Of a stretch of 64,000 nt of DNA, positions 1 to 64,000 are shown one piece after another. A program made the translations under genes and the position numbers. The number at the start of each line of letters is the position of its first letter. Positions within the stretch are counted from its first letter, which is position 1. Under the pieces are notes generated by a model. It saw nothing but the letters and a program-made list of their open reading frames with translations. It made no database searches and was not told the DNA's origin. Source of the stretch: Shewanella sp. (GTDB lineage: Bacteria; Pseudomonadota; Gammaproteobacteria; Enterobacterales; Shewanellaceae). Location of the stretch: the NCBI GenBank assembly GCA_028223395.1, contig JAOIUG010000004.1, forward strand, positions 1-64,000, written 5' to 3'.

Positions 1-40
1 TAAAAGAATAAAACAATTGAAACGAACCCAAAGAGCCGCG
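1..40. repeat. Dispersed repeat arm, copy 1
   Basis: Bases 1-34 match 61306-61339 with only three mismatches over the aligned stretch; both contain the core AATTGAAACGA. At 61 kb this text is the right arm of a longer imperfect palindrome, so the window start probably cuts a second copy of that element whose left part lies outside. No coding potential is seen. Confidence 0.6.
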
Positions 41-46
41 TTTCTT

Positions 47-121
47 GGCTATTTTGACTGTGTTGTAGACTATTTGTAGAGAGTAACTAAACGGCATAGC
101 CTCCGCCTTGTCAAAATAGCC
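47..121. repeat. 75-bp element with 12-bp perfect inverted ends
   Basis: GGCTATTTTGAC at 47-58 is repeated as its exact reverse complement at 110-121, enclosing about 51 bp. There is no T tract on either strand, so it is not a typical intrinsic terminator. No flanking target-site duplication is visible. It lies downstream of the antiporter gene and next to the dispersed repeat at 1-40. It could be a small MITE-like or REP-like intergenic element or a 3' mRNA-stabilising structure. Confidence 0.55.
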
Positions 122-168
122 CATAAACTGCGGCAAAAACAACCGTGAAAGATCCACAGCCCCTAGCC

Positions 169-1974
169 TCAACTCACCACTTTCGCATCAAACGGGATTA
201 AACTTATCAGCTCCACACCATGGGTTAATGGTGCATCACCTGCACTGATCACTTTGACTTTTCCAGCTTGTAAGTAAATTAACGGGATCGCCGTCTCACC
301 ATACTTATTAACGAACATGGCGTGATCAAAATTTTCAGTCAAGTTAGTGCTTTTTATCGTTGCCCCTTTCGCCATTAAATTGGCCAATTTGGAGTACGAT
401 ACACCTTCACCAAATAAACAAAGTCGTTTTAAATAAGCACCGGAAAATTGATGTCTCGCACTCGAACTGCCATTAACACTATCACCACTATTTAGCCCAT
501 AAACCTTACTAACACCAAATACATCTTGGAAATAAAAGCTCACTAAAGGGTTTAATTGACGATAAGGCGACATCACTAATACTCGCCCTATACCGTTCAT
601 GTTCATATGGTTTTCTGCATGCTCAGAAGCAGGATGACCAAAATATACCGGGATATTATCCATTCTTGCCAATCGAATATTATCCCAGTTATTGTCTGCC
701 AGTAATACCGTAACGCCTTTGGACATCAATGTTTTAGCTAACGCCCTTGAAAATTGTGAAGCGCCAAAAATTAATAACCCTTGCGATGATCCGCCTGTCA
801 CGCCTAAGCGTTTTGCCCATTGTCCCGCCGTTAAACTTTGCACCACCACCGTGCCGATAATGATGAGAAACACCAAGGGTACAATCAATTCAGCGCCGGC
901 GACTCCTTCACTTTCGAGCTTGATGGCAAACAAAGAAGAGATCGCGGCCGCCACAATCCCTCTTGGTGCCACCCAACTCAAAAACCATTTATCTGCACTT
1001 GAAAGCGAAGTACCTGCACCACAACACCAAATGCTCAACGGCCGCGCCACAAGCATCACCACCGCTAACAAAGCAAGCCCTTGCCAACCTAAACTCAATA
1101 ATGCATCTGCATTGAGTCGCGCCGCCAGCAGGATAAATAAAGCAGATATAAGTAACACTGTCAGCGTTTCTTTAAATTCAAGAATATCACTGATCTCCAC
1201 TCCCTTCATATTGGCCAACCAAATCCCCATCACCGTGACCGACAATAACCCAGCTTCCTCTTGCAACATGTTAGATCCCACAAATACTGCCAACATGAGC
1301 GTGAGCACGGCAGTATTGCGTAAATAATGAGGCAACAGATTATTACGCAGCATCAAGCCGACCAAGTAGCCACTGATCACGCCTAGGCCTAAGCCTGCAC
1401 TGAGCATGGTCGCCAACGCGTATAATACGTGTGTGGTTGGCTCTGCCGCCACCACAATGTACTCAAACACTAATACAGCCAAAATAGCGCCAATAGGATC
1501 AATAATGATCCCCTCCCAGCGTAAAATGCTGGCCAATTCTGTTTTAGGCCGCACACTGCGTAACATTGGCACGATAACCGTTGGGCCTGTAACGACCACG
1601 AGTGCGCCAAATAAGATCGCCATCAAAGCATCAAACCCTAGCAAATAATGGGTGGCAACACTAATACAAGCCCAGGTGATCAGCGTGCCTAACGTCACTA
1701 ACCGTGTAACCATGCCGCCATGTTCGCTGATCTCTTTAAAGTTCAGCGTCAACGCGCCTTCAAATAAAATCACAGCAACACCTAGTGAAATAATGGGGAA
1801 CAGTAAATCGCCAAAAATAACATCGGGATCTAAAAAATCGAGCATCGGGCCAAGTAACAGACCACATAAAAGTAGAGGTAAAATAGCTGGTAAGCGTAGC
1901 CGCCAGCCAAGCCATTGGCAAAATAACGATAGCACGCCTAACAGTGCTAGCATCGCGGTAATCTGCTCCAGCAT
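169..1974 (-). CDS. CPA1-type Na+(K+)/H+ antiporter (NhaP-like)
   Basis: 601-residue inner-membrane protein. About the first 390 residues form the hydrophobic Na+/H+ exchanger domain with around a dozen membrane segments, including the family-like stretch GVAVILFEGALTL near residue 65 and acidic residues in the middle segments. The last ~200 residues are soluble; around residues 399-440 they read LLIFGASQFSRALAKTLMSKG, like a degenerate TrkA-N/Rossmann fold that may sense nucleotide. The ATG is preceded by AAGGA at good spacing, so the start is secure. It appears to be transcribed alone. The family exchanges Na+ or K+ for H+ in pH and salt homeostasis; the exact ion cannot be told from sequence. 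Confidence 0.85.
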   Translation of the reverse strand: MLEQITAMLALLGVLSLFCQWLGWRLRLPAILPLLLCGLLLGPMLDFLDPDVIFGDLLFPIISLGVAVILFEGALTLNFKEISEHGGMVTRLVTLGTLITWACISVATHYLLGFDALMAILFGALVVVTGPTVIVPMLRSVRPKTELASILRWEGIIIDPIGAILAVLVFEYIVVAAEPTTHVLYALATMLSAGLGLGVISGYLVGLMLRNNLLPHYLRNTAVLTLMLAVFVGSNMLQEEAGLLSVTVMGIWLANMKGVEISDILEFKETLTVLLISALFILLAARLNADALLSLGWQGLALLAVVMLVARPLSIWCCGAGTSLSSADKWFLSWVAPRGIVAAAISSLFAIKLESEGVAGAELIVPLVFLIIIGTVVVQSLTAGQWAKRLGVTGGSSQGLLIFGASQFSRALAKTLMSKGVTVLLADNNWDNIRLARMDNIPVYFGHPASEHAENHMNMNGIGRVLVMSPYRQLNPLVSFYFQDVFGVSKVYGLNSGDSVNGSSSARHQFSGAYLKRLCLFGEGVSYSKLANLMAKGATIKSTNLTENFDHAMFVNKYGETAIPLIYLQAGKVKVISAGDAPLTHGVELISLIPFDAKVVS

Positions 1975-2111
1975 ATAATGTCCTTAATGAATAATCTGTC
2001 CCACTACATGGTTAACATAGGAGTAAAAAGGAAGAATGTAAAAATTATTAACATCATAGCGGCCAGAGTTTAGCTTTATCAGTCAAACGCGCATCACAGT
2101 AAGGCGTTAAA

Positions 2112-3653
2112 TTACGTCAGCATTATGTAAAGCCAGTCAGGGATCACGGCGCACAATACAATACTGAATAGGGCAAAAACAAGCAGCCCATAATGTGTGG
2201 CACTGGGCTTGGCAAATAAGTGTTGTTGCTTAGCAATAAATTGCTGCTGCGCTTCACTCACGCTCCCCCAAAAACAGCTTACGATAGCTCCGGTGAGTAA
2301 AAATGCCACGGTGCCAAACAACGCAAACCAAGGCCAAGCAATGCCGCTGTATTTAACAATAAAAACAACAATAATGCTCGCAATACTGCCCGCGATGACG
2401 CCTGTTTCATTGGCGTGTTTAAACAACAATCCCAGAACAAAAGACCCCAGTCGGATCCCGACAAAAATCGATGTCAAACTGGCAATGGTTTTGAGTACCG
2501 ACTCATTGGACACACTCAGTAATGCCGGTACAACCACTGAAGTGGCCGCGACCAAGCTGAGTTTACGTGCCACACTGCTGTAGTGGTGAGGTTCTTCTTG
2601 TGGGCGAAAAAATCGTTGATAAAAATCAAACGTCGCCACTGTCGCCATCGAGTTATAAGTAGAATCTAATGTCGACATTGCGGCTGCCGCCAGTGCTGAC
2701 ATCACCAACCCTACCACAATAGGATTTGTGTGATTAAACACAAAATCAAGGATCACTTCATTACTGTTTTCAAAGTGCTTATCTTGGTAGTAAACCGTTA
2801 ATAATACGCCGAGTATGGCAAAGAAAAGGTAGAAAAAGAACGCACCATAGCCGCACAGTAACATTGATTTTTGGGCTGTTTTCTCACATTTAGTCGCTAA
2901 TGTTCTCTGAATGATTAACTGATTTGTTCCATAAACACTCAGGTGAAGAAAACTCACCGCCACCACGCCTGCCCACAAAGTGGTATCAACACCAAAATCA
3001 AAATCAAGATTAATAATGTTCAAATGCGCTGGAGATAACGTCGGCTCGGCGCTGATCTTCATCAGCAATATAACTAATATCGCAATGCTGCCAATCATTA
3101 AAATCGCGGACTGCAGTAGATCCGTCCAGATCACGGTTGAGATCCCTCCAGCATAAGTGTAAAGCGCAGTAAATAAGCTAATACAAATAATAGCTTGAGG
3201 TACAGTCAGTGGCAGTACTTGCACCAAAATCAACGCGACTGCATACAAAATAACGCCTGCAGAAATGCACTGCACCAACAAAAAGACCAACGCGTTAATT
3301 GTCCGAGCGACGATCCCAAAACGGTGCTCAAGATATTCATAAATTGATGTTAATCCTAGTTTGTAGAAAACCGGCACAAAAAAGAGCACAGTGAAAAAGA
3401 TAACAATCGGGTAATTAAGGTGAATACTCATCGCCTCCATGCCCGCACCATAAACCCAGCCTGGCATCCCAACAAAGGTCATCGCACTGATATAAGTGGC
3501 CAGGATTGACACTCCGACTGTAAACCAACCGAATGTCTTTCCTCCGGTCGAAAAATCACTCCCAGCCGTGTCGCGCTTATTGACTAAGTAGCTGATAAAT
3601 AGCGTTGCAATGACATAAAAAGCAATAATCATGTAACTTGTGTACGTAACCAT
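2112..3653 (-). CDS. Sodium:solute symporter (SSS family)
   Basis: About 513 residues and 13 or so hydrophobic segments; the order of segments and the YEYLEHRFG motif fit the SSS/SLC5 family, which couples solute uptake to Na+ entry. I place the start at ATG 3653 (MVTYTSYM), because the longer reading frame adds a polar stretch before the first membrane segment. The gene diverges from the MFS transporter at 3998, and the ~340 bp between them hold three CRP-like sites and a palindrome shared with the nearby LacI-type regulator gene. This suggests co-regulation with that cluster. The substrate is unknown; sugars, sialic acids, amino acids and carboxylates are all carried by this family. Confidence 0.85.
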   Translation of the reverse strand: MVTYTSYMIIAFYVIATLFISYLVNKRDTAGSDFSTGGKTFGWFTVGVSILATYISAMTFVGMPGWVYGAGMEAMSIHLNYPIVIFFTVLFFVPVFYKLGLTSIYEYLEHRFGIVARTINALVFLLVQCISAGVILYAVALILVQVLPLTVPQAIICISLFTALYTYAGGISTVIWTDLLQSAILMIGSIAILVILLMKISAEPTLSPAHLNIINLDFDFGVDTTLWAGVVAVSFLHLSVYGTNQLIIQRTLATKCEKTAQKSMLLCGYGAFFFYLFFAILGVLLTVYYQDKHFENSNEVILDFVFNHTNPIVVGLVMSALAAAAMSTLDSTYNSMATVATFDFYQRFFRPQEEPHHYSSVARKLSLVAATSVVVPALLSVSNESVLKTIASLTSIFVGIRLGSFVLGLLFKHANETGVIAGSIASIIVVFIVKYSGIAWPWFALFGTVAFLLTGAIVSCFWGSVSEAQQQFIAKQQHLFAKPSATHYGLLVFALFSIVLCAVIPDWLYIMLT

Positions 3654-3741
3654 TTTGGGGTTCCCGCTGATGATTAACCTGCATAATTCAATGCTAATAT
3701 GACTCAAAAACCCATAAACCTCTTCAAGTCACCCTTGAAAT

Positions 3742-3757
3742 CGTGATCTAGATCACC
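3742..3757. promoter_or_regulatory. CRP-like site 1 (SSS-proximal)
   Basis: CGTGATCTAGATCACC fits the CRP consensus TGTGA-N6-TCACA with one mismatch in each outer position, and the flanks are A-rich as in the extended consensus. Its centre, 3749.5, lies about 96 bp upstream of the SSS start codon. Confidence 0.75.
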
Positions 3758-3802
3758 AAAGAAAGCCGCAAAGAACTCATGGCAACTCATTAGCGCCAGA
3801 AA

Positions 3803-3818
3803 TGAGATCTAGATCACT
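3803..3818. promoter_or_regulatory. CRP-like site 2
   Basis: TGAGATCTAGATCACT with AAA on both sides closely matches the palindromic CRP consensus and shares GATCTAGATCAC with site 1. Its centre is 61 bp from site 1 and 50 bp from site 3, close to whole numbers of helical turns. Confidence 0.8.
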
Positions 3819-3828
3819 AAAACATCAA

Positions 3829-3844
3829 CAATGGGTACGTATTC
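3829..3844. promoter_or_regulatory. Candidate LacI-type operator A
   Basis: CAATGGGTACGTATTC is a near palindrome lying between CRP-like sites 2 and 3. Fourteen of sixteen bases match the reverse complement of 7665-7680, which lies just upstream of the LacI-type regulator gene. A regulator site between tandem CRP sites resembles the arrangement known for CytR, itself a LacI-family member. Confidence 0.7.
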
Positions 3845-3852
3845 ATCAATAG

Positions 3853-3896
3853 TTTGATTTTGATCACAGTTTGATAGCCTTGAAAAAAATTATCAT
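3853..3896 (+). promoter_or_regulatory. CRP-like site 3 and -10 element for the MFS operon
   Basis: TTTGA-N6-TCACA at 3853-3868 has one mismatch to the CRP core. TATCAT at 3891-3896 is a good -10 hexamer. If transcription starts near 3903, the CRP site is centred near -42 and replaces the -35 element, the class II activation geometry. A leader of roughly 95 nt would follow before the ATG at 3998. Confidence 0.65.
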
Positions 3897-3997
3897 CTGC
3901 CTCGAAGTGAAGATTTGAGTGTAAAAAAATAACAAGACAAGAATATAAACCAACACTAAAAGTATAAATAAATACATAAAAATAAAGGTTTTAAATT

Positions 3998-5287
3998 ATG
4001 ACCACTAAAAAACATATGAGTGAAGTTCCTATTATTCAAAGAGTCATTGCGTACCTTGCGATTTTAGTTGGGTATTTTTTCTACTGCTATAATTTCGTCA
4101 TCATTGACTACGTACGCCCTTATATTGTTGATGCATATGAGGGGATTAGTCTTGCTGAAACCGCTCAGTTTTACACTTGGCAGTCCATTGGTGCACTTAT
4201 CGGTGCCTTAAGCTGTGCTTGGGTTGCTTCTCATTTTGGTAAAAAGTCCACGTTGATTGCCATCACCGCTTTAAACGGAGGTGCGACGATCATCAATATG
4301 ATGTTTACTGATTACGCCATGTGGGCGGCAATGCGCTTTATTATCGGGATCTCATTGGGGGGCTATTTTACCGTAGCGGTTAGCCTGATGATCGGGTTAT
4401 TTACGCCTTCTGTTCGCGGTAAGCTAACCGCCTTTGCCTCTTCGATGTTCTCTGTAGCGTTGATGGTAATGGGCGCTTATGCCGCCTTCATAACCAGCAT
4501 TGATGCCCCTTGGCAGAGCCTCATGTGGATTGGCGGGATCCCACCTCTTGTGGCCGCTGTGATCATGGTCTTTGTATTGCCCAGTGACAAGAAAGTCATC
4601 GCCTACGGTGAAGAAAGCCAAGCGGCGGCAGAAACATCCAACACCCCTGCAAAGAAAGGCTCTTGGGCCGAAATGCTCAGCGCACCATACCGTAAAATCA
4701 CCATCACCTGCTTATTACTTGCTGGGCTTAACTTCTACGGTTATCAATTTTTCTCTGGTTTTGTCACGACTTACCTCAAAGAAATCCGCCAGTTTGACGG
4801 GGCAACGATTGGTGTCATTTTTTCTATCTCAGCATTTGGGTCTTTATTCGGCGCTTGGGTTTGGGGAGCGATTGCAGACAAGTATGGCCGTAAGGTCAAT
4901 GCATTTGGTTTCATCCTCGCGGGGATAATGGCCTCAGTATTTTTTGTCGCGCCTAGCGATGTCACCTTCGGTAGCTTGAATCTGCTTGCATTATTGGGGC
5001 TTATTTACAACTTCGGGCTCTCGGCGTCGGCGGTATGGGGCGGCTACTTCTCTGAGTTATTCCCTGCGCACTTACGAAGTTTTGGCGCCGCCTTGTTCCA
5101 CGGTGGGCGGATTATCGGCATGTGGGCGCCGATGGTACTGGTCTTCATCCAAGCCCGTACCGATCTCGCGACTGCCATGTGGGGCTCCCCTATTGTATGG
5201 ATTGTGGCAGGACTATTGTGGCTCTCTCTACCGGAAACCCTAAAAGGCGGGATCTTCGATAAAAACCGTAAACCTAACAATGGATAA
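3998..5287 (+). CDS. MFS transporter, metabolite:H+ symporter type
   Basis: 429 residues with 12 predicted membrane segments in two halves separated by a polar loop near residues 195-225. Conserved MFS loop motifs are visible: SHFGKKS after the second segment and ADKYGRKV in the equivalent position of the second half. This class imports organic acids or sugars with protons. It is the first gene of a plus-strand cluster followed 88 bp later by the SnoaL-type protein, then the porin. AAAGG lies 9 nt before the ATG. Upstream are CRP-like sites and a putative operator, so regulation by carbon status plus a specific inducer is likely. Similarity looks closest to the MHS/sialate-type branch, but I cannot assign a substrate. 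Confidence 0.85.
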   Translation: MTTKKHMSEVPIIQRVIAYLAILVGYFFYCYNFVIIDYVRPYIVDAYEGISLAETAQFYTWQSIGALIGALSCAWVASHFGKKSTLIAITALNGGATIINMMFTDYAMWAAMRFIIGISLGGYFTVAVSLMIGLFTPSVRGKLTAFASSMFSVALMVMGAYAAFITSIDAPWQSLMWIGGIPPLVAAVIMVFVLPSDKKVIAYGEESQAAAETSNTPAKKGSWAEMLSAPYRKITITCLLLAGLNFYGYQFFSGFVTTYLKEIRQFDGATIGVIFSISAFGSLFGAWVWGAIADKYGRKVNAFGFILAGIMASVFFVAPSDVTFGSLNLLALLGLIYNFGLSASAVWGGYFSELFPAHLRSFGAALFHGGRIIGMWAPMVLVFIQARTDLATAMWGSPIVWIVAGLLWLSLPETLKGGIFDKNRKPNNG

Positions 5288-5375
5288 ACAATCATTCACG
5301 CTCAAAAAATCGGTGATTAAACCGTTATAGAATCCAAATTAAGTCATTAACTAAATAATAAAAAGAGAACTGATT

Positions 5376-6392
5376 ATGTCTAAATATCAAGAAGCTAAAA
5401 GCGTTGTACGTCAATATTTCACTGCCATGGAAACCGCAACGCACGATACCGTTGCTGACGTATTAAAAGCCCACACATCTGCCGATTACTTATGGCGAGG
5501 CGTGTACCCATTTCGCGAACAGAGCGGCGCTCAAGCAGCCGCAGACGTGTTTTGGATCCCGATGATGAAATCACTGACCCGCATGCAGCGCCGACAAGAT
5601 ATTTTTATCGGTGGCAATAACGAAATCAACCCTGATGAGATCTGGGTGATGAGTATGGGGCACTTCATGGGATTATTTGACACGCAATATTTAGGCATGC
5701 GTCCCACAGGAAAAATAATGAGCGTGCGTTATGCCGAATTTAACTGTGTGGTTGATGGGAAAATCACCAAAACAGGTTTATTTCTCGATCTTCTGGGCAT
5801 GATGGATCAAGCCGGTTGCTATCCTTTGCCACCATCGACCGGAAAGCACTTTGTCTATCCTGGGCCTCGTCATCATGACGGCTTGCTATTTGAGGATGCA
5901 GCCCCTGAAGAAGGCGTCGCAACGCTAGCGCTTGTGAATAAAATGGTTGATGATCTGTCCGCATTAAATGACAGCGGCGCAATGGGTTGTCCCCCTGAAG
6001 TGCTCGCCAAGAGCTGGTCAACCGATATGATTTGGTATGGCCCCTGTGGCATTGGCGCCTCTTATACTATCCCTCGTTACCAGCAACAACATCAGTTGCC
6101 CTTTCGTAATAACCTAAGTGGAAAGAAGTTTAATGGCCATGTCTGCCGATTTGCAGAAGGTAATTTTGCCTGCTTCTTTGGCTGGCCTAACCTCTCAAAT
6201 ACTCCAACGGGTGGGTTCCTCGGCATGACCGGTGGTGAAGTGCGTGCAGATATGCAAGTGGTGGATGTGTATTATCGTGATGGCGATAAACTATCTGAAA
6301 ACTGGGTACTGATCGACTTACCTTATTGGCTAAAACAACAAGGCTTAGATGTCTTCGAACGAACCGCCTCCATTTTAAACCCAACATTATAG
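5376..6392 (+). CDS. Tandem SnoaL/NTF2-fold protein
   Basis: 338 residues, about twice a single SnoaL-like domain. The N-terminal half carries the typical stretch MRPTGKIMSVRYAEF followed by DGKIT and DLLGMMDQAG at about residues 110-150. The C-terminal half ends in a parallel pattern (ADMQVVDVYYRDG, then DLPYWLKQQG), indicating an internal duplication. SnoaL folds form a barrel pocket and serve as cyclases, isomerases, hydrolases or binding proteins for small molecules. There is no signal peptide, so it should be cytoplasmic. It lies between a transporter and a porin and is the only enzyme-like gene in this cluster, so it may act on the imported compound. SD AGAGAA precedes the ATG. The reaction is unknown. 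Confidence 0.75.
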   Translation: MSKYQEAKSVVRQYFTAMETATHDTVADVLKAHTSADYLWRGVYPFREQSGAQAAADVFWIPMMKSLTRMQRRQDIFIGGNNEINPDEIWVMSMGHFMGLFDTQYLGMRPTGKIMSVRYAEFNCVVDGKITKTGLFLDLLGMMDQAGCYPLPPSTGKHFVYPGPRHHDGLLFEDAAPEEGVATLALVNKMVDDLSALNDSGAMGCPPEVLAKSWSTDMIWYGPCGIGASYTIPRYQQQHQLPFRNNLSGKKFNGHVCRFAEGNFACFFGWPNLSNTPTGGFLGMTGGEVRADMQVVDVYYRDGDKLSENWVLIDLPYWLKQQGLDVFERTASILNPTL

Positions 6393-6433
6393 CGTTTACT
6401 CAACGTGTATTAACCAACACGACCTCCAATTAA

Positions 6434-6453
6434 GTGCCTCTGAAATGAGGCAC
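6434..6453 (+). other. Intercistronic hairpin before the porin gene
   Basis: GTGCCTC, a 6-nt loop, then GAGGCAC form a perfect 7-bp stem 40 nt after the SnoaL gene. There is no T tract. It may separate mRNA levels of the transporter/SnoaL genes and the porin by processing or partial termination. Confidence 0.45.
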
Positions 6454-6519
6454 CTGCTGAATAATCAATAACGGGTGGAAGGCCGGTGGCTTTCTGTTGC
6501 CCGAATAAAGAGAGCAGCT

Positions 6520-7596
6520 ATGAATAAGTCAATTATTTCAACGCTTATCCTAATGAGCTTAACGTCAACCCCGGCCTTAGCGGCATTAACTTATACCAAT
6601 GATGAGGGCAGTAGTTTAATTGTGGATGGTCGCTTTGACATTCGCTACCACGACAAGGGGGGCGATCATAATGGTGAATGGAATAGTGGTAGTTCTCGTT
6701 TTGGTCTACAGGGACTGATCACGCTAGATCGCGGCTGGTCAGGGTTTGGCCACGTCGAATGGGCCTATGACTCTGGAGCCAATGGCAGTAGCATTTACGA
6801 CCGCCTACTCTATGGCGGCGTCAAACATGACAAATACGGTACCATTGCCGTCGGAACTAAACAGTGGTCAACGTTTTATGATGTCGCTTGGTTTACCGAC
6901 ATGGGACGGGTGTTTGGCTCTCGCGGCTCAGGTTATTATAGCCTCTCTGACTGGGGAATAGCCTCTGGCACAGGGCGCGCAGAAAATTCTATCACCTACC
7001 GCAATAACATCAACGATAACTGGAAATACGGTTTTACCTACCAAATGACGCGTGAAGATGTTGGGCTCGCCAAGGGTAAAACAGCCATGTTAAAAAATGG
7101 GTTGGGCGCATCAACACTGTACCAATTTAGCGATCATCTCACCGTCGGCTTAGCTTACCATCAAAATGATATTGAGGCCGTCGACTCGGGTGTCAAGTAT
7201 GTTCAAAATGGGGACACCCAGCGTATTACGCTTTTAGGCATTAAATACAGCCTTGAGGATCTCTTTATTGGTTTTACCTATAGCCAAGGCTCAAAGTGGG
7301 AAACGGGCAACCAAGCTGAATTCTATGATCATCGTGGTATTGAATTTTACAGTTACTATCATTTTGACAGTGGTCTACGACCCACTTTTAATATTAACTA
7401 CTTAACCGATACCGGTCATCACGCAAATGGTTATAAACGTCAGCGGATCATCCCAGGATTAGAGTACCATTTCAGTAAAAATACCTTTTTAGTGTGGGCT
7501 GAGTATCAGTTTGATAATGGCAATGATAGATCTGCCGGCAGCCATTACCAAACTAATGACAATCAGTTTGCGGCTGGGATCCGCTACTATTTTTAA
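6520..7596 (+). CDS. Outer-membrane general porin (Gram-negative porin family)
   Basis: 358 residues from ATG 6520, where the protein begins with a classic signal peptide (MNKSIISTLILMSLTSTPALA). The longer frame from GTG 6475 would put charged residues before it. AGAG precedes the ATG. The mature protein shows the porin signature: repeated alternating beta strands, YGGVKHDKYGTIAVGTKQ near residues 100-120, and a C-terminal aromatic (RYYF) as required for BAM-mediated insertion. It is probably a trimeric 16-stranded barrel. It follows the SnoaL gene on the same strand and precedes the LacI-type regulator, so it probably supplies outer-membrane passage for the same substrate as the MFS and SSS carriers. 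Confidence 0.85.
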   Translation: MNKSIISTLILMSLTSTPALAALTYTNDEGSSLIVDGRFDIRYHDKGGDHNGEWNSGSSRFGLQGLITLDRGWSGFGHVEWAYDSGANGSSIYDRLLYGGVKHDKYGTIAVGTKQWSTFYDVAWFTDMGRVFGSRGSGYYSLSDWGIASGTGRAENSITYRNNINDNWKYGFTYQMTREDVGLAKGKTAMLKNGLGASTLYQFSDHLTVGLAYHQNDIEAVDSGVKYVQNGDTQRITLLGIKYSLEDLFIGFTYSQGSKWETGNQAEFYDHRGIEFYSYYHFDSGLRPTFNINYLTDTGHHANGYKRQRIIPGLEYHFSKNTFLVWAEYQFDNGNDRSAGSHYQTNDNQFAAGIRYYF

Positions 7597-7664
7597 ATAA
7601 AAGAGGCCACAGCCAGGGAAGGCTGCGCAGCTTGTGTTGTGGCTGTCGCTTAATATCACTTTGT

Positions 7665-7680
7665 GAATGCGTACCCATTC
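7665..7680. promoter_or_regulatory. Candidate LacI-type operator B (autoregulatory)
   Basis: GAATGCGTACCCATTC is a 16-bp palindrome with one mismatched pair. Its reverse complement matches operator A (3829-3844) at 14 of 16 positions. It lies 44-59 bp upstream of the regulator's ATG, in the expected core-promoter region, so binding would repress the gene. Confidence 0.7.
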
Positions 7681-7723
7681 GTGTTATTCTGCCGCGGGTA
7701 ATATCACGTAAGAGAGATTGAAA

Positions 7724-8725
7724 ATGAGCCCTTTAAAACCCACAAGCACTTCAAAGGATGTTGCCAAATTGGCAGGAGTGTCTCAGTCAACGGTGTCTCG
7801 TGTGTTTGTGCCTGGCAGCTCTGTGTCAGATAAAACCAAGCAGAAAGTCTTCGCCGCCGCAAAGTCGCTGAATTATCGCCCTAATGCATTTGCACGTAGC
7901 TTAACCACCAACGAATCAAAATTAGTTGGCTTAGTCTTCCCTGATGCTGACTACCCTATTCATATGCAGACCCTTCAACTAATTTCAACAGAGTTACAAC
8001 AAAACGGCTACGCCGCGGTGCTTATTCCTTGGCAAGTTGATGTTAATGATGATTATTCTGTCCCCAATATTTTTCAATACCGTGTGGATGCCGTCATAGC
8101 AGCGTCAGCAACATTAAACACATCGCTTTACGAAGAGTGTGAAGAGTTTAATATCCCTATTATTCAATATGCTCGCGTGGTTGAAGGGACTAAAAGTAGC
8201 TATGTGATCAGCGATAACTATGAAGCGGGACAACAAGCAGCGCAACTGTTGCATCAACACAAAGCCACCCAAGTGGTGTATCTCACCGGTGATGTTCCCA
8301 CGCTCACCAATGACGAGCGTCAAAGTGGTTTCATCAATGAATTTAAAGCGTTAACAGGATGCAGCCCGCGTATTATTGAAGCGACCTATGACTATGCCAG
8401 CGCGCTTGATCCCATTCGCGATATGCTCACTGGCGAGCACTGCCCACAGGCGGTATTTTGTGCCACAGACAACCTCGCTATGGCGGTAATGGATGTTGCG
8501 CGTCTTGAGTTCGGCCTGACTATCCCACAAGATTTAAAAGTGATCGGGTTTGATAACATTCCACAAACGCAATGGCTTAATTATCAACTCACCACATTTC
8601 GTCAAGATTTCCAGCGTTTAGCTCGAGAATCTGTGAAGATCATTATCGAACAAATCGCTAGCCACAATACTGATCGAGTGAAAATGATGGTACCGGTCAA
8701 ATTAATCCAAAGAAATACGGCTTAA
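7724..8725 (+). CDS. LacI/GalR-family transcriptional regulator
   Basis: 333 residues from ATG 7724 (AGAGAG at 7711 is the SD; a TTG two codons upstream is less likely). The N-terminus has the LacI helix-turn-helix: KDVAKLAGVSQSTVSRV at about residues 11-27, then the hinge YRPNAFARSL. The rest is a periplasmic-binding-protein-like ligand domain with GFDNIPQTQW near residue 280, typical of the family. A palindrome in its own promoter recurs between the divergent SSS and MFS genes, making it the probable specific regulator of this locus, responding to an imported compound or its derivative. Confidence 0.9.
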   Translation: MSPLKPTSTSKDVAKLAGVSQSTVSRVFVPGSSVSDKTKQKVFAAAKSLNYRPNAFARSLTTNESKLVGLVFPDADYPIHMQTLQLISTELQQNGYAAVLIPWQVDVNDDYSVPNIFQYRVDAVIAASATLNTSLYEECEEFNIPIIQYARVVEGTKSSYVISDNYEAGQQAAQLLHQHKATQVVYLTGDVPTLTNDERQSGFINEFKALTGCSPRIIEATYDYASALDPIRDMLTGEHCPQAVFCATDNLAMAVMDVARLEFGLTIPQDLKVIGFDNIPQTQWLNYQLTTFRQDFQRLARESVKIIIEQIASHNTDRVKMMVPVKLIQRNTA

Positions 8726-8796
8726 TACTGACAGACTTACTCTGCTTTTAAATAATGTGTGCCTAAAGGCTGCCTGTGCATGGTGCCAATAGACAT

Positions 8797-8822
8797 AAAA
8801 AACGCAGCTAATCGCTGCGTTT
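8797..8822 (-). terminator. Intrinsic terminator of the nqr operon
   Basis: AAACGCAGC / GCTGCGTTT form a 9-bp stem with a 5-nt loop. Read on the minus strand, the stem runs into a six-T tract. It lies 31 bp after the nqrF stop. The opposite orientation lacks a good T tract. Confidence 0.85.
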
Positions 8823-8853
8823 GATCATAATAATGAGCTATCAATGCTGATGT

Positions 8854-10071
8854 TTAGTCACCAAAGTCATCTAACAAAATGTTCTCAGCTTCAACACCAA
8901 GACTTTCTAGCATTCCAATGACCGACGCGTTCATTATCGGTGGGCCACACATATAGAACTCACAGTCTTCAGGCGCTTTATGATCGCGCAAATAGTGCTC
9001 AAATAACACATTATGAATAAAGCCTGTGTAGCCGTCCCAGTTATCTTCCGGCAACGGATCAGACAATGCCACATGCCAAACAAAATTGTCGTTTTCCGCC
9101 GCTAACGTATCAAAGTCTGCTTGATAGAAGACTTCGCGAGTCGAACGCGCGCCGTACCAGAAGCTCATCTTACGCTGGGTTTTAACCCCTTTAAGCTGAT
9201 TAAAGATATGTGAACGCATTGGCGCCATACCGGCACCACCACCAATAAACACCATTTCAGCGTCAGTTTCTTTAACAAAGAATTCCCCAAATGGGCCAGA
9301 AATCGTGACTTTATCGCCCGCTTTTAGATTAAAAATGTACGATGACATCTTACCCGGGGCAATATTGTCGCTTGGCGGCGTTGCAATACGTACGTTTAGC
9401 ATAATGCGGCCTTTCTCATCAGGATAGTTCGCCATTGAGTATGCCCGCAGTACGTCGTCGTCAACTTTTGACACTAACTTGAAAAGATCGTACTTTTCCC
9501 AATCGTCACGGTACTGTGCAGGAATATCAAAATCTGCATATTTGACTTCATGAGCTGGCGCTTCAATCTGAATATAACCACCGGCTTTAAACAGTACGTC
9601 CTCACCTTCAGGTAATTTAAGCAGTAACTCTTTAATAAAGGTTGCCTGGTTATGGTTAGATATCACCTCACATTGCCACTTTTTAACGCCGAAGATCTCT
9701 TCTTCAACTTCAAGTTCCATATCGGTTTTCACCGATACCTGACACGCTAAGCGACACCCTTCTTTGGCTTCTTTCTTATTAATATGATCACGCTCTGTCG
9801 CTAAGATCTCGCCGCCACCAGATTTGACTTTAACGCGACATTGACCACATGTGCCCCCACCGCCACAGGCTGATGGAATAAAAATATTCTTGCCCGCTAA
9901 CGCGCCTAATAACTTATCACCCGCTTGGGTCGAAATACTTTTTTCAGTGTCGTCGTTAATACGGATATTCACATCACCCGTCGACACCAGTTTGCTCTTG
10001 GCGAATAAAATCACCATAACTAATACGCTCACCACCAAGGTGAACATACCGATCCCAATTGCCATTTCCAT
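8854..10071 (-). CDS. nqrF: Na+-NQR subunit F, NADH-oxidising subunit
   Basis: 405 residues. One N-terminal membrane helix (residues 3-24) anchors the protein. Next comes a plant-type [2Fe-2S] ferredoxin domain with Cys69, Cys75, Cys78 and Cys110 in the [10 protein letters not shown] context. The FAD-binding domain has RAYSMANYP, and the C-terminal NADH-binding domain has [12 protein letters not shown]. It takes electrons from NADH and passes them through FAD and the iron-sulfur cluster to the other NQR subunits on the cytoplasmic side. It is the last gene of nqrABCDEF and is followed by a terminator. No apbE or nqrM follows, although those maturation genes often do. Confidence 0.97.
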
Positions 10072-10125
10072 CGGATCTACCTTTTATTTAATTCGTTTTC
10101 ATTAAGGTTTAACATGCAAAAAGCC

Positions 10126-10734
10126 TTAAATAGAAATACCGGAGAAAGCCATAAAACCTAACGCCATCAGGCCCGTCGTAATAAATACAATACCGATCCC
10201 TTGCAAACCTTCAGCAATAGCATGGAACTTCATTCGCTCACGTAGACCCGCTAGCATGACAATCGCCATCGCCCAACCAAAGCCTGAGCCCATTGCAAAT
10301 ACCGTCGACTCGGCAAGGTTATAATCGCGGTTGGCCATAAAGATAACGCCCGCGAAAATCGCACAGTTAACCGTTAGCAAAGGTAAGAAAATACCTAATG
10401 AGTCATACAGAGCTGGGATGTATTTATCTAAAAACATTTCCAAAATTTGCACTAAAGCTGCGATCACTCCAATAAAGGTAATAAGCTGCAGATAGCTTAA
10501 ATCCAATGCAGGGTAACCCGCCCAAGCAAGTGCACCTGGCGCTAGGATATTTGTGTAGATCAATTGGTTAAGTGGCACAGCTAAGGTCATGACCACGATA
10601 ACAGCGATACCAAGACCAAAAGAGGTTGAGACCTTTTTTGAGACCGCTAAGAACGTACACATGCCCATGAAGAACGACAACGCCATGTTGTCGATAAACG
10701 CGGCCTGTATAAACAAATTAATATAGTGCTGCAT
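10126..10734 (-). CDS. nqrE: Na+-NQR subunit E
   Basis: 202 residues and six membrane helices in the two-fold pseudosymmetric NqrD/NqrE (RnfA/E) fold. Cys26 and a Cys near 124 ([11 protein letters not shown]) are the conserved half-helix cysteines that in Na+-NQR structures ligate an intramembrane [2Fe-2S] cluster together with two cysteines of NqrD. It lies 6 bp after nqrD and about 54 bp before nqrF. The length is normal for the family. Confidence 0.96.
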
Positions 10735-10740
10735 AGCGTG

Positions 10741-11364
10741 TTAGCCTCGCTTACGTTGGATGACGTTAATTGACCAAATCATTAAGCCAATTAAGAAGAA
10801 GGCACTCGGTGGTAACTTGAACATGTCATTAGTTAGATACCAACCGCCATTCTCAACCGTTTTTAGGATTTCATGACCAAAGAGTGTGCCGCTACCGAAC
10901 AGTTCACGCACAAACGCCACTCCCAGCAGAATGACGCCATAACCTAAGGCGTTACCGACGGCATCAACTACAGCTAAATGCGGTGGGTTTTTCATGGCGA
11001 ATGCTTCTGCGCGGCCCATAATGATACAGTTAGTAATAATCAAGCCTACAAATACCGATAACTGACGTGATAGTTCATACGCCACATCTTGTAGCACCAT
11101 ATCGACCACAATCACCAGTGATGCAATCACGGTCATTTGCGCGATAATACGCACGCTATTTGGAATAAGTGAGCGTATGCTTGAAATAATCAAATTTGAG
11201 AACACAAGAACAAACGTCACTGCAAGGGTCATCACCAATGCGGTCTGCATTGAGTTACTGACCGCCAACGCCGAGCAAACACCCAACACCTGCATTGCTA
11301 CTGGGTTATTGGCAAAAATGGGCCCTGTTAGCATTTCGCGAGTCGAAATAGATTGAGTACTCAT
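10741..11364 (-). CDS. nqrD: Na+-NQR subunit D
   Basis: 207 residues, six membrane helices, close paralogue of NqrE. Conserved Cys30 (LGVCSALAV) and Cys113 ([13 protein letters not shown]) supply the other ligands for the intramembrane iron-sulfur cluster shared with NqrE. It begins 3 bp after nqrC ends and is followed 6 bp later by nqrE, so translation is probably coupled. Confidence 0.96.
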
Positions 11365-11367
11365 CCG

Positions 11368-12144
11368 TTATACCTCCGAGGCTTTTAATTTTTTGATGAA
11401 AACTTCAAAGCCGTCATGACCAAACCAGAACTGAATCGAGCGCTGCACGCCGCGTCCTGTCATGGTTGCGCCACTGACCGCATCAATACCGTGAATATCG
11501 CCTGCTTTCGCGCCACCTTTAACCACTTTAAAAGCAACTTTGCCTTGCGAGTTAAAGATCTGCTTGCCATGCCATTGAGCAGTCCACTGAGTATCGTTAA
11601 GAAAGTCACCAATGCCCGGGGTTTCACCGTGCTCATAAAACACCACATTCTCAATGGTATTAAAATCCGCTTTTAAGGCGACAAAACCATACAACATCGA
11701 CCAGAGACCTTTGCCGTAAATCGGTAATACTACGCTGGTTAACTTGCCGCTATCGTCAAAGACTTTAAACACACGCACTTGATTTGCACGGGTTTTGATC
11801 TTGGCTTTATCTTGCTTTCTTTTAAGCTTGATAGAGCTGTCAGGGTTGATTGATGCCATACGTGAGTCAAAGTCCATCACACTATCGCCATTGACCACCT
11901 CACCGCTCTTCAGTGTAATAAGTAAGGGCTTAACGTCCTTTGCAAACAACGCGGCTAAGTCGGTTTGCTCATTAAAATCAACATTGGCAGCGATCAGTAC
12001 ATTACGCATTAATTCTGTGCGTTTCTTAACTAACTTTCGTTCTTTTAGAACTTCTGCCGTGCCTGTGATCATAAATGAGCACAGTAAACATAAGATCACC
12101 GTGAAAATCATGGTGCCTAGAAAAGAGTCTTTCTTAATTGCCAT
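11368..12144 (-). CDS. nqrC: Na+-NQR subunit C (covalent FMN)
   Basis: 258 residues: one N-terminal membrane helix (about residues 12-32) followed by a periplasmic domain. The FMN-attachment motif SGATMT sits at about 224-229, so the last Thr should carry FMN through a phosphoester bond made by ApbE. ApbE is not encoded in this window. The gene overlaps the end of nqrB by 11 bp. Confidence 0.96.
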   Translation of the reverse strand: MAIKKDSFLGTMIFTVILCLLCSFMITGTAEVLKERKLVKKRTELMRNVLIAANVDFNEQTDLAALFAKDVKPLLITLKSGEVVNGDSVMDFDSRMASINPDSSIKLKRKQDKAKIKTRANQVRVFKVFDDSGKLTSVVLPIYGKGLWSMLYGFVALKADFNTIENVVFYEHGETPGIGDFLNDTQWTAQWHGKQIFNSQGKVAFKVVKGGAKAGDIHGIDAVSGATMTGRGVQRSIQFWFGHDGFEVFIKKLKASEV

Positions 12145-13348
12145 GGCGCTTTAGTCTCCGCTTGATGTTTGCTTTGGCCACGAGGTAATCGAAAATAGGT
12201 GCCCATAGGTTGGCAAATAAAATCGCCAGCATGATGCCCTCTGGCATTTTTGGGTTAACAACACGGATAAGTACAGTCATAAAACCAATCAACAAGCCGT
12301 AAGCCACTTTGCCTTTACGGGTGTATGACGTGGTGACCGGATCGGTTGCCATAAACATCATACCCAAGGCAAATCCCCCGGTGACTAAGTGCCATGTCCA
12401 AGGCATAGCGAACATATCGTTTTTGCTTGAACCAATCACATTGAACAATGTGGCGGTTAACATCATGCCAAACAGCACGCCAGCCACAATGCGCCAATCA
12501 GCTAAACGGCTAAGAATAAGGAAGCCACCACCAATCAACAATGCCAACGTACTGGTTTCACCCATCGCGCCCACGCTAAAACCAAAGAGCGCGTTCCACC
12601 AGTTAGGGTCGCTAAAGGCATTAAACCAAGCGTAATCAGCAAAACTGACCTTGCCCGCTGCCGTTTGCATTAAGGTAGTGGCGCCAGAAAATCCGTCAAC
12701 CGCCACTAACTGGCTTACCGCTGTTACTTGTGATGGATAAGCAAAGTAGATAAAGGCTAACGCGGCTAGCGCAGGGTTTAAAAAGTTATAGCCCATACCA
12801 CCAAACACTTCTTTTGCCATGATCACGCCAAAAGTAATGCCCATCGCCACCAGCCATAGCGGTGTTGATACTGGCAAAATCAGGGTGAACAATAATGCGG
12901 TCACAAAGAAGCCTTCGTGCAACTCTTGGCCACGCACCTTGGCAAATACCATTTCCCAAAATAGGCACACAGATAGCGCAGTGAGGTAAATGGGTGCATA
13001 AAAGCTCAAACCATAAGCAAATAAACCCGCCATACCGGTTTGCTCACTCAGGCTACCAACAAAAAAGTTAAACATCGCTAGCTGCCAAACATCAGCAGTT
13101 GTTAAACCTGACGCCACGGCTATTTGTGCTTGTAGGCCAATGTTATACATACCAAACACAATAGCTGGCAATAAGCACAAGCCAACAATGGTCATGGTGC
13201 GTTTCACATCAATAGCGTCGCGAATATGGACTTTACCTTGCGTACTGCGACCATGAGCTACCAGCAAAGAGCTTAAATAGCCTTTCACTGAACTGCCTGG
13301 CGCGTAGTAATCTTCTTGGATATCAGGCGTTTTACCCTGTTGACTCAT
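12134..13348 (-). CDS. nqrB: Na+-NQR subunit B (Na+ channel subunit)
   Basis: 404 residues with about ten membrane helices. The covalent FMN site is SGATT near residues 221-225, matching the attachment threonine of other NqrB proteins. NqrB also binds riboflavin and forms the Na+ pathway in known complexes. The start codon shares one base with the nqrA stop (TAATG), and the 3' end overlaps nqrC by 11 bp, so the genes are tightly coupled. Confidence 0.96.
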   Translation of the reverse strand: MSQQGKTPDIQEDYYAPGSSVKGYLSSLLVAHGRSTQGKVHIRDAIDVKRTMTIVGLCLLPAIVFGMYNIGLQAQIAVASGLTTADVWQLAMFNFFVGSLSEQTGMAGLFAYGLSFYAPIYLTALSVCLFWEMVFAKVRGQELHEGFFVTALLFTLILPVSTPLWLVAMGITFGVIMAKEVFGGMGYNFLNPALAALAFIYFAYPSQVTAVSQLVAVDGFSGATTLMQTAAGKVSFADYAWFNAFSDPNWWNALFGFSVGAMGETSTLALLIGGGFLILSRLADWRIVAGVLFGMMLTATLFNVIGSSKNDMFAMPWTWHLVTGGFALGMMFMATDPVTTSYTRKGKVAYGLLIGFMTVLIRVVNPKMPEGIMLAILFANLWAPIFDYLVAKANIKRRLKRHGN

Positions 13349-14709
13349 TACCCTTCCCTCTCAATAATCTCTAAACAAGCCCGCAGCTCTTTACCGAAGT
13401 CATACTTACCTGGGCACACAAATGTACACAGCGCCAAGTCTTCTTCATCAAGCTCTAATGCACCAAGCTGCTGCGCCTCATCGGTGTCACGCACCACTAA
13501 GTCTCTGACTAATAAGGTCGGTAAGATATCCAGCGGCATCACGCGATCGAGTTGACCAAATGCCATCATCGCGCGCGCAGAGCCACCGGTATGCGTGGTA
13601 AAATCAAAACGCTGCTTGGCACCTTTTAGTCGCGATGTCACCGCTCGAGTAATCGAAAACTTGTTCGAGCCACCCCGCACCCAAGGCAACACATGATGCT
13701 TAGCATCCTCTTGCAAGACCGTAATTTGATGATGAAAACGCCCGAGGAAATCGTGTGGACCGCTGGCTGTATGCCCACTTAGCACCGAGCCTGATACTAC
13801 CCGTGAATGACCGGCTCTAAGCTCACCAGCAACAACGTCAGACAACCGCGTGCCGCTTTGGACTCGAATAAGTCTTGGCTTTATCACGTCCGGCCCCGCT
13901 AAAGACACCACTCGATCCGTGTAGATCTCGCCGGTTAGAAACAGTTTTCCATAGGCAATCACATCTTGATAACCCAAATGCCATACTGGGCGCTCAAGAC
14001 TGGCAGGTAAAATAAAGTGAATATGCGTGCCAACCAGACCGGCTGGATGCACACCATTGAAAAGGTGTGTCTTAACATGGGGTAAGTCACTGCCAGGCAA
14101 CGATGTACCAGGCTCTTGGCAAAGGTGCACCTTTGCATCTGTCAGCGCTCCGAGCACATTTAACCCTGCCGCAAAGGCCTCAGCTTGCTCTGCAATCACC
14201 ACTCGCGGATCGCCTGCCAGTGGATTGGTGTCCATTGCGCTAACAAAAATACCTGCTGGAACTGTATTTAATGCTGGCACTCTTGAGAACGGTCTTGTGC
14301 GCAGTGCGGTCCATAGTCCGCTGTCGACCAATTTAGACTGAACTTGTTGACGCGTTAATGTGTGGATCTGAGCCGCGCTTGCGAAATTTATCGCTTCAGC
14401 ATGATCACACTCAATCACGATTGATTGAAATCGTCGACGTTCGCCACGATAAATAGCGGTGATCTTACCACTGGCGGGGGCTGTGTATTTAACGCCCACG
14501 TTTCTCTTATCTTCAAAAAGCACTTGGCCTTTACGGACTTTATCACCGACTTCCACCCACATCGTCGGCTTTAATCCTATGTATTCTTCCCCTAACAGGG
14601 CCACATGGGAACAAGGTTTTACTGTGTCAATAACGTGTTTAGGCTCACCGGCAATGGGCACGTTAAGGCCTTTTTTCACTGTTATAACTGGGGTTAAAGA
14701 ACCTGTCAT
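13348..14709 (-). CDS. nqrA: Na+-NQR subunit A (quinone-side subunit)
   Basis: Soluble cytoplasmic subunit that opens the operon. The family core begins at VITVKKGLNVPIAGEP and runs to the C-terminus. The open frame reaches GTG 14787 (479 residues), longer than the usual ~445. I choose ATG 14709 (MTGSLTP, 453 residues), the closest start codon before the conserved core; ATG 14718 is also possible. None of these has a clear SD sequence, so the start is uncertain. The core and the operon context leave no doubt about identity. Confidence 0.93.
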   Translation of the reverse strand: MTGSLTPVITVKKGLNVPIAGEPKHVIDTVKPCSHVALLGEEYIGLKPTMWVEVGDKVRKGQVLFEDKRNVGVKYTAPASGKITAIYRGERRRFQSIVIECDHAEAINFASAAQIHTLTRQQVQSKLVDSGLWTALRTRPFSRVPALNTVPAGIFVSAMDTNPLAGDPRVVIAEQAEAFAAGLNVLGALTDAKVHLCQEPGTSLPGSDLPHVKTHLFNGVHPAGLVGTHIHFILPASLERPVWHLGYQDVIAYGKLFLTGEIYTDRVVSLAGPDVIKPRLIRVQSGTRLSDVVAGELRAGHSRVVSGSVLSGHTASGPHDFLGRFHHQITVLQEDAKHHVLPWVRGGSNKFSITRAVTSRLKGAKQRFDFTTHTGGSARAMMAFGQLDRVMPLDILPTLLVRDLVVRDTDEAQQLGALELDEEDLALCTFVCPGKYDFGKELRACLEIIEREG

Positions 14710-15037
14710 CACAAACATTAAACCGTTAAATAATTGGATGGAGGCATAGTAGAGGTTTACTTGTGAATATTCCGCGTTCAGGGTCACACTTCGTTATCGG
14801 TCTTGTAACTAAAAAACGTAAAAAGGTGAATGACGTCTCATAATGACTAATTACATATTATATTTCTAACTTTTATGATCACTACCGTAATTTTATAACA
14901 AGAATGAAGGAGCGTGATTTATCGCACAGCGAGGAGGCTTAATGATTGCGCTGCAAAACCATCGATTGGTTAGTAGGTGGATCAGCAATGGCAGCACATT
15001 GAGATAACGGCATCCATGTCGTTAAAGAAGGCGTGCG

Positions 15038-15072
15038 TTGCGTCAGTGCGAAGTGGAACGGCACTGACGCAA
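15038..15072. other. Strong 12-bp hairpin between the ABC operon and nqrA
   Basis: TTGCGTCAGTGC (15038-15049) and its exact reverse complement (15061-15072) enclose an 11-nt loop. It lies 20 bp downstream of the ABC permease stop. Neither strand has a T tract, so it may be a 3'-end stabilising structure or a factor-assisted terminator rather than a classical intrinsic terminator. Confidence 0.5.
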
Positions 15073-15091
15073 ATAGGTCGTTTGTACGATG

Positions 15092-16366
15092 CTAATCGCG
15101 CTGCAAAGCAATAATAGGATCAAGTTTGGCCGCTTTTTTAGCCGGATACAAACCAAAACCAACACCAATGGTCATGCACACGCCTAACGACAATACAATG
15201 GAAAAGGGCGACCAAGCTACCGGCCAACCCGCCGCAGATGCGATCACCAATGCCATTAACAAGCCCACACCGATCCCTATCACTCCACCAGTGGCTGAAA
15301 TAGCAACACTTTCAATTAAAAATTGCCGCGCAATGTCCTTTCGTTTAGCACCTAACGCTCTTAAAAGACCAATTTCGCCGGTTCTTTCCAAAATAGTGGC
15401 TAGCATAATATTCATAATACCAATGCCGCCCACTAATAATGAGATCCCCGCCACACAGGCCATAACAATGTTGAAGATCTGCTGCGTTTTTTGGTGTTGT
15501 GCCAGTAGATCGGCAGGCACCACAATATCAAAATCTTTTTCACCGCCATGACGACGATTCAACAGATGCTGTAAACTTTTGGAGGCTAAAGTCGGATCGA
15601 CACCATCGACCAGTGCGAGTTTAAAAGAATCTAATTCATCTTCTAAGTGCTTAAATTGCATCTTTTTCAGTGCTGTGCTCAGTGGGATAAAAACCTGATT
15701 ACGCTCGCCACCTAACTTAACGCCTTGGATCGTTGACTTGGTGCCCTCTTTTTCAGATAACACCCCCACAACCGTGAACCATTGATGATTCACTTTAACT
15801 AAACTGCCAATAGCATTACCTTGCGGGAACAGGCTTTGAGCAGCTTCAGGGCCGAGAACGGTCACTTGCTGAAAGTGCGATTCGTCTGTTTGGTTCAGCC
15901 TGCGCCCCTCGCCTAAATCTAAAGCACTCAAATCGAAATAACTTGGTGTAACACCTAAGACCTTTGCGTCACTGCGGCCTTTAAGGCTAAACAAGCTGAA
16001 GACTTTAACGTTCTTTTCTGCGCTCCAATTTTCAACAAAAGGTAATGTATCTATTGCACTGTCAATATCTCTAAGGCTTAGGCCAACACTATGTTCACGA
16101 ACTGATTTTAATGCTTCTCCCTCAGCTGTTCTGGCGTTAACAACAAGATTATTCACCCCCATTGATTCAATCATTTTTAGTGCTTCGCGCTCCGCACCTT
16201 CACCGACACTGAGCATAGCAATGACGGCACCGACACCAAAAATCATACAGAGAAGAGTAAGCAATGTGCGCAACTTGTGATGGCGCATTTCATCAAATGC
16301 TTGCTTTATACCGTCTAAGTATATCGATAGGCTCACTGAAGATGCCGTTGATCTGTTATCGGTCAT
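15092..16366 (-). CDS. ABC exporter permease, MacB/FtsX type
   Basis: 424 residues with the MacB topology: one N-terminal membrane helix (about 35-60, LLTLLCMIFGVGAVIAMLSVGEG), a large periplasmic domain, then three C-terminal helices with the FtsX-family region ERTGEIGLLRALGAKRKDI. In MacB this fold transmits ATPase motion to the periplasm rather than forming a simple channel. Here the ATPase is a separate gene (19782). It is the last gene of a five-gene operon and its start overlaps the preceding adaptor by 4 bp. Exported substrate unknown. Confidence 0.88.
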   Translation of the reverse strand: MTDNRSTASSVSLSIYLDGIKQAFDEMRHHKLRTLLTLLCMIFGVGAVIAMLSVGEGAEREALKMIESMGVNNLVVNARTAEGEALKSVREHSVGLSLRDIDSAIDTLPFVENWSAEKNVKVFSLFSLKGRSDAKVLGVTPSYFDLSALDLGEGRRLNQTDESHFQQVTVLGPEAAQSLFPQGNAIGSLVKVNHQWFTVVGVLSEKEGTKSTIQGVKLGGERNQVFIPLSTALKKMQFKHLEDELDSFKLALVDGVDPTLASKSLQHLLNRRHGGEKDFDIVVPADLLAQHQKTQQIFNIVMACVAGISLLVGGIGIMNIMLATILERTGEIGLLRALGAKRKDIARQFLIESVAISATGGVIGIGVGLLMALVIASAAGWPVAWSPFSIVLSLGVCMTIGVGFGLYPAKKAAKLDPIIALQRD

Positions 16367-17592
16367 ACTCGATTCCTTTTCGGTGGTGTTGTTAAGGCAA
16401 TTGTGTCGCCTTGTACCAGTCCATCTTTAATAACAGTACGATTTAAGCTGCGATTGCCCGGTTGTACTTTTTGTTTAATAAATCCAGCAGACGTTTTTAA
16501 ATAGACCCAGTATTCACCGGATTTTTGAAATAACGCTTGATTCGGTACTGTAATCACGTTTTGAAGATCAAGGGCATGCACATTGGCGTTGACTTGTCTT
16601 CCCGGTTGCATGATCTGAACAAGGGTTTTGTCGATGCTGACTGTTAATTCAAAGTAATTAACAGGACTGTCTTTCTCTTTCGCTTTAGACAAGGCATCTA
16701 ATTGAGATACTTCACCAATAATCGGTAGATCTGGATAAGCATCAAGATACAAGGTCACCGGTTTACCGATGGCGAGTCCTAATGCTTCAGATTCCAATAC
16801 ATACAGCTTTGCCTGCATTTTTGAGGTGTCAGGTAGCGTACCAATGGCCATGCCAGACCACATCATATCGCCGGCAACGGGTGGCACTCCATTCCAGCCC
16901 GCTTGAGCTACAAAAATACCATCGTGAGGCGCAATAATCTCCATTTGATTAAGATTATTAGAGTAGCGTGACATTTTGGCTTTATGGCCCTTTTGTTTGA
17001 GCTTAATTAACTCTTGCTCTGCATTTGCCTGTGAAGCATGTTGTCCGATCCCCCAGTCATAGAAGGTCATTTTAGCTTCTAAGTAATCTTGGTTGCGCAT
17101 TTGATCAATAATATCCATCTTGGTATAAACGCGCTCATCCTCACTAAAAAAGCGATCTGCTAGCTCACGCTCCTCCCCTGTCAGCTTGGTGTCCGTTGTC
17201 AGCGCCTTATCAATGGTTTTATCTTTCTCTGTCTGGATCTGACTGTCTAAGCTTAAGCGATCGAAATCAAGCTTCTCCATTGCCAAATAATAGCTTTCTC
17301 TTGTGGAATCCATGGTAGCAACCACATCACCGGCTTTTACATTGCTAAAATTATCCATGATCCAAGCTAATGACTGCGGTCCTCGCAGCCCTGACGGAAC
17401 CGTAACCGTCGTTGAATTAGCCGCTTCAAGTTCTCCAGAGGCTGGAATATCAACTTTAAAATCAGACGCGGCTATTTCAAGTGTCAATACACCATCACTT
17501 TTTTGTTGGCTGCATCCCGTTGTGGCAATCAGTAGCAAACTACTTAGCGTGACACCTAGCACTGTGCGTTTATTTTTCAATATATCATTCAT
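16363..17592 (-). CDS. Periplasmic adaptor lipoprotein, third of the ABC operon
   Basis: 409 residues. The N-terminus has a lipoprotein signal with lipobox ATTGC near residue 27, so it is probably anchored in the inner membrane by lipid. The rest fits the HlyD/MacA membrane-fusion family: a lipoyl-like segment, a helical stretch around 100-230 and beta domains, including APHDGIFV, the second lipoyl half. Such adaptors link an inner-membrane pump to an outer-membrane duct. It overlaps its neighbours on both sides by 4 bp. It is a diverged relative of the two upstream adaptors rather than a copy. Confidence 0.82.
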   Translation of the reverse strand: MNDILKNKRTVLGVTLSSLLLIATTGCSQQKSDGVLTLEIAASDFKVDIPASGELEAANSTTVTVPSGLRGPQSLAWIMDNFSNVKAGDVVATMDSTRESYYLAMEKLDFDRLSLDSQIQTEKDKTIDKALTTDTKLTGEERELADRFFSEDERVYTKMDIIDQMRNQDYLEAKMTFYDWGIGQHASQANAEQELIKLKQKGHKAKMSRYSNNLNQMEIIAPHDGIFVAQAGWNGVPPVAGDMMWSGMAIGTLPDTSKMQAKLYVLESEALGLAIGKPVTLYLDAYPDLPIIGEVSQLDALSKAKEKDSPVNYFELTVSIDKTLVQIMQPGRQVNANVHALDLQNVITVPNQALFQKSGEYWVYLKTSAGFIKQKVQPGNRSLNRTVIKDGLVQGDTIALTTPPKRNRV

Positions 17593-18755
17593 GGCAGTAA
17601 CACCTCATCGCCTTCGTTTAAACCTGATGCAATGACAACCTGCTCTTTACCCATTGCGCCAAGCGATACAAACTGTTTGCTGTTACTAAATAAGCCCGGT
17701 GTGTAGACGTAAGCATTGCCACGCTCATAATGGACAGCATCGAGCGATAACAGCAATTGCTCATCATTATTGGCGATATCAATGCTAATTTTTGCCGTCA
17801 TCCCCGGTCTCATCAATTGAGCATCAGCATCGTTTATACTGGCTACAGCATCAAATATAACCAAAGGTACATCTTGATTCTTAACTCTAAATACGGCGCC
17901 TAGCTCTTTTATTTCGCCGTTAAAGCTTCGTTCAGGGTTGGCATCTAACCTAATTTTTAGCTTTTGCCCGACTTTCACTCTGCCGGCCTCAACTTCAGGA
18001 ATAGTCATGTTCACTTGCATATGCTTAAGATCTGGAATACTCAATAAGGTATCGCCATTAAACACACTCTGACCCTCAGCGACTTTATTGCCTTGTTGAT
18101 CATTGCCATATACCACCATGCCACTGCGCGGCGCAATAAGAGTAAGCGATTGAATGCCTTTTTGTAGTGCTGCGACTTCCAGTGCAAATTTCTGCTTATC
18201 TCCTTCAAGCATCTTGACTCTTTGATCTGCGCTTAAGCTTTCTAACTCTATTTTCTTATGGATTAACCCGACTCTATCGGTCGCAATAATGGCATCGCGT
18301 TGATATTTTTTCTTGTCAATAACAGAGACTGTTTCATCAGAAATTTCAACTTTAAGTTGGCTTTTCTCTTGATTCATTAAAGCTTCAGCAAGTTCAAGCT
18401 TTAACTCTTCCAACTTTTGAGCATTACGTAACTTTGAAGTTTCGAGATCTTGCTGCGTCGTTTCTAAATTGGCACTTTTAACCGAAAGTCGCTGCGCAAG
18501 TTCTGAAGTATCAAGCTGAGCAACCCGATCGCCTTCACTAACATCGCTCCCCTCTGGCGCTAACATTTTTATTTGATATTGCCAGACCCGCCGAATAGCA
18601 GGCGGTTTTAAATTGACAGTATTAGACGATACCAGCTCTCCTGTGACTTCGAGCTGCTGGTTCAACACCCCCGATTCAACTTGGGTGACAGCCGAGTCCG
18701 AACAACCGACTAACAAGGTACTTATCAAGGATACTGCAACGAAAGTGCTCTTCAT
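17589..18755 (-). CDS. Periplasmic adaptor lipoprotein, second of the ABC operon
   Basis: 388 residues with a lipoprotein signal ending in the lipobox LVGC near residue 18. The order is: lipoyl half at about 55-85 (MLAPEGSDVSEGDRVAQLD), a long coiled coil at about 90-200, the second lipoyl half APRSGMVVYG, then beta-barrel and membrane-proximal domains. This matches the MacA/HlyD family. It overlaps both neighbours by 4 bp. No outer-membrane factor of the TolC type is encoded nearby, so an unlinked TolC is probably used. Confidence 0.82.
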   Translation of the reverse strand: MKSTFVAVSLISTLLVGCSDSAVTQVESGVLNQQLEVTGELVSSNTVNLKPPAIRRVWQYQIKMLAPEGSDVSEGDRVAQLDTSELAQRLSVKSANLETTQQDLETSKLRNAQKLEELKLELAEALMNQEKSQLKVEISDETVSVIDKKKYQRDAIIATDRVGLIHKKIELESLSADQRVKMLEGDKQKFALEVAALQKGIQSLTLIAPRSGMVVYGNDQQGNKVAEGQSVFNGDTLLSIPDLKHMQVNMTIPEVEAGRVKVGQKLKIRLDANPERSFNGEIKELGAVFRVKNQDVPLVIFDAVASINDADAQLMRPGMTAKISIDIANNDEQLLLSLDAVHYERGNAYVYTPGLFSNSKQFVSLGAMGKEQVVIASGLNEGDEVLLP

Positions 18756-19792
18756 GATGTACTCCCAATAGGTTCAACTAATACACTCATTCCAGGAATA
18801 ATCTTCACTCTGCCATCGTTAGAAAAAGTTATTTCAACTCTAAACCAATTGCTGTTTCCCCAAGCTGTTTGCTTGGTTGCTTGGCGGCCAATGCCTTTAA
18901 CGGCACCATTAAGAGATATACTTGATTGCGAGTCCAATCTCAGACTGACTTCATTACCAATGTTCAACCTATCAACATCAACTTCATTGACCCAAGCAAT
19001 CACTTCAAGTTCTTCCATCGCTGGAATAGTGGCCACCTGCCTGCCTATTTGCACCGAGTCTCCCACTGCAAATTTTTTATCCGCCCTAGGATTGCGCCCA
19101 TATAAAATAGGGCCATTGATAGTGGACGTGATCTCTAATTGCTCTAAGCCTTTAAGCGACTGCTCCAACTCTCTTTGAGCTCGGGTTTTATCGATATGCA
19201 GTTGTGCAATTGATGCCGATCTTCTATCTGTAATCTCTTTTAAAGACTGCACTTTTTTTGACAGCTCGGAAATCGCTTTAAGTTTATTAAACTGATTATC
19301 GGCATAATCTTTAGCTGCAATAAAATCAGCGGGGATCCCAGCATCCAGCTGCGCTTTCTCCAGTTCTAATCTCGCTTGCTTTAAATCAAATTCTGCTTGT
19401 AAGATCTGCGCATCGAGCTCTATCGATTGACTTTGCTCTTGCGCTGTCACCCTCAGTAAGCTCGCCTCTAACTGCTCGATTTTATTAGCAATGGCACTCT
19501 TATCAAAAATAACCACCACTTCACCTGCTTTAGCGATACTCCCTTCCGGTAACATCCACTTAATTTGATAATGCCAAGCGTCCCCAGCTTTGGGCACCAT
19601 GATCGGCTGCGACACAACAGAGGAAACCTTACCCGTTAAGAGCAAAGGTGATAATTGCGATGCTTGTTTAAATTGAGCGCTTTTTTCTAATTGCGACGAT
19701 GCCGCAGGAGGCTCATTAGCGACAGCTAAATGTGGTGTGTAGCTCAACAGTAGATAAAAAACTGACTGATTTATGATCGTTTTAAGCTGCAT
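18752..19792 (-). CDS. Periplasmic adaptor protein, first of the ABC operon
   Basis: 346 residues from ATG 19792. This start has AGAGG seven nt upstream and gives a clean signal peptide ([19 protein letters not shown]...); the longer frame to 19828 adds a charged tail. It overlaps the ATPase by 11 bp. Lipoyl-like segment WMLPEGSIAKAGEVVVIFD, then an extended coiled coil at about 100-210 and a second lipoyl half (INGPILYGRNPR), as in HlyD-type adaptors. Unlike the other two adaptors it has no lipobox, so it is probably cleaved and soluble, or held by an uncleaved helix. Confidence 0.8.
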   Translation of the reverse strand: MQLKTIINQSVFYLLLSYTPHLAVANEPPAASSQLEKSAQFKQASQLSPLLLTGKVSSVVSQPIMVPKAGDAWHYQIKWMLPEGSIAKAGEVVVIFDKSAIANKIEQLEASLLRVTAQEQSQSIELDAQILQAEFDLKQARLELEKAQLDAGIPADFIAAKDYADNQFNKLKAISELSKKVQSLKEITDRRSASIAQLHIDKTRAQRELEQSLKGLEQLEITSTINGPILYGRNPRADKKFAVGDSVQIGRQVATIPAMEELEVIAWVNEVDVDRLNIGNEVSLRLDSQSSISLNGAVKGIGRQATKQTAWGNSNWFRVEITFSNDGRVKIIPGMSVLVEPIGSTS

Positions 19793-20468
19793 TGGTCGGC
19801 CTCTGTTCAATCTCAACGATATCTCCATCTCTCATGCGAATAACGCGTTGAGCATATGCGGCAACCTCTTCTTCGTGGGTCACTAAAATGATGGTTTGTC
19901 CCGCTTTATGTAATTCAGTAAAAAGCGCCATTATCTCGACTGAGGTTTTACTATCAAGTGCACCCGTGGGTTCATCTGCCAACAGTATTGCAGGCTTGTT
20001 AACTAAAGAGCGGGCGATGGCGACGCGTTGTCTTTGTCCACCAGAGAGCTGGTTTGGGCGGTGATCATGGCGCGCGTCTAATCCGACCCGCGCTAACAAG
20101 TGATGAGCATAGTGTAAATCGGACTCTGGCTGGGCCGCAAACCGTAACGGTAATAACACATTTTGTAGTGCCGTTAAGCGTGGCAACAAATGAAAGCTTT
20201 GAAAAACAAAGCCAATGTCTTTATTTCTAACCGCTGACAACGCGTCATCATCCAACTCTTCTACCGCTTGATCATTGAGTTTATAAGCGCCGCTGGTGGG
20301 CTTATCAAGGCAGCCAATGATATTCATCAAGGTGGATTTTCCTGAGCCTGACGGCCCCATTATTGCCACGAATTCATTTTTTTTTATTTGAAAACTGACG
20401 CCATTAAGTGCTTTTACACACGTATTGCCCATTTTATATTCTTTTTTTAAATCATGGACTTCTATCAT
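19782..20468 (-). CDS. ABC exporter ATPase, MacB/LolD type
   Basis: 228 residues with every ABC motif: Walker [10 protein letters not shown] (38-46), Q-loop in FVFQSFHLL, signature [15 protein letters not shown], Walker [14 protein letters not shown] and the H-loop [10 protein letters not shown]. Short length and motif context place it in the MacB/LolD/FtsE group that pairs with FtsX-fold permeases. It is the first gene of the operon and should drive the permease at 15092. Expression probably starts in the gap at 20469-20865, although I could not define a promoter. Confidence 0.92.
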
Positions 20469-20829
20469 AGTTATGTTCTCTTTAGCAAAATAACCCTCAG
20501 TTCATTAATAAAAAATTGAACACAGAGGTATAACAATCAATATGTAACACTGCGTATTAATTCAGCTCTAGTGTGGCGCGATAGCCACATGAGCGTGTAA
20601 TTTAGACAGTCAAAACACCATTGGTTCGTCCATTGACATAAATAAGCTTAACGGTATTGATGACGTGAGATGAGGTAAAAAAACGTTGAGGGTTAATCAC
20701 ATGGTCGTCCTAGACATTTTATCATCCATTATAAAGTGATTATGTAAACTACAGTTAATCTGATAAAAGTCAATAAATTAACCTACATATAACATGAAAA
20801 TTCATTTAGGTTAATTCACTGACATTATC
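20469..20829. other. Intergenic region upstream of the ABC operon
   Basis: About 360 bp with no convincing ORF. It contains a 6-bp hairpin, TGTGGC / GCCACA (20572-20589), in what would be the 5' leader of the ABC operon. Otherwise it is AT-rich, as expected for a promoter region. Confidence 0.4.
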
Positions 20830-20849
20830 AAAAAGCCTCTCATTGAGGC
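20830..20849 (-). terminator. Intrinsic terminator after the 128-aa membrane protein
   Basis: GCCTC / GAGGC with a 5-nt loop; on the minus strand it is followed by TTTTTG. It lies 17 bp after the stop of the gene at 20866. Confidence 0.75.
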
Positions 20850-20865
20850 ATAACCGCTGGCACTG

Positions 20866-21252
20866 CTAAGGCAATACTCCCATTAATGTAAATGCGCTGA
20901 TCGCTGTAAAAAACAACCACTGAAATAAAGACTGCAACGGCTTTTCCAGTTCACTGCTGAAACTGATGTACACCTGCCATATCGCAAATAGGCCAAAACT
21001 TAATGCGATAAAGATCAGTATGCCAAAGCTGTGCATATAAGATATTGCTTCGAAACCACAAGCGAATAGAATTAAGCTTGATAACAGCATGAAAATCGAA
21101 CAGTAATGGAACAAACAATGTATCACTGTTTTAACAACAGGATCGAAATCAGCCTGTTGTATGGGTAATAAATATTGCCGTTTACTGTATGTTAAATGCC
21201 CTATCAGCACGGATCCTGTAAGTACACCTGCCAGGATCAAATAAAAATTCAT
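20866..21252 (-). CDS. Small four-helix membrane protein, unknown function
   Basis: 128 residues, almost entirely hydrophobic, with about four membrane segments (near residues 3-20, 45-65, 72-95 and 108-127). A polar loop after the first helix contains SKRQYLLPIQQADFDP. I do not recognise a named family with certainty. The ATG has GGAG upstream, and a terminator follows, so it is a single-gene unit. The upstream 330 bp (21253-21583) hold no other gene that I can support. Confidence 0.65.
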   Translation of the reverse strand: MNFYLILAGVLTGSVLIGHLTYSKRQYLLPIQQADFDPVVKTVIHCLFHYCSIFMLLSSLILFACGFEAISYMHSFGILIFIALSFGLFAIWQVYISFSSELEKPLQSLFQWLFFTAISAFTLMGVLP

Positions 21253-21555
21253 CGGATCTCCATCCTTTTTATTGTCAATAATACGCCGTAAAGTCGCACC
21301 AGAAACCTTTCATTGCGATCATTTTGCGCTTAATCTCCGTTGTTAAACGCCACTATGCTGATAACATGCACACTCCTTATGAAAACATGAGCGGCACCTT
21401 GTTCAGTCTGATTTCAACACAACACACGGCTGTATCTATCAAGAAATAGTCCATCTGTATCGATGTCAGCGCGATGCGAGGATCCATTAAAACGCCAGCG
21501 AAGTGGCGCTTCAACGGGTACCTACATAAGACAGGGATTTAACGGTTGATCTTAC

Positions 21556-21582
21556 AAAAAAGAGCGCTTTCGCTTTCTTTTG
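21556..21582 (-). terminator. Probable terminator of the 21584 gene
   Basis: On the minus strand an AGCG-AAAG-CGCT core with imperfect A/T flanks runs directly into six T residues, immediately after the stop codon region. Confidence 0.55.
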
Positions 21583-21583
21583 A

Positions 21584-22018
21584 TCACATAGAGGCCATTG
21601 ACCAATAATCGAGACGTTTGCTGGGGTCAGTGACGGCCAGCTTGCAGGGTTCTCTGTACTTTTGCATCAGAGGCGCTAAACTTTTTGGATTTGGCGCTAG
21701 TGCTTTATGTTGTTTCAGCGCTAAACTCACCGCTTGTTGCACTGCAGCTTTAGATTGATACTTTTCTGCAATTTCAATCGCTTTTTGTCCAGACAACACC
21801 AATCTTTCACTCACAGCTTTCATTTGTGGAGCATTCATTGACGCGATTGCTGCTGAAGCTATCTGGTAATAAGCAGCGCACGCTGTCAGTTCTTGACTGA
21901 AGGCTTTCTCAGCATCGCCCGCTGCCGCATTAAAAGACAACAATGCCAGTGCCAATGGTACTGCTTTTAAGGACACAGTTTTTACACTCCCTATTTTAAA
22001 AATACATGTATCTAACAT
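21584..22018 (-). CDS. Secreted small protein, unknown function
   Basis: Up to 144 residues. A signal peptide (core VPLALALLSFNAAAG) is followed by a mostly helical, Ala/Gln-rich domain with two cysteines, near 47 and 128, that could form a periplasmic disulfide. Two starts are possible: ATG 22018 with AAGGA eight nt upstream, or GTG 21976 with AGGGAG ten nt upstream, which gives a shorter, more standard signal peptide. I cannot name the family. It appears to be a monocistronic unit. Confidence 0.65.
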   Translation of the reverse strand: MLDTCIFKIGSVKTVSLKAVPLALALLSFNAAAGDAEKAFSQELTACAAYYQIASAAIASMNAPQMKAVSERLVLSGQKAIEIAEKYQSKAAVQQAVSLALKQHKALAPNPKSLAPLMQKYREPCKLAVTDPSKRLDYWSMASM

Positions 22019-22119
22019 AAAATTATTCCTTTATGTATGTTAATCAATCACAACGGTAGTCATGCTTTAGCTAAAGCAGCGTACCACTATCGAAAGTGAA
22101 ACAGTCGAAGACAAAGCGA

Positions 22120-22719
22120 CTAAGTATTGTTGACTAAACCGTTAGTTAAATGCCGTTTCACTTCAGGCCACTCTGTATTCAGTATCGAATAGACCACAGT
22201 GTCTCGTATTGTACCGTCAGCCAATAGTTGATGATGACGTAAGATCCCATCTTGTTTAGCCCCTAAGCGCACTATGGCATTACGGGAAGCGTTATTGTCA
22301 ATGTGTGTTTCAAATGCGACTGCAATAACATCTAGTGTTTCAAAAGCATACTTTAATAAAAGTAATTTACACTCGCTATTGACACCAGTACGTTGGGTAC
22401 TTTTAGCGTACCACGTATAGCCGATCTTAAGCCGTCTATGTGCTTGCTGCCAATGATAGATCCGAGTACTGCCAACTATTTCACCAGAATGACGATCGCG
22501 CACTGCAAACGCCAGTGATTCGCCATTTTGTTCATCTAACAATGCTTGAGCAATATAGTCATTCATCAGATCAGGATGGGGCACCTTCGCAAACCATAGT
22601 TTCCATAGCTCGCCATCACATACCGCAATACTCAACGCTGGCGCATGAGCTTGGCGCAATGGCTCTAATACGATATGTTCTCCGACTAAGCTGTTTTCTA
22701 TCATTTCGGGTGTGTTCAC
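22120..22719 (-). CDS. GNAT acetyltransferase, RimJ/RimL-like
   Basis: 199 residues from GTG 22719; AGGAGG at 22725-22730 sits five nt upstream and fixes this start, whereas the longer frame from 22773 has no such signal. The fold is the GNAT type used by N-terminal ribosomal-protein and small-molecule acetyltransferases: IVLEPLRQAHAPAL at the start, the beta4 stretch IGYTWYAKSTQRTGVNSECK with the acetyl-CoA-binding loop, and NNASRNAIVRLGAKQDG near residues 145-160. The acceptor is unknown. The nitroreductase gene lies 83 bp upstream on the same strand. Confidence 0.85.
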   Translation of the reverse strand: MNTPEMIENSLVGEHIVLEPLRQAHAPALSIAVCDGELWKLWFAKVPHPDLMNDYIAQALLDEQNGESLAFAVRDRHSGEIVGSTRIYHWQQAHRRLKIGYTWYAKSTQRTGVNSECKLLLLKYAFETLDVIAVAFETHIDNNASRNAIVRLGAKQDGILRHHQLLADGTIRDTVVYSILNTEWPEVKRHLTNGLVNNT

Positions 22720-22801
22720 TTCAGCCTCCTGATCATTTATTATTCGCATTTTCCGATGGTGAGTCTCGAGCAATCACTGCAACAGGGCTTACACCGCCAA
22801 A

Positions 22802-23350
22802 CTAGAGATAACGGGTAAAGTCAGCGCCTGCTTTGTTAGGTTTAATACTCGCTTTTAACGCGGGGGTGCCTATGTACAAAAATCCTACGATTTGATCGGT
22901 TTCAGCCAACGCCAAAGCCTGATGTACATGACGGTCAAAAGCCAACGCGCCAGTGCGCCATATTGCGCCTAGCGCCTGGGCAAATGCCGCTTGCTGCATT
23001 GCCATAACAGCACAGCCAGCAGCCAAATATTGCTCCATTTCTGGCACTTTAGTATGTTGCTTTACTTTGGCAACAACGGTGATCACCATAGGTGCACGTG
23101 TGGGCATCATTTTAGCTTTAGTGATCAATTCAGTTTCAGCGCCATTTAATGTGGCAGCCTTAGCAAAACATTCACCAAGCTTATCAAGCCCTTCACCACT
23201 AGCAACAATGAACTCCCAAGGGTTTAAACCGGCATGATCGGGCACGCGTGCCCCCGCATCCAAAATGTGTTGTAACTGTACAGCTGAAGGCCCGGGAGCA
23301 ATTAAACGAGGTGATGATTGACGAGTTAATAACAGTGTGAGTGCATCCAA
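22802..23350 (-). CDS. Nitroreductase-family flavoprotein (YdjA-like)
   Basis: 182 residues, a short single-domain nitroreductase. Typical parts are the N-terminal RQSSPRLIAPGPS that contacts FMN phosphate, ARVPDHAGLNPWEFIV at about 34-50, and GAIWRTGALAFD and IVGFLYIGTP near the C-terminus, as in E. coli YdjA. The start is a TTG at 23350 with AAGGA seven nt upstream. The family reduces nitroaromatics or quinones with NAD(P)H through FMN; the physiological substrate is unclear. Confidence 0.85.
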   Translation of the reverse strand: MDALTLLLTRQSSPRLIAPGPSAVQLQHILDAGARVPDHAGLNPWEFIVASGEGLDKLGECFAKAATLNGAETELITKAKMMPTRAPMVITVVAKVKQHTKVPEMEQYLAAGCAVMAMQQAAFAQALGAIWRTGALAFDRHVHQALALAETDQIVGFLYIGTPALKASIKPNKAGADFTRYL

Positions 23351-23404
23351 AGGAGCGTCCTTAACTAAAAAATATTTACCTGAGCAAAGAGTAGCAAGCC
23401 TACA

Positions 23405-23431
23405 TAAAAAATCCCACCTATTTGGTGGGAT
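23405..23431 (-). terminator. Intrinsic terminator after doxX
   Basis: ATCCCACC / GGTGGGAT form an 8-bp stem with a 5-nt loop; on the minus strand it runs into six T residues. It lies about 85 bp downstream of the DoxX gene. Confidence 0.85.
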
Positions 23432-23514
23432 CGGATACGAAAGTCGCGCGTTGAGATGAACATCATTAGAAGGTTAAGTCATTCAATGCTTAATACCTTC
23501 GTTTTCAGTCTCAT

Positions 23515-24108
23515 TTAAGCAATGCCATTTTTCTTCGCTATATAATAATCAAGACTGGTATAACGGCCACCGCCCATAAAGATAAGTACCGCCAACATAA
23601 ACAAATAAGTAATAGCAAACTCAACACCGTTATTAAGGATCACAAAGTTGCCTGAGCTCGTTAGCCATTCGTAATTTCCGTGCTCTTGTAAAATGGCTTT
23701 TGCTTGCATTAGTTTTTCTGCTGAAGCTAAAATATTCTCGTTTGCTAACCATGAGTTAGGATCTGCAATCGCTAACCAGCCATTTTCCCAATGTACTGCA
23801 CTGGCTGCCACTAACATGGTCAATGACAAGGGAATAGCAACTAGCCGTGTACCCAAGCCTAACAATAACATTATCGCGCCAACAAACTCACTGCCTGCAG
23901 CCAGTACCACCATAAACTCTGGAAACGGTAACCCCAGTCCCCAATCTGGGTTACCGAACCAAGCGGCTGTATCACTGAAATGTGACAATTTATTATAGCC
24001 CGCTTGCATTAACACCGGCGCGAGATAAAGCCTCAACGCTAAAGGGACGAGCCCTTCAAACTGATGAAGTACGTTTAAACACTTTTGATAAACTCCGGTA
24101 AGTTGCAT
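23515..24108 (-). CDS. DoxX-family membrane protein
   Basis: 197 residues with four main hydrophobic segments. The first region LALRLYLAPVLMQAGYNKLSHF and later FMVVLAAGSEFVGAIMLLLGLGTRLVAIPL are characteristic of DoxX. An inserted soluble loop around residues 100-150 separates helices 3 and 4, giving a longer protein than the ~140-residue minimal family. DoxX proteins are linked to quinone-coupled redox and to oxidative-stress systems, but most members have no defined role. GAGGG precedes the ATG. Confidence 0.85.
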   Translation of the reverse strand: MQLTGVYQKCLNVLHQFEGLVPLALRLYLAPVLMQAGYNKLSHFSDTAAWFGNPDWGLGLPFPEFMVVLAAGSEFVGAIMLLLGLGTRLVAIPLSLTMLVAASAVHWENGWLAIADPNSWLANENILASAEKLMQAKAILQEHGNYEWLTSSGNFVILNNGVEFAITYLFMLAVLIFMGGGRYTSLDYYIAKKNGIA

Positions 24109-24244
24109 AGCATGCCCTCTGTATTCGATGATTTACAGTATAGACCTTTATCAGCAGTATTATCTTTCACTCCGTTTTTACTCGCACTATAGAGTGCACT
24201 CAACGCCGTTAGCGGTAAAATAAATTCTCACCGACTCCGCGTGG

Positions 24245-25261
24245 TTAACCTGCACGCATTAACGCTTGATACTCCTTAGCACAATGTAGATACGTTTCTA
24301 CTTGCTGCATGTTAGTAGCCATGGTGTTGACCTGATCAGCTTGCATCATATTATCAAAGGCCATTTGTAAAGCCCAAGACACAGCAAATACCCAATATAA
24401 GTCGATTGCTGCTGGCACAGCAGCTTTTGCATGTTGATTAAGGTTTTGATTCTGTGATAGGTAATGGTCAATCAACCAATCGCGCTGCGATGATGATAAC
24501 GCGTGACTTGAAAGCACTGATGCGAGATCGCACAGTGGATGAGAGCGACATGCATACTCAAAATCGATGCAATAGAGCCTGTCTTGCATCCGCAAAATAT
24601 TTTGCGGATTCAGATCTCGATGGCTAAACTGCTGCCTAATACAGCAATGCTCAAGAGTTAACAACAAACGGTTGATATTGTCGCTTTGCGCTGTCAAACA
24701 ATGCATTTGTTGTTGCCATTGACATGTGAGAGGATGATCATCATTGCTCCGTAGCTGCTGTTGCATCGCCGTTAAACGACGATTATAGATCTGCCATTGC
24801 TGCCTCAAAGTGATCACGTGAGCCGGCGGGGCTAATGCGCTTAATCCATTAAGTAAGCTCAGTAATAAGTGCTCTGCACCAGGCCATATACTGGCTTGTT
24901 CATCGGCGACGGCACTGCGCTCACAAAGTAACTGACTCCAACGCTTTGTACCTGTTTGCTCTAAATACTCACTCAAGTAAAAACGATGATCGGGGCTAAT
25001 ATAGACGATATTAGGGGCAAGTTTGGCTTGGCTTACTTGGCGCCAAATTTCGACTTCTGATCGTCTATCACAAATTGCAGAGCTTGCGTGACTGTTTAAC
25101 CTTAGCACCCATTTGGTTCCCGCTAATGGGTTTGAATGCCTGCCTTGCACGTAATAATTACTGTTACTTAATCCTTCAGTTAGCGGGGTTATCGCATGGA
25201 TCTCGGTTACGCCAGCCTGTAATAGACCAGGGGCTAACGTCTGTGTTAATGAACAGCTCAC
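24245..25261 (-). CDS. Thiamin-kinase-like phosphotransferase (APH/choline kinase fold)
   Basis: 338 residues with the aminoglycoside/choline-kinase fold: nucleotide-binding segment GLSNSNYYVQG then WVLRLNSH at the N-lobe, and the catalytic Brenner motif FSHRDLNPQNIL near residue 215 followed by the metal-binding IDFEYA. The start is GTG 25261, directly after the pnuT-like stop, so translation is coupled. Co-operonic with thiamin uptake genes under a TPP riboswitch, it most likely phosphorylates imported thiamin and traps it in the cell. The family alone would also permit choline or another alcohol; the context decides. Confidence 0.82.
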   Translation of the reverse strand: MSCSLTQTLAPGLLQAGVTEIHAITPLTEGLSNSNYYVQGRHSNPLAGTKWVLRLNSHASSAICDRRSEVEIWRQVSQAKLAPNIVYISPDHRFYLSEYLEQTGTKRWSQLLCERSAVADEQASIWPGAEHLLLSLLNGLSALAPPAHVITLRQQWQIYNRRLTAMQQQLRSNDDHPLTCQWQQQMHCLTAQSDNINRLLLTLEHCCIRQQFSHRDLNPQNILRMQDRLYCIDFEYACRSHPLCDLASVLSSHALSSSQRDWLIDHYLSQNQNLNQHAKAAVPAAIDLYWVFAVSWALQMAFDNMMQADQVNTMATNMQQVETYLHCAKEYQALMRAG

Positions 25262-25921
25262 TTACCCTTCACTCGCCGCTGTAGAGACTGACAAATGTTG
25301 CTGATCCTGCATTTTTTTACGCCACATAAAGTAGCCAAACACCACCATAATCACATATAACACAAACAGTGCAGAGGTCAGCATGAGGCCTTTACTCATG
25401 TACAAATAAATTGACACGCTATCGATGACAAACCAGTAGATCCAATTCTCTAATACTTTTTTGGCCACCAGGAAAGTCGTCATCACGGCAAAACAAGACG
25501 TCGCGGCATCTAAATAAGGAAACGATGCGTGGGTTTGCGTTGCCATGAAGTGACCTATCACTAAGGAGATTAAAAAAGTGATCGCAATCAGTTTAAGATG
25601 GGTTGATAATCGCCATGAAACAATGTTGACACCAGCATGATCTTGGCCACCTTTGCTCCACATCCAATAACCATAAACCGCCATCGCCATATAATAGACG
25701 TTAAGTACCGACTCCATTAATAAAGATACTTTCCAAAATAATACGATATATATCGCAGTACTCGCTAATGCGGCAGGCCAACACCAAACACTGCCTTTCA
25801 TCGCCAAGATTAAATACGCCAAAGCGAGACAAACCGCTATCACTTCCCACATTGAAAGCGCTTGTGCTTCACCAAAAAGGGTATTAAAACTGGTTAATAC
25901 TGTCGCCCAAAAATCCACCAT
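25262..25921 (-). CDS. pnuT: PnuC-family transporter, probable thiamin permease PnuT
   Basis: 219 residues and about seven membrane helices of the PnuC/SWEET-like fold, with WPAALASTAIYIVLFWKVSL near 47-67 and NWIYWFVIDSVSIYLYMSKG near 157-176, the family's conserved substrate-binding region. PnuC proteins take up vitamin precursors by facilitated diffusion followed by phosphorylation. Position between a riboswitch-controlled TonB receptor and a kinase argues for thiamin rather than nicotinamide riboside. AAGGA lies 16 nt before the ATG. A terminator-like hairpin separates it from the gene upstream. Confidence 0.85.
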   Translation of the reverse strand: MVDFWATVLTSFNTLFGEAQALSMWEVIAVCLALAYLILAMKGSVWCWPAALASTAIYIVLFWKVSLLMESVLNVYYMAMAVYGYWMWSKGGQDHAGVNIVSWRLSTHLKLIAITFLISLVIGHFMATQTHASFPYLDAATSCFAVMTTFLVAKKVLENWIYWFVIDSVSIYLYMSKGLMLTSALFVLYVIMVVFGYFMWRKKMQDQQHLSVSTAASEG

Positions 25922-25956
25922 AGTTTATGTTCTCTTCCTTAAAGCCTACGCTGTGC

Positions 25957-25994
25957 ATAAAAAAGCCACAAAGCATGATCATACTCTGTGGCTT
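25957..25994 (-). terminator. Terminator-like hairpin inside the thiamin operon
   Basis: AAGCCACA (25963-25970) pairs with TGTGGCTT (25987-25994), and the 16-nt loop is itself largely palindromic around ATGATCAT. On the minus strand it ends in six T residues. It lies between the YkoF-like gene and pnuT and may act as a partial terminator reducing pnuT and kinase expression. Confidence 0.75.
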
Positions 25995-26013
25995 AATGGC
26001 TTACTCATTTATG

Positions 26014-26274
26014 CTATTCACTGTGACTTAAGTTAAGTTCACCGCCAATAAACTTACAAACAAACACCGCTTTGCCCCATTTACGGTGAGCCGCTTCCAT
26101 TTCGGTGGCCAACATTGACATCACTTCTGCATACTCTCCGCATACCTGTGTTGCCATGGCATTGGTGACACGTTCAATCTTTGGGTAACTGTCAACACGC
26201 CCAATGAACCATCGAATAGGATCAAGGTAGTTATCTTGTAACGGGTAGCAACTGATCTCTGCTGTTAACTTCAT
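26014..26274 (-). CDS. Small YkoF-like thiamin/HMP-binding domain protein
   Basis: 86 residues. The N-terminal ISCYPLQDNYLDPIRWFIG and the later TQVCGEYAEVMSML resemble one repeat of the YkoF family (ferredoxin-like fold), whose Bacillus member binds thiamin and hydroxymethylpyrimidine. It has no signal peptide or membrane segment. It sits 55 bp downstream of the TonB receptor in a TPP-riboswitch operon, which supports a role in binding thiamin or a precursor. Family assignment is by pattern recognition and not certain. Confidence 0.68.
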   Translation of the reverse strand: MKLTAEISCYPLQDNYLDPIRWFIGRVDSYPKIERVTNAMATQVCGEYAEVMSMLATEMEAAHRKWGKAVFVCKFIGGELNLSHSE

Positions 26275-26329
26275 TTTAATGCCCTTTATATTGATAATAC
26301 GTAACGCGAGTGAAACACAAGGTTAGATC

Positions 26330-28498
26330 CTACATAAACTTAATATTGACAGTTAGCCCTAATTGACGCGGATCGCCATAACGAATGTATTGTTTCTTAG
26401 CCCAACCTAGATCAGGCTCATTCTCGAAATAGAATCCACGAACACCATACTGTTCATCAAAGAGGTTACGTCCCCACAGATATGCTGACCACAGATCAGC
26501 TTCATAGCCTATTTTGGCATTAAAGATCTGGTATGCATCTGATTTAGACTCATTGCTGTCTGAATAGTAAAAATCGCTCTTTCCGCTGGCATTTACGTTA
26601 GCAAACCAGCCAGAGTCAGTACGATAAGTTCCGCCAACACTGAAGGTAAAGTTTGGCGAATGGGCTAACTCTCTACCAGATAGATCGACCGTAGTATCTT
26701 CGTCAACGTAAGATTCATAGTCACCGTAAGCAGTTTCTAACCAACCTATGCTGCCGTAGATGCTTAGATTATCGGTTGCATACCAATTACCGTCGAGTTC
26801 AGCGCCATAGTTATGAGAACTACCTGCGTTTTCGGTGAACAGGATAAAATTACCTTCTTGACCCGGTACCGTTGATTGCTGAGATGCAGCAACTTGTTGA
26901 TCTTGTCTATCCATATAGAACAATGCTAAATTGGTGTTCGCTTGACCGTCTAACCAAGTCGACTTTAAGCCCAGTTCATAATTATATAGAATTTCAGTGT
27001 CGTATTCTTTTTTATCCGCAACTTCTTCAGGCAGTGACATATTAAAGCCGCCAGCCTTATACCCGCGTGCTACGCGAATATATGACTCATGGTCTTCACT
27101 TAACGCTTTACTCAGCGCAATGTGACCGCCCCACATCGTCTCACTTGGGTCGAACTCATCGCCTGCTGAATCACTATAATCACTATCACGGCGCTCCACA
27201 CGTAAACCAACTGACAGCGCATAACGAGAGCCTAAATCGGAATCTAATTGCCCAAATAGCGCATAGTTTTGCGCTTCGTATTCGGCAGATAACTGGCTGT
27301 AACTATCAACAGTATCGTTATCTTCTTGCAAATCCATGGCATAAACGCCAATCAACCAGTCGGTAGTATCTGAAAAAATCCTCCCAGACTCATTGGAGCT
27401 AAACCTAAATTCTTGAGTGAAAGTTGTTCTATCGCCTTCTTTATCCCAAGTGTAATCATATACACACGGTGCACTGCCAATCTCATTCGATTCATAGTCA
27501 TACTCTGCACAAGTTTTACTTGCCCAGTAATCAGGATTAGCCCAATCGCCATCGTAGTTATGGCGAGTATCAGAGCTGGCAAACGACGTTAAAGAGGTGA
27601 TCTCAAATTTTTCAGCGCCTGTGTAGGTAAATTTTAAAGAACTACCAGTGGTCTTTTGCTTATCAACACCTGGAGCATCAGTTAAAGTATCAAAGCCATT
27701 ATTATCTAATGTCCATGCGTCATAACCGTTATCGTAATTGGCATGCAATAAAGTTAAATCGATTTCTACATCATCGCTGGCATACCAACGTAGTTTAGCG
27801 CGACCGGTAAATTCGTCGCGATTATTCGTGTCACTGCGACCCAAATAGAGGTTATTACGATAACCATCTTGCTGATGTTGCTGTAAAGACACGCGATATA
27901 GTAACTTGCCAGAATCTGTCAGTGGGCCTGAGCTAAAGCCACTTAACGTGTGTAAATTATCATCACCTAGCGATACCTCGGCGCCGTGCTCAAATACATC
28001 AGTAGGATCGTTGCTTTTAAGGTAGATAAGACCAGCTAACGCATTGGCACCATATTGCGTCCCTTGTGGGCCTCGCAGCACTTCTATTTGTTGTAGATCG
28101 TACATGCTAGAGACCATCCCCAAGCCTGACAAATCGATATCATCAACAATAAAGCCTACTGATGAATTTGGCGCACCTTGGTACTCTTCTTGCTCACCAA
28201 CACCACGAATTTGGAAATACTTAGGACGAGAACTGCCACCAGACCAGTTGAAATTCGCGATGGAGTTTAAGATGTCCTCAAAATGCTGCGCGCCTTCATC
28301 CTCAATTTTTTGTTGATCCACAATCGTCACACTCGACGGTGTTTTTTCTAATGTACTACCACGAAAATCAGAGGTAACCACCACCACTTCCATTTCATCA
28401 GTTGGGGGCTCGAGGGTATCGTTAGCGATAGTGGGGAAGGAACATAGCGCTGAACAGACTGCTAGCGCAACAGGAGAATATACTTTTGGATTAAACAT
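26330..28498 (-). CDS. TonB-dependent receptor, probable thiamin uptake
   Basis: 722 residues. A signal peptide ends near residue 25; a TonB-box-like EVVVVTS lies at about 37-43. The plug domain follows, with SVTIVDQQKIEDEGAQHFED and the conserved IEVLRGPQGTQYGANALAGLI near 138-158. The remainder is a ~22-strand barrel ending in NIKFM with a terminal hydrophobic strand. It brings scarce substrates across the outer membrane using TonB/ExbBD energy. The leader carries a TPP riboswitch, so thiamin or a thiamin derivative is the likely ligand. The start-codon SD (GAGG) lies within a hairpin at 28501-28524. Confidence 0.9.
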   Translation of the reverse strand: MFNPKVYSPVALAVCSALCSFPTIANDTLEPPTDEMEVVVVTSDFRGSTLEKTPSSVTIVDQQKIEDEGAQHFEDILNSIANFNWSGGSSRPKYFQIRGVGEQEEYQGAPNSSVGFIVDDIDLSGLGMVSSMYDLQQIEVLRGPQGTQYGANALAGLIYLKSNDPTDVFEHGAEVSLGDDNLHTLSGFSSGPLTDSGKLLYRVSLQQHQQDGYRNNLYLGRSDTNNRDEFTGRAKLRWYASDDVEIDLTLLHANYDNGYDAWTLDNNGFDTLTDAPGVDKQKTTGSSLKFTYTGAEKFEITSLTSFASSDTRHNYDGDWANPDYWASKTCAEYDYESNEIGSAPCVYDYTWDKEGDRTTFTQEFRFSSNESGRIFSDTTDWLIGVYAMDLQEDNDTVDSYSQLSAEYEAQNYALFGQLDSDLGSRYALSVGLRVERRDSDYSDSAGDEFDPSETMWGGHIALSKALSEDHESYIRVARGYKAGGFNMSLPEEVADKKEYDTEILYNYELGLKSTWLDGQANTNLALFYMDRQDQQVAASQQSTVPGQEGNFILFTENAGSSHNYGAELDGNWYATDNLSIYGSIGWLETAYGDYESYVDEDTTVDLSGRELAHSPNFTFSVGGTYRTDSGWFANVNASGKSDFYYSDSNESKSDAYQIFNAKIGYEADLWSAYLWGRNLFDEQYGVRGFYFENEPDLGWAKKQYIRYGDPRQLGLTVNIKFM

Positions 28499-28500
28499 AG

Positions 28501-28529
28501 GACCTCAAATTATAATTTTGAGATCCGGC
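28501..28529 (-). promoter_or_regulatory. Riboswitch expression platform (SD-sequestering hairpin)
   Basis: On the minus strand GATCTCAAAATTATAATTTGAGGTC forms a hairpin (shown in parts: GATCTCAAA pairs with TTTGAGGTC) whose 3' arm contains the SD GAGG directly before the ATG. The preceding GCCGGATC (28522-28529) is perfectly complementary to GATCCGGC of the aptamer (28584-28591). The two pairings overlap and are mutually exclusive. Confidence 0.75.
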
Positions 28530-28562
28530 AACATAAAGAAGCGATCTGGAAATGAATTTTGG

Positions 28563-28680
28563 CCCATTCCTACGCCGGTATTAGCCGGATCAGGTTCAAA
28601 GGGTTTGTTTTTCAACATCTCAGTTAACGCCTTATAAAAACACTACTTTTGTTTTATAAACTTTAACACCCCTTGGCAGG
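28563..28680 (-). ncRNA. TPP riboswitch (THI element)
   Basis: On the minus strand the aptamer shows all conserved blocks of the TPP riboswitch: GGGGTG (28667-28672), CTGAGATG (28616-28623), ACCCTTTGAACCTGATC and GGCTAATACCGGCGTAGGAA. P3 is extended by a long A/U stem (TTTATAAAAC with GTTTTTATAA). It lies about 65 nt upstream of the TonB receptor start and should lower translation of the operon when TPP is abundant. Confidence 0.95.
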
Positions 28681-28743
28681 ATTGATTATACATGAATTTT
28701 ACAAGTTGATGACGTTCTTCTTGCTAAGCCTGAATCTTTCTCA

Positions 28744-28769
28744 TAAAAAAACGCCACTCAAGGTGACGT
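28744..28769 (-). terminator. Intrinsic terminator after ycfL-like gene
   Basis: ACGCCAC / GTGACGT form a 7-bp stem (one G-T pair) with a 5-nt loop; on the minus strand seven T residues follow. It lies 33 bp after the lipoprotein stop. Confidence 0.8.
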
Positions 28770-28801
28770 CTTATGAATATTATGCTCATTATTATTACCT
28801 G

Positions 28802-29191
28802 TTAATGCGAAAAGACTTCCCTTACGTATAATTCGAAACGCGTAGCTTGGGTATTTGGCGCAACAGAAGATACCTGCAGCCGTTGTTTACCATGTAGTTT
28901 TACTGACTTCCAACTCACCCCTTCGTCGTCAATGCTCATGTCATTGGTATCATACCAACTGAACTTGTACTGTAAACGTAAGTCAGTGGAAGATTGGTTT
29001 ATGATTGTTGCACTGCCTTCAAGCATATCGCCTTCAGCACGAGTGATCACGCTTTGGAGTGTCACATCCTTAGCAAACCCTTTGTTATCGATCCGTGTTT
29101 CACCTTTAGATCCAACCATCACCCCCGCCGTGTGCGGCGCACACCCTATCATGGCAAAGACAATAAATGCACCTACTATCACCTTTTTCAT
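28802..29191 (-). CDS. YcfL-family lipoprotein
   Basis: 129 residues from ATG 29191, chosen over ATG 29197 because GAGG lies seven nt upstream of it. Signal peptide with lipobox MIGC near residue 17. The mature part has YcfL-like features: a beta-rich domain with LRLQYKFSWYD and a closing VAPNTQATRFELYVRE. In E. coli ycfL sits beside lpoB, the activator of PBP1B, but its own role is undefined. No lpoB is seen next to it here. A large imperfect palindrome lies at 29226-29268, just upstream. Confidence 0.8.
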   Translation of the reverse strand: MKKVIVGAFIVFAMIGCAPHTAGVMVGSKGETRIDNKGFAKDVTLQSVITRAEGDMLEGSATIINQSSTDLRLQYKFSWYDTNDMSIDDEGVSWKSVKLHGKQRLQVSSVAPNTQATRFELYVREVFSH

Positions 29192-29225
29192 ACTCATTCC
29201 TCACAGTCCATTATCGAGCGCTTTA

Positions 29226-29269
29226 TTTCCCCTTTAAACGCACAGCGATGTGCATTTTAAAGGGGGAAA
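29226..29269. other. Long imperfect hairpin upstream of ycfL-like gene
   Basis: GCACA / TGTGC around a GCGA tetraloop is extended outward by AAA/TTT, TTT/AAA and CCCC/GGGG pairs, giving a stem of roughly 16 pairs with small interruptions. No T tract follows on either strand. It lies between the thioesterase stop and the lipoprotein start. Confidence 0.5.
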
Positions 29270-29392
29270 GCCCATTCACTTCTTACATAGTGACGTCTCC
29301 ACTTTATATCTCGCACTAAGGGAAAGTGGTATGACTTCATCATCCTAGCGACACGCGTTCACACTCCTGTTAACGAATAAAAATAAAAGATC

Positions 29393-29857
29393 TCAATCAA
29401 TCAAAAAATGGGCTCTTGCTGTGGCTATCAACCGCTTACGATTTGTTTGCCAGCAGTTGATGTTCACATTGGCTACACGTCGCCCTTGCCGCGTGATCTG
29501 ACACTCAGCAAAGCTGTCTTTATGGTATCCAGCTCTTAAATAATCAATAGAAAAATCAATCACTTTAGGTACTTTACTGGTTTGCATAAAGACCATGAGT
29601 TGTACAATGGCTGACATTTCCATAAAACCTGCAATGACGCCGCCATGTAATGCTGGCAACACTGGATTACCAATATTGTCATCATTAGCGGGTAATTTAA
29701 AAATCAGTTCATCACCAAATCTTTCTACTCCCATACCAATAAACTTAGCATAGGGGACGTGCTCCAGCAGGTGACTGAAATCATTCAATTCGGTTGCTTT
29801 ACGAATAATGCTTTTGACATCAAGTCTATCGCTTTGATTAACATCGGGATTAGTCAT
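29393..29857 (-). CDS. PaaI-type hotdog thioesterase (second of pair)
   Basis: 154 residues, single hotdog domain. The conserved segment LPALHGGVIAGFMEMSAIVQL near 86-106 contains the HGG motif with the acidic catalytic Glu in the following helix. VIDFSIDYLRAGYHKDSFAECQI fits the beta strands that form the acyl-CoA channel. Hydrolyses acyl-CoA thioesters in this family; the substrate is unknown. It overlaps the upstream thioesterase by 8 bp and is the last gene of the hinT transcription unit. Confidence 0.87.
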   Translation of the reverse strand: MTNPDVNQSDRLDVKSIIRKATELNDFSHLLEHVPYAKFIGMGVERFGDELIFKLPANDDNIGNPVLPALHGGVIAGFMEMSAIVQLMVFMQTSKVPKVIDFSIDYLRAGYHKDSFAECQITRQGRRVANVNINCWQTNRKRLIATARAHFLID

Positions 29858-30353
29858 GGTAAGACGCTCCCATTAATGCCTGACGAAATTCGTCTCCGAC
29901 CATTTCAGGGCTGATCCGCATAAACGATCCGACAGCATGTGCCACAGGATCATCAATCGAGTCTTGATAAGCGATAGCGCGAGTGAAAGCGATACTCGAT
30001 GATAATTTATAACATTGAGCAAAACAGTAAACCGGCTTAAACGGCTCTGCAGGTTTCATGTAATCCACCCTCAAGTCCAAAGTTGGTGAAATCTCTAACA
30101 ATCTAAACTTATCAAAAATAGAACAAACGACAGCGCAACCACTGGCGGTATCCATCAGCGTGGTGATCACGCCGCCATGGATCACTCCCGTATCTGGGTA
30201 ACCTATTAGCTGAGGATCATAAGGCAGCGCTATTAGTACGTGTTTATCGCAGCCCTCAAGTACGTTTAGCTGTAGTTTTTGGCATTGCGTCAGTTGTGCA
30301 ACAAAGCGACTAGCCATTTGCGTCAATGGGTACATGTCGGCTGATTCTTTCAT
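29850..30353 (-). CDS. PaaI-type hotdog thioesterase (first of pair)
   Basis: 167 residues with one hotdog domain. Motif [24 protein letters not shown] at about 68-91 (HGG and the Asp that replaces the usual acidic residue of the long helix), then [19 protein letters not shown]. It differs clearly from the downstream copy, so the pair is an old duplication or a heteromer. The ATG overlaps the hinT stop by 4 bp. Acyl-CoA substrate unknown. Confidence 0.87.
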
Positions 30354-30706
30354 TGATGTTGACTCAACATCGGCCCTAGAGCATGGCCTCCGACCAAATG
30401 CATGTGCAGATGAAAAACTTCCTGACCAGCATGCTCATTGCAGTTAATGATCAAACGATAACCTTCTTTAGCTATTCCTTCTTCTTGTGCTAACTTGGCT
30501 GCAACAGACATCATTCTGCCCAGTGCCTTTTCATCTGATGCTTTAATGTCATTAGCTGTCGCAATGATATGGTTAGGGATAATTAACAGGTGGCTAGGTG
30601 CTTGAGCGTGAATATCTCTAAAGGCGGTTACTAGCTCATCTTGGAATAAGATCTCGGCGGGGATCTCACGTCGAATAATTTTACTAAAGATAGTTTCTTC
30701 GGCCAC
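30350..30706 (-). CDS. hinT: HIT-family purine nucleoside phosphoramidase HinT
   Basis: 118 residues from GTG 30706 (GAGG seven nt upstream). The frame extends to 30763, but the extra 19 residues are not family-like; the HinT start pattern is [20 protein letters not shown]. The histidine triad HLHMHLVGG lies near the C-terminus, and [17 protein letters not shown] is the conserved core. It hydrolyses adenosine 5'-phosphoramidates and aminoacyl-AMP. First gene of a three-gene overlapping unit with two thioesterases. Confidence 0.95.
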
Positions 30707-31033
30707 TTTGGGTTCCTCAAAAAATAAGTTATCCGTTAGTATACCTTTCTTTTCAATATGCATGATCTCTGCGCGGATTAAAAGCTCTTTTTTGTGCGTT
30801 TTTTGTACACAAAGCGCGTTTAATACTCGTCATCATCTTTAACGTGCAATCGGTTTTTCAGTGGATTTTGAAGTTAAATAAAGAGGGGATATACGCGATG
30901 AGCCCATTTAATGTCATCTGCAGTGGCGCTCATGTATCATGCGAGGCTGGCTGCGTGCTTAACTGCGGACTGACTTTAACTGTCAAAGTGTCCATAAACA
31001 CGCAAATAGATGAGCTCTCACATTAACGATTTA

Positions 31034-31669
31034 TCATTGGATCACTTCGTGCATATTCATCTGTGCCCAGGCAATCGCTTGACCGCGACTAGAAACGCCT
31101 ATTTTTCTAAAGGCACGATACAAATGGGTTTTTATCGTACTTTCACTGACAAACAGTTGATTGGCGATATCGACATTTGTGCTACCTGAACGTAAGACTT
31201 GCAGCACTTCTCGCTCACGCATAGTCAGTGTATCAAGCTCTTCTTCTTCAGCAACTTCAGCTAAATCCACTTCAGTTAATGCTTCAGGTATCGACGTTAG
31301 CCCGCTGGTTATTTTCGCCATCCCAACACCAATAACATCTAACGACTCGTTGGCATAAAATACCCCGGCTGTCATTGTTGGGTTAACTAAAAATTTAGCG
31401 TCGACTTGTTGTGGATAATGAAGGAAAACCACTTTAGCAGTCGACCTTTCTTTCTCTAGTCTTTTCTGAATTTGGTAGGCTTTTTGCATTTCAACGCTTG
31501 AAAGATCGATAATCACTAAACTGACTCTATTTTCAGTAAAATTATCAATAATATTCTCGGGGGTCACATTATGAATTTTAACTAAGAATTGTTGCGGCCA
31601 TCGAGTGTTGAGTAAATCAACCAATATTTGGGAACGGGTGATCATCACCCAATGCATAACCTTAAACAT
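31034..31669 (-). CDS. LuxR/CsgD-like response regulator
   Basis: 211 residues from ATG 31669 (GGAGAG just upstream). The N-terminal ~120 residues form a receiver-like domain, with RVSLVIIDLS in place of the usual phospho-acceptor region; the classical DD/D/K set is not clearly intact, as in CsgD and VpsT. The C-terminal HTH is LuxR type: LTMREREVLQVLRSGSTNVDIA followed by VSESTIKTHLYRAFRKIGV (written here in two parts). CsgD-type proteins regulate biofilm matrix and some bind c-di-GMP. It lies downstream of cctA but behind that gene's terminator, so it is expressed separately. Confidence 0.82.
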   Translation of the reverse strand: MFKVMHWVMITRSQILVDLLNTRWPQQFLVKIHNVTPENIIDNFTENRVSLVIIDLSSVEMQKAYQIQKRLEKERSTAKVVFLHYPQQVDAKFLVNPTMTAGVFYANESLDVIGVGMAKITSGLTSIPEALTEVDLAEVAEEEELDTLTMREREVLQVLRSGSTNVDIANQLFVSESTIKTHLYRAFRKIGVSSRGQAIAWAQMNMHEVIQ

Positions 31670-31843
31670 CTCACTCTCCATGCTAATTAATGTCACTGTC
31701 CTTGTATATTAAGTGTAATACACGATTAAGATAATAAACGAACTAGCCAAATTAAATACTGAAAAATTCTAATACTCAGGGAGTTAATGCATAAATCAAT
31801 GTTAAAGCCGATATTGAAACAGACTTGTTCCCAAGCTCGAAAC

Positions 31844-31869
31844 ACAAAAAAACCAGCATTCGCTGGTTT
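31844..31869 (-). terminator. Intrinsic terminator of cctA
   Basis: AAACCAGC / GCTGGTTT form an 8-bp stem with an ATTC loop; on the minus strand seven T residues follow. It lies 19 bp after the cctA stop. Confidence 0.9.
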
Positions 31870-31887
31870 CAAGTTAGCTGTATTGGC

Positions 31888-32235
31888 TTATTTCAATATT
31901 GATCCAGCCGTGCGTCCATCATCATGGCAGCTATCACACGTTGGTTTATCACCGACGTTCATCTCATGCGGTGCATGGCAATCGGCGCACATCAGCATGC
32001 CTTCGTGCGGTTGATGAACCGCGTCCATTTCTTCTAATGTACCGTGGCAAGATTGGCACTGCTCAAATTCAAACTCACCATCGGCAGAAGGCGATCCCTC
32101 TTCATGACAGGCTTCGCAGCCATCCATTTCAGCATGCATTTCTGCTAATTCTTGGCTTTCAGCTAACGCTGCTGGCATCAAAGTTAATGCAGCCATGGCA
32201 GCACAAAAAGCGACACATAATTGTTTTTTGCTCAC
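31888..32235 (-). CDS. cctA: Small periplasmic tetrahaem cytochrome c (CctA/STC)
   Basis: 115-residue precursor from GTG 32235, which has GAGG eight nt upstream and starts a standard signal peptide ([19 protein letters not shown]...) cleaved after ALA. The ORF to 32307 adds an arginine-rich extension that would spoil export. The mature ~90-residue protein has four haem motifs: CEACH, CQSCH, CADCH and CDSCH, plus extra histidines for bis-His ligation. It closely resembles the Shewanella small tetrahaem cytochrome, an abundant shuttle between the CymA quinol dehydrogenase and terminal or outer-membrane reductases. Single gene with its own terminator. Confidence 0.95.
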
Positions 32236-32468
32236 ACGCTTATCCTCATTTAGAGCCCGCATAGTGGAAACTTTATTTAATGAGTGTCGTTTCCATCTTG
32301 CTGACAATAGTATTTTTACGACTTATCTTCGCTCAATGACGTAGCCGCTAATTGATATGGATGAGAATAATAACATTGTAAAAAAAGGCAAAATGTGCGC
32401 GCCTTCAAACTCTGCTTCATGGCGTGGAGATGAAAACGTCAACCGGGCAGTGAGGTTGATATTATGGA

Positions 32469-32497
32469 TAAAAAAACAGCCCTATATTTGGGCTGCT
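32469..32497 (-). terminator. Intrinsic terminator of htpX
   Basis: CAGCCC / GGGCTG stem with a 7-nt loop, followed on the minus strand by seven T residues, about 20 bp after the htpX stop. Confidence 0.85.
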
Positions 32498-32517
32498 TTA
32501 CACGCTTATTGACCGTA

Positions 32518-33381
32518 TTACTGCGCTTTTAGTGCGGCAATGCGTTTCTCTAATGGCGGATGACTCATCATCAGCTCTGCCATTGATTTTTTACCCGCGA
32601 TCCCAAGTGCTGACATAGAAGCAGGCATTGCGCCAGTTTCTGGACCTTGCCTTAATCTATCTAATGCGGCAATCATTTTCTCTTTACCCGCTAAACGAGC
32701 GCCACCTTCATCCGCTTTATACTCACGGATCCGTGAAAAATAAGCCACGACAATAGACGCTAAAATACCAAATAGCATATCGAGTACAAACACTACGCCC
32801 ATATACGCAAACATGCCTAAGCCTTCACCTTCTTCATCATTGCTGGAAACGAAATTATCGATAATGCCAGCCACGACCCGCGCAGCAAAGATCACAAAGG
32901 TATTCACCACCCCTTGGATCAATGTTAGCGTGACCATGTCGCCATTGGCAACGTGGCTGATCTCATGTGCCAGCACCGCTTCTGTTTCGTCTTGCGTCAT
33001 GCCATAGAGCAGGCCGCTACTGACCGCCACCAACGCATTGTTTTTACTTGGGCCAGTCGCAAAAGCATTGAACTCTTCTGATTGATAAATAGCCACTTCT
33101 GGCATGTTAATCCCAACCTGCTTAGCTTGACGTGCCACCGTTTCTATTAACCAACGCTCGGTGTTGTCTCGGGCAGTGGTAATAACTTCACAGCCCATGG
33201 TTTTCTTTGCCATCCACTTCGAGATAGCCAAACTAATGAATGCCCCGCCAAAACCAAAAATAGCAGCAAACACAAGTAAACCACCCATGGTGGATGTATT
33301 GACCCCTAAAATTGACATCACAATCGATGCCACCAATAAAATCGCCATGTTAGTGGCAATCAGTAAAAATATACGATTCAT
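32518..33381 (-). CDS. htpX: Membrane zinc metalloprotease HtpX
   Basis: 287 residues. Two N-terminal membrane helices (about 5-25 and 32-53) and two further hydrophobic segments near 155-180 and 190-215. The zinc site is HEISH in [12 protein letters not shown], with the third ligand Glu in [14 protein letters not shown]48 family; cytoplasmic-side quality-control protease for membrane proteins, overlapping with FtsH. AAGGAG precedes the ATG. Envelope stress often controls it, but I see no clear CpxR or sigma-E site. Confidence 0.96.
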
Positions 33382-33720
33382 TTACGCTCCTTTAGGATTA
33401 ACGTGATCCTGATAAACACGCTTAAAGACATAATATGTCCAATTTTGGGATTTTCAAGTTAAACTGAATTAACGATTGCTCAACTGCTGTGATATTCGCC
33501 AATAGACAAGGTTTTCACAGAGTCTACTTTTATTCGCGTCAGTTTGCCTGTCAAACTGAGTAGTGACTGAATGCTTCATCGTAAGGAATACGATTGGAGT
33601 ACAAAGCCTTAGCCATAACGCTTAGAGCTTAAGTCTCATCGCTGTCATTATCTTGCCAAAATAGTTCACCATGGTAGACACAAAGCCGGTAGTTTCAATA
33701 CCGGCGGGCTAATCACAAAA
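33382..33720. other. Intergenic region bioD to htpX promoter
   Basis: About 340 bp without a convincing ORF. It includes a hairpin, GCCGGTA / TACCGGC (33685-33705), 16 bp after the bioD stop. On the minus strand this is followed by TTTGTGT, a weak T tract, so it may be the bio-operon terminator. The stem sequence recurs at other gene ends in the window. Confidence 0.5.
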
Positions 33721-34410
33721 CTAAGCGCGATGAATTAAGCGCGATGAGTCAAGCAAAGTGAGGTCAAGGTGCGCTGCAGCCGCGCGAGCAGTCGCATGTG
33801 CTAAATAAGGAATATGCCCCAAAAAAGGTGCGGTGATCATGTGTTGTAAAGTGGCTAGATTATCCATTTGATTCATCATGCTAGGATCAACCTGATTGGC
33901 AATCCAACCGGCAATCACCACACCATCACGCTCAATGGCTTCCACGGTCAATAATGCGTGATTCAAGCAGCCTAACTTCATGCCCACAACCAAGATCACC
34001 GGTAATTTCATCGCTTGCACCACTTCCGACATATAGCGCCCTTCGCCTAATGGCAAACGCCAACCACCGGCACCTTCGATTAGCGTAAAATCAGCCTCTA
34101 AATGTTGCCCCATATTCAATTGTGCCTCAATGCGGTGCGGTGACAATGTGACATTTTGCGCCGCTGCAGCAATATGTGGGGCAATAGCGGGGGAAAATGC
34201 AAAAGGGTTTACATCTTCGTAAGGTAATTTAATACTCGATGCGGCCATCAAAGCCAGTGCATCTTGGTTTCTCAGGCCTTGCGCTGTTTGCTCGCAACCA
34301 GAGGCCACGGGTTTAAAACCGACGCTCTCCCCTTTTGCTGCTGTTAATAGCGCACAGGCCACTAACGTTTTGCCACAATCAGTGTCAGTGCCTGTTATAA
34401 AGTACGTCAT
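33721..34410 (-). CDS. bioD: Dethiobiotin synthetase
   Basis: 229 residues from ATG 34410 (GGAG seven nt upstream). P-loop GTDTDCGKT at residues 6-14, VASGCEQT and EGAGGWRLPLGEGRYMSE with the acidic residue near 110, all diagnostic of BioD. It closes the ureido ring of biotin by ATP-dependent carboxylation of DAPA. Last gene of bioB-bioF-bioC-bioD. Confidence 0.97.
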   Translation of the reverse strand: MTYFITGTDTDCGKTLVACALLTAAKGESVGFKPVASGCEQTAQGLRNQDALALMAASSIKLPYEDVNPFAFSPAIAPHIAAAAQNVTLSPHRIEAQLNMGQHLEADFTLIEGAGGWRLPLGEGRYMSEVVQAMKLPVILVVGMKLGCLNHALLTVEAIERDGVVIAGWIANQVDPSMMNQMDNLATLQHMITAPFLGHIPYLAHATARAAAAHLDLTLLDSSRLIHRA

Positions 34411-34432
34411 GTGCACTCTCCAATAGTAAAAA

Positions 34433-35191
34433 TTAGCGCGATTTTACTGCTTTAATAAAGCAAATGTTATAAGTCAAAGGTAACCCTGCTGCTACACGGG
34501 TTAATTCAGCTCGCTTGAGTAAGCGTTGCCAGTCAGCGCGCCCTCTGAGTGTGTTAGGGCGCAGAGATAATTGATCTGCCGCGGACATGCCTGATGCGCC
34601 AACCCCTTTAATCGACTGTAATAATGCTTTCAAATTGTCAAAATGTACCGTTATTGCACGGGTGTCGATTTCAAGCTGATCCCATTGCGATGCGCTAAAA
34701 CACGCTTTAATGGCTTGAGTGCTATGAAACTGATTGACCCGCAAACCAAGATCGCTCAATTGCGCCAAACTGTGCTGACTGACGATACTAGCGTACATCT
34801 TACCCTCGGCAGCAAGCACGCGGTGAATATCGTTAATGGCATCGGGTAAATGATGGCACCATTGCAGCGCGATATTAGAGTACAGCGTGTCGATGCTCGC
34901 GCTTTGCAATGGCAAGTTTTGTGCATCACCGCATAATGCATCATATCCCGCAAAATTTTGTTTAAAAGTGCGCAGCATGCCTTGAGCAATATCAACACCG
35001 ACCACCTCCTTGACGCCGCTAAACGCGCTAAAATCAGTGCCTGGGCCGCAGCCTAAATCCAGTACCCGTCCAGTGGCTGACAAGGTCGATAAAAGGTGTG
35101 TGGCCGTACGGCGCTGTAGCACATTATGCGCATGATATAACGGCGCAGCGGCCGAGAACCGATGCGCCACGCGATCCATATTGGGCTTCAT
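34433..35191 (-). CDS. bioC: Malonyl-ACP O-methyltransferase
   Basis: 252 residues. SAM-binding motif I VLDLGCGPGTD near 43-53, followed by acidic VVGVDIA and the motif NIALQWCHHLPDAI in the region diagnostic of BioC; NLKALLQSIKGVGASG also fits. It methylates malonyl-ACP to start pimelate synthesis. The start overlaps the bioF stop by 4 bp. The partner esterase BioH is not evident in this window. Confidence 0.95.
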   Translation of the reverse strand: MKPNMDRVAHRFSAAAPLYHAHNVLQRRTATHLLSTLSATGRVLDLGCGPGTDFSAFSGVKEVVGVDIAQGMLRTFKQNFAGYDALCGDAQNLPLQSASIDTLYSNIALQWCHHLPDAINDIHRVLAAEGKMYASIVSQHSLAQLSDLGLRVNQFHSTQAIKACFSASQWDQLEIDTRAITVHFDNLKALLQSIKGVGASGMSAADQLSLRPNTLRGRADWQRLLKRAELTRVAAGLPLTYNICFIKAVKSR

Positions 35192-36426
35192 CTGGTTAGC
35201 TCCTGTTGACTAATGGTTTGAGCCGGCAATGACAGTGCTAAGAATGCCTCTGAAATCGCGTCCACCAGCGCCTGAATATCCGCTTCGCAATGTTCGACAG
35301 TTAAGGTCACTCTTAATCTGGCACTGCCCTGAGGTACGGTCGGTGGCCGAATTGCACCAACCCAAAAACCCCGTGCTTTAAGCCTGTTAGCCACAGCTAA
35401 AGTCTTTGCATTGTCACCTATAATTATCGGCTGAATAGCAGTGGTTGATCCTGTCAGCTTAATATTTGCTGCGCTACACTTAGCGATAAACATCGCTATA
35501 TTACGCTGTAATTGCTGGTTAAGTTGCGGCTCAGCTGTGATGTGATGAATAGCCGCAGTCACCGCAACAGCATTGGCGGGCGACAGTGCAGTAGAATAAA
35601 TATACTGCCTGGCATTAGCCACCAAATAGTCAATGAGCGTTTGGCTGCCTAAGATGGCGGCGCCTTGTCCGCCTAACGCTTTACCAAAAGTCACCACTTG
35701 AGCATCGATATGTATGTTATCTGACAACATTGAAGCGCCCATGCCTTTTTGCCCTATCACGCCAAAGCCATGAGCGTCATCAACAATCAACCATGAACCG
35801 TGTTGTTGACATAGCACAGACAAATCCTGCAAAGGTGCAAGATCGCCATCCATACTGAACACGCTTTCGGTGATCACAGCGCACGGTGCGTATCGTTTAA
35901 ACTGTTGACTGGCTGATGTGACGTCATTGTGGATAAATCGCTTGATGATTGCCCCACTGTCTTGTAATCCGTCAATAACTGACGCATGTACTCGTTTATC
36001 CGTGAGCACACAATCGGTGTTATCGAACAAGGTTTTCATCAATGCATGATTGGCTGTGAAACCTGAACAAAACAGCAACGCAGCCTCATGATTGGTGGCA
36101 TCACACAGCGCTTGCTCTAACTGTTGATGCGCTTGAGTGTAGCCAACCACTAACGGTGAAGAGCCACTCCCAACACCATAATGCTGCGCGCCTTGATGCA
36201 ACGCATCAATCACTTCGGGTGCATTAGATAAACCTAAATAGTCATTACTGCTAAAGTTGATATAAGGTAAGTCATCAACTTTAATCCCCTTTTTTTGCGT
36301 AGCATCAAGCGTGACGCTGACTCTTTTTCTTAGCAAGCCTTGGTTGGCTAACGATTGATTAGTTTTGACGACTCTGATCTGGAGCAAAGAGGCTGATTGG
36401 GCACTGTCAGACATGGCATGACTCAA
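35188..36426 (-). CDS. bioF: 8-amino-7-oxononanoate synthase
   Basis: 412 residues, slightly longer than the usual ~385. The core starts at PYINFSSNDYLGLS, with HYGVGSGSSPLVVGY, IVDDAHGFGV (PLP-binding Asp and His) and the PLP-lysine in VVTFGKALGGQGA. It condenses pimeloyl-ACP with alanine. ATG 36414 is an alternative start; neither has a strong SD. It lies about 100 bp after bioB and overlaps bioC. Confidence 0.95.
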   Translation of the reverse strand: MSHAMSDSAQSASLLQIRVVKTNQSLANQGLLRKRVSVTLDATQKKGIKVDDLPYINFSSNDYLGLSNAPEVIDALHQGAQHYGVGSGSSPLVVGYTQAHQQLEQALCDATNHEAALLFCSGFTANHALMKTLFDNTDCVLTDKRVHASVIDGLQDSGAIIKRFIHNDVTSASQQFKRYAPCAVITESVFSMDGDLAPLQDLSVLCQQHGSWLIVDDAHGFGVIGQKGMGASMLSDNIHIDAQVVTFGKALGGQGAAILGSQTLIDYLVANARQYIYSTALSPANAVAVTAAIHHITAEPQLNQQLQRNIAMFIAKCSAANIKLTGSTTAIQPIIIGDNAKTLAVANRLKARGFWVGAIRPPTVPQGSARLRVTLTVEHCEADIQALVDAISEAFLALSLPAQTISQQELTR

Positions 36427-36526
36427 TATTAGCGCGGCGGTAAGTACCCGATAGCATATCTTACTGCTACCGGGATCATGTTAAATGAAGCGGTTAAATC
36501 ACGTATTTTACCATTAATGTGATTGC

Positions 36527-37579
36527 TTACAGCGCGCCGGCATCGTAAAAACCCGCTGTTTTTTTATCTTGCTGCGCTGCAGCCTTGGCAAGCATCGCTT
36601 CATCTTGCTCTTTGGTTGCCGCTACGCCTTGCTCTGGGTGCAATCCAAGACGTTTAAATAAACTCATATCATCATTTTCTTCAGGGTTTGGTGTGGTCAA
36701 CAGTTTGCAGCCATAAAAGATGGAGTTAGCACCAGCAAAAAAGCACATAGCTTGCAGTTCATCAGTCATATTTTCGCGACCAGCGGACAAACGCACACGA
36801 GATTTAGGCATAATGATCCGCGCAACCGCGATGGTGCGTACAAACTCAAGTGGATCTAAATCATCAATCTTTTCAAACGGAGTCCCTTCTACTTTAACCA
36901 GCATGTTAATCGGCACTGAATCTGGGTGTTGATCTAAGTTGGCAAGTTGTTGCAGCAGCCCCGCTCTATCGGTCGCTTTCTCTCCCATGCCTACAATACC
37001 GCCGGAGCATACTTTCATGCCTGAAGCACGGACATTGGATAAGGTATCGAGCCGGTTTTGATAAGTTCGCGTCGTGATCACATCGCCATAATACTCAGGT
37101 GAGGTATCTAAGTTATGGTTGTAATAATCCAGCCCAGCATCGGCCAGTTCGCTTGCTTGATCCGCAGAGAGCATGCCCAAAGTCATGCACGTTTCCATAC
37201 CTAAAGATTTCACTTCTTCAACCATGGTTTTAAGGTAGGGCATATCACGCGCTTTAGGATTACGCCACGCAGCGCCCATACAAAAACGTGAAGCGCCAGC
37301 GGCTTTTGCACTGCGCGCTTCCGTTAATACGGTTTCCATTGCGAGTAAGCGCTCTTTTTCAAGACCGGTATCATAACGCGCACTTTGCGGGCAGTATTTG
37401 CAATCTTCAGGGCAAGCGCCTGTTTTAATCGAGAGTAAACGACTGATCTGCACTTCGTTAGGATCAAATGTTTGGCGATGTACGCTGTGAGCTTGAAACA
37501 ACAGATCGTTCATCGGTAACGCAAATAGAGCCTCTATCTCCACACGTTTCCAGTTATTTCTCATCGGTACCTCTGACAT
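36527..37579 (-). CDS. bioB: Biotin synthase
   Basis: 350 residues, a radical SAM enzyme with [10 protein letters not shown] near residues 57-66 giving the [4Fe-4S] cysteines. [16 protein letters not shown] and [13 protein letters not shown] follow, and [10 protein letters not shown] contains the conserved Arg of the [2Fe-2S] site. It inserts sulfur into dethiobiotin. First gene of the minus-strand bio unit, with AGGAAGG before its ATG; it diverges from bioA. Confidence 0.97.
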
Positions 37580-37917
37580 TTCTCATCCTTCCTGTTGCTT
37601 ATACTCAATCGTACTTGATGTTGATATGGTGTTGGCGACGCGCTGACATTTTTACCGTTAACAGTCTATAGACATCAACCAAAAAGTCGCTTTATGCCTG
37701 CTTATAATTGCAAGCGTTACCTCTCTCGCTGGGTGACGTTGATTCAGTAAGAACAAACGCCACAACGTAGCGAGTAGTGCAAGTTAAACCTATGATGTTC
37801 TCCTTTATTCACGGAGAATTTCAGAGCGATAACCTCAATATTTATCTTGCCTAGCATACCGACAAGCCTTAACCTGTCAATGCTGAATAGCCCAGTGGAT
37901 TTACTAACGGTTAATAT
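37580..37917. promoter_or_regulatory. Divergent bioB/bioA promoter region
   Basis: 338 bp between divergent biotin genes, with no ORF of note. By analogy with other gammaproteobacteria it should hold promoters controlled by BirA. I looked for the TTGTAAACC / GGTTTACAA operator with a ~15-bp spacer and found only degenerate half-site matches at wrong spacing. Confidence 0.5.
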
Positions 37918-39258
37918 ATGAACTCAGAAAAACAGATGAATAACCCTTTTATTGATCACGATTTTGACAAAGAACACCTATGGCATCCTTACACATCAAT
38001 GCATAATCCCCTTCCTGCTTATGGAGTTGTCAGTGCTGAAGGCGTTGAACTCACTTTAGATAATGGCATGAAATTAATTGATGGCACAAGTTCATGGTGG
38101 GCCTGTGTCCATGGTTACAGTCACCCTAACATTGTCAGCGCAATGCAGCAGCAAACAGCACAGCTCAGTCATGTGATGTTTGGTGGGCTCACTCACCGAC
38201 CTGCTGTCGAGCTAGCAAGAATACTTGTCGACATGACAAGTGAGCGCCTAACCAAAGTGTTTCTCGCAGATTCGGGCTCTATTGCTGTAGAAGTTGCGAT
38301 GAAGATGGCGCTGCAATATTGGCAAGGACGAGATAAGCCCAATAAACAAAAGATCCTGACAGTGAAAAGCGGTTATCACGGCGATACCTTTGCTGCCATG
38401 AGTGTCTGCGATCCTGAAGGAGGCATGCACACTATGTTTGGTGAGCTCGTTACAGAGCAACTGTTTGCGCCAGCACCAACATCGCGTTTTGCTGAAAGTT
38501 TTGATGCAAAAGAGCTTCTGCCGATCAGTAACATGTTCGAAGATAATCACCAGCAAATCGCTGCAGTGCTTATTGAACCAATTATGCAGGGTGCCGGCGG
38601 AATGCGCTTTTACCACCCAGAGTATTTGAGCGCACTGCGAAAATTATGTGACAAGTATGATGTACTGCTCATTCTCGATGAAATTGCCACAGGATTTGGG
38701 CGCACCGGTAAACTCTTTGGCTATGAACATGCCAATATTGAGGCTGACATATTATGCTTAGGTAAAGCGCTTACTGGTGGTTATATTTCGTTAGCTGCAA
38801 CAATGTGCAGTGATGAAGTTGCTGAAGGCGTCAGTGATTCTCCAGCAGGCGTTTTCATGCATGGACCCACATTTATGGGTAACCCATTAGCCTGTACTGC
38901 AGCCATTGCAAGCCTTGAACTTATCAACCAACAAAAGTGGCAAAACCAAGTCGCCCATATTGAATCGCAACTGCGCGCTGAGCTTGCTGACGCTGTTAAC
39001 TATACCCATGTAGTTGATGTGCGCGTCCTTGGCGCTGTTGGCGTATTAGAGATGAGCTCAACGTTAAACACCGCCGAGCTTCAACAGCAATTTGTTGATC
39101 TGGGAGTATGGATACGGCCCTTCTCAAATCTTATCTATATTATGCCTCCCTACACCATCTCAAGTGAACAATTAACCCAATTAACCCGTGCGATGAAAAA
39201 AGTGGCCAGTCAACTCACATTGCCAAGTCACCGCAGCCAATTCATCAGCCATGGTTAA
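37918..39258 (+). CDS. bioA: DAPA aminotransferase
   Basis: 446 residues, class III PLP aminotransferase. LWHPYTSMHNPLP near the N-terminus and GTSSWWACVHGYSHP are diagnostic of BioA. The PLP-lysine is in LCLGKALTGGYISLAA near residue 280, and HGPTFMGNPLACTAA follows. It makes 7,8-diaminopelargonate using SAM as amino donor. ATG 37936 is an alternative start, and neither start has a clear SD. A shared terminator lies downstream. Confidence 0.96.
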   Translation: MNSEKQMNNPFIDHDFDKEHLWHPYTSMHNPLPAYGVVSAEGVELTLDNGMKLIDGTSSWWACVHGYSHPNIVSAMQQQTAQLSHVMFGGLTHRPAVELARILVDMTSERLTKVFLADSGSIAVEVAMKMALQYWQGRDKPNKQKILTVKSGYHGDTFAAMSVCDPEGGMHTMFGELVTEQLFAPAPTSRFAESFDAKELLPISNMFEDNHQQIAAVLIEPIMQGAGGMRFYHPEYLSALRKLCDKYDVLLILDEIATGFGRTGKLFGYEHANIEADILCLGKALTGGYISLAATMCSDEVAEGVSDSPAGVFMHGPTFMGNPLACTAAIASLELINQQKWQNQVAHIESQLRAELADAVNYTHVVDVRVLGAVGVLEMSSTLNTAELQQQFVDLGVWIRPFSNLIYIMPPYTISSEQLTQLTRAMKKVASQLTLPSHRSQFISHG

Positions 39259-39296
39259 TCGTTAATCTTCATATTTTTTTACATTGAGAGTAGTGC

Positions 39297-39336
39297 CAAT
39301 AAAATGGAAGACAAGCTTATTATCTTCCATTTTATT
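39297..39336. terminator. Bidirectional terminator between bioA and the chemoreceptor
   Basis: CAATAAAATGGAAGA (39297-39311) and its exact reverse complement (39322-39336) form a perfect 15-bp stem with a 10-nt loop. Each strand ends in a TTTTATTG run. It serves two convergent genes, 39 bp after bioA and 10 bp after the chemoreceptor stop. Confidence 0.85.
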
Positions 39337-39345
39337 GAGCGGATA

Positions 39346-41298
39346 TTATAACCTGAACCCCGCGATTTGCGACGCCAATCGCTGGGAGTCTTTCGCTAAA
39401 GCTTGACCAATAGCAGAGGCTTGTTGTGAGATTTCTAAGGCACAGTCCGCGCCAGTTTTGATGGCATCAGTTCGGCTGTCCATTGCCGCTGACACCTCTC
39501 TTTGCTCTACCATGTTTTGAGTGATTTGCTGGCTGATCAGTACAATATCTTCAACATTACTGGCTAACGTCGCAATGCTTTGGCTCACTAAGCTTGCTTG
39601 TTCCACCCCTTCGTTAGCTTGTATCGAGCCCGCTTCCATTGCTTTGACCGCTTGATTTGCGCCTTGTTGAACTTGCTCTATCATTGCTTCAATTTCCTGT
39701 GTGGAGGCTTGAGTTCGACTCGCCAGTGTTCTTACTTCGTCGGCAACCACCGCGAACCCCCTGCCTTGCTCACCAGCTCGCGCTGCTTCTATCGCCGCGT
39801 TTAATGCCAGTAAATTAGTTTGATCGGCAATGGATCGGATCACATTAACGACTTTGCCTATTTCGCTACTGTGGATAGCCAACTGGTTAATCACTTCAGT
39901 ACCAGTGCTGACTTCTCTAGCGATTTTATTAATCCCATCAACCGTACTGGTAATAATTTCTTTACCATGCTTTACCGAGATCTGGGCATCTGAGGTGACT
40001 TGATTTGCATCGTGAGTGCAACGCTCAACACCGTTTGACGATTCGAGCATATCTGCAATTGCCTCTGCCACATTGTGTGTTTGCGCTTGTTGCTCGATTA
40101 ACGTGCTTTCCACCTCAGAGGTCATGCTTTGCATTTTATTACTGGCTAATACCACATCTTCACTGACAAGCTTTACTTCGGTGATCAGTAAACGAATACT
40201 GGCTAGCATGTGGTTAAATGCTTGAGCAATCACGGTTAATTCATCATTGCCTGTCACGGGGAGATCTTCGGTGAGATCCCCTTTTGCCACTCGAGAGGTC
40301 AAAGCTTCTATGGCATTAACTTTTTCTATGATGGCTTTATAAATCAACAGCAAAATCATAATGCTACTAAACACAATAACGCCTGCGATGACAATCAACC
40401 ATAACATGTGCGACTGTTCACTCTGTAAGCGTGCCTGCAATTGTGACGTTAGCGTCTCACCGGTTTGTATATCGAGCAGTTCAAGCGCATCATAAACCCG
40501 TTTCGATTGAGCCTTAAACACTGCCAAACTAATGCTAAACTCATCGGGATTAATCAAGTTATCGTTAATCGATGACACAAAACGATCCACAGCCAACACC
40601 GCATCTTCTTGCAATGCTTTTAGGATGTGTAATTCCCCTTCTGGGACAACATTAAAAAGACGTCGAGCGGTTTTTTCAAGTAAATGTTGCTGCTCCGCAA
40701 GTCTTTCATTAAGCGCCACCAATTGAGTATAAGAGTCGGGTGTAAATCGACCTTGTTGTAGAATGCTTTGTGATAAGGTTGTTGCTAACGAATAGTACTC
40801 CGCAGTTTGTGCGACACGTTTAATGTACAATTCGGCCAAGTAGAAACCACTGGATTGTCCATCTAGCGCCACACCCGACAGCGCAGACATGTCCTCTTTG
40901 GCGTTAGTTAACAAAGTGGCCAGCGCGGGTTTGTCTTGAGGTTCGCTATTAAATTGAGCTGCAAGCTGCGTCAACACACGAGTTTCATTGGCGCTAAATT
41001 GGTGGGCAACCATTAATGCATCTAGCGATGATCCCGCTAATGCTTGTACATTATGGTAATTTTGCCAATCGTTCTCTCGACTTTGGCGATACGCTGTTTC
41101 AATATGGCTGAGTGTCGTCAGTGCTAACATTCCAGCAATTTCATCATTAAGATGATTCACCGCCGCTTTTTGTTGCAGCATAATCATTCCCGAACCGAAT
41201 AAGAGAGGCAGTAATGTCACACTCGCAAGAAGGATAAACTTTCTTTTAAAATTCAGTCTATTAACTGCGTTAATTCCCATTGAGATAAAAGTATTCAT
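39346..41298 (-). CDS. Methyl-accepting chemotaxis protein
   Basis: 650 residues. Membrane helices near 20-42 and 308-330 bracket a periplasmic sensor domain of about 265 residues that is helix-rich and without an obvious Cache or PAS pattern. HAMP follows ([23 protein letters not shown]), then the cytoplasmic signalling coiled coil whose hairpin tip reads [20 protein letters not shown] and [21 protein letters not shown]. It couples an unknown external signal to CheA/CheW. The C-terminus lacks a CheR-binding pentapeptide. Confidence 0.93.
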
Positions 41299-41863
41299 TC
41301 AGTACTGAATCCATTCTTTAATATAAGTCGAAACACTAGACCTGATACTGAAACAATTAATTTCAATAAAATCAACTAAATCTTCATTTTTGTTTACCTC
41401 TTTATATGCTCTTCTTTATGACTGACACCACGCATTTGCATCAGTTATCGCTACGCGAATGCGTTCACCTTGTTAACACTTCATGCCTGCCTTGCCCTTA
41501 CATTTAATTGTGCAATATAAAGTTTAGGGATCAATACGATAATAATAAAACCACCGTACGATTATTGCCGGGTTCTTAAGCTGGTGATGTGTCAATTCCT
41601 TTTCAGATCCTATGCCCTGCACTGCATAAGTATATTTATGCGCTTAAGCTAAAAAAAGGTAAAAATAACATGCTAACTTGTTAAACGCTGACAGCACAGG
41701 GTCTCGCGGGCAATAAAACACCATTAATTCAGGTGTAAAAGCGTGATTTTTTCATGATATTTCGTTTAAATTCGCATTGAATGATAAAAATCGATAAAAA
41801 AAATGGAAAAGTATTGCTATACTTGCGCGGAATTTTAGAACGTAACTCCAATAGAGTAGAAAA
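41299..41863. promoter_or_regulatory. Promoter region of fusA2 and the chemoreceptor
   Basis: 565 bp between divergent genes with no supported ORF. A good -10 element TATACT lies at 41818-41823, about 40 bp upstream of the fusA2 start; its -35 is poor. A 7-bp inverted repeat ACGCATT / AATGCGT (41430-41464) is also present, of unknown meaning. Confidence 0.5.
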
Positions 41864-43954
41864 ATGACTGATTTATCAAAGTACAGAAACATTGGTATCT
41901 TTGCTCACGTTGACGCGGGTAAGACCACCACAACTGAGCGTATCCTTAAGCTTACCGGTAAAATCCATAAGATAGGTGAAGTTCATGACGGCGAGTCAAC
42001 AACTGACTTCATGGAACAGGAAGCTGAGCGTGGTATTACCATTCAGTCTGCTGCTGTTAGTTGTTTTTGGAACGACCACCGTTTCAACGTTATTGACACC
42101 CCTGGCCACGTTGACTTCACCGTAGAAGTTTATCGTTCTCTTAAAGTTCTTGATGGCGGTGTTGGCGTATTCTGTGGTTCTGGTGGTGTTGAACCACAAT
42201 CAGAAACTAACTGGCGTTATGCAAACGAATCAGAAGTTGCGCGTATCATCTTCGTCAACAAGTTAGACCGTATGGGTGCTGACTTTTTGCGTGTTGTTAA
42301 GCAAACTCAAGACGTTCTTGCAGCTAACCCACTTGTGATGGTGCTACCAATCGGTATCGAAGATGAGTTCTCAGGTGTTGTTGACCTGCTAACTCGTAAA
42401 GCTTGGATATGGGATGAAACTGGACAAGCTGAAAACTACAAGATTGAAGATGTTCCAGCTGACATGGTTGACCAAGTTGAAGAATACCGTGAAATGCTTA
42501 TCGAAACTGCTGTTGAGCAAGACGATGATCTAATGGAAGCATACATGGACGGCGAAGAGCCATCTATGGAAGACATCAAGCGTTGTATCCGTAAGGGTAC
42601 GCGTACAATGGACTTCTTCCCAACATACTGTGGTTCTGCATTTAAGAACAAAGGTATGCAGCTTCTTCTTGACGCTGTTGTTGATTACCTACCAAACCCA
42701 GTTGAAGTTGATCCACAACCTCTTACTGACGAAGAAGGTAATGAAACAGGCGAAGTGGCAACAGTATCTGTTGACGAGCCATTAAAAGCACTCGCATTCA
42801 AGATCATGGATGACCGTTTTGGTGCCCTAACCTTCGTACGTATCTACTCAGGTAAGATCAACAAAGGTGACACCATCCTTAACTCGTTCACAGGTAAAAC
42901 TGAGCGTGTTGGTCGTATGGTTGAAATGCAAGCTGATGAGCGTAACGAGCTTGATTACGCACAAGCGGGCGACATCATCGCTATCGTCGGTATGAAGAAC
43001 GTGCAAACAGGTCACACTTTGTGTGATGTTAAGCACCCTTGTACTCTTGAAGCTATGGTATTCCCAGAGCCAGTTATCTCTATCGCTGTTGCGCCAAAAG
43101 ATAAAGGCGGATCAGAGAAAATGGGTATCGCTATCGGTAAAATGATTGCAGAAGATCCATCTTTCCGCGTAGAAACTGACGAAGATTCAGGTGAAACGAT
43201 CCTTAAAGGTATGGGTGAGCTTCACCTAGACATTAAGGTAGACATCCTTAAGCGTACATACGGCGTTGACCTAATTGTAGGTGAGCCTCAAGTTGCTTAC
43301 CGTGAAACGATTACTCAGGTTACTGAAGATAGCTACACGCATAAGAAACAGTCTGGTGGTTCTGGTCAGTTCGGTAAGATCGACTACGTTATCCGTCCAG
43401 GTGAGCAAAACACTGGTTTCACTTTCAGCTCTTCAGTTGTTGGTGGTAACGTACCTAAAGAATTCTGGCCTGCAGTTGAGAAAGGTTTCGCCTCTATGAT
43501 GGATACCGGTACTGTTGCTGGTTTCCCTGTACTAGACGTTGAACTAGAACTAACTGATGGTGCTTTCCACGCAGTTGACTCGTCAGCTATCGCGTTCGAA
43601 ATCGCTGCTAAAGGCGCATTCCGTCAGTCTATGCCTAAAGCCGGTGCACAACTTCTTGAGCCAATCATGAACGTTGACGTATTCAGCCCAGAAGACAACG
43701 TTGGTGACGTCATTGGTGACCTTAACCGTCGTCGTGGCATGATCAAAGATCAAATGGCTGGTGTTACTGGCGTTCGTATTAAAGCTGACGTACCGTTATC
43801 AGAAATGTTCGGTTACATCGGTTCACTACGTACTATGACATCTGGTCGTGGCCAATTCTCTATGGAATTCGCTCACTACGCACCGTGTCCAAACAGTGTT
43901 GCTGAAAAAGTTATCGCTGAAGTTAAAGCACGCGAAGCTGCTGCTAAGAAGTAA
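41864..43954 (+). CDS. fusA2: Elongation factor G, second copy (EF-G2)
   Basis: 696 residues, a full EF-G: G1 [12 protein letters not shown], switch [18 protein letters not shown]3 [10 protein letters not shown]4 [10 protein letters not shown], then domains II-V with [14 protein letters not shown] and the C-terminal [13 protein letters not shown] region. It is not in a str operon and has its own promoter and strong terminator. Wording such as [21 protein letters not shown] is typical of the second EF-G of Pseudomonas, Vibrio and Shewanella. Translocase on the ribosome; the specific role of the second copy is not settled. Codon use is strongly biased toward highly expressed choices (CGT, GGT, AAC, TTC), unlike its neighbours. 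Confidence 0.93.
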
Positions 43955-44000
43955 CTATTAATTAGTTATGACTCTTAACGAGTGTTAAGCGTTAACAAAG

Positions 44001-44030
44001 GCCTATAGATGCAGATCTATAGGCTTTTTT
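44001..44030 (+). terminator. Intrinsic terminator of fusA2
   Basis: GCCTATAGAT / ATCTATAGGC form a perfect 10-bp stem with a GCAG tetraloop followed by six T residues, 46 bp after the stop. Confidence 0.95.
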
Positions 44031-44149
44031 ATTATTGACGCTATGATCGACAACACCACAACACATAGAGTCAGCCAACATCTGCATAATTGATTGTTGA
44101 GATCGTTCGCCCAAACTCACAACGGGTTATTTATCACATTTGCCAACCA

Positions 44150-44623
44150 CTACGCTATCGGTTCAAACCTCAATGCCATGCGCTTTATCTCATGCAATGA
44201 CACCTGATGACGATTACGTTCAGCACATTGCTTTTGGTGTTCAAGATCAAACGGATCGCCAATTTGCTGGATCATGATCTCATAACCTAATGCTAATGCC
44301 GCAGCTTGGTAAGCAGCAAACTCCCATTGGGCTAAGTTAGTATTGTCACAAACGACTAATGGCAATTGCTCTGCCATCGCACTGATAAAATCGACTAAGT
44401 TAAGCTGATGATACTCAGTGAGCTTTTTGACATCAAAACAATAATGCCCCTGTTGATAAAAATAACGATCCGTTGAACATATTCCTCGATAAGGGGTTGT
44501 TCGATTAATAAAGCGAGGATCCGTTAGCGGATTCTCTGCCAGATAGGCACCAATCCAATGGCTTTTTCCACTGCCAGGTAAGCCACGCATAATAATCGCA
44601 AGCTTATCGCGTTGAAATGTCAT
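44150..44623 (-). CDS. P-loop kinase-like ATP-binding protein
   Basis: 157 residues of the polynucleotide-kinase/zeta-toxin-like AAA_33 type. Walker A GLPGSGKSHW at about 14-23; Walker-B-like VVCDNTNLAQWEFAAY near 89-104, in which the DNTN tetrad is typical of this group; and Arg-rich lid AERNRHQVSLHEIKRM. It probably transfers phosphate to an RNA or small molecule; the substrate is unknown. Its ATG overlaps the cobB stop by 4 bp, so the two are co-translated, hinting at a link to NAD or ADP-ribose metabolism. Confidence 0.8.
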   Translation of the reverse strand: MTFQRDKLAIIMRGLPGSGKSHWIGAYLAENPLTDPRFINRTTPYRGICSTDRYFYQQGHYCFDVKKLTEYHQLNLVDFISAMAEQLPLVVCDNTNLAQWEFAAYQAAALALGYEIMIQQIGDPFDLEHQKQCAERNRHQVSLHEIKRMALRFEPIA

Positions 44624-45348
44624 CGGCTCAGCTCACTTAAAGGTTTTCCCTGCAAAATCCCCTCGATCAGCTGAGGCAACACGTCACTGGCTTTACCTTG
44701 TAAATGGTATTGAAACTGACTGTTAGCACTTGGTGGTAACAAGTTCACCTCTACTGTCTGCGCGCCATGGTGTTTGGCCAGCTCAACAAAACCTGCAGCA
44801 GGATAAACGGTACCCGAAGTACCAACAGCGATAAAGAGATCGCACCTGGCTAACGCCTGCTGGATCCGGCTTAATCCCAACGGGATCTCACCAAACCACA
44901 CGACATGAGGTCTAAGCCGCTGCCCAGGGATACAACACGTGCACGTATTATCGACTCCAAAAGGCGCATTAAGTGTGAATGTTTGCCCAGAACCTGGGCA
45001 TCGGCCTTTAGCAAGCTCACCGTGCATGTGCACTAACTTTTTTGAGCCCGCGCGCTCATGTAAGTCATCAATATTTTGGGTGACGATAAGTAACTCGCCT
45101 GCAGATGCTTGCTCTAAATAAGCCAATGCAATGTGCCCCTCATTGGGCACAATTTCACTCATCAAGAACTGCTGTCGACGTGCGTTATAAAATCGTTCAA
45201 CCTGATTAGGATCGCGTTGATAGCCTTCAGGTGTCGCGACATCTTCAATATGATGATCCTCCCATAAGCCATTTTCATCCCTAAAGGTACTGAGCCCAGA
45301 TCCTGCGGAGATCCCCGCCCCCGTTAATACGACTATCTGTTGGTACAT
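44620..45348 (-). CDS. cobB: NAD+-dependent protein deacylase (sirtuin, CobB-like)
   Basis: 242 residues. NAD+-binding GAGISAGSGLSTFRDENGLW (9-28), catalytic TQNIDDLHERAG and HMHGEL with the active-site His. FYNARRQQ supplies the Tyr and Arg of class III sirtuins, which also remove succinyl groups. Zinc cysteines are CPGSG and CTCC. HVVWFGEIP and AVGTSGTVYPAAGF complete the family set. It removes acyl groups from lysines such as that of acetyl-CoA synthetase. First gene of a two-gene unit. Confidence 0.95.
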   Translation of the reverse strand: MYQQIVVLTGAGISAGSGLSTFRDENGLWEDHHIEDVATPEGYQRDPNQVERFYNARRQQFLMSEIVPNEGHIALAYLEQASAGELLIVTQNIDDLHERAGSKKLVHMHGELAKGRCPGSGQTFTLNAPFGVDNTCTCCIPGQRLRPHVVWFGEIPLGLSRIQQALARCDLFIAVGTSGTVYPAAGFVELAKHHGAQTVEVNLLPPSANSQFQYHLQGKASDVLPQLIEGILQGKPLSELSR

Positions 45349-45546
45349 TAACGTTCCTATTGATTAATCTTGTCTTCTTTATTTTGCCCTGTAAAGCGAA
45401 CAATTAATACTCCACACTCGTATTGTCTTAAAATAACAATACTTAAAGTAAGCTTAAATTGTTTGTTATTCATGAGTTTTACTCATTTATTTGGCTTTAA
45501 ATCCTTTAAAGTTTGAACAAAGGTTTATGTTTTACTATTGTGCACA

Positions 45547-45552
45547 TATAAT
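45547..45552 (+). promoter_or_regulatory. fur: -10 element of fur
   Basis: TATAAT at 45547-45552, about 65 bp upstream of the fur ATG; the -35 is weak. An inverted repeat ATGAGT / ACTCAT at 45472-45486 lies further upstream. No good 19-bp Fur box is seen. Confidence 0.55.
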
Positions 45553-45617
45553 GGATTGAATACTCACATATGAGCAGCCGATGTGACACAGGCGGTTCTG
45601 TAATCAAGAGAACAATA

Positions 45618-46049
45618 ATGACAGATGGAAATCAAGCGCTAAAAAAAGCGGGTTTAAAAGTCACCCTACCACGAGTCAAAATTTTAGAGTTGATGCAATC
45701 ACCTGACAATCAACATATCAGCGCTGAAGATCTGTATAAGAAACTGCTTGAGATTGGTGAAGAAATTGGCTTAGCGACCGTATACAGAGTACTGAACCAA
45801 TTTGATGACGCTGGCATTGTTACCCGCCATCACTTCGAAAGTGGCAAAGCAGTGTTTGAGCTATCAAGCCAGCATCATCACGATCACCTTGTGTGCTTAT
45901 CTTGCGGAAAAGTGTTTGAATTTACTGATGATGTCATTGAGCAACGTCAAGATGAAATCGCAATGAAACATAACATTAGACTGACCAACCACAGTTTGTA
46001 TCTTTATGGTGTTTGCACAAATGACGATTGCGATCACGGCGTGGCATAA
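45618..46049 (+). CDS. fur: Ferric uptake regulator Fur
   Basis: 143 residues from ATG 45618 (AGAGAA upstream); the frame from 45570 adds an unconserved leader. The winged-helix DNA-binding domain has LATVYRVLNQFDDAGIV at about 53-69. Metal sites: HHHDHLVCLSCGKVFEF with His and the CxxC zinc pair, and the C-terminal second pair CTNDDCDHG. With Fe2+ it represses iron uptake genes. Single gene with its own terminator. Confidence 0.97.
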   Translation: MTDGNQALKKAGLKVTLPRVKILELMQSPDNQHISAEDLYKKLLEIGEEIGLATVYRVLNQFDDAGIVTRHHFESGKAVFELSSQHHHDHLVCLSCGKVFEFTDDVIEQRQDEIAMKHNIRLTNHSLYLYGVCTNDDCDHGVA

Positions 46050-46066
46050 CCTAGCACCATGACAAT

Positions 46067-46091
46067 AAAACCAGCTTAGGCTGGTTTTTTT
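46067..46091 (+). terminator. Intrinsic terminator of fur
   Basis: AACCAGC / GCTGGTT stem with a 4-nt loop followed by seven T residues, about 20 bp after the fur stop. It also has an A run on the other side and may serve the convergent GNAT gene. Confidence 0.9.
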
Positions 46092-46115
46092 ATCTCTAAA
46101 AACATAAACAGGCTG

Positions 46116-46616
46116 CTAAAGCTGTTTGTGGAAAACATTCACTATGTGCCCCATAAACTTATCTTTACCACGTTGCTGCATCCCTAACTTTGTGGCAACC
46201 GCTTCAGAGCCTTTATTACCATTCAAAATTAATGCAATCACCTCATTAATCTCATACTGATCAAACACTGATAGCACTGCAGTGCCAGCTTCAACTGCAA
46301 ACCCTTGTCTCCAATATTGAGGCAAATAGCGATAGCCCAGTTCAATCTCTCCAAATTCTTCAACATACTTAGGGCCACAAAACCCAATCACTTCACCATC
46401 GGCTTTATGTTCAACCGCCCAGCGACCATAACCTCGTTGCGCATAACTATTTAAAATAACATCGTTTAAAATCTGTTCCGCTTGGGCAAGCTTTGTCATT
46501 GCCGCGCCTGGAATATAAGTTAACACCTCTGGAATACTATTTAGCTTAAAAATAGCTTCAATGTCTTGGCTTTCAAACTGGCGTATTATCAGCCTTGATG
46601 TTTCAATAATAATCAC
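46116..46616 (-). CDS. GNAT acetyltransferase, RimJ-like
   Basis: 166 residues from GTG 46616, which has AAGGAG six nt upstream; the longer frame to 46658 has no such signal. The start IIIETSRLIIRQFESQDIEA is typical of RimJ/RimL-type enzymes. The acetyl-CoA-binding region is IELGYRYLPQYWRQGFAVEA near 95-114, and NKGSEAVATKLGMQ follows. The acceptor is unknown. It is convergent with fur and divergent from the FMN enzyme at 46822. Confidence 0.85.
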   Translation of the reverse strand: MIIIETSRLIIRQFESQDIEAIFKLNSIPEVLTYIPGAAMTKLAQAEQILNDVILNSYAQRGYGRWAVEHKADGEVIGFCGPKYVEEFGEIELGYRYLPQYWRQGFAVEAGTAVLSVFDQYEINEVIALILNGNKGSEAVATKLGMQQRGKDKFMGHIVNVFHKQL

Positions 46617-46821
46617 GTTCAACTCCTTGATGCTGGCATCTAATGAACTGCCAGGCATTGAGCACTGACATACTTCATGATATTGATTATTTATTCGCTA
46701 TAATGGAAGTTAAGTATACACACGCCCTCTGTTAATGAGAAACCTCAACTGCAAGATTGCCTTAACAGAAAAAATAGCATTCAATAGCACACTGTTCGGT
46801 GTCAAACTCGCGGGATTATTT

Positions 46822-48495
46822 ATGACTATAATGCAAAAATTCTTTTGGATCATCGCTTCACTCGGCAACCTCATCAGTATTAACTTAGCGGTGAGCCATC
46901 CCGCTGGCGTGACAATAACATTAATGTTATGCACACTGATTTACACCGCAGTGGGCTATTATGATCTGTACCACAGTAAACACACTTTGAACCGCTTATA
47001 CCCTGTTGTTTCACATATTCGTTATTTTTTAGAGTCTTACAGAGTCGAGATCCAACAATATTTTATTGCCAACGACACAGAAGAAAAACCGTTTAACCGT
47101 GAACAACGCTCACTTGTTTATCAGCGTTCTAAAAACGTCCGTGATACCATTGCTTTCGGTACTCAACGAGACTTGCTCGAAGATAATTATTTAAGCCTAT
47201 GGCAGTCACTGCACCCACGTTCAGTCGTCAAAGAAGCCCGACGCGTGCGTTTTGCCGGTCCCGACTGTTTACAGCCATACGATGCTTCTTATCTCAACAT
47301 TTCAGCCATGAGCTTTGGTGCATTAAGCGCAAACGCCATTGAAGCGCTCAATCTTGGTGCGTTTAAAGCCGGTTGTTATCACAATAGTGGTGAAGGCGGC
47401 CTTAGTCCGTATCACCTTAAACACCAAGGTGATATCGTATGGCAAATCGGCTCTGGCCTCTTTGGTTGCCGTGATGATGAAGGGAATTTCAATCCTGTCA
47501 CATTCACTGCAATGGCCACACGCCCACAAGTGAAAATGATTGAAATTAAATTATCGCAAGGGGCTAAGCCTGGTCACGGCGGCGTGTTACCCGCTGCCAA
47601 GATCACCGACGAAATAGCTGCTATAAGGCACATTCCTAAAGGTAAAGATTGTGTCTCTCCCGCCATAAACCCTGAATGTACAACCCCAAAAGATCTGCTT
47701 CAGTTTGTAGCAAAACTCAGAAAGCTTAGCGAAGGTAAACCCATTGGTTTTAAGCTTTGTGTCGGTAATCCAGTAGAATTTTTAGGGCTATGCAAAGCCA
47801 TGATAGAAACGGGGATAACACCTGACTTTATTACGGTTGATGGCGCAGAAGGTGGCACTGGCGCCGCGCCGGTCGAGTTTACCAACCGCCTTGGAATGAT
47901 GTGTCTAGAAGGCGTGTATTTTGTTCATAATGCACTCATCGGGGCGGGATTAAGAGATAAGATCAACATTATCGCTTCTGGTAAAACAGCATCAAGTTTT
48001 GATCTGCTCGCGAAAATTGCCATGGGCGCGGATACAGTCAATGCAGCTCGCACAATGATGATGTCTTTAGGTTGTATTCAATCGCGGCACTGTAATACCA
48101 ACATGTGTCCCACCGGCATAGCCACTCAAGATCCCGCCCGTAACAAAGCCATACATGTGATTGAGAAAAGCGAAAGAGTAAAGAACTACCACCATAATAC
48201 CATCGAAAGTTTTTTTGAACTTGTTGGTAGCATGGGGCTTGATAACCCTGCTAAGTTATTACCCCATATGTTAAAAAAACGCACTCCCTACGGTTTATTG
48301 ATGTCTGTAGGCAGCTTGGTCGAGCCATTAAAAGAAAATGATTTAGTTGATAAAAAGCACATTGATGGCCCCTGGGAGCAATGGTGGGCAATGTCAAACA
48401 GCCAAAGCTTCTATAATGAAGACACCTTTATACTCTCACCGGCTGAATTTTCTCGCGCCAAGCATAACAGCGTTAACCTTCAAAAATCACCGTGA
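46822..48495 (+). CDS. Membrane-anchored glutamate-synthase-like FMN enzyme
   Basis: 557 residues from ATG 46822; GGGA lies six nt upstream, and the earlier ATG at 46735 lacks an SD. Two hydrophobic segments near residues 5-20 and 26-45 anchor the protein. The rest matches the GltB FMN-binding domain: MSFGALSANAIEALN, GEGGLSPYH, HGGVLPAAKI, VDGAEGGTGAAP and the 3Fe-4S ligand pattern C-x5-C-x4-C in CIQSRHCNTNMC. The glutaminase and other GltB domains are absent, so it is a stand-alone member whose reaction is not established. It is followed by a terminator. Confidence 0.87.
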   Translation: MTIMQKFFWIIASLGNLISINLAVSHPAGVTITLMLCTLIYTAVGYYDLYHSKHTLNRLYPVVSHIRYFLESYRVEIQQYFIANDTEEKPFNREQRSLVYQRSKNVRDTIAFGTQRDLLEDNYLSLWQSLHPRSVVKEARRVRFAGPDCLQPYDASYLNISAMSFGALSANAIEALNLGAFKAGCYHNSGEGGLSPYHLKHQGDIVWQIGSGLFGCRDDEGNFNPVTFTAMATRPQVKMIEIKLSQGAKPGHGGVLPAAKITDEIAAIRHIPKGKDCVSPAINPECTTPKDLLQFVAKLRKLSEGKPIGFKLCVGNPVEFLGLCKAMIETGITPDFITVDGAEGGTGAAPVEFTNRLGMMCLEGVYFVHNALIGAGLRDKINIIASGKTASSFDLLAKIAMGADTVNAARTMMMSLGCIQSRHCNTNMCPTGIATQDPARNKAIHVIEKSERVKNYHHNTIESFFELVGSMGLDNPAKLLPHMLKKRTPYGLLMSVGSLVEPLKENDLVDKKHIDGPWEQWWAMSNSQSFYNEDTFILSPAEFSRAKHNSVNLQKSP

Positions 48496-48580
48496 TCCCT
48501 TAAAATAATAGACTTTGCGCTGCGTGCTAGAAAACAAAGTTGCTTCCAAACGCAAAGTAAGAGAGCACCATTACCCATAG

Positions 48581-48605
48581 CCTGCACCTATCACTGCAGG
48601 TTTTT
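48581..48605 (+). terminator. Intrinsic terminator after the FMN enzyme
   Basis: CCTGCA / TGCAGG stem with an 8-nt loop and five T residues, about 86 bp after the stop. Confidence 0.7.
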
Positions 48606-48785
48606 GTTATTAGGGATTTGGGCTCGCAGCCTATGTTAACCTGAGCTGTTAAGCCAAATCATACTAAAGATCATAAGATCAATGATAACGTTGAGACTGT
48701 ATTTACTTAAAAAACAAAGTAATATACTCGCTACTATTTTATGAATATCACATCGTTATTTCAGTATTATTAACAAGGATTATTT

Positions 48786-49868
48786 ATGGGGCAATTTAAA
48801 GATCAAGGTGTCGCATTTAAAGGTTTTGCAATCTGTGCATTTGTTGTGGTCATTTTAGCGGGGATCAAAACAGCCAGTCCAATAGTGGTGCCTTTTGTGT
48901 TATCTGTCTTTATTGCGGTGATTTGTAACCCGATGATCAGCTGGCTTACGCGCCACAAAGTGCCGCGAGGCCTAGCCGTGCTGGTACTGATGCTATTTAT
49001 CGTATTAATGGGGCTATGGCTAGCTTCTATTGTGGGGACCTCAATTAATGAGTTTTCAAAACAACTGCCCTTTTATCAAGATCAACTGACAGCGCAATTT
49101 TCATGGATTGTTGATGAATTAAGAGCATTAAATATTCAGATCTCAAAAGAGCAATTGCTGGCTTATTTTGATCCCGGTATTGCTTTATCGATGACAACAA
49201 ACATGTTGTCTGGGGTCGGTAGCGTCATGGCTAACCTGTTTCTCATTATTTTAACCGTTGTATTTTTGTTATTCGAGTCCAATGGTTTTTCACGAAAAAT
49301 GCATGTAGCCCTAGACGATCCTGGTATGCGTTTACAACAGATCGATCGTTTTCTTCACTCTGTTAATCAGTACATGGTGATTAAGACCTTAGTCAGTTTA
49401 GGGACTGGTTTCATTGTTGGCTTGGGTCTTTATATCATCGGTGTTGATTATGCACTCTTGTGGGGAGTTATCGCCTTCTTGTTTAATTATATCCCTAACA
49501 TTGGCTCAATCATTGCCGCCATTCCTGCCGTATTGCTCGCATTTGTTCAAATAGGTCCAGGCGCGGCGAGTGCTGTGGCTTTGCTTTATTTAAGCACCAA
49601 TGCAATCATGGGTAATGTTGTTGAGCCACGTTATATGGGGCGCGGTTTAGGGCTTTCAACTCTAGTCGTATTCCTGTCTCTTATATTTTGGGGCTGGCTA
49701 CTGGGCTCAGTAGGCATGTTGCTGTCGGTTCCTTTGACCATGATCGTTAAAATTGCTTTAGAGTCCAGCCAAGGCGGGCGATGGTTAGCAGTGTTAGTCG
49801 GTGATGATATTGCAGAGGAACAAGATGAGCCTCAAACCTGTTTGCACATTGAAGAAAATGAAAAGTGA
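48786..49868 (+). CDS. AI-2E family transporter
   Basis: 360 residues and about eight membrane helices: a pair near 10-45, one near 58-80, then a soluble segment (90-140) and a C-terminal cluster from about 145. GVIAFLFNYIPNIGSIIAAIPA near 225-246 is the family signature, and MGRGLGLSTLVVFLSLIFWG follows. Named after E. coli TqsA, an AI-2 exporter, but many members are Na+/H+ antiporters or have unknown substrates. The next gene starts 5 bp after its stop, so the two form an operon. Confidence 0.9.
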   Translation: MGQFKDQGVAFKGFAICAFVVVILAGIKTASPIVVPFVLSVFIAVICNPMISWLTRHKVPRGLAVLVLMLFIVLMGLWLASIVGTSINEFSKQLPFYQDQLTAQFSWIVDELRALNIQISKEQLLAYFDPGIALSMTTNMLSGVGSVMANLFLIILTVVFLLFESNGFSRKMHVALDDPGMRLQQIDRFLHSVNQYMVIKTLVSLGTGFIVGLGLYIIGVDYALLWGVIAFLFNYIPNIGSIIAAIPAVLLAFVQIGPGAASAVALLYLSTNAIMGNVVEPRYMGRGLGLSTLVVFLSLIFWGWLLGSVGMLLSVPLTMIVKIALESSQGGRWLAVLVGDDIAEEQDEPQTCLHIEENEK

Positions 49869-49873
49869 GTTAA

Positions 49874-50794
49874 ATGCAGTTATTTGTTGAAGCAATAAAA
49901 CACATCAATTTTGGCGGTGATGTTGCCCGCTTATTCCATGGCCGTGGCGGTTGTTATCCCGGCGCAGAGCACCTTTGTTTAGATTGGTATGCGCCCGTTA
50001 TTCTATTGACGAGCTTTAAACCATTGAACGACGACGCGCTGGCTGTGATCACAGAGACTATCGAGCAGCGCTGGTATGAAACTCATGAGCAAGGCTCGCT
50101 CAATTTAGTATTTCAATACCGCGCGGGGGGAGAAACTCATACGCAGATCATCGTTGGCGCAGTGCCAGAGCCCCACCAAGTTTGCGAAAACGGTGCATGG
50201 TTTCAAGTCCACCTACTAAAAGGACAAAATCACGGTTTATTTTTGGACATGAAAGCAGGACGTCAGTGGGTGCGCGAACACAGCACTGGCAAAAAGATCT
50301 TAAACTTATTTGCTTATACCTGTGGTTTTTCCGTTGCTGCACTACAAGGAAAAGCAGACAGTGTCGTTAATATCGACATGAGCAAACCAGCATTGTCGAT
50401 TGGTCAGCAAAACCACCGGTTAAATGGCTTGAGTGAAGGGGCTCGCTTTTTGGGGCATGATATTTTCAAGTCATGGGGGAAACTGACAAAATTGGGCCCC
50501 TATGACTTAATTATTACCGATCCACCCAGCAACCAAAAAGGCAGTTTTGTGGCAACTAAGGACTATGCTCGGCTCTTAAAACGATTACCAAGTCTCCTTG
50601 CTAATGATGGCGACATTCTTTTATGCCTAAATGCACCTGAGTTAAGCTTAGCCTTTCTCAAAGAGCAAGTTGCAGAATATAGCCCTCAACTCTCGCTAAA
50701 AGAGCAATTGGCCAATCCTAGTGTGTTCGAAGATGTTGATCCAAACAAAGCACTTAAAGTGCTGCGTTACAAGATAGACAGCGAAACCGTCTGA
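49874..50794 (+). CDS. Class I SAM methyltransferase, RlmI/RlmK-like
   Basis: 306 residues. The SAM-binding motif I is KILNLFAYTCGFSVAAL near 138-154, then acidic NIDMSKPAL, and the catalytic motif DPPSNQKGSF near 216-225 resembles the DPPxF region of 23S rRNA cytosine methyltransferases. LFLDMKAGRQWVREH is typical of the RlmI/RlmK group. There is no N-terminal PUA domain. A 23S rRNA or other RNA cytosine is the likely target, by family only. Confidence 0.82.
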   Translation: MQLFVEAIKHINFGGDVARLFHGRGGCYPGAEHLCLDWYAPVILLTSFKPLNDDALAVITETIEQRWYETHEQGSLNLVFQYRAGGETHTQIIVGAVPEPHQVCENGAWFQVHLLKGQNHGLFLDMKAGRQWVREHSTGKKILNLFAYTCGFSVAALQGKADSVVNIDMSKPALSIGQQNHRLNGLSEGARFLGHDIFKSWGKLTKLGPYDLIITDPPSNQKGSFVATKDYARLLKRLPSLLANDGDILLCLNAPELSLAFLKEQVAEYSPQLSLKEQLANPSVFEDVDPNKALKVLRYKIDSETV

Positions 50795-50960
50795 TCAGTC
50801 ACCTTCGTCAGTCACACTTAGGTGACAATGCGATTAAGCTCATAGCGTAATGCTTTGACTAACAACGCAAGCTAAAAGTGAAAGTCTTTCACCTTAACTT
50901 ACACAATTAAGCTTAATGAATGACATTAACAATGAGTTACGAGGAATTAAAAGTTAAAAC

Positions 50961-51011
50961 TGAAAGTTTTATGTAATTTTCGTGTAATTCTGAACTAGAG
51001 CCTGCTATAAT
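50961..51011 (+). promoter_or_regulatory. Promoter of the 32-codon ORF with 11-bp-spaced direct repeats
   Basis: TATAAT at 51006-51011 is a perfect -10. TGTAATT occurs twice at an exact 11-bp period (starting near 50972 and 50983), with a degenerate third unit TGAAAGT 11 bp earlier. The 7+4 repeat geometry at the -35 position resembles a PhoB box, although the repeat text is not the canonical CTGTCAT. Confidence 0.5.
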
Positions 51012-51119
51012 CTGCGCCAGAAACAAGCAATCTTAGCGTGTTTTAAAAAAGGCAAAATGTCACACAAAATGATGACATGCTTTTGTACCCTACACCTTAA
51101 TCAAAGATCTGGAGTGACA

Positions 51120-51218
51120 ATGGAAATTCAGGAATATGAAGGCGCGTACTATCAATTACAAGACGAAATGCTATCGTCTTTACCTATTGAGATTGATACA
51201 GAAACATCTTTAGATTAA
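51120..51218 (+). CDS. 32-residue acidic small protein
   Basis: ATG 51120 follows GGAG at five-nt spacing and starts 32 codons beginning MEIQEYEGAYYQLQDEML. The product is acidic and tyrosine-rich, with no membrane segment or signal peptide. It has a promoter with a perfect TATAAT about 110 bp upstream and a strong terminator 40 bp downstream, so it is a complete small transcription unit. I recognise no family. It could instead be a regulatory leader, but no larger ORF follows on that strand. Confidence 0.6.
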   Translation: MEIQEYEGAYYQLQDEMLSSLPIEIDTETSLD

Positions 51219-51254
51219 GTTCCTCTAGAAAGACAAGCAATAAGCTGTCATTCT

Positions 51255-51285
51255 AAAAAATAGCAACCAAACGGTTGCTATTTTT
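51255..51285. terminator. Bidirectional intrinsic terminator
   Basis: AAATAGCAACC / GGTTGCTATTT form an 11-bp stem with an AAAC loop. T runs occur on both strands. It serves the 32-codon ORF on plus and the lipoprotein gene at 51325 on minus. Confidence 0.9.
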
Positions 51286-51324
51286 GTATGTCAATAGCAA
51301 GGATCAGGGCCTCTTTTAACAGCA

Positions 51325-51786
51325 CTAACCATTAACACTTCTTCTTTCTGGTACAACCTCGGTAATAATCCATTTACCGTCACGTTTACTTAAGCGTAAT
51401 GTCCTGTCATCAACCCAAAATTGACCTTCACGTGAGCCTAATAATTTCACGACCACAGTGACATCTTTCGTCGCTTTTCTAAAAAAATCGATGTCGACTT
51501 CGTCAACTTCAAGTTCAACATTCGTTAATGATAAATTAAACATATGCCGCTGCACAGAGGCAGCAATGTAATAGTGAGATAAGATCTCTTTCATCGAATC
51601 GTCAACAAACAGCTTCGCTTTATCAACGTCACGTTCTACATAAATGGCGTGAAAGAAACCCAGTGATGACAATTCAGGTGTTCTCATCGACGGTTTTGAA
51701 GGATCCATTAGTACTGATTGGTTACTGATGTTATCACAAGCCGACAGGGTTAATAATGAACTAATAAAAATCAAATATTTTAACAT
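51325..51786 (-). CDS. Lipoprotein of unknown function
   Basis: 153 residues. Lipoprotein signal with lipobox LSAC near residue 17. The mature part begins with a polar stretch and then an alpha+beta region (FFHAIYVERDVDKAKLFVDDSM, then DRTLRLSKRDGKWIITEV at the end) that looks like an NTF2/DUF4878-type cone fold. I do not recognise a specific family. The SD is weak. It stands alone between a terminator and a ~470-bp gene-free stretch. Confidence 0.7.
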   Translation of the reverse strand: MLKYLIFISSLLTLSACDNISNQSVLMDPSKPSMRTPELSSLGFFHAIYVERDVDKAKLFVDDSMKEILSHYYIAASVQRHMFNLSLTNVELEVDEVDIDFFRKATKDVTVVVKLLGSREGQFWVDDRTLRLSKRDGKWIITEVVPERRSVNG

Positions 51787-52257
51787 GTTAAATCACGTGT
51801 TTTTTCATAGTATTACGTTTATTCACACTTAACACAAGAACTTAGCGACGTTATCGATTAAAAACTTGACCTTAAAAACATTGTCTGTCATATCTGTATG
51901 GATAATATTTAAAGGTTATCCACATAAACTGTGGACAAGTATGTTGAACATTATATTTAATTAATTTAAGCTGCTGATTAATAATAAATTATACTTACTG
52001 GTTGTTTTTTAACTCATTAAATTCCTGTTGACTATTTCATCGATAATCAACACCTCCCCTCTCTGTAACAATGTGTTTCAAACGCACGGCATTACGCTAG
52101 CTTTAACAGGAAGCCCACCTACCCGGCGGTTTGATATAACACATCGACAGTATTTAAGCTGATCCCATAAAAAATCCGGTATCAATATTAATACCGGATC
52201 CGATTGTTGCTCTTATCATTCCGCTTTAGCCGCCTATTGGCTGACTAGGGGATGATT
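51787..52257. other. Gene-free region with 5'-nucleotidase terminator
   Basis: No convincing ORF in 470 bp, and AT-rich. A hairpin ATCCGGTAT / ATACCGGAT (52174-52199) with an 8-nt loop runs into six T residues on the minus strand and is the probable terminator of the nucleotidase gene at 52258. Confidence 0.7.
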
Positions 52258-54018
52258 TTAATTACTTGAAGGCGCAGCTGGGCAACCTTTCAATGATTCG
52301 CCCGCGGCAAAGTATTCAATATCGCCAGCAACAGGGTTAACGTCATCAACCCGGATAGATTGTTGCGTCTCAATAAAATCACGTAATACTAGTGCATCTG
52401 CGATTTCAATTGATGTTGCTTCAATCTTAGGGTAACCATCTCCCCCCGCAGCAAGGTATGTCGATAGTGAGAACTTATACTCTTTTGCTTCATCAAACGC
52501 TTCACCAGCAATCTCATTAATCGTGACTTTTTTCGCATCACAATCAACTGACAGTTTGATCCCATCCAACTGTGCATACGCTCCAGCCCCGGCTGTTTTC
52601 GTTGCGACTTCGTTCATGTATTCAACTAAGTCAGTCCCGTTCATTGACGCATAAGCGACCATGTTGCCAAATGGCTGTACTGTCAATACATCACGATAAG
52701 TAATATTGCCTGCCGTGATTGATGCTCTCACACCACCGGAGTTCATGATACCAAAGTCAGCATCGACCAAAGGATAAGCACTTTGTGCTCGTGCCAGTAA
52801 ATGCCCTAAATTGGTTTGCTCAAAGCGAACGGTTGATTTCACCCCAACAAGCTCACCATCAGTCGTACCAATAACGACATCGAGCAATTTTTGCCCTTGT
52901 TCTTGATACGCCCTTAGTGCTTCTAACACACCCAAGTTTTGCTCAATGGCGGTCGTGCCGGGGATCAAAGTGCCTGACATTGGATCGGTGTCATCCTCAA
53001 GCGCAGGTGAACCATACTTATTAAGTACCATCAAATTAACCGGTACCAATTGGTAAGTCGCAAGGTGGAGTTCGTCATTGTAGTATTCAAAATCCGCACG
53101 ACCAACATACTTACCCCATTCATGGGCTTGCATAATAAATGTGCCATTTTGCTGATCTGGCGTACATTCATCTCCACGTGTAAACTCAGCATATTGATTG
53201 GTGCCAGGCTCCATACAGACAGGGTTTTGAGAATGGCCGCCAATAACCGCCTGTAGATCACCTTTAGTCATTGCTCTTGCTAACGCGACATCACCAGGCG
53301 CATTGCTACCGCTTGCAGCATCTGCATAATGCCCCATATGAGTGCTTGCAAAAATTAAGTCTGCTGCATCTGCATCTTTGATCTCTTTAATGACGGTTTT
53401 TATCTCGGTTGCTGGATCCCTAAAGTCAAGGCCACCAATATACTCAGCGTTGCCGATCCTAACGGTATCTTCGGTGGTTAAACCAATCACTGCAATACGT
53501 AAGCCATTAACATCAAAAACTTTATAAGCATCAAAGTAGCGCTCACCAGTCTCTTTATCATAAATATTGGCCGCCAGCATTGGGAAGTCGGCAAGCTTAC
53601 GCTGCATTTCAACCACGTCTAATGCGTTATCAAACTCATGATTACCCACGGCCATAGCGTCATAACCAATTAAGTTCATCCCAATAAAGTCAGGTACTGC
53701 ATCTTGCATGTCTGACTCTGGTACCCCGGTATTAATATCACCACCTGAGAGCAAAATAGTCTCTCCCCCAGCGGCTTCAACTTCAGTGCGAATTTGATCG
53801 ATCAGTGTTTTACGTGCAGCCATGCCGTATTCACCATTCACACTTTGCCAGAATCGGCCATGGTTATCGTTTGTATGCAAAACCGTAAACTTAGTACACG
53901 CTTCGCCAGCTTCTGCACAGGTTGTAGGTAAGTCAACTTGATCATTATCGTTACCACATGCTGTTAATGCTGTTACGACGGCAGTCGCAATGACCCCTTT
54001 AATTAACGTTTGTTTCAT
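52258..54018 (-). CDS. 5'-nucleotidase / metallophosphatase lipoprotein (UshA-like)
   Basis: 586 residues from ATG 54018 (AGGGG ten nt upstream). Lipoprotein signal with lipobox LTAC near residue 18. The N-terminal metallophosphatase domain has FTVLHTNDNHGRFW, GGDINTGVPESD, AVGNHEFD and GGHSQNP, the usual dimetal ligands. The C-terminal 5'-nucleotidase domain has IMNSGGVRASI and VQPFGNMVAYASMNG, with substrate-stacking residues near the end (YLAAGGDGYP). It dephosphorylates nucleotides outside the cytoplasm for phosphate and nucleoside salvage. Several cysteines before the catalytic domain could form a disulfide. Confidence 0.92.
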   Translation of the reverse strand: MKQTLIKGVIATAVVTALTACGNDNDQVDLPTTCAEAGEACTKFTVLHTNDNHGRFWQSVNGEYGMAARKTLIDQIRTEVEAAGGETILLSGGDINTGVPESDMQDAVPDFIGMNLIGYDAMAVGNHEFDNALDVVEMQRKLADFPMLAANIYDKETGERYFDAYKVFDVNGLRIAVIGLTTEDTVRIGNAEYIGGLDFRDPATEIKTVIKEIKDADAADLIFASTHMGHYADAASGSNAPGDVALARAMTKGDLQAVIGGHSQNPVCMEPGTNQYAEFTRGDECTPDQQNGTFIMQAHEWGKYVGRADFEYYNDELHLATYQLVPVNLMVLNKYGSPALEDDTDPMSGTLIPGTTAIEQNLGVLEALRAYQEQGQKLLDVVIGTTDGELVGVKSTVRFEQTNLGHLLARAQSAYPLVDADFGIMNSGGVRASITAGNITYRDVLTVQPFGNMVAYASMNGTDLVEYMNEVATKTAGAGAYAQLDGIKLSVDCDAKKVTINEIAGEAFDEAKEYKFSLSTYLAAGGDGYPKIEATSIEIADALVLRDFIETQQSIRVDDVNPVAGDIEYFAAGESLKGCPAAPSSN

Positions 54019-54384
54019 TGTTATCAACCCCTTGATTATTTATTATATTTTTACTAAACGAGACAATAAATTTTATTTTTGTCGCGAAATATCTTAGCAA
54101 AGGTTAGGCTTTATTTGTGTCACATTTATTACTTATGATCTCATTTATGACATTTTATAAAACGTGAAAGCCTCAAGAACGTCCTAAAAATAGAACAAGC
54201 CAAAAAACACCGCTAAGCAGAAACTTGCCTGGGGTGCGCTGAAATGAAAAGAAACGGGCTAAATAGGGAGAGTGTGATAGAAACACAAACAGGATATGTG
54301 TCCATTAGATTGTTTCTATTTAAGAACAGGCGGTATAATTTTCCAATACCGCCAACTGTTCAAAAAAACAACCATTAGATTTTA
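54019..54384. other. Intergenic region upstream of the nucleotidase
   Basis: About 365 bp without an ORF. The half nearer 54018 should hold the nucleotidase promoter. GGCGGTAT / ATACCGCC (54329-54353) is a hairpin 30 bp after the esterase stop; its T tract is weak, so it is only a possible terminator. Confidence 0.45.
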
Positions 54385-55062
54385 CTAATGTATATTTAGC
54401 ACTTTTTGCAGCCATTTTGAGATATCACGCAGTTGTTCAGGTAACACATTATGCGCCATATCGTACGTTTGCCATTGAGTTGCATAGCCTTCTTTTTTTA
54501 ATAACTCGTGTGCCATCACACCGGCACTGAGTGGTACCACTTCATCTTGATTACCATGCTGTTGTAAAATAGGTGTTGCACGATTTTCAGCAGACAAATC
54601 CACTGGCATCTGATCCGCTGTGGGTAAATAGCAAGATAATGCCATGATCCCAGCTAAAGTGTACTTTAGCCTTAGCCCACAAAACAGACTCATGACCCCG
54701 CCTTGACTAAAGCCTGCTAATACAATGCGATTTGGTGCAATACCAGAGGCGATTTGTGCTTCAATCAACGCCACGATCTGCGACTCGCTGTCCATCACGC
54801 CCGCTAGATCAGCGCGATCATGCAGCGCCATACTTTTAATGTCATACCATGCTCGCATGACATAACCACCATTAATAGTTACCGCTTGCTCTGGTGCATG
54901 CGGGAAAATAAATCGAATACTATGATCGCTTGGTAAACCTAATGCTGGCACAACAGGAGCAAATCCTGCACCTGAATCCCCAAGCCCGTGTAACCATATA
55001 ACACACGCCGTTGCTGGGCGAGTGGGTTCAACCGTTATGCTTTCTAGCGGCATGTCTGACAT
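54385..55062 (-). CDS. Carboxylesterase/phospholipase-type alpha/beta hydrolase
   Basis: 225 residues. VIWLHGLGDSGAGFAPVV at the N-terminus forms the oxyanion region. The nucleophile elbow is LAGFSQGGVMS near 115-125, with acid in GNQDEVVPLSAG and His in YDMAHNVLPEQL. This is the acyl-protein thioesterase/carboxylesterase group (EstB-like). It hydrolyses short-chain esters or lysophospholipids. AAGGA precedes the ATG. Confidence 0.92.
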   Translation of the reverse strand: MSDMPLESITVEPTRPATACVIWLHGLGDSGAGFAPVVPALGLPSDHSIRFIFPHAPEQAVTINGGYVMRAWYDIKSMALHDRADLAGVMDSESQIVALIEAQIASGIAPNRIVLAGFSQGGVMSLFCGLRLKYTLAGIMALSCYLPTADQMPVDLSAENRATPILQQHGNQDEVVPLSAGVMAHELLKKEGYATQWQTYDMAHNVLPEQLRDISKWLQKVLNIH

Positions 55063-55157
55063 CGTCAGTTTTCCTTAAATAAACAGCTAATTAATAGCTT
55101 ATAATATCAGTCCGCCAGCCAACATCCTAGCGGGTAAGCTCATCGGTGCATCACCCA

Positions 55158-55388
55158 TTAAGCGATGGGATCATCCAGCCCTAATTCCGCTTTGACTTGT
55201 TGTAGCTGTTGTACATTATCCAGCGTTAGATGCCAACGTACTGCACCAGCGTCCGCAATGAGCATAATAGCCTCATCATGGCATTTCAGATCTTCCACCA
55301 TTGCGTATAATTGTACGCCGTGGTTAAGCCTAACTTGCAAATCAAACGGTGAGAGGATCATCTTTCCACCACTAAAGTCGATCACCAT
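55158..55388 (-). CDS. DUF3389-type small protein
   Basis: 76 residues from ATG 55388, which has AGGAGG seven nt upstream; the frame extends to 55430 but that part overlaps the slyD terminator. MVIDFSGGKMILSPFDLQVRL and the C-terminal WHLTLDNVQQLQQVKAELG resemble DUF3389, known mainly from Vibrio and Shewanella. Probably a small cytoplasmic beta-rich protein. Function unknown. Confidence 0.75.
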   Translation of the reverse strand: MVIDFSGGKMILSPFDLQVRLNHGVQLYAMVEDLKCHDEAIMLIADAGAVRWHLTLDNVQQLQQVKAELGLDDPIA

Positions 55389-55415
55389 TGTCCATCCTCC
55401 TATTGCCAACTCAAT

Positions 55416-55445
55416 AAAAAAGCCCAACAATGTTGGGCTTTTTTA
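55416..55445. terminator. Bidirectional terminator between slyD and the DUF3389 gene
   Basis: AAGCCCAA / TTGGGCTT stem with a 5-nt loop, A run on one side and six T residues on the other. On the minus strand it ends slyD 14 bp after the stop, immediately upstream of the DUF3389 start. Confidence 0.9.
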
Positions 55446-55458
55446 CTTAGCTCACAGC

Positions 55459-55941
55459 TTAATGCTGATGACCGCCTTTGCCATGGGCATGCCCATGAGC
55501 AATTTCTTCTGCAGTGGCATCTCGTACGTCTGCAACGGTTAAATCAAAGGTCAGTTCTCGCCCTGCTAATGGATGGTTCACATCAACTGTAGCCATGAAT
55601 TTCCCCATTTTAATAATGGTGACTTGGCGTTGCCCTTGATCGGTGTTTATCAATGCGCGCATACCTGCTTTCCACACTTTTGCACCTTGAAGATGCTTAA
55701 CCGATACACGCTGCTCAGCGTTCTCGTTTCGCTCACCATATGTTTCACTGGCCGGTAACGTTACCGAGAACTGCTCTCCAGTGTCTTTACCGACGAGTGC
55801 TTTTTCAACACCTGGCATCATGTTGTTATGACCATGAAGGTAAGCAATAGGATCCAATCCTTCATTACTTTCTAACACTTCACCTTGTTCATCGCGCAGT
55901 GTGTAGATAAATTGCACTACGGAGTTGTCTTTAATACTCAT
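55459..55941 (-). CDS. slyD: FKBP-type peptidyl-prolyl isomerase SlyD
   Basis: 160 residues. FKBP core NSVVQFIYTLRDEQGEVLESN and GHNNMMPGVEKALVGKDTGE with the inserted IF chaperone domain (about 70-130), then VNHPLAGRELTFDLTV. The short tail HGHAHGKGGHQH is a metal-binding His-rich end, smaller than in E. coli SlyD. Folding helper with a role in nickel delivery in the family. AAGGA precedes the ATG. Confidence 0.93.
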   Translation of the reverse strand: MSIKDNSVVQFIYTLRDEQGEVLESNEGLDPIAYLHGHNNMMPGVEKALVGKDTGEQFSVTLPASETYGERNENAEQRVSVKHLQGAKVWKAGMRALINTDQGQRQVTIIKMGKFMATVDVNHPLAGRELTFDLTVADVRDATAEEIAHGHAHGKGGHQH

Positions 55942-56069
55942 GATAATCCTTAACTCAAATTTTGTGGCGAGAGCTTACCAAAAGTCCGGTCTCGTCACTA
56001 GCTTTTTGTCATCGCAGACAAGGGCCACAGGCAATATCCCTATGCGTCAGCCAACCGTTTAGCCACGGG

Positions 56070-57260
56070 TTATTTTATCCCTAAAGCTTGAAAAACCTGT
56101 TGGCTAGGAAAACCATCAGCCACTAATCCTTGTGCTTGCTGGAACTGGCGTAATCCCTTGGAAGACTTCGCGCCCATGATCCCATCGGGCTCGCCAACAT
56201 CGTAACCGAGCTTATTTAATCGGCCTTGTAACGCTTTTACCTTCTTGCGACTTAAATTAGCCGCTTTAGGAGGCGGCGTATGCAGCCCTGCAGCGCCGTT
56301 AATTCTATCTGCAAGGTGGCCAACGGCAATCGCATAGAAAACAGAGCGATTCCACTTCATGATGACATTGAAATTGTTGTAACCTAAAAAGGCGGGCCCT
56401 TGAGCCCCTGATGGGACGTAAAGTGCCGCTTGCAGATCTGGCGTACTTAGCTGATCCCCATTGGCTTTTTTGACGCCTAATCTCGCCCATTGCTTCAACG
56501 GTAATGCTTCTGACTTCCCTAACGCGGAATAAGTAAAATTGGTCGGCAAAGACACCTCTCTGCCCCAACGTTCTCCACGTTTCCAACCCAGGGCTTGTAA
56601 AAAGTGGGCGGCGGACGACAGCGCATCTTCTGTACTATTCCAGAGATCGGCTTTACCATCCCCGTCCGCATCTACTGCGTACTGTGCATACGCCGAGGGC
56701 ATAAATTGTGTATGCCCCATGGCTCCTGCCCACGAGCCTATCATTTGTGTGGCATCTAAATCGTATTGATCTTTTAACTTCAACGCTTGCATAAGCTCTT
56801 GAGTAAAGTAACCGCTGCGGCGTGGATCGCACGCTAAGGTAGCCAACGAATTGAGAACAGGCATGTTACCTTTATAAGAGCCGAAGTTAGTTTCAAGCCC
56901 CCAAAATGCTAGTAAATATTGAGGTGGCACACCGTATTGCTTTGCAAGCTTTTGTAACAACGCAGAATGCTTTTTGTAATACTTACGCCCTTGTTTGACT
57001 CGCCAGTCAGTCACTCTTTTACTGAAGTAATTATCAAAAGAAGCGCTAAATTCAGGCTGTTTACCATCAAGTTCAATCACTTTTGGAACAAACTTCACAT
57101 TGGCCAAGGTGTGATCAATCGTGCTTTGTAACACTCCTTGCTCCTTGGCTGTGTGCTGTAAATTAGCCACACATGTGGCCCAATCAGGGGAAGCGACAGA
57201 TGCAAAGCCATAGGAACTGGACAGCATCAACGTGGCCGTTAGGGGGATTAATTTAAACAA
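56070..57260 (-). CDS. Lytic murein transglycosylase, MltB type with PG-binding domain
   Basis: 396 residues. The start is TTG 57260 with GGGAG eight nt upstream, giving a signal peptide (MFKLIPLTATLMLSSSYGFA). The catalytic MltB domain has FWGLETNFGSYKG near residue 120 with the active Glu, and MGHTQFMPSAYAQYAVDADG. The C-terminal ~60 residues (KVKALQGRLNKLGYDVGEPDG) form a peptidoglycan-binding domain 1. It cleaves glycan strands to 1,6-anhydro ends. No lipobox, so soluble in the periplasm, unlike E. coli MltB. Confidence 0.93.
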   Translation of the reverse strand: MFKLIPLTATLMLSSSYGFASVASPDWATCVANLQHTAKEQGVLQSTIDHTLANVKFVPKVIELDGKQPEFSASFDNYFSKRVTDWRVKQGRKYYKKHSALLQKLAKQYGVPPQYLLAFWGLETNFGSYKGNMPVLNSLATLACDPRRSGYFTQELMQALKLKDQYDLDATQMIGSWAGAMGHTQFMPSAYAQYAVDADGDGKADLWNSTEDALSSAAHFLQALGWKRGERWGREVSLPTNFTYSALGKSEALPLKQWARLGVKKANGDQLSTPDLQAALYVPSGAQGPAFLGYNNFNVIMKWNRSVFYAIAVGHLADRINGAAGLHTPPPKAANLSRKKVKALQGRLNKLGYDVGEPDGIMGAKSSKGLRQFQQAQGLVADGFPSQQVFQALGIK

Positions 57261-57551
57261 TAGAAGACTCCCAAAAATAAATGTTCCGTATCAACGGATG
57301 CTATCATGGCACCACAAAAGAAACGTTAATATTACCTTAATCGCGAAGACTTAAAAGGCTATTTGTTATTCATAAATCATTAACCTTGCACCTGTATCAT
57401 TAAAGGTCTTGTTTAACACTCAGTCTGTAGCGTTGTTGCCCTACGGTAAAACCATTAAATAACTTGCTAAAAATGCACTGCAGTTGCAGACTACAGCCAA
57501 TAATGACATTGCTTGCTATTCCCTATACACGACTAACCACAAGAGATAACC

Positions 57552-57911
57552 ATGACTGAACTGACAGCAACTGTAGAAAACTTCATCAAAAACGTAAAGC
57601 AACATCAAACCTTGTGGGGCCTGCAAGATGAAAATGCCGAAGGCTGGGTGGTGTGTGACGCTTCTGAGTTTGAAGCGACCGACGTTATGCCTTTATGGTC
57701 AAACGAAGCACACGCTAAGATCCATTGCACTGATGAATGGCAAGATTATCAAGCGGTGGCCATTACTTTAACCGAGTTTCTAGAAGAGTGGGTCAGCGAT
57801 TTAAACGATGATGGTGTACTCGTGGGCTTAGATTGGGTGGCTGACCAACCGTGCCTTGAAATTGATCCTATTGTACTGGCAACATCGCTGGTCAATGTTG
57901 AAGAAGAATAA
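57552..57911 (+). CDS. DUF2750-type protein
   Basis: 119 residues, acidic, no signal peptide. KNVKQHQTLWGLQDENAEGWVV, MPLWSNEAHAKIHC and the C-terminal GVLVGLDWVADQPCLEIDP are DUF2750-like. Members are small cytoplasmic proteins of unknown function. Followed 80 bp later by another plus-strand gene. GAGATAACC precedes the ATG. Confidence 0.8.
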   Translation: MTELTATVENFIKNVKQHQTLWGLQDENAEGWVVCDASEFEATDVMPLWSNEAHAKIHCTDEWQDYQAVAITLTEFLEEWVSDLNDDGVLVGLDWVADQPCLEIDPIVLATSLVNVEEE

Positions 57912-57991
57912 ATCACTCACACGGTATTATGGCGCTGATCGCAACGGTTAGCGCTATCACATTCAACCTATTTTTAACATAAGGATCTGTC

Positions 57992-58636
57992 TTGTTTGAC
58001 CATCCTCCTTTGATTGATATTCCCTTTGAGCACCGACACCAATGCTGGTTTTGTGGTGAGCCCAGCGCGATGCCGTTACATTACGAAAAACAACGTCACA
58101 CGCCTCACCCAGCGATGATGCTACCGACTTGTAAAGAGTGCTTTAATATTGCCAAACAGCACAAACTGACATCAGTTTGGGATTGCCAAATGGCCGTGAA
58201 AGATGCGCTCATGCGCCTTTATGAGAAACACCTCGCCATTGGTATCAATTGGACTAAACAAGAGCTTGAAGATTCTGAATTTGAAGATAAAGTCTTCGGT
58301 GGATTCAAAAAAAGTGCTTGGATGATGTACGAGATAGCCAGAGACAGAGTCAACTACCGCCCATGGCCGTTAAGCCTCAATGGGATCCCGATTGATGATG
58401 TTGGTTATAATGATGGCTTTCACTTTGACGGCATAACCTATCGTTCAATCTCACAAGCCATTGCATTTCATGCCAAACAAGGTGTACTCGATAAGCGTTT
58501 TTTAGAAGACATTGTCAGCATTGTTGGTAAACAGCGATTTGGTTTTGCTCTACGCATAGCGCAAATCAACATCGCGGCAGTACCAGAATTAAAACGACAA
58601 GTCATTGATGATTTAAGACAAGAGCACCAAAATTAG
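57992..58636 (+). CDS. Zinc-ribbon-containing protein, unknown function
   Basis: 214 residues from TTG 57992 with AAGGA upstream. The N-terminus carries two CxxC pairs (Cys18/Cys21 in CWFC and Cys47/Cys50 in CKEC) that would bind one zinc. The middle is helical (VKDALMRLYEKHLAIGINW), and the C-terminal part includes VDKRFLEDIV-like helices without a recognised catalytic motif. I do not recognise the family. It is convergent with cheV, 12 bp apart at the 3' ends. Confidence 0.7.
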   Translation: MFDHPPLIDIPFEHRHQCWFCGEPSAMPLHYEKQRHTPHPAMMLPTCKECFNIAKQHKLTSVWDCQMAVKDALMRLYEKHLAIGINWTKQELEDSEFEDKVFGGFKKSAWMMYEIARDRVNYRPWPLSLNGIPIDDVGYNDGFHFDGITYRSISQAIAFHAKQGVLDKRFLEDIVSIVGKQRFGFALRIAQINIAAVPELKRQVIDDLRQEHQN

Positions 58637-58648
58637 TCGATGTCATGG

Positions 58649-59593
58649 CTACAATGCTAACGATTGACGTAGTTTGTCTTGCACAACCTCAATGAGTAGA
58701 TCTGGCTGAAATTTTGAAATAAATCGATCACAGCCTACTTTTTTGACCATGGCATGGTTAAAGCTGCCACTGAGTGACGTATTTAAGGTGATATAAAGAT
58801 CACACATGCGTTTATCATGCCGGATCTCCTGAGTCAGCTTATAGCCATCCATCTCTGGCATTTCAGCATCCGTGATAAGCATTAATAGCTGCTCCGAGAT
58901 CTCAATATCGCGCTCGCACCATTGCTGTAACAAGTGCAATGCCTGTAGGCCGTCGGACACTTCTATCACTTCTAATCCCAACTGTTCCAGCGTACTTTTG
59001 ACTTGATGCCGCGCCGTGGCTGAGTCATCGGCAATCAATACCTTCTTACCGGCCATAAAAGGTAACAGTTCTGGATCTAACACCCCTTCTGAAGGCTTAA
59101 TGTCGTAGGGAATAATTTCAGCTAGAATTTTTTCTACATCAATAATAGACACTAACTCTTGTCTTGCTTGATATTCAACACGCGTAATAGCAGTCAGGTA
59201 GTTGTGACGACCAGCTGTTTTCGGCGGTGGTAAAATATCACTCCATGTTAAATTAACAATATGCTCAACCTTATCGACTAAAAAACCTTGCACAGAACGA
59301 TTATACTCTGTCACGATAAGGTTACTGTTCGCTCCCTGCGCGGATGGGCTAAAGCCAATGGCTTTTCTCAGATCAATCACAGGAATAGACACGCCACGTA
59401 AATTAGCAAAACCGACAATACTTGAATGACTACCAGGCAAAGAGCGTAACGTCGGTACATTAACCACCTCTTTGACTTTAAAAACATTAATTGCAAACAG
59501 CTGTGTCACACTGATCCTAAATAACAGCAGCTCTAGTCGGTTCTCACCCACTAATTGTGTCCGTTGATCCACACTCGCCAGTATCGGTGCCAT
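58649..59593 (-). CDS. cheV: Chemotaxis coupling protein CheV
   Basis: 314 residues from ATG 59593, where GGAGG lies directly upstream; the frame to 59671 adds an unconserved leader. The N-terminal CheW-like domain (about 15-165) has LFAINVFKVKEVV and FANLRGVSIPVIDLR. The C-terminal receiver domain begins at KKVLIADDSATARHQV and has the phospho-acceptor in LLMLITDAEMPEMDG, with Lys in ISKFQPDLL. It links receptors to CheA, and its phosphorylation adapts signalling. Confidence 0.94.
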   Translation of the reverse strand: MAPILASVDQRTQLVGENRLELLLFRISVTQLFAINVFKVKEVVNVPTLRSLPGSHSSIVGFANLRGVSIPVIDLRKAIGFSPSAQGANSNLIVTEYNRSVQGFLVDKVEHIVNLTWSDILPPPKTAGRHNYLTAITRVEYQARQELVSIIDVEKILAEIIPYDIKPSEGVLDPELLPFMAGKKVLIADDSATARHQVKSTLEQLGLEVIEVSDGLQALHLLQQWCERDIEISEQLLMLITDAEMPEMDGYKLTQEIRHDKRMCDLYITLNTSLSGSFNHAMVKKVGCDRFISKFQPDLLIEVVQDKLRQSLAL

Positions 59594-59800
59594 ACATCCT
59601 CCATTGTTTTTTCCCTCTGCCGATTGTAAGAAATTTAACACTGAAAGACGAGCAATAAATACATGGAGCAACTGATTTTATTACACTTTAAAGCCACTCA
59701 GTACACGTCATTGTCAGTTCAAGCTCAACTATCGACTCGCACTTTTAACAGGCGGGCATTGGGGCTTTACCGCACTCAACATTATTCTCGCACACAATAT

Positions 59801-59828
59801 TGATCCGATATGTTATTCGATGCGTATC
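59801..59828 (+). promoter_or_regulatory. Predicted ECF (ChrR-partner) sigma promoter
   Basis: TGATCC at 59801-59806, 16 bp, then CGTATC at 59823-59828. This matches the published type of promoter read by the RpoE/ChrR (ECF11) sigma group, in which TGATCC is the -35. It lies about 50-80 bp upstream of ATG 59879, indicating autoregulation, and it rules against the longer ORF start at 59810. Confidence 0.75.
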
Positions 59829-59878
59829 AACTGACACAAGCAATGCACTTAGTCATCTCGATAGGTAAAGTGACAGCC

Positions 59879-60523
59879 ATGCAAAATATTCAATCCAACA
59901 GCGCGAAAAGTCGTTATGATAAGGGGTATGTTCCCTTTAGAAACATACAAATGGAAGAGCCTAACTCTGATTTACACGCTGAACAACTCAAACAAAAGCT
60001 CGTCAACGTGGCCAAAACACGCAGCCAACAAGATTATGCGGCCTTGTTTAGTTTTTTTGCCCCTAAGATCCTTGCATTTGGCCAGCAACGCTTAGCCAAT
60101 CAAGGCTTAGCAATGGATCTTGTGCAAGAAACCATGACCACCGTTTGGACTAAAGCCCACCTTTTTTCAGCGGAAAAAGGAGCCGTTAGTACGTGGATCT
60201 ACACTATCATGCGCAATCGCTGTTTTGATATGCTCCGAAAAGTGCAGCACAACAAAGAAGATCACTTCAGCGTTGATCTTTGGCCCATGCTTGAAAACGC
60301 CGATCCTCGCGAACTTGAAGATCACTTACTCACAAGCGCTTTACTCAAACAAGTTGATGCATTGCCTGTGCTGCAACAACAGGTGATCCGTGGGATCTAC
60401 TTGCAAGAATTGAGTCAGCAAGAGATTGCAAGCAAACTTAATGTGCCACTGGGTACGGTAAAATCGAGATTAAGATTAGGGTTAGCCAAACTCAAAAGCC
60501 TCTTGGAGAAACAGCATGATTAA
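59879..60523 (+). CDS. ECF sigma factor, RpoE/ChrR (ECF11-like) group
   Basis: 214 residues from ATG 59879. Region 2: YAALFSFFAPKILAFGQQRL and LVQETMTTVWTKAHLF, then AVSTWIYTIMRNRCFDMLRK. Region 4: LPVLQQQVIRGIYLQELSQQEIASKLNVP with the HTH GTVKSRLRLGLAKL (written in parts). The gene overlaps the ChrR-like anti-sigma gene by 8 bp. In Rhodobacter and Shewanella relatives this pair governs responses to singlet oxygen and photo-oxidative stress. SD is weak, so ATG 59951 is a possible later start. Confidence 0.9.
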   Translation: MQNIQSNSAKSRYDKGYVPFRNIQMEEPNSDLHAEQLKQKLVNVAKTRSQQDYAALFSFFAPKILAFGQQRLANQGLAMDLVQETMTTVWTKAHLFSAEKGAVSTWIYTIMRNRCFDMLRKVQHNKEDHFSVDLWPMLENADPRELEDHLLTSALLKQVDALPVLQQQVIRGIYLQELSQQEIASKLNVPLGTVKSRLRLGLAKLKSLLEKQHD

Positions 60524-61193
60524 TTACCACCCCAGTCACGACATGTTGCTCGCGCACGCCAGTGGTGAGCTTGAGTTAGCCATGGCCACTGCCGTATCCG
60601 CTCACTGTGAACTTTGCCCACAATGCCAACAAACCCTATTGCAGATGACTCAGCGTCAAGCAGAGCAAGTATTACCACTGGTTGATCCCACAGTTGAAGC
60701 GTGTGAAACCCAGGTTCAGTTAGACGATATGATGCTCAATATCATGCAAACTTCTACCAATGTTGATGCAATGCCCGAGGCCATCGACTTTACAGCGCAC
60801 TGCACTGTAACAGTCAAAGGGGAGCAATTTAGTTTGCCCACCGCGTTTAAACAGCAAGTCGAGCACGCTTGGAATGGCATGGGCAAAGTGAGTCGTATGC
60901 GCCTTGAAGCGGAAAAAGGAGCGCCTAGAGCAAGCTTACTTCATATTGAAGCGGGGGGGGAAATCCCAGAACATACCCACCAAGGCTGCGAGATCACCTT
61001 GCTGCTTGAAGGTCATTTTGAAGATGAATATCATCATTACGGGCCAGGAGATTTTATTGTGCTCAACGGTCAACATCAACATTCACCCCGAACGAAAGAA
61101 GGCTGCTTGTGTTATACCGTGGTGGATGCTCCTTTGCATTTCACTAAAGGAATAAGCAAGTTACTCAATCCCATTGGCGAGCTTATTTACTAG
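60516..61193 (+). CDS. chrR: ChrR-type zinc anti-sigma factor with cupin domain
   Basis: 225 residues. The N-terminal zinc anti-sigma domain has His5, His30, Cys34 and Cys37 (SAHCELCPQC), exactly one position off the ligands of Rhodobacter ChrR. The C-terminal cupin has EHTHQGCEITLLLEGHFEDEY-like ligands (His, His, Glu; split across EHTHQGCE and LLLEGHF) and a later His in QHQHSPRT, the second metal site that senses oxidative damage. It holds the ECF sigma inactive until stress. GGAG lies seven nt before the ATG, inside the sigma gene. Confidence 0.92.
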   Translation: MINYHPSHDMLLAHASGELELAMATAVSAHCELCPQCQQTLLQMTQRQAEQVLPLVDPTVEACETQVQLDDMMLNIMQTSTNVDAMPEAIDFTAHCTVTVKGEQFSLPTAFKQQVEHAWNGMGKVSRMRLEAEKGAPRASLLHIEAGGEIPEHTHQGCEITLLLEGHFEDEYHHYGPGDFIVLNGQHQHSPRTKEGCLCYTVVDAPLHFTKGISKLLNPIGELIY

Positions 61194-61229
61194 GGGCTGT
61201 TGTTCTTGCGAGCTTAGTTTTTGTTCGAA

Positions 61230-61345
61230 TTCAATTATTTTAGTACAAGGCTTGAGCGATGATGCTTAGCTGGCTAAGTGAAAAGCGCGTAACGCACTCT
61301 AGTCTTAAAAGAATAAAAGAATTGAAACGACTCCAAAGAAGCGAT
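61230..61345. repeat. Palindromic intergenic repeat, copy 2
   Basis: A long imperfect palindrome: the left arm TTCAATTATTTTAGTAC (61230-61246) is mirrored by the right arm ending AATTGAA (61326), and a central perfect hairpin is CTTAGC-TG-GCTAAG (61265-61278). The right arm and its extension (61306-61339) recur at the very start of the window. No ORF. It looks like a dispersed intergenic repeat of the REP or MITE kind. Confidence 0.6.
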
Positions 61346-61717
61346 CAATACTGTTTATCAGACTAAGGCTGTACAATATGCAGCCTTAAATGAGACACCT
61401 TACTGCTGATGTGGCGTTCAAGCTCAACATTGCCTTGCTTTAAAAACAGATAATACAAGTGTGAAACTGCGCATTCACATGTTCAGATCTTATCATCGAG
61501 CCTGTCACAGTACTGTCACGCTTATATGTTTTACTGATTTTACAAGGTATTATTTGCATTATTTCTTAACTTTACACATATTGGGCTTGTATAAATATAA
61601 AAAGCGCAGTAACCTCGAAAATGAATTAAATTCATCTTTCGCAAAAATGCTAAGGATAATCTATTGTTATAACGCACTACCAATTGTGGTAGTTTTAATT
61701 AAAAGGAGTGTGGCCAT

Positions 61718-61891
61718 ATGTCATACCTAGTAAACGGACACGAAATTACTGTCAACTTCCCTGTTGATTCGATTTCAGTAAATAAATCATCTATTGCCTT
61801 CACTGATAGCCAAGGCAAAAATAGACAAACTTTTTCAAAGCGTACTGAAGCGCTTAAATTTATGAAATGGTTATTATCTTCAAGTAAGTAA
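61718..61891 (+). CDS. 57-residue small protein, unknown function
   Basis: ATG 61718 has AAGGAG nine nt upstream. The product starts MSYLVNGHEITVNFPVDSIS and ends KFMKWLLSSSK; it is small, soluble and mildly basic, with a beta-strand-rich start and a C-terminal helix (RTEALKFMKWLL). I recognise no family. The ~325 bp upstream, back to the 61.2-kb repeat, hold no other supported gene, so it may have a long leader. A 90-codon frame overlapping from 61461 is probably spurious. Confidence 0.6.
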   Translation: MSYLVNGHEITVNFPVDSISVNKSSIAFTDSQGKNRQTFSKRTEALKFMKWLLSSSK

Positions 61892-62133
61892 TAATCAACA
61901 AGTCACACTGACTCTTCGATACACCTCCTCTCACCCGTATCGATAGCTTACCCTCATAGGTCAAGCAAGTAGGACTGAAATCCATTCAGCTATTGAGTCA
62001 CATCATTTGGTTCAGGCCCTTACCTCTGCTCAGGTAAAAGCCTAACCAAGTGTCATACACCTTTATTTACCGACTGCGCTTAACTTAACTTCTTTCATGT
62101 CATGCTGTTCAACAAATTGCACTTCACACTGGA

Positions 62134-63084
62134 CTATTGAACACTCTCACTGGGATACTTGCGTTGATAACGCGGTAACATTGTCGCATTACCTAATAAT
62201 CCTCCTTGATGAATGTATAACAGATCAGTATCAGGGTTATCAGCCAAATACAGCTCTGCACACATTAAGCCTTTTGGATCGTACAACAATTCAAATTGCA
62301 TACCTTGATCTGCCATTTTTTGCCAGATCTTATAAAAATCAAAATACAATTTACCAAAGTGGTATTTTTTGGTTGTTTTAACGATCATAGGATGAAAGGC
62401 GCTATCTTCAATCAGCATGGAAAATTGTTGACTAAGGTAGGACTCATCTGCGACACATGCGCAGGTCATCACCTTAATGGCGCTGCAATGCAACAAGAAG
62501 TATTCATTAAGAAATAGAGCCGTTGTGCCTGTTCCTGACGGTAGAAATACCGTTAACGTCGCACGTTCACTAGCTTCAAACCAATCTTGTATTTCTTTAC
62601 CCAATTGGTGAATTCCTTCGCGAGCATATAAACAACGCCCGCCTTCAGGCACAAACATGGCTTGGGGATCATCAACCAGCACAACTTGCTCAATATACGC
62701 ATGACAACTTCGTGCTTGTCTGTCTGTTTGCTTGGATAAATCAATCACCCGTGCACCATTGGCAATCGCTTCAGCATAATTGCCTTGTGATGAAGCGAGC
62801 ACCTGTGCAGAAATATGATCAACATAATAATCCAGTTGCCAGCCCTTCATTTTTGCTAAAGCCGATAAAGAGTATAAAGAATTTGCCACAGCTGAACCGT
62901 AACCAACCAAACGCTTTACATTGGGGAAGTCATGATTCAAAAAATAAGCAAATTTGCGGGCTTTATTTCCCGAAAACGCGGGATGTAATAAATCGTCTCT
63001 TTTAACAAAAACACGTTGTTCATTAAGATTGAACGTCTCTATCGCAGTATTGGTAAAGATCACCGTTTTTTGTGCGTTTTCCAA
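62134..63084 (-). CDS. PLP enzyme of the ACC deaminase/D-cysteine desulfhydrase family
   Basis: 316 residues from TTG 63084, with GAGG upstream. FVKRDDLLHPAFSGNKARKF near 26-45 carries the PLP lysine in SGNKARK; VGYGSAVANSLYSLSALAK contacts substrate; and LPSGTGTTALFL binds the phosphate. This is the fold-type II group that includes 1-aminocyclopropane-1-carboxylate deaminase and D-cysteine desulfhydrase. D-cysteine or another D-amino acid is plausible but not decided by sequence. Confidence 0.87.
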   Translation of the reverse strand: MENAQKTVIFTNTAIETFNLNEQRVFVKRDDLLHPAFSGNKARKFAYFLNHDFPNVKRLVGYGSAVANSLYSLSALAKMKGWQLDYYVDHISAQVLASSQGNYAEAIANGARVIDLSKQTDRQARSCHAYIEQVVLVDDPQAMFVPEGGRCLYAREGIHQLGKEIQDWFEASERATLTVFLPSGTGTTALFLNEYFLLHCSAIKVMTCACVADESYLSQQFSMLIEDSAFHPMIVKTTKKYHFGKLYFDFYKIWQKMADQGMQFELLYDPKGLMCAELYLADNPDTDLLYIHQGGLLGNATMLPRYQRKYPSESVQ

Positions 63085-63273
63085 TTGCTCTAACCTCTTA
63101 ACCCTATCGCCTGTTTGAATATTACCAACAATTAGTGTTTTTAACGATTCATTCGAATATTATAAATAAGCAATAAAATAACCTTTTAATTAACAACGAC
63201 TTAAATATTGGCATGAAAATAGCATTAATCACTGTATGTCCTAGAGGATATTCACTTAACATGAGAGATAACA

Positions 63274-63681
63274 ATGACAATTTTACGCTTAATATTTAAT
63301 ATTGCCTGGTTTGTATTAGGAGGCGTGCTGATGGGGCTGCTGTGGTGGGTTGCTGGGATCCTTTGTTTTATCAGTATTATAGGTATACCCTTTGGACGAT
63401 CTTGTTTTGTGATTGGAACCATGACATTTTGGCCTTTTGGACAAGACATCGCCAATCGCCGAGATCGTACTGGTGTCGAAGATTTAGGAACGGGATCCTT
63501 TGGCCTACTGGGTAATATTATTTGGTTTTTACTGTTCGGGCTCTGGCTGGCCATCGGTCATATTGTGCATGCTTTGGCTTGTGCTATCACCATTATTGGG
63601 ATCCCATTCGCATTGCAACATCTCAAACTCGCTATTCTTAGCTTAACACCTATTGGTAAAACCATTGTAGCAAAAGAGTAA
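63274..63681 (+). CDS. yccF: YccF-family inner-membrane protein
   Basis: 135 residues with a duplicated hydrophobic pattern: NIAWFVLGGVLMGLLWWVAG and IIGIPFGRSCFVIG in the first half, NIIWFLLFGLWLAIGHIVHA and IIGIPFALQHLKLA in the second. The repeated IIGIPF motif is the YccF signature. Integral membrane protein of undefined function. Confidence 0.9.
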   Translation: MTILRLIFNIAWFVLGGVLMGLLWWVAGILCFISIIGIPFGRSCFVIGTMTFWPFGQDIANRRDRTGVEDLGTGSFGLLGNIIWFLLFGLWLAIGHIVHALACAITIIGIPFALQHLKLAILSLTPIGKTIVAKE

Positions 63682-63691
63682 ACCACTATAG

Positions 63692-63731
63692 GCCGGTATT
63701 TTGCGAGGTAACAGCCTCGTTCAATACCGGC
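63692..63731. terminator. Nested hairpin between yccF and the LysR gene
   Basis: GCCGGTATT / AATACCGGC (9 bp) encloses an inner CGAGG / CCTCG stem. It lies between convergent genes, 10 bp after each stop. T tracts are poor on both strands. Its outer stem matches other gene-end hairpins in the window. Confidence 0.6.
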
Positions 63732-63741
63732 AACTCATTAT

Positions 63742-64000
63742 TTAACAAGAAGTATTAAATTCTGTCATGATCAATTCTGTCAGTAAACGTCCAGCTTTAC
63801 CCAGTGGTCGCTCCATCGTCGAGACCAACTGTGGCGTAAAATGAAAGCGGCTTCCTCCCTTAAAATCCACTTCCACCAGCTCGCCACGGCTCAATGGCTC
63901 TGCTATCAAAAAGTCAGGCATCCATCCAAAGCCTAAACCCATTAACAGCGCATTTTTCTTCATCATAAAACCTGATAAGTAAAACACTTTATCACCGCCA
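63742..64000 (-). CDS. LysR-family regulator, C-terminal part (cut by window edge)
   Basis: The frame is open to the last base; at least 86 codons are present. MGLGFGWMPDFLIAEPLSRG and the closing RPLGKAGRLLTELI are typical of the end of a LysR-type effector-binding domain. The HTH and most of the sensor domain lie beyond the window, so no target can be proposed. Confidence 0.8.
   Translation of the reverse strand, partial: GGDKVFYLSGFMMKKNALLMGLGFGWMPDFLIAEPLSRGELVEVDFKGGSRFHFTPQLVSTMERPLGKAGRLLTELIMTEFNTSC

Follow-up and report, generated by a model that had tools for sequence, protein, structure and literature searches.

Mycosporine-like amino acids (MAAs) are natural sunscreens that shield algae, corals, and cyanobacteria from UV light, and their conversion by bacteria is among the closest described counterparts of the locus studied here. 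In the excerpt of one review on this subject, Vibrio harveyi is cited as converting shinorine and porphyra-334 and bacteria as forming 4-deoxygadusol, MAA conversion is reported for sea cucumber gut bacteria, a Vibrio is proposed to remove the hydroxyamino acid from MAAs, and no gene is named for the V. harveyi conversion (PMC3083659). V. harveyi is a related host, and release of the hydroxyamino acid is the reaction that we propose for SnoaL-A, a tandem SnoaL-fold protein encoded in an uptake locus of Shewanella sp. A literature search that had most subscription journals outside its reach returned no enzyme for bacterial MAA conversion, and no paper pairing "mycosporine" with "SnoaL". As a whole explanation, we place the reading that the substrate is an MAA such as shinorine, from which SnoaL-A would release the amino acid, at a probability of about 0.5.

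SnoaL-A and its described relatives

SnoaL-A (5376..6392, plus strand) is a SnoaL/NTF2-fold protein of 338 residues, as judged by its match to PF07366 (40.4 bits against a gathering score of 28.4), a fold search, and an AlphaFold2 model with an alpha+beta barrel fold (pLDDT 90.1, pTM 0.90). The order of elements is similar in both halves of the model, and the duplicated SnoaL fold proposed by the first-pass annotation is thus supported. The fold matches listed mostly cover residues 1-151, with the first half aligning to 3kkg at Z 17.4 and an rmsd of 2.2 over 138 residues, while a sequence search returned no solved relative below E 0.01 and no signal peptide was predicted. The SnoaL/AknH polyketide cyclases (1sjw and 2f98; Foldseek E 8e-07 and 1.5e-06) share this fold and PF07366 with SnoaL-A but are only about 20% identical over one domain, and SnoaL-A differs from them in its tandem form, its length, and its place in an uptake locus. 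A plain SnoaL polyketide cyclase was rejected, since the model for SnoaL/DnrD methyl ester cyclases (NF033407) scored 19.6 bits against a cut-off of 200. The top Foldseek matches were the polyether epoxide hydrolases Lsd19 and MonBI-MonBII, which aligned over both halves at 8-11% identity, a TM of 0.28-0.34 to the query and an rmsd of 16-18, and therefore the two halves are arranged differently in SnoaL-A. The protein is very conserved: identity ranged from 62 to 93% among the 80 relatives kept of 93, and over 53 sequences the mean column identity was 74%, with more than 30 invariant polar residues.

Layout and control region of the locus

The window, meaning the whole 64-kb stretch of DNA analyzed, was checked for gene positions and Pfam/NCBIfam matches. 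All five genes named in the first-pass annotation (SSS, MFS, tandem SnoaL, porin, and LacI) were found where it had placed them, and for this host its description of an uptake locus with a single local enzyme and a compound left unnamed proved right. The SSS-family sodium:solute symporter (2112..3653, minus strand) passed the cut-offs of PF00474 (165 bits) and TIGR00813 (252 bits), and its solved relatives include iodide, putative sodium:solute (5nv9), multivitamin, and monocarboxylate symporters. Its ORF extends to 3707, and a start at 3653 is likelier since the homologs in three loci (L006, L012, and L034) begin with MVTYSS. The MFS carrier (3998..5287, plus strand; PF07690, MFS_1, 134 bits) showed a distant likeness to aromatic-acid and sialate H+ symporters, with every NCBIfam match below cut-off, and no solved relative was found by sequence search at 1e-10. 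The outer-membrane porin (6520..7596, plus strand, start corrected to 6520) gave no Pfam match above cut-off and is so named because of its signal peptide and its matches to the PhoE (57 of 599 bits) and OmpC (47.5 of 484 bits) models, both far below cut-off; this protein family was present in 24 of 82 loci. The LacI-family regulator (7724..8725, plus strand, start corrected to 7724; LacI match 62.7 bits) carries an HTH domain (PF00356) and a sugar-binding domain (PF13377), both above cut-off, and belongs to a protein family found in 53 of the 82 loci, a few members of which are binding proteins. The SnoaL-A gene was carried by 2 of 152 genomes of the family, the host counted among them.

Motif search of the divergent SSS/MFS region, together with conservation, indicated a candidate LacI operator at 3829..3844, and CRP-like sites were located at 3742..3757 and 3803..3818 (two mismatches each) and at 3853..3868 (one mismatch), all without an assigned strand. 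A second candidate operator copy, likewise found by motif search and without a strand, lies before lacI at 7665..7680 and may reflect autoregulation. The operator alignment comprised 30 stretches, with L023 left out and about one-third of the rows listed; the automatic best match landed instead on SSS start codons in several stretches, and the matches in L017, L025, and L042 carry three to four mismatches. An operator copy with at most three mismatches was seen before lacI in 22 of the 30 stretches, and an operator-like site was absent upstream of the porin in 23 of 23. The genome G114 has kept an operator-like site with two mismatches in the divergent region, with none of four or fewer mismatches before lacI.

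The number of sites was not above chance, since three were found within the window at two mismatches against 2.5 expected, and GAATNNGTACNNATT gave three matches at two places in 2.05 Mb of host sequence against six for the backward control. Both places fall inside the SnoaL uptake locus, and the case for the operator therefore rests on place and conservation. TGGGTRCGYANTCA occurred once per genome in all 14 genomes, always within the SnoaL uptake locus, as compared with five matches altogether for the backward control; at this strict motif, with one site per genome in genomes of unstated completeness, a distant regulon under the same operator was rejected. These motifs, which bear out the operator-like and CRP-like sites expected from the first-pass annotation, are signs of joint control by LacI and CRP, in which LacI probably represses and CRP probably activates both divergent transcripts.

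Ammonia-lyase and catabolic genes near related loci

The SnoaL protein is the only enzyme at the host locus, as had been claimed; that description is incomplete for the relatives, as 26 of 82 loci, every one from Vibrionales, carry a gene for L-serine ammonia-lyase inside the unit, a gene not visible in the window because the host lacks it at this locus. The gene directly adjoins SSS in 24 of these loci, with a spacing of 9-44 bp in 13 and overlapping frames in 11, the latter ascribed to over-long frame starts, and the copy in L006 scored 650 bits with TIGR00720 (cut-off 345). In 12 of 14 genomes a copy at least 73% alike was found besides one of 51-56%, whereas the host and G114 have copies of 51-55% elsewhere and none at the SnoaL locus; no ammonia-lyase was found in non-Vibrionales loci as far as the stretches reach. 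Several genomes also have close copies outside the locus, and the one examined, in L134, has no related neighbor gene.

The uptake loci of Photobacterium ganghwense and Vibrio coralliilyticus are each linked to a catabolic cluster encoding an HpsN-like dehydrogenase, an SDR, a cupin, an alpha/beta hydrolase, an HpcH/HpaI aldolase, and further SnoaL proteins. The two clusters lie side by side in P. ganghwense, and in both species the catabolic cluster ends with an uptake-type lacI that has an operator-like site. SnoaL-B, whose profile matches that of SnoaL-A weakly (probability 5%, E 0.0077), was found in 7 of 14 genomes and the HpsN-like gene (at least 91%) in 5 of 14, in an adjoining or a separate cluster. 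Part of the carriers thus do have further catabolic genes, but the earlier suggestion that such genes share the operator of the uptake locus is not supported, since in its strict form that operator is confined to the uptake locus in all 14 genomes. No homolog turned up next to an established pathway whose substrate is defined.

Several further neighbors were characterized by model scores. In a few loci from other phyla, methyl-transfer proteins and an IolN-like ring hydrolase join the set. The closest solved relative of the HisD homolog in L071 is the sulfopropanediol 3-dehydrogenase HpsN (6e-110); HisD homologs of this kind occur in 12 of 82 loci, and Fe-ADH with ALDH in two Bacillaceae loci that have none. 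MtaA/CmuA-like URO-D, corrinoid, RACo, or MeTr proteins are encoded in 3 of 82 loci (L038, L043, and L067), the MtaA/CmuA and corrinoid matches lying above Pfam and mostly below NCBIfam cut-offs, and MetE-II in four of nine plasmid records examined; no methyl-transfer genes are labeled in the Vibrionales clusters examined. Such anaerobes commonly carry corrinoid proteins, with 3-15 matches per genome in eight genomes, and these neighbors are therefore only moderate evidence. IolN-like proteins occur in L043, L067, and L137, and the best NCBIfam model for the creatininase-family neighbors in L043, L137, and L138 is IolN, a 3-dehydro-scyllo-inosose hydrolase (NF041098), at 163-174 bits, below the curated cut-off of 245; an IolB-like protein in L137 scored 126 bits against 205. 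A two-cupin neighbor had no solved relative by sequence search. The MAA ring carbon skeleton would suit a reading of the RraA neighbor as 4-carboxy-4-hydroxy-2-oxoadipate aldolase, which is not claimed, as its scores are far below cut-off and its best solved relative is uncharacterized.

Proposed substrate and alternatives

Taken together, the neighbors suggest a carbocycle that is O-methylated and bears both a hydroxymethyl group and an amino acid, a description that MAAs fit. We propose that the compound imported through the locus is small, probably anionic, and of an O-methylated cyclitol type that bears an amino acid, most likely an MAA such as shinorine, and that the porin, MFS, and SSS proteins would move this compound or its products across the membranes. 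SnoaL-A would detach the hydroxyamino acid, either serine or threonine, from the ring; an L-serine ammonia-lyase, whose gene is part of the unit in most Vibrionales loci and lies elsewhere in the genome of this host, would turn serine into pyruvate. Minimal carriers would probably excrete the leftover ring; neither the host assembly, which is 52.6% complete, nor the sole complete relative carrying the uptake locus yielded the second cluster, which suggests that the minimal version probably harvests the amino acid only. V. owensii, a member of the Harveyi clade, likewise has a minimal locus without SnoaL-B. In other carriers the second cluster would add SnoaL-B and further SnoaL proteins, an HpsN-like enzyme or Fe-ADH with ALDH to oxidize the CH2OH group, an SDR and, in some, a methyl-transfer system for OCH3, after which a cupin, alpha/beta hydrolase, or IolN-like hydrolase may open the ring and an HpcH/HpaI or RraA-type aldolase may pass it to central metabolism. 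The broader claim, to which we give just short of an even chance, is of an undescribed, phylum-spanning MAA-eating pathway in which SnoaL-A and SnoaL-B would be new SnoaL-fold enzymes that hydrolyze ring C-N bonds and release serine and then glycine, with minimal carriers returning the stripped ring. If true, this would supply genes for the MAA conversion reported for sea cucumber gut bacteria in the excerpt cited above (PMC3083659), give a function to a very conserved, uncharacterized SnoaL-fold family, and make natural sunscreen loss in seawater, coral, and gut communities traceable in sequence data. Should the substrate prove to be a different one, the pathway would still be open to direct testing through its operator, its two linked clusters, and the ammonia-lyase.

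Among the alternatives, it is unlikely that the substrate is an amino-acid-yielding or acidic compound of a class other than MAAs and carbocycles and that the HpsN, IolN, and methyl-transfer neighbors in other phyla belong to diverged pathways sharing only a SnoaL enzyme. In many loci nothing is seen beyond SnoaL-A, carriers, LacI, and in some cases SnoaL-B, which constrains the substrate little, and SnoaL-A is without a close solved relative; however, its conservation makes one reaction on one substrate type likely, and P. ganghwense joins both gene sets. About equally unlikely is another carbocycle (O-methyl inositol or an aminocyclitol), whose keto forms the SnoaL proteins would isomerize or dehydrate with no amino acid released. 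The IolN-like ring hydrolases in SnoaL clusters, the IolB-like protein in L137, the SDR and FucI-like isomerase in the same clusters, and the sugar-type ABC systems in 10 of 82 loci and in plasmid clusters would agree with such a compound, as would the methyl-transfer genes, which suit methyl ethers generally, but the IolN and IolB scores fall short of their cut-offs, the annotated plasmid clusters name neither an inositol dehydrogenase nor an IolE-type gene, and the HpsN-like enzyme and serine ammonia-lyase are left unexplained. A non-catabolic locus, in which a signal or osmolyte is imported and then bound or detoxified by the SnoaL protein, would suit two carriers with one small protein, and NTF2-fold proteins can be non-enzymatic, but it is very improbable in view of the CRP-like sites, the ammonia-lyase in the unit, the linkage to dehydrogenase and aldolase genes, and the invariant polar residues of SnoaL-A.

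MAA breakdown offers no obvious role for the SDR and FucI-like proteins, the IolN and IolB matches would also fit plain cyclitols, and the SnoaL-A carriers include gut Clostridia, for which MAAs are not an obvious food; these observations count against the proposed reading, as do the absence of an ammonia-lyase from the locus in the host, G114, and the non-Vibrionales stretches, the close lyase copies that lie apart from it, the small number of loci with methyl-transfer genes, and the weak match between the SnoaL-A and SnoaL-B profiles. The "ester cyclase" in the excerpt of PMC7660261 is a chlorophyll enzyme.

The locus and its SnoaL-A protein

Within the locus (window 2112-8725), the gene for the SSS carrier lies on the minus strand, divergent from the genes for the MFS carrier, the tandem SnoaL protein (SnoaL-A), the porin and the LacI regulator. 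The overall plan is that of a known kind of catabolic uptake locus; the SnoaL-A enzyme family and its pathway appear undescribed within the literature searched. A sequence search gave no solved relative of SnoaL-A at E < 0.01, and the high-confidence structure model matched SnoaL/NTF2 folds, mostly testing the first half of the protein. Identity was 62-93% across the 80 relatives kept of 93, with a mean column identity of 74% (53 sequences). Their hosts include Vibrionaceae, Moritella, Endozoicomonas, Marinomonas, Microbulbifer, Granulosicoccus, Clostridia, Fusobacteriota, Spirochaetes, Bacillaceae and Anaerolineae, with more distant relatives on Rhodobacterales, Ensifer and Halobellus plasmids. 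In the family of the host, whose assembly is 52.6% complete, 2 of 152 genomes carry SnoaL-A, the host counted. A tree of 53 relatives places the window protein beside sequences from A. fischeri and V. crassostreae and away from its own-genus relative, suggesting transfer from Vibrionaceae. A cation/proton antiporter gene (PF00999; window 169-1974, 137 bp after SSS) occupies the place taken by serine ammonia-lyase in most Vibrionales loci. Directly beyond lacI, window 8854-14787 holds ordinary genes of the Na+-translocating NADH:quinone reductase (nqr) operon, recognised by eye.

The control region and its operator

The divergent SSS/MFS region contains CRP-like sites with a candidate operator between them, conserved in the aligned Vibrionaceae and Moritella stretches, and the window has a second copy upstream of lacI, where a copy with at most 3 mismatches was found in 22 of 30 stretches. 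By count alone the motif did not exceed chance expectation in either the window or the available host genome; both host sites lie inside the locus. TGGGTRCGYANTCA occurred exactly once per genome, always inside the locus, in 14/14 genomes picked by us among the 80 loci; it was derived from these same loci, so that its absence elsewhere is independent and its presence there is not. Because it was absent outside the locus in these genomes, the operator regulon is predicted to be local at this motif strictness.

Gene neighbours and the second, catabolic cluster

Open frames of 82 loci were clustered, then labelled with seeds and recounted; L001 (the window's own piece) and L002 are just 4 kb long. 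An L-serine ammonia-lyase gene was present in 26 loci, all of them Vibrionales, and directly adjoined SSS in 24 (gap of 9-44 bp in 13, overlapping frames in 11). Vibrionales loci lacking it include L011, L019, L022, L028, L029 and L032; in the L011 and L022 genomes, a close copy lies outside the locus. In 11 Vibrio loci (Pfam for L006), the neighbours of the ammonia-lyase also include an exporter of LysE type and a regulator of AsnC type, and V. pelagius has sarcosine oxidase and purU downstream of its SnoaL genes; together with the ammonia-lyase, these neighbours were taken as pointing to an amino acid in the substrate. In the Vibrio loci L019 and L032, no carriers or regulator were labelled beside SnoaL-A; flanking families common to L019 and L022 suggest that L019 lost them.

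A second SnoaL protein, SnoaL-B, was found in 24 of the 82 loci and together with MFS and SSS in 12, 11 of these outside Vibrionales. Other families were a HisD homologue and HpcH/HpaI (12 loci each), a sugar-type binding protein (10), an alpha/beta hydrolase (5), a two-cupin protein (4), a one-cupin protein (3) and an RraA type (2). Photobacterium ganghwense (L016, L126) carries both sets together: first the genes for the ammonia-lyase, SSS, MFS and SnoaL-A, next those for hydrolase, cupin, SDR, HisD homologue, aldolase, a second LacI and SnoaL-B, and finally a further SnoaL gene, a second SSS gene and an uptake-type lacI. This last gene shares 86% identity with the V. owensii lacI and has an operator-like site upstream. 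The two parts lie on separate contigs in V. coralliilyticus (L022, L128), where SnoaL-A has no neighbouring lacI and the catabolic part ends with the uptake-type lacI (85%). From these arrangements, the uptake and catabolic clusters appear functionally tied. Among 14 Vibrionaceae and Moritella genomes having SnoaL-A, 7 have SnoaL-B and 5 a HisD homologue of at least 91%. Searches of the complete genome G114 and of the incomplete host gave no SnoaL-B, and their sole HisD matches were of 36-37%, so the minimal locus (uptake genes and SnoaL-A without the second cluster) should be useful on its own. A TauE/SafE-type exporter, which could export a product, adjoins the SnoaL-B/ABC cluster at L131:8241-9074 and L132:8425-9180 (Pfam for L132).

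The candidate substrate

In L071, the HisD homologue is nearest to sulfopropanediol 3-dehydrogenase, which oxidises a primary alcohol, and two Bacillaceae loci without a HisD homologue encode an alcohol dehydrogenase of the Fe-dependent type together with an aldehyde dehydrogenase. As for methyl transfer, MetE-II was present in 4 of 9 plasmid records (L085, L089, L108, L109) and absent from L083, L084, L086/L107, L087 and L088. MtaA/CmuA-like, corrinoid, RACo or MeTr proteins were found in 3/82 loci, and methyl-transfer genes of these kinds are common in the anaerobes concerned. Bearing on a ring in the substrate, the best model for the creatininase-family proteins of L043, L137 and L138 was IolN, with a score below the cut-off; the L043 protein has a relative in L067 (61%), and no SnoaL gene lies on the L138 contig itself. 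The L137 protein is encoded next to SnoaL-B, at a distance of 12-17 kb from the L038 SnoaL-A, an IolB-like protein is likewise in L137, and IolN-like orthologues of at least 57% occur in 6 of the 8 genomes searched.

The features to which these neighbours point, namely a carbocyclic ring, a methyl ether, a hydroxymethyl group and a hydroxyamino acid, come together in a mycosporine-like amino acid (MAA). We infer that the substrate is an MAA, and the SnoaL-A step, the carrier direction and the fate of the ring likewise. Several points speak against the MAA reading: the ammonia-lyase is missing outside Vibrionales and from the host locus, and close copies of it occur away from the locus; methyl-transfer genes are rare; the SDR and FucI-like proteins are left unexplained; and some SnoaL-A-bearing organisms come from habitats without obvious MAAs. 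The main rival is that the substrates are cyclitols in general. If the substrate is an MAA, SnoaL-A would strip serine from it, without further breakdown in the minimal locus. V. owensii, a Harveyi clade member, has such a locus (L018). Together with a review in which V. harveyi is suggested to strip the hydroxyamino acid from MAAs (PMC3083659), this fits an enzyme that removes serine and then stops.

A sulfatase gene lies beyond lacI in 8/82 loci (L006:13776-15278 and 7 more Vibrio loci; Pfam for L006); sulfate esters of MAAs occur in corals, according to a passage of the same review (PMC3083659). At L107:5953-7983, genes for MesX (DUF1852) and a MetE-type protein are separated from the SnoaL genes of V. 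pelagius by ~11 kb, an interval that includes a transposase.
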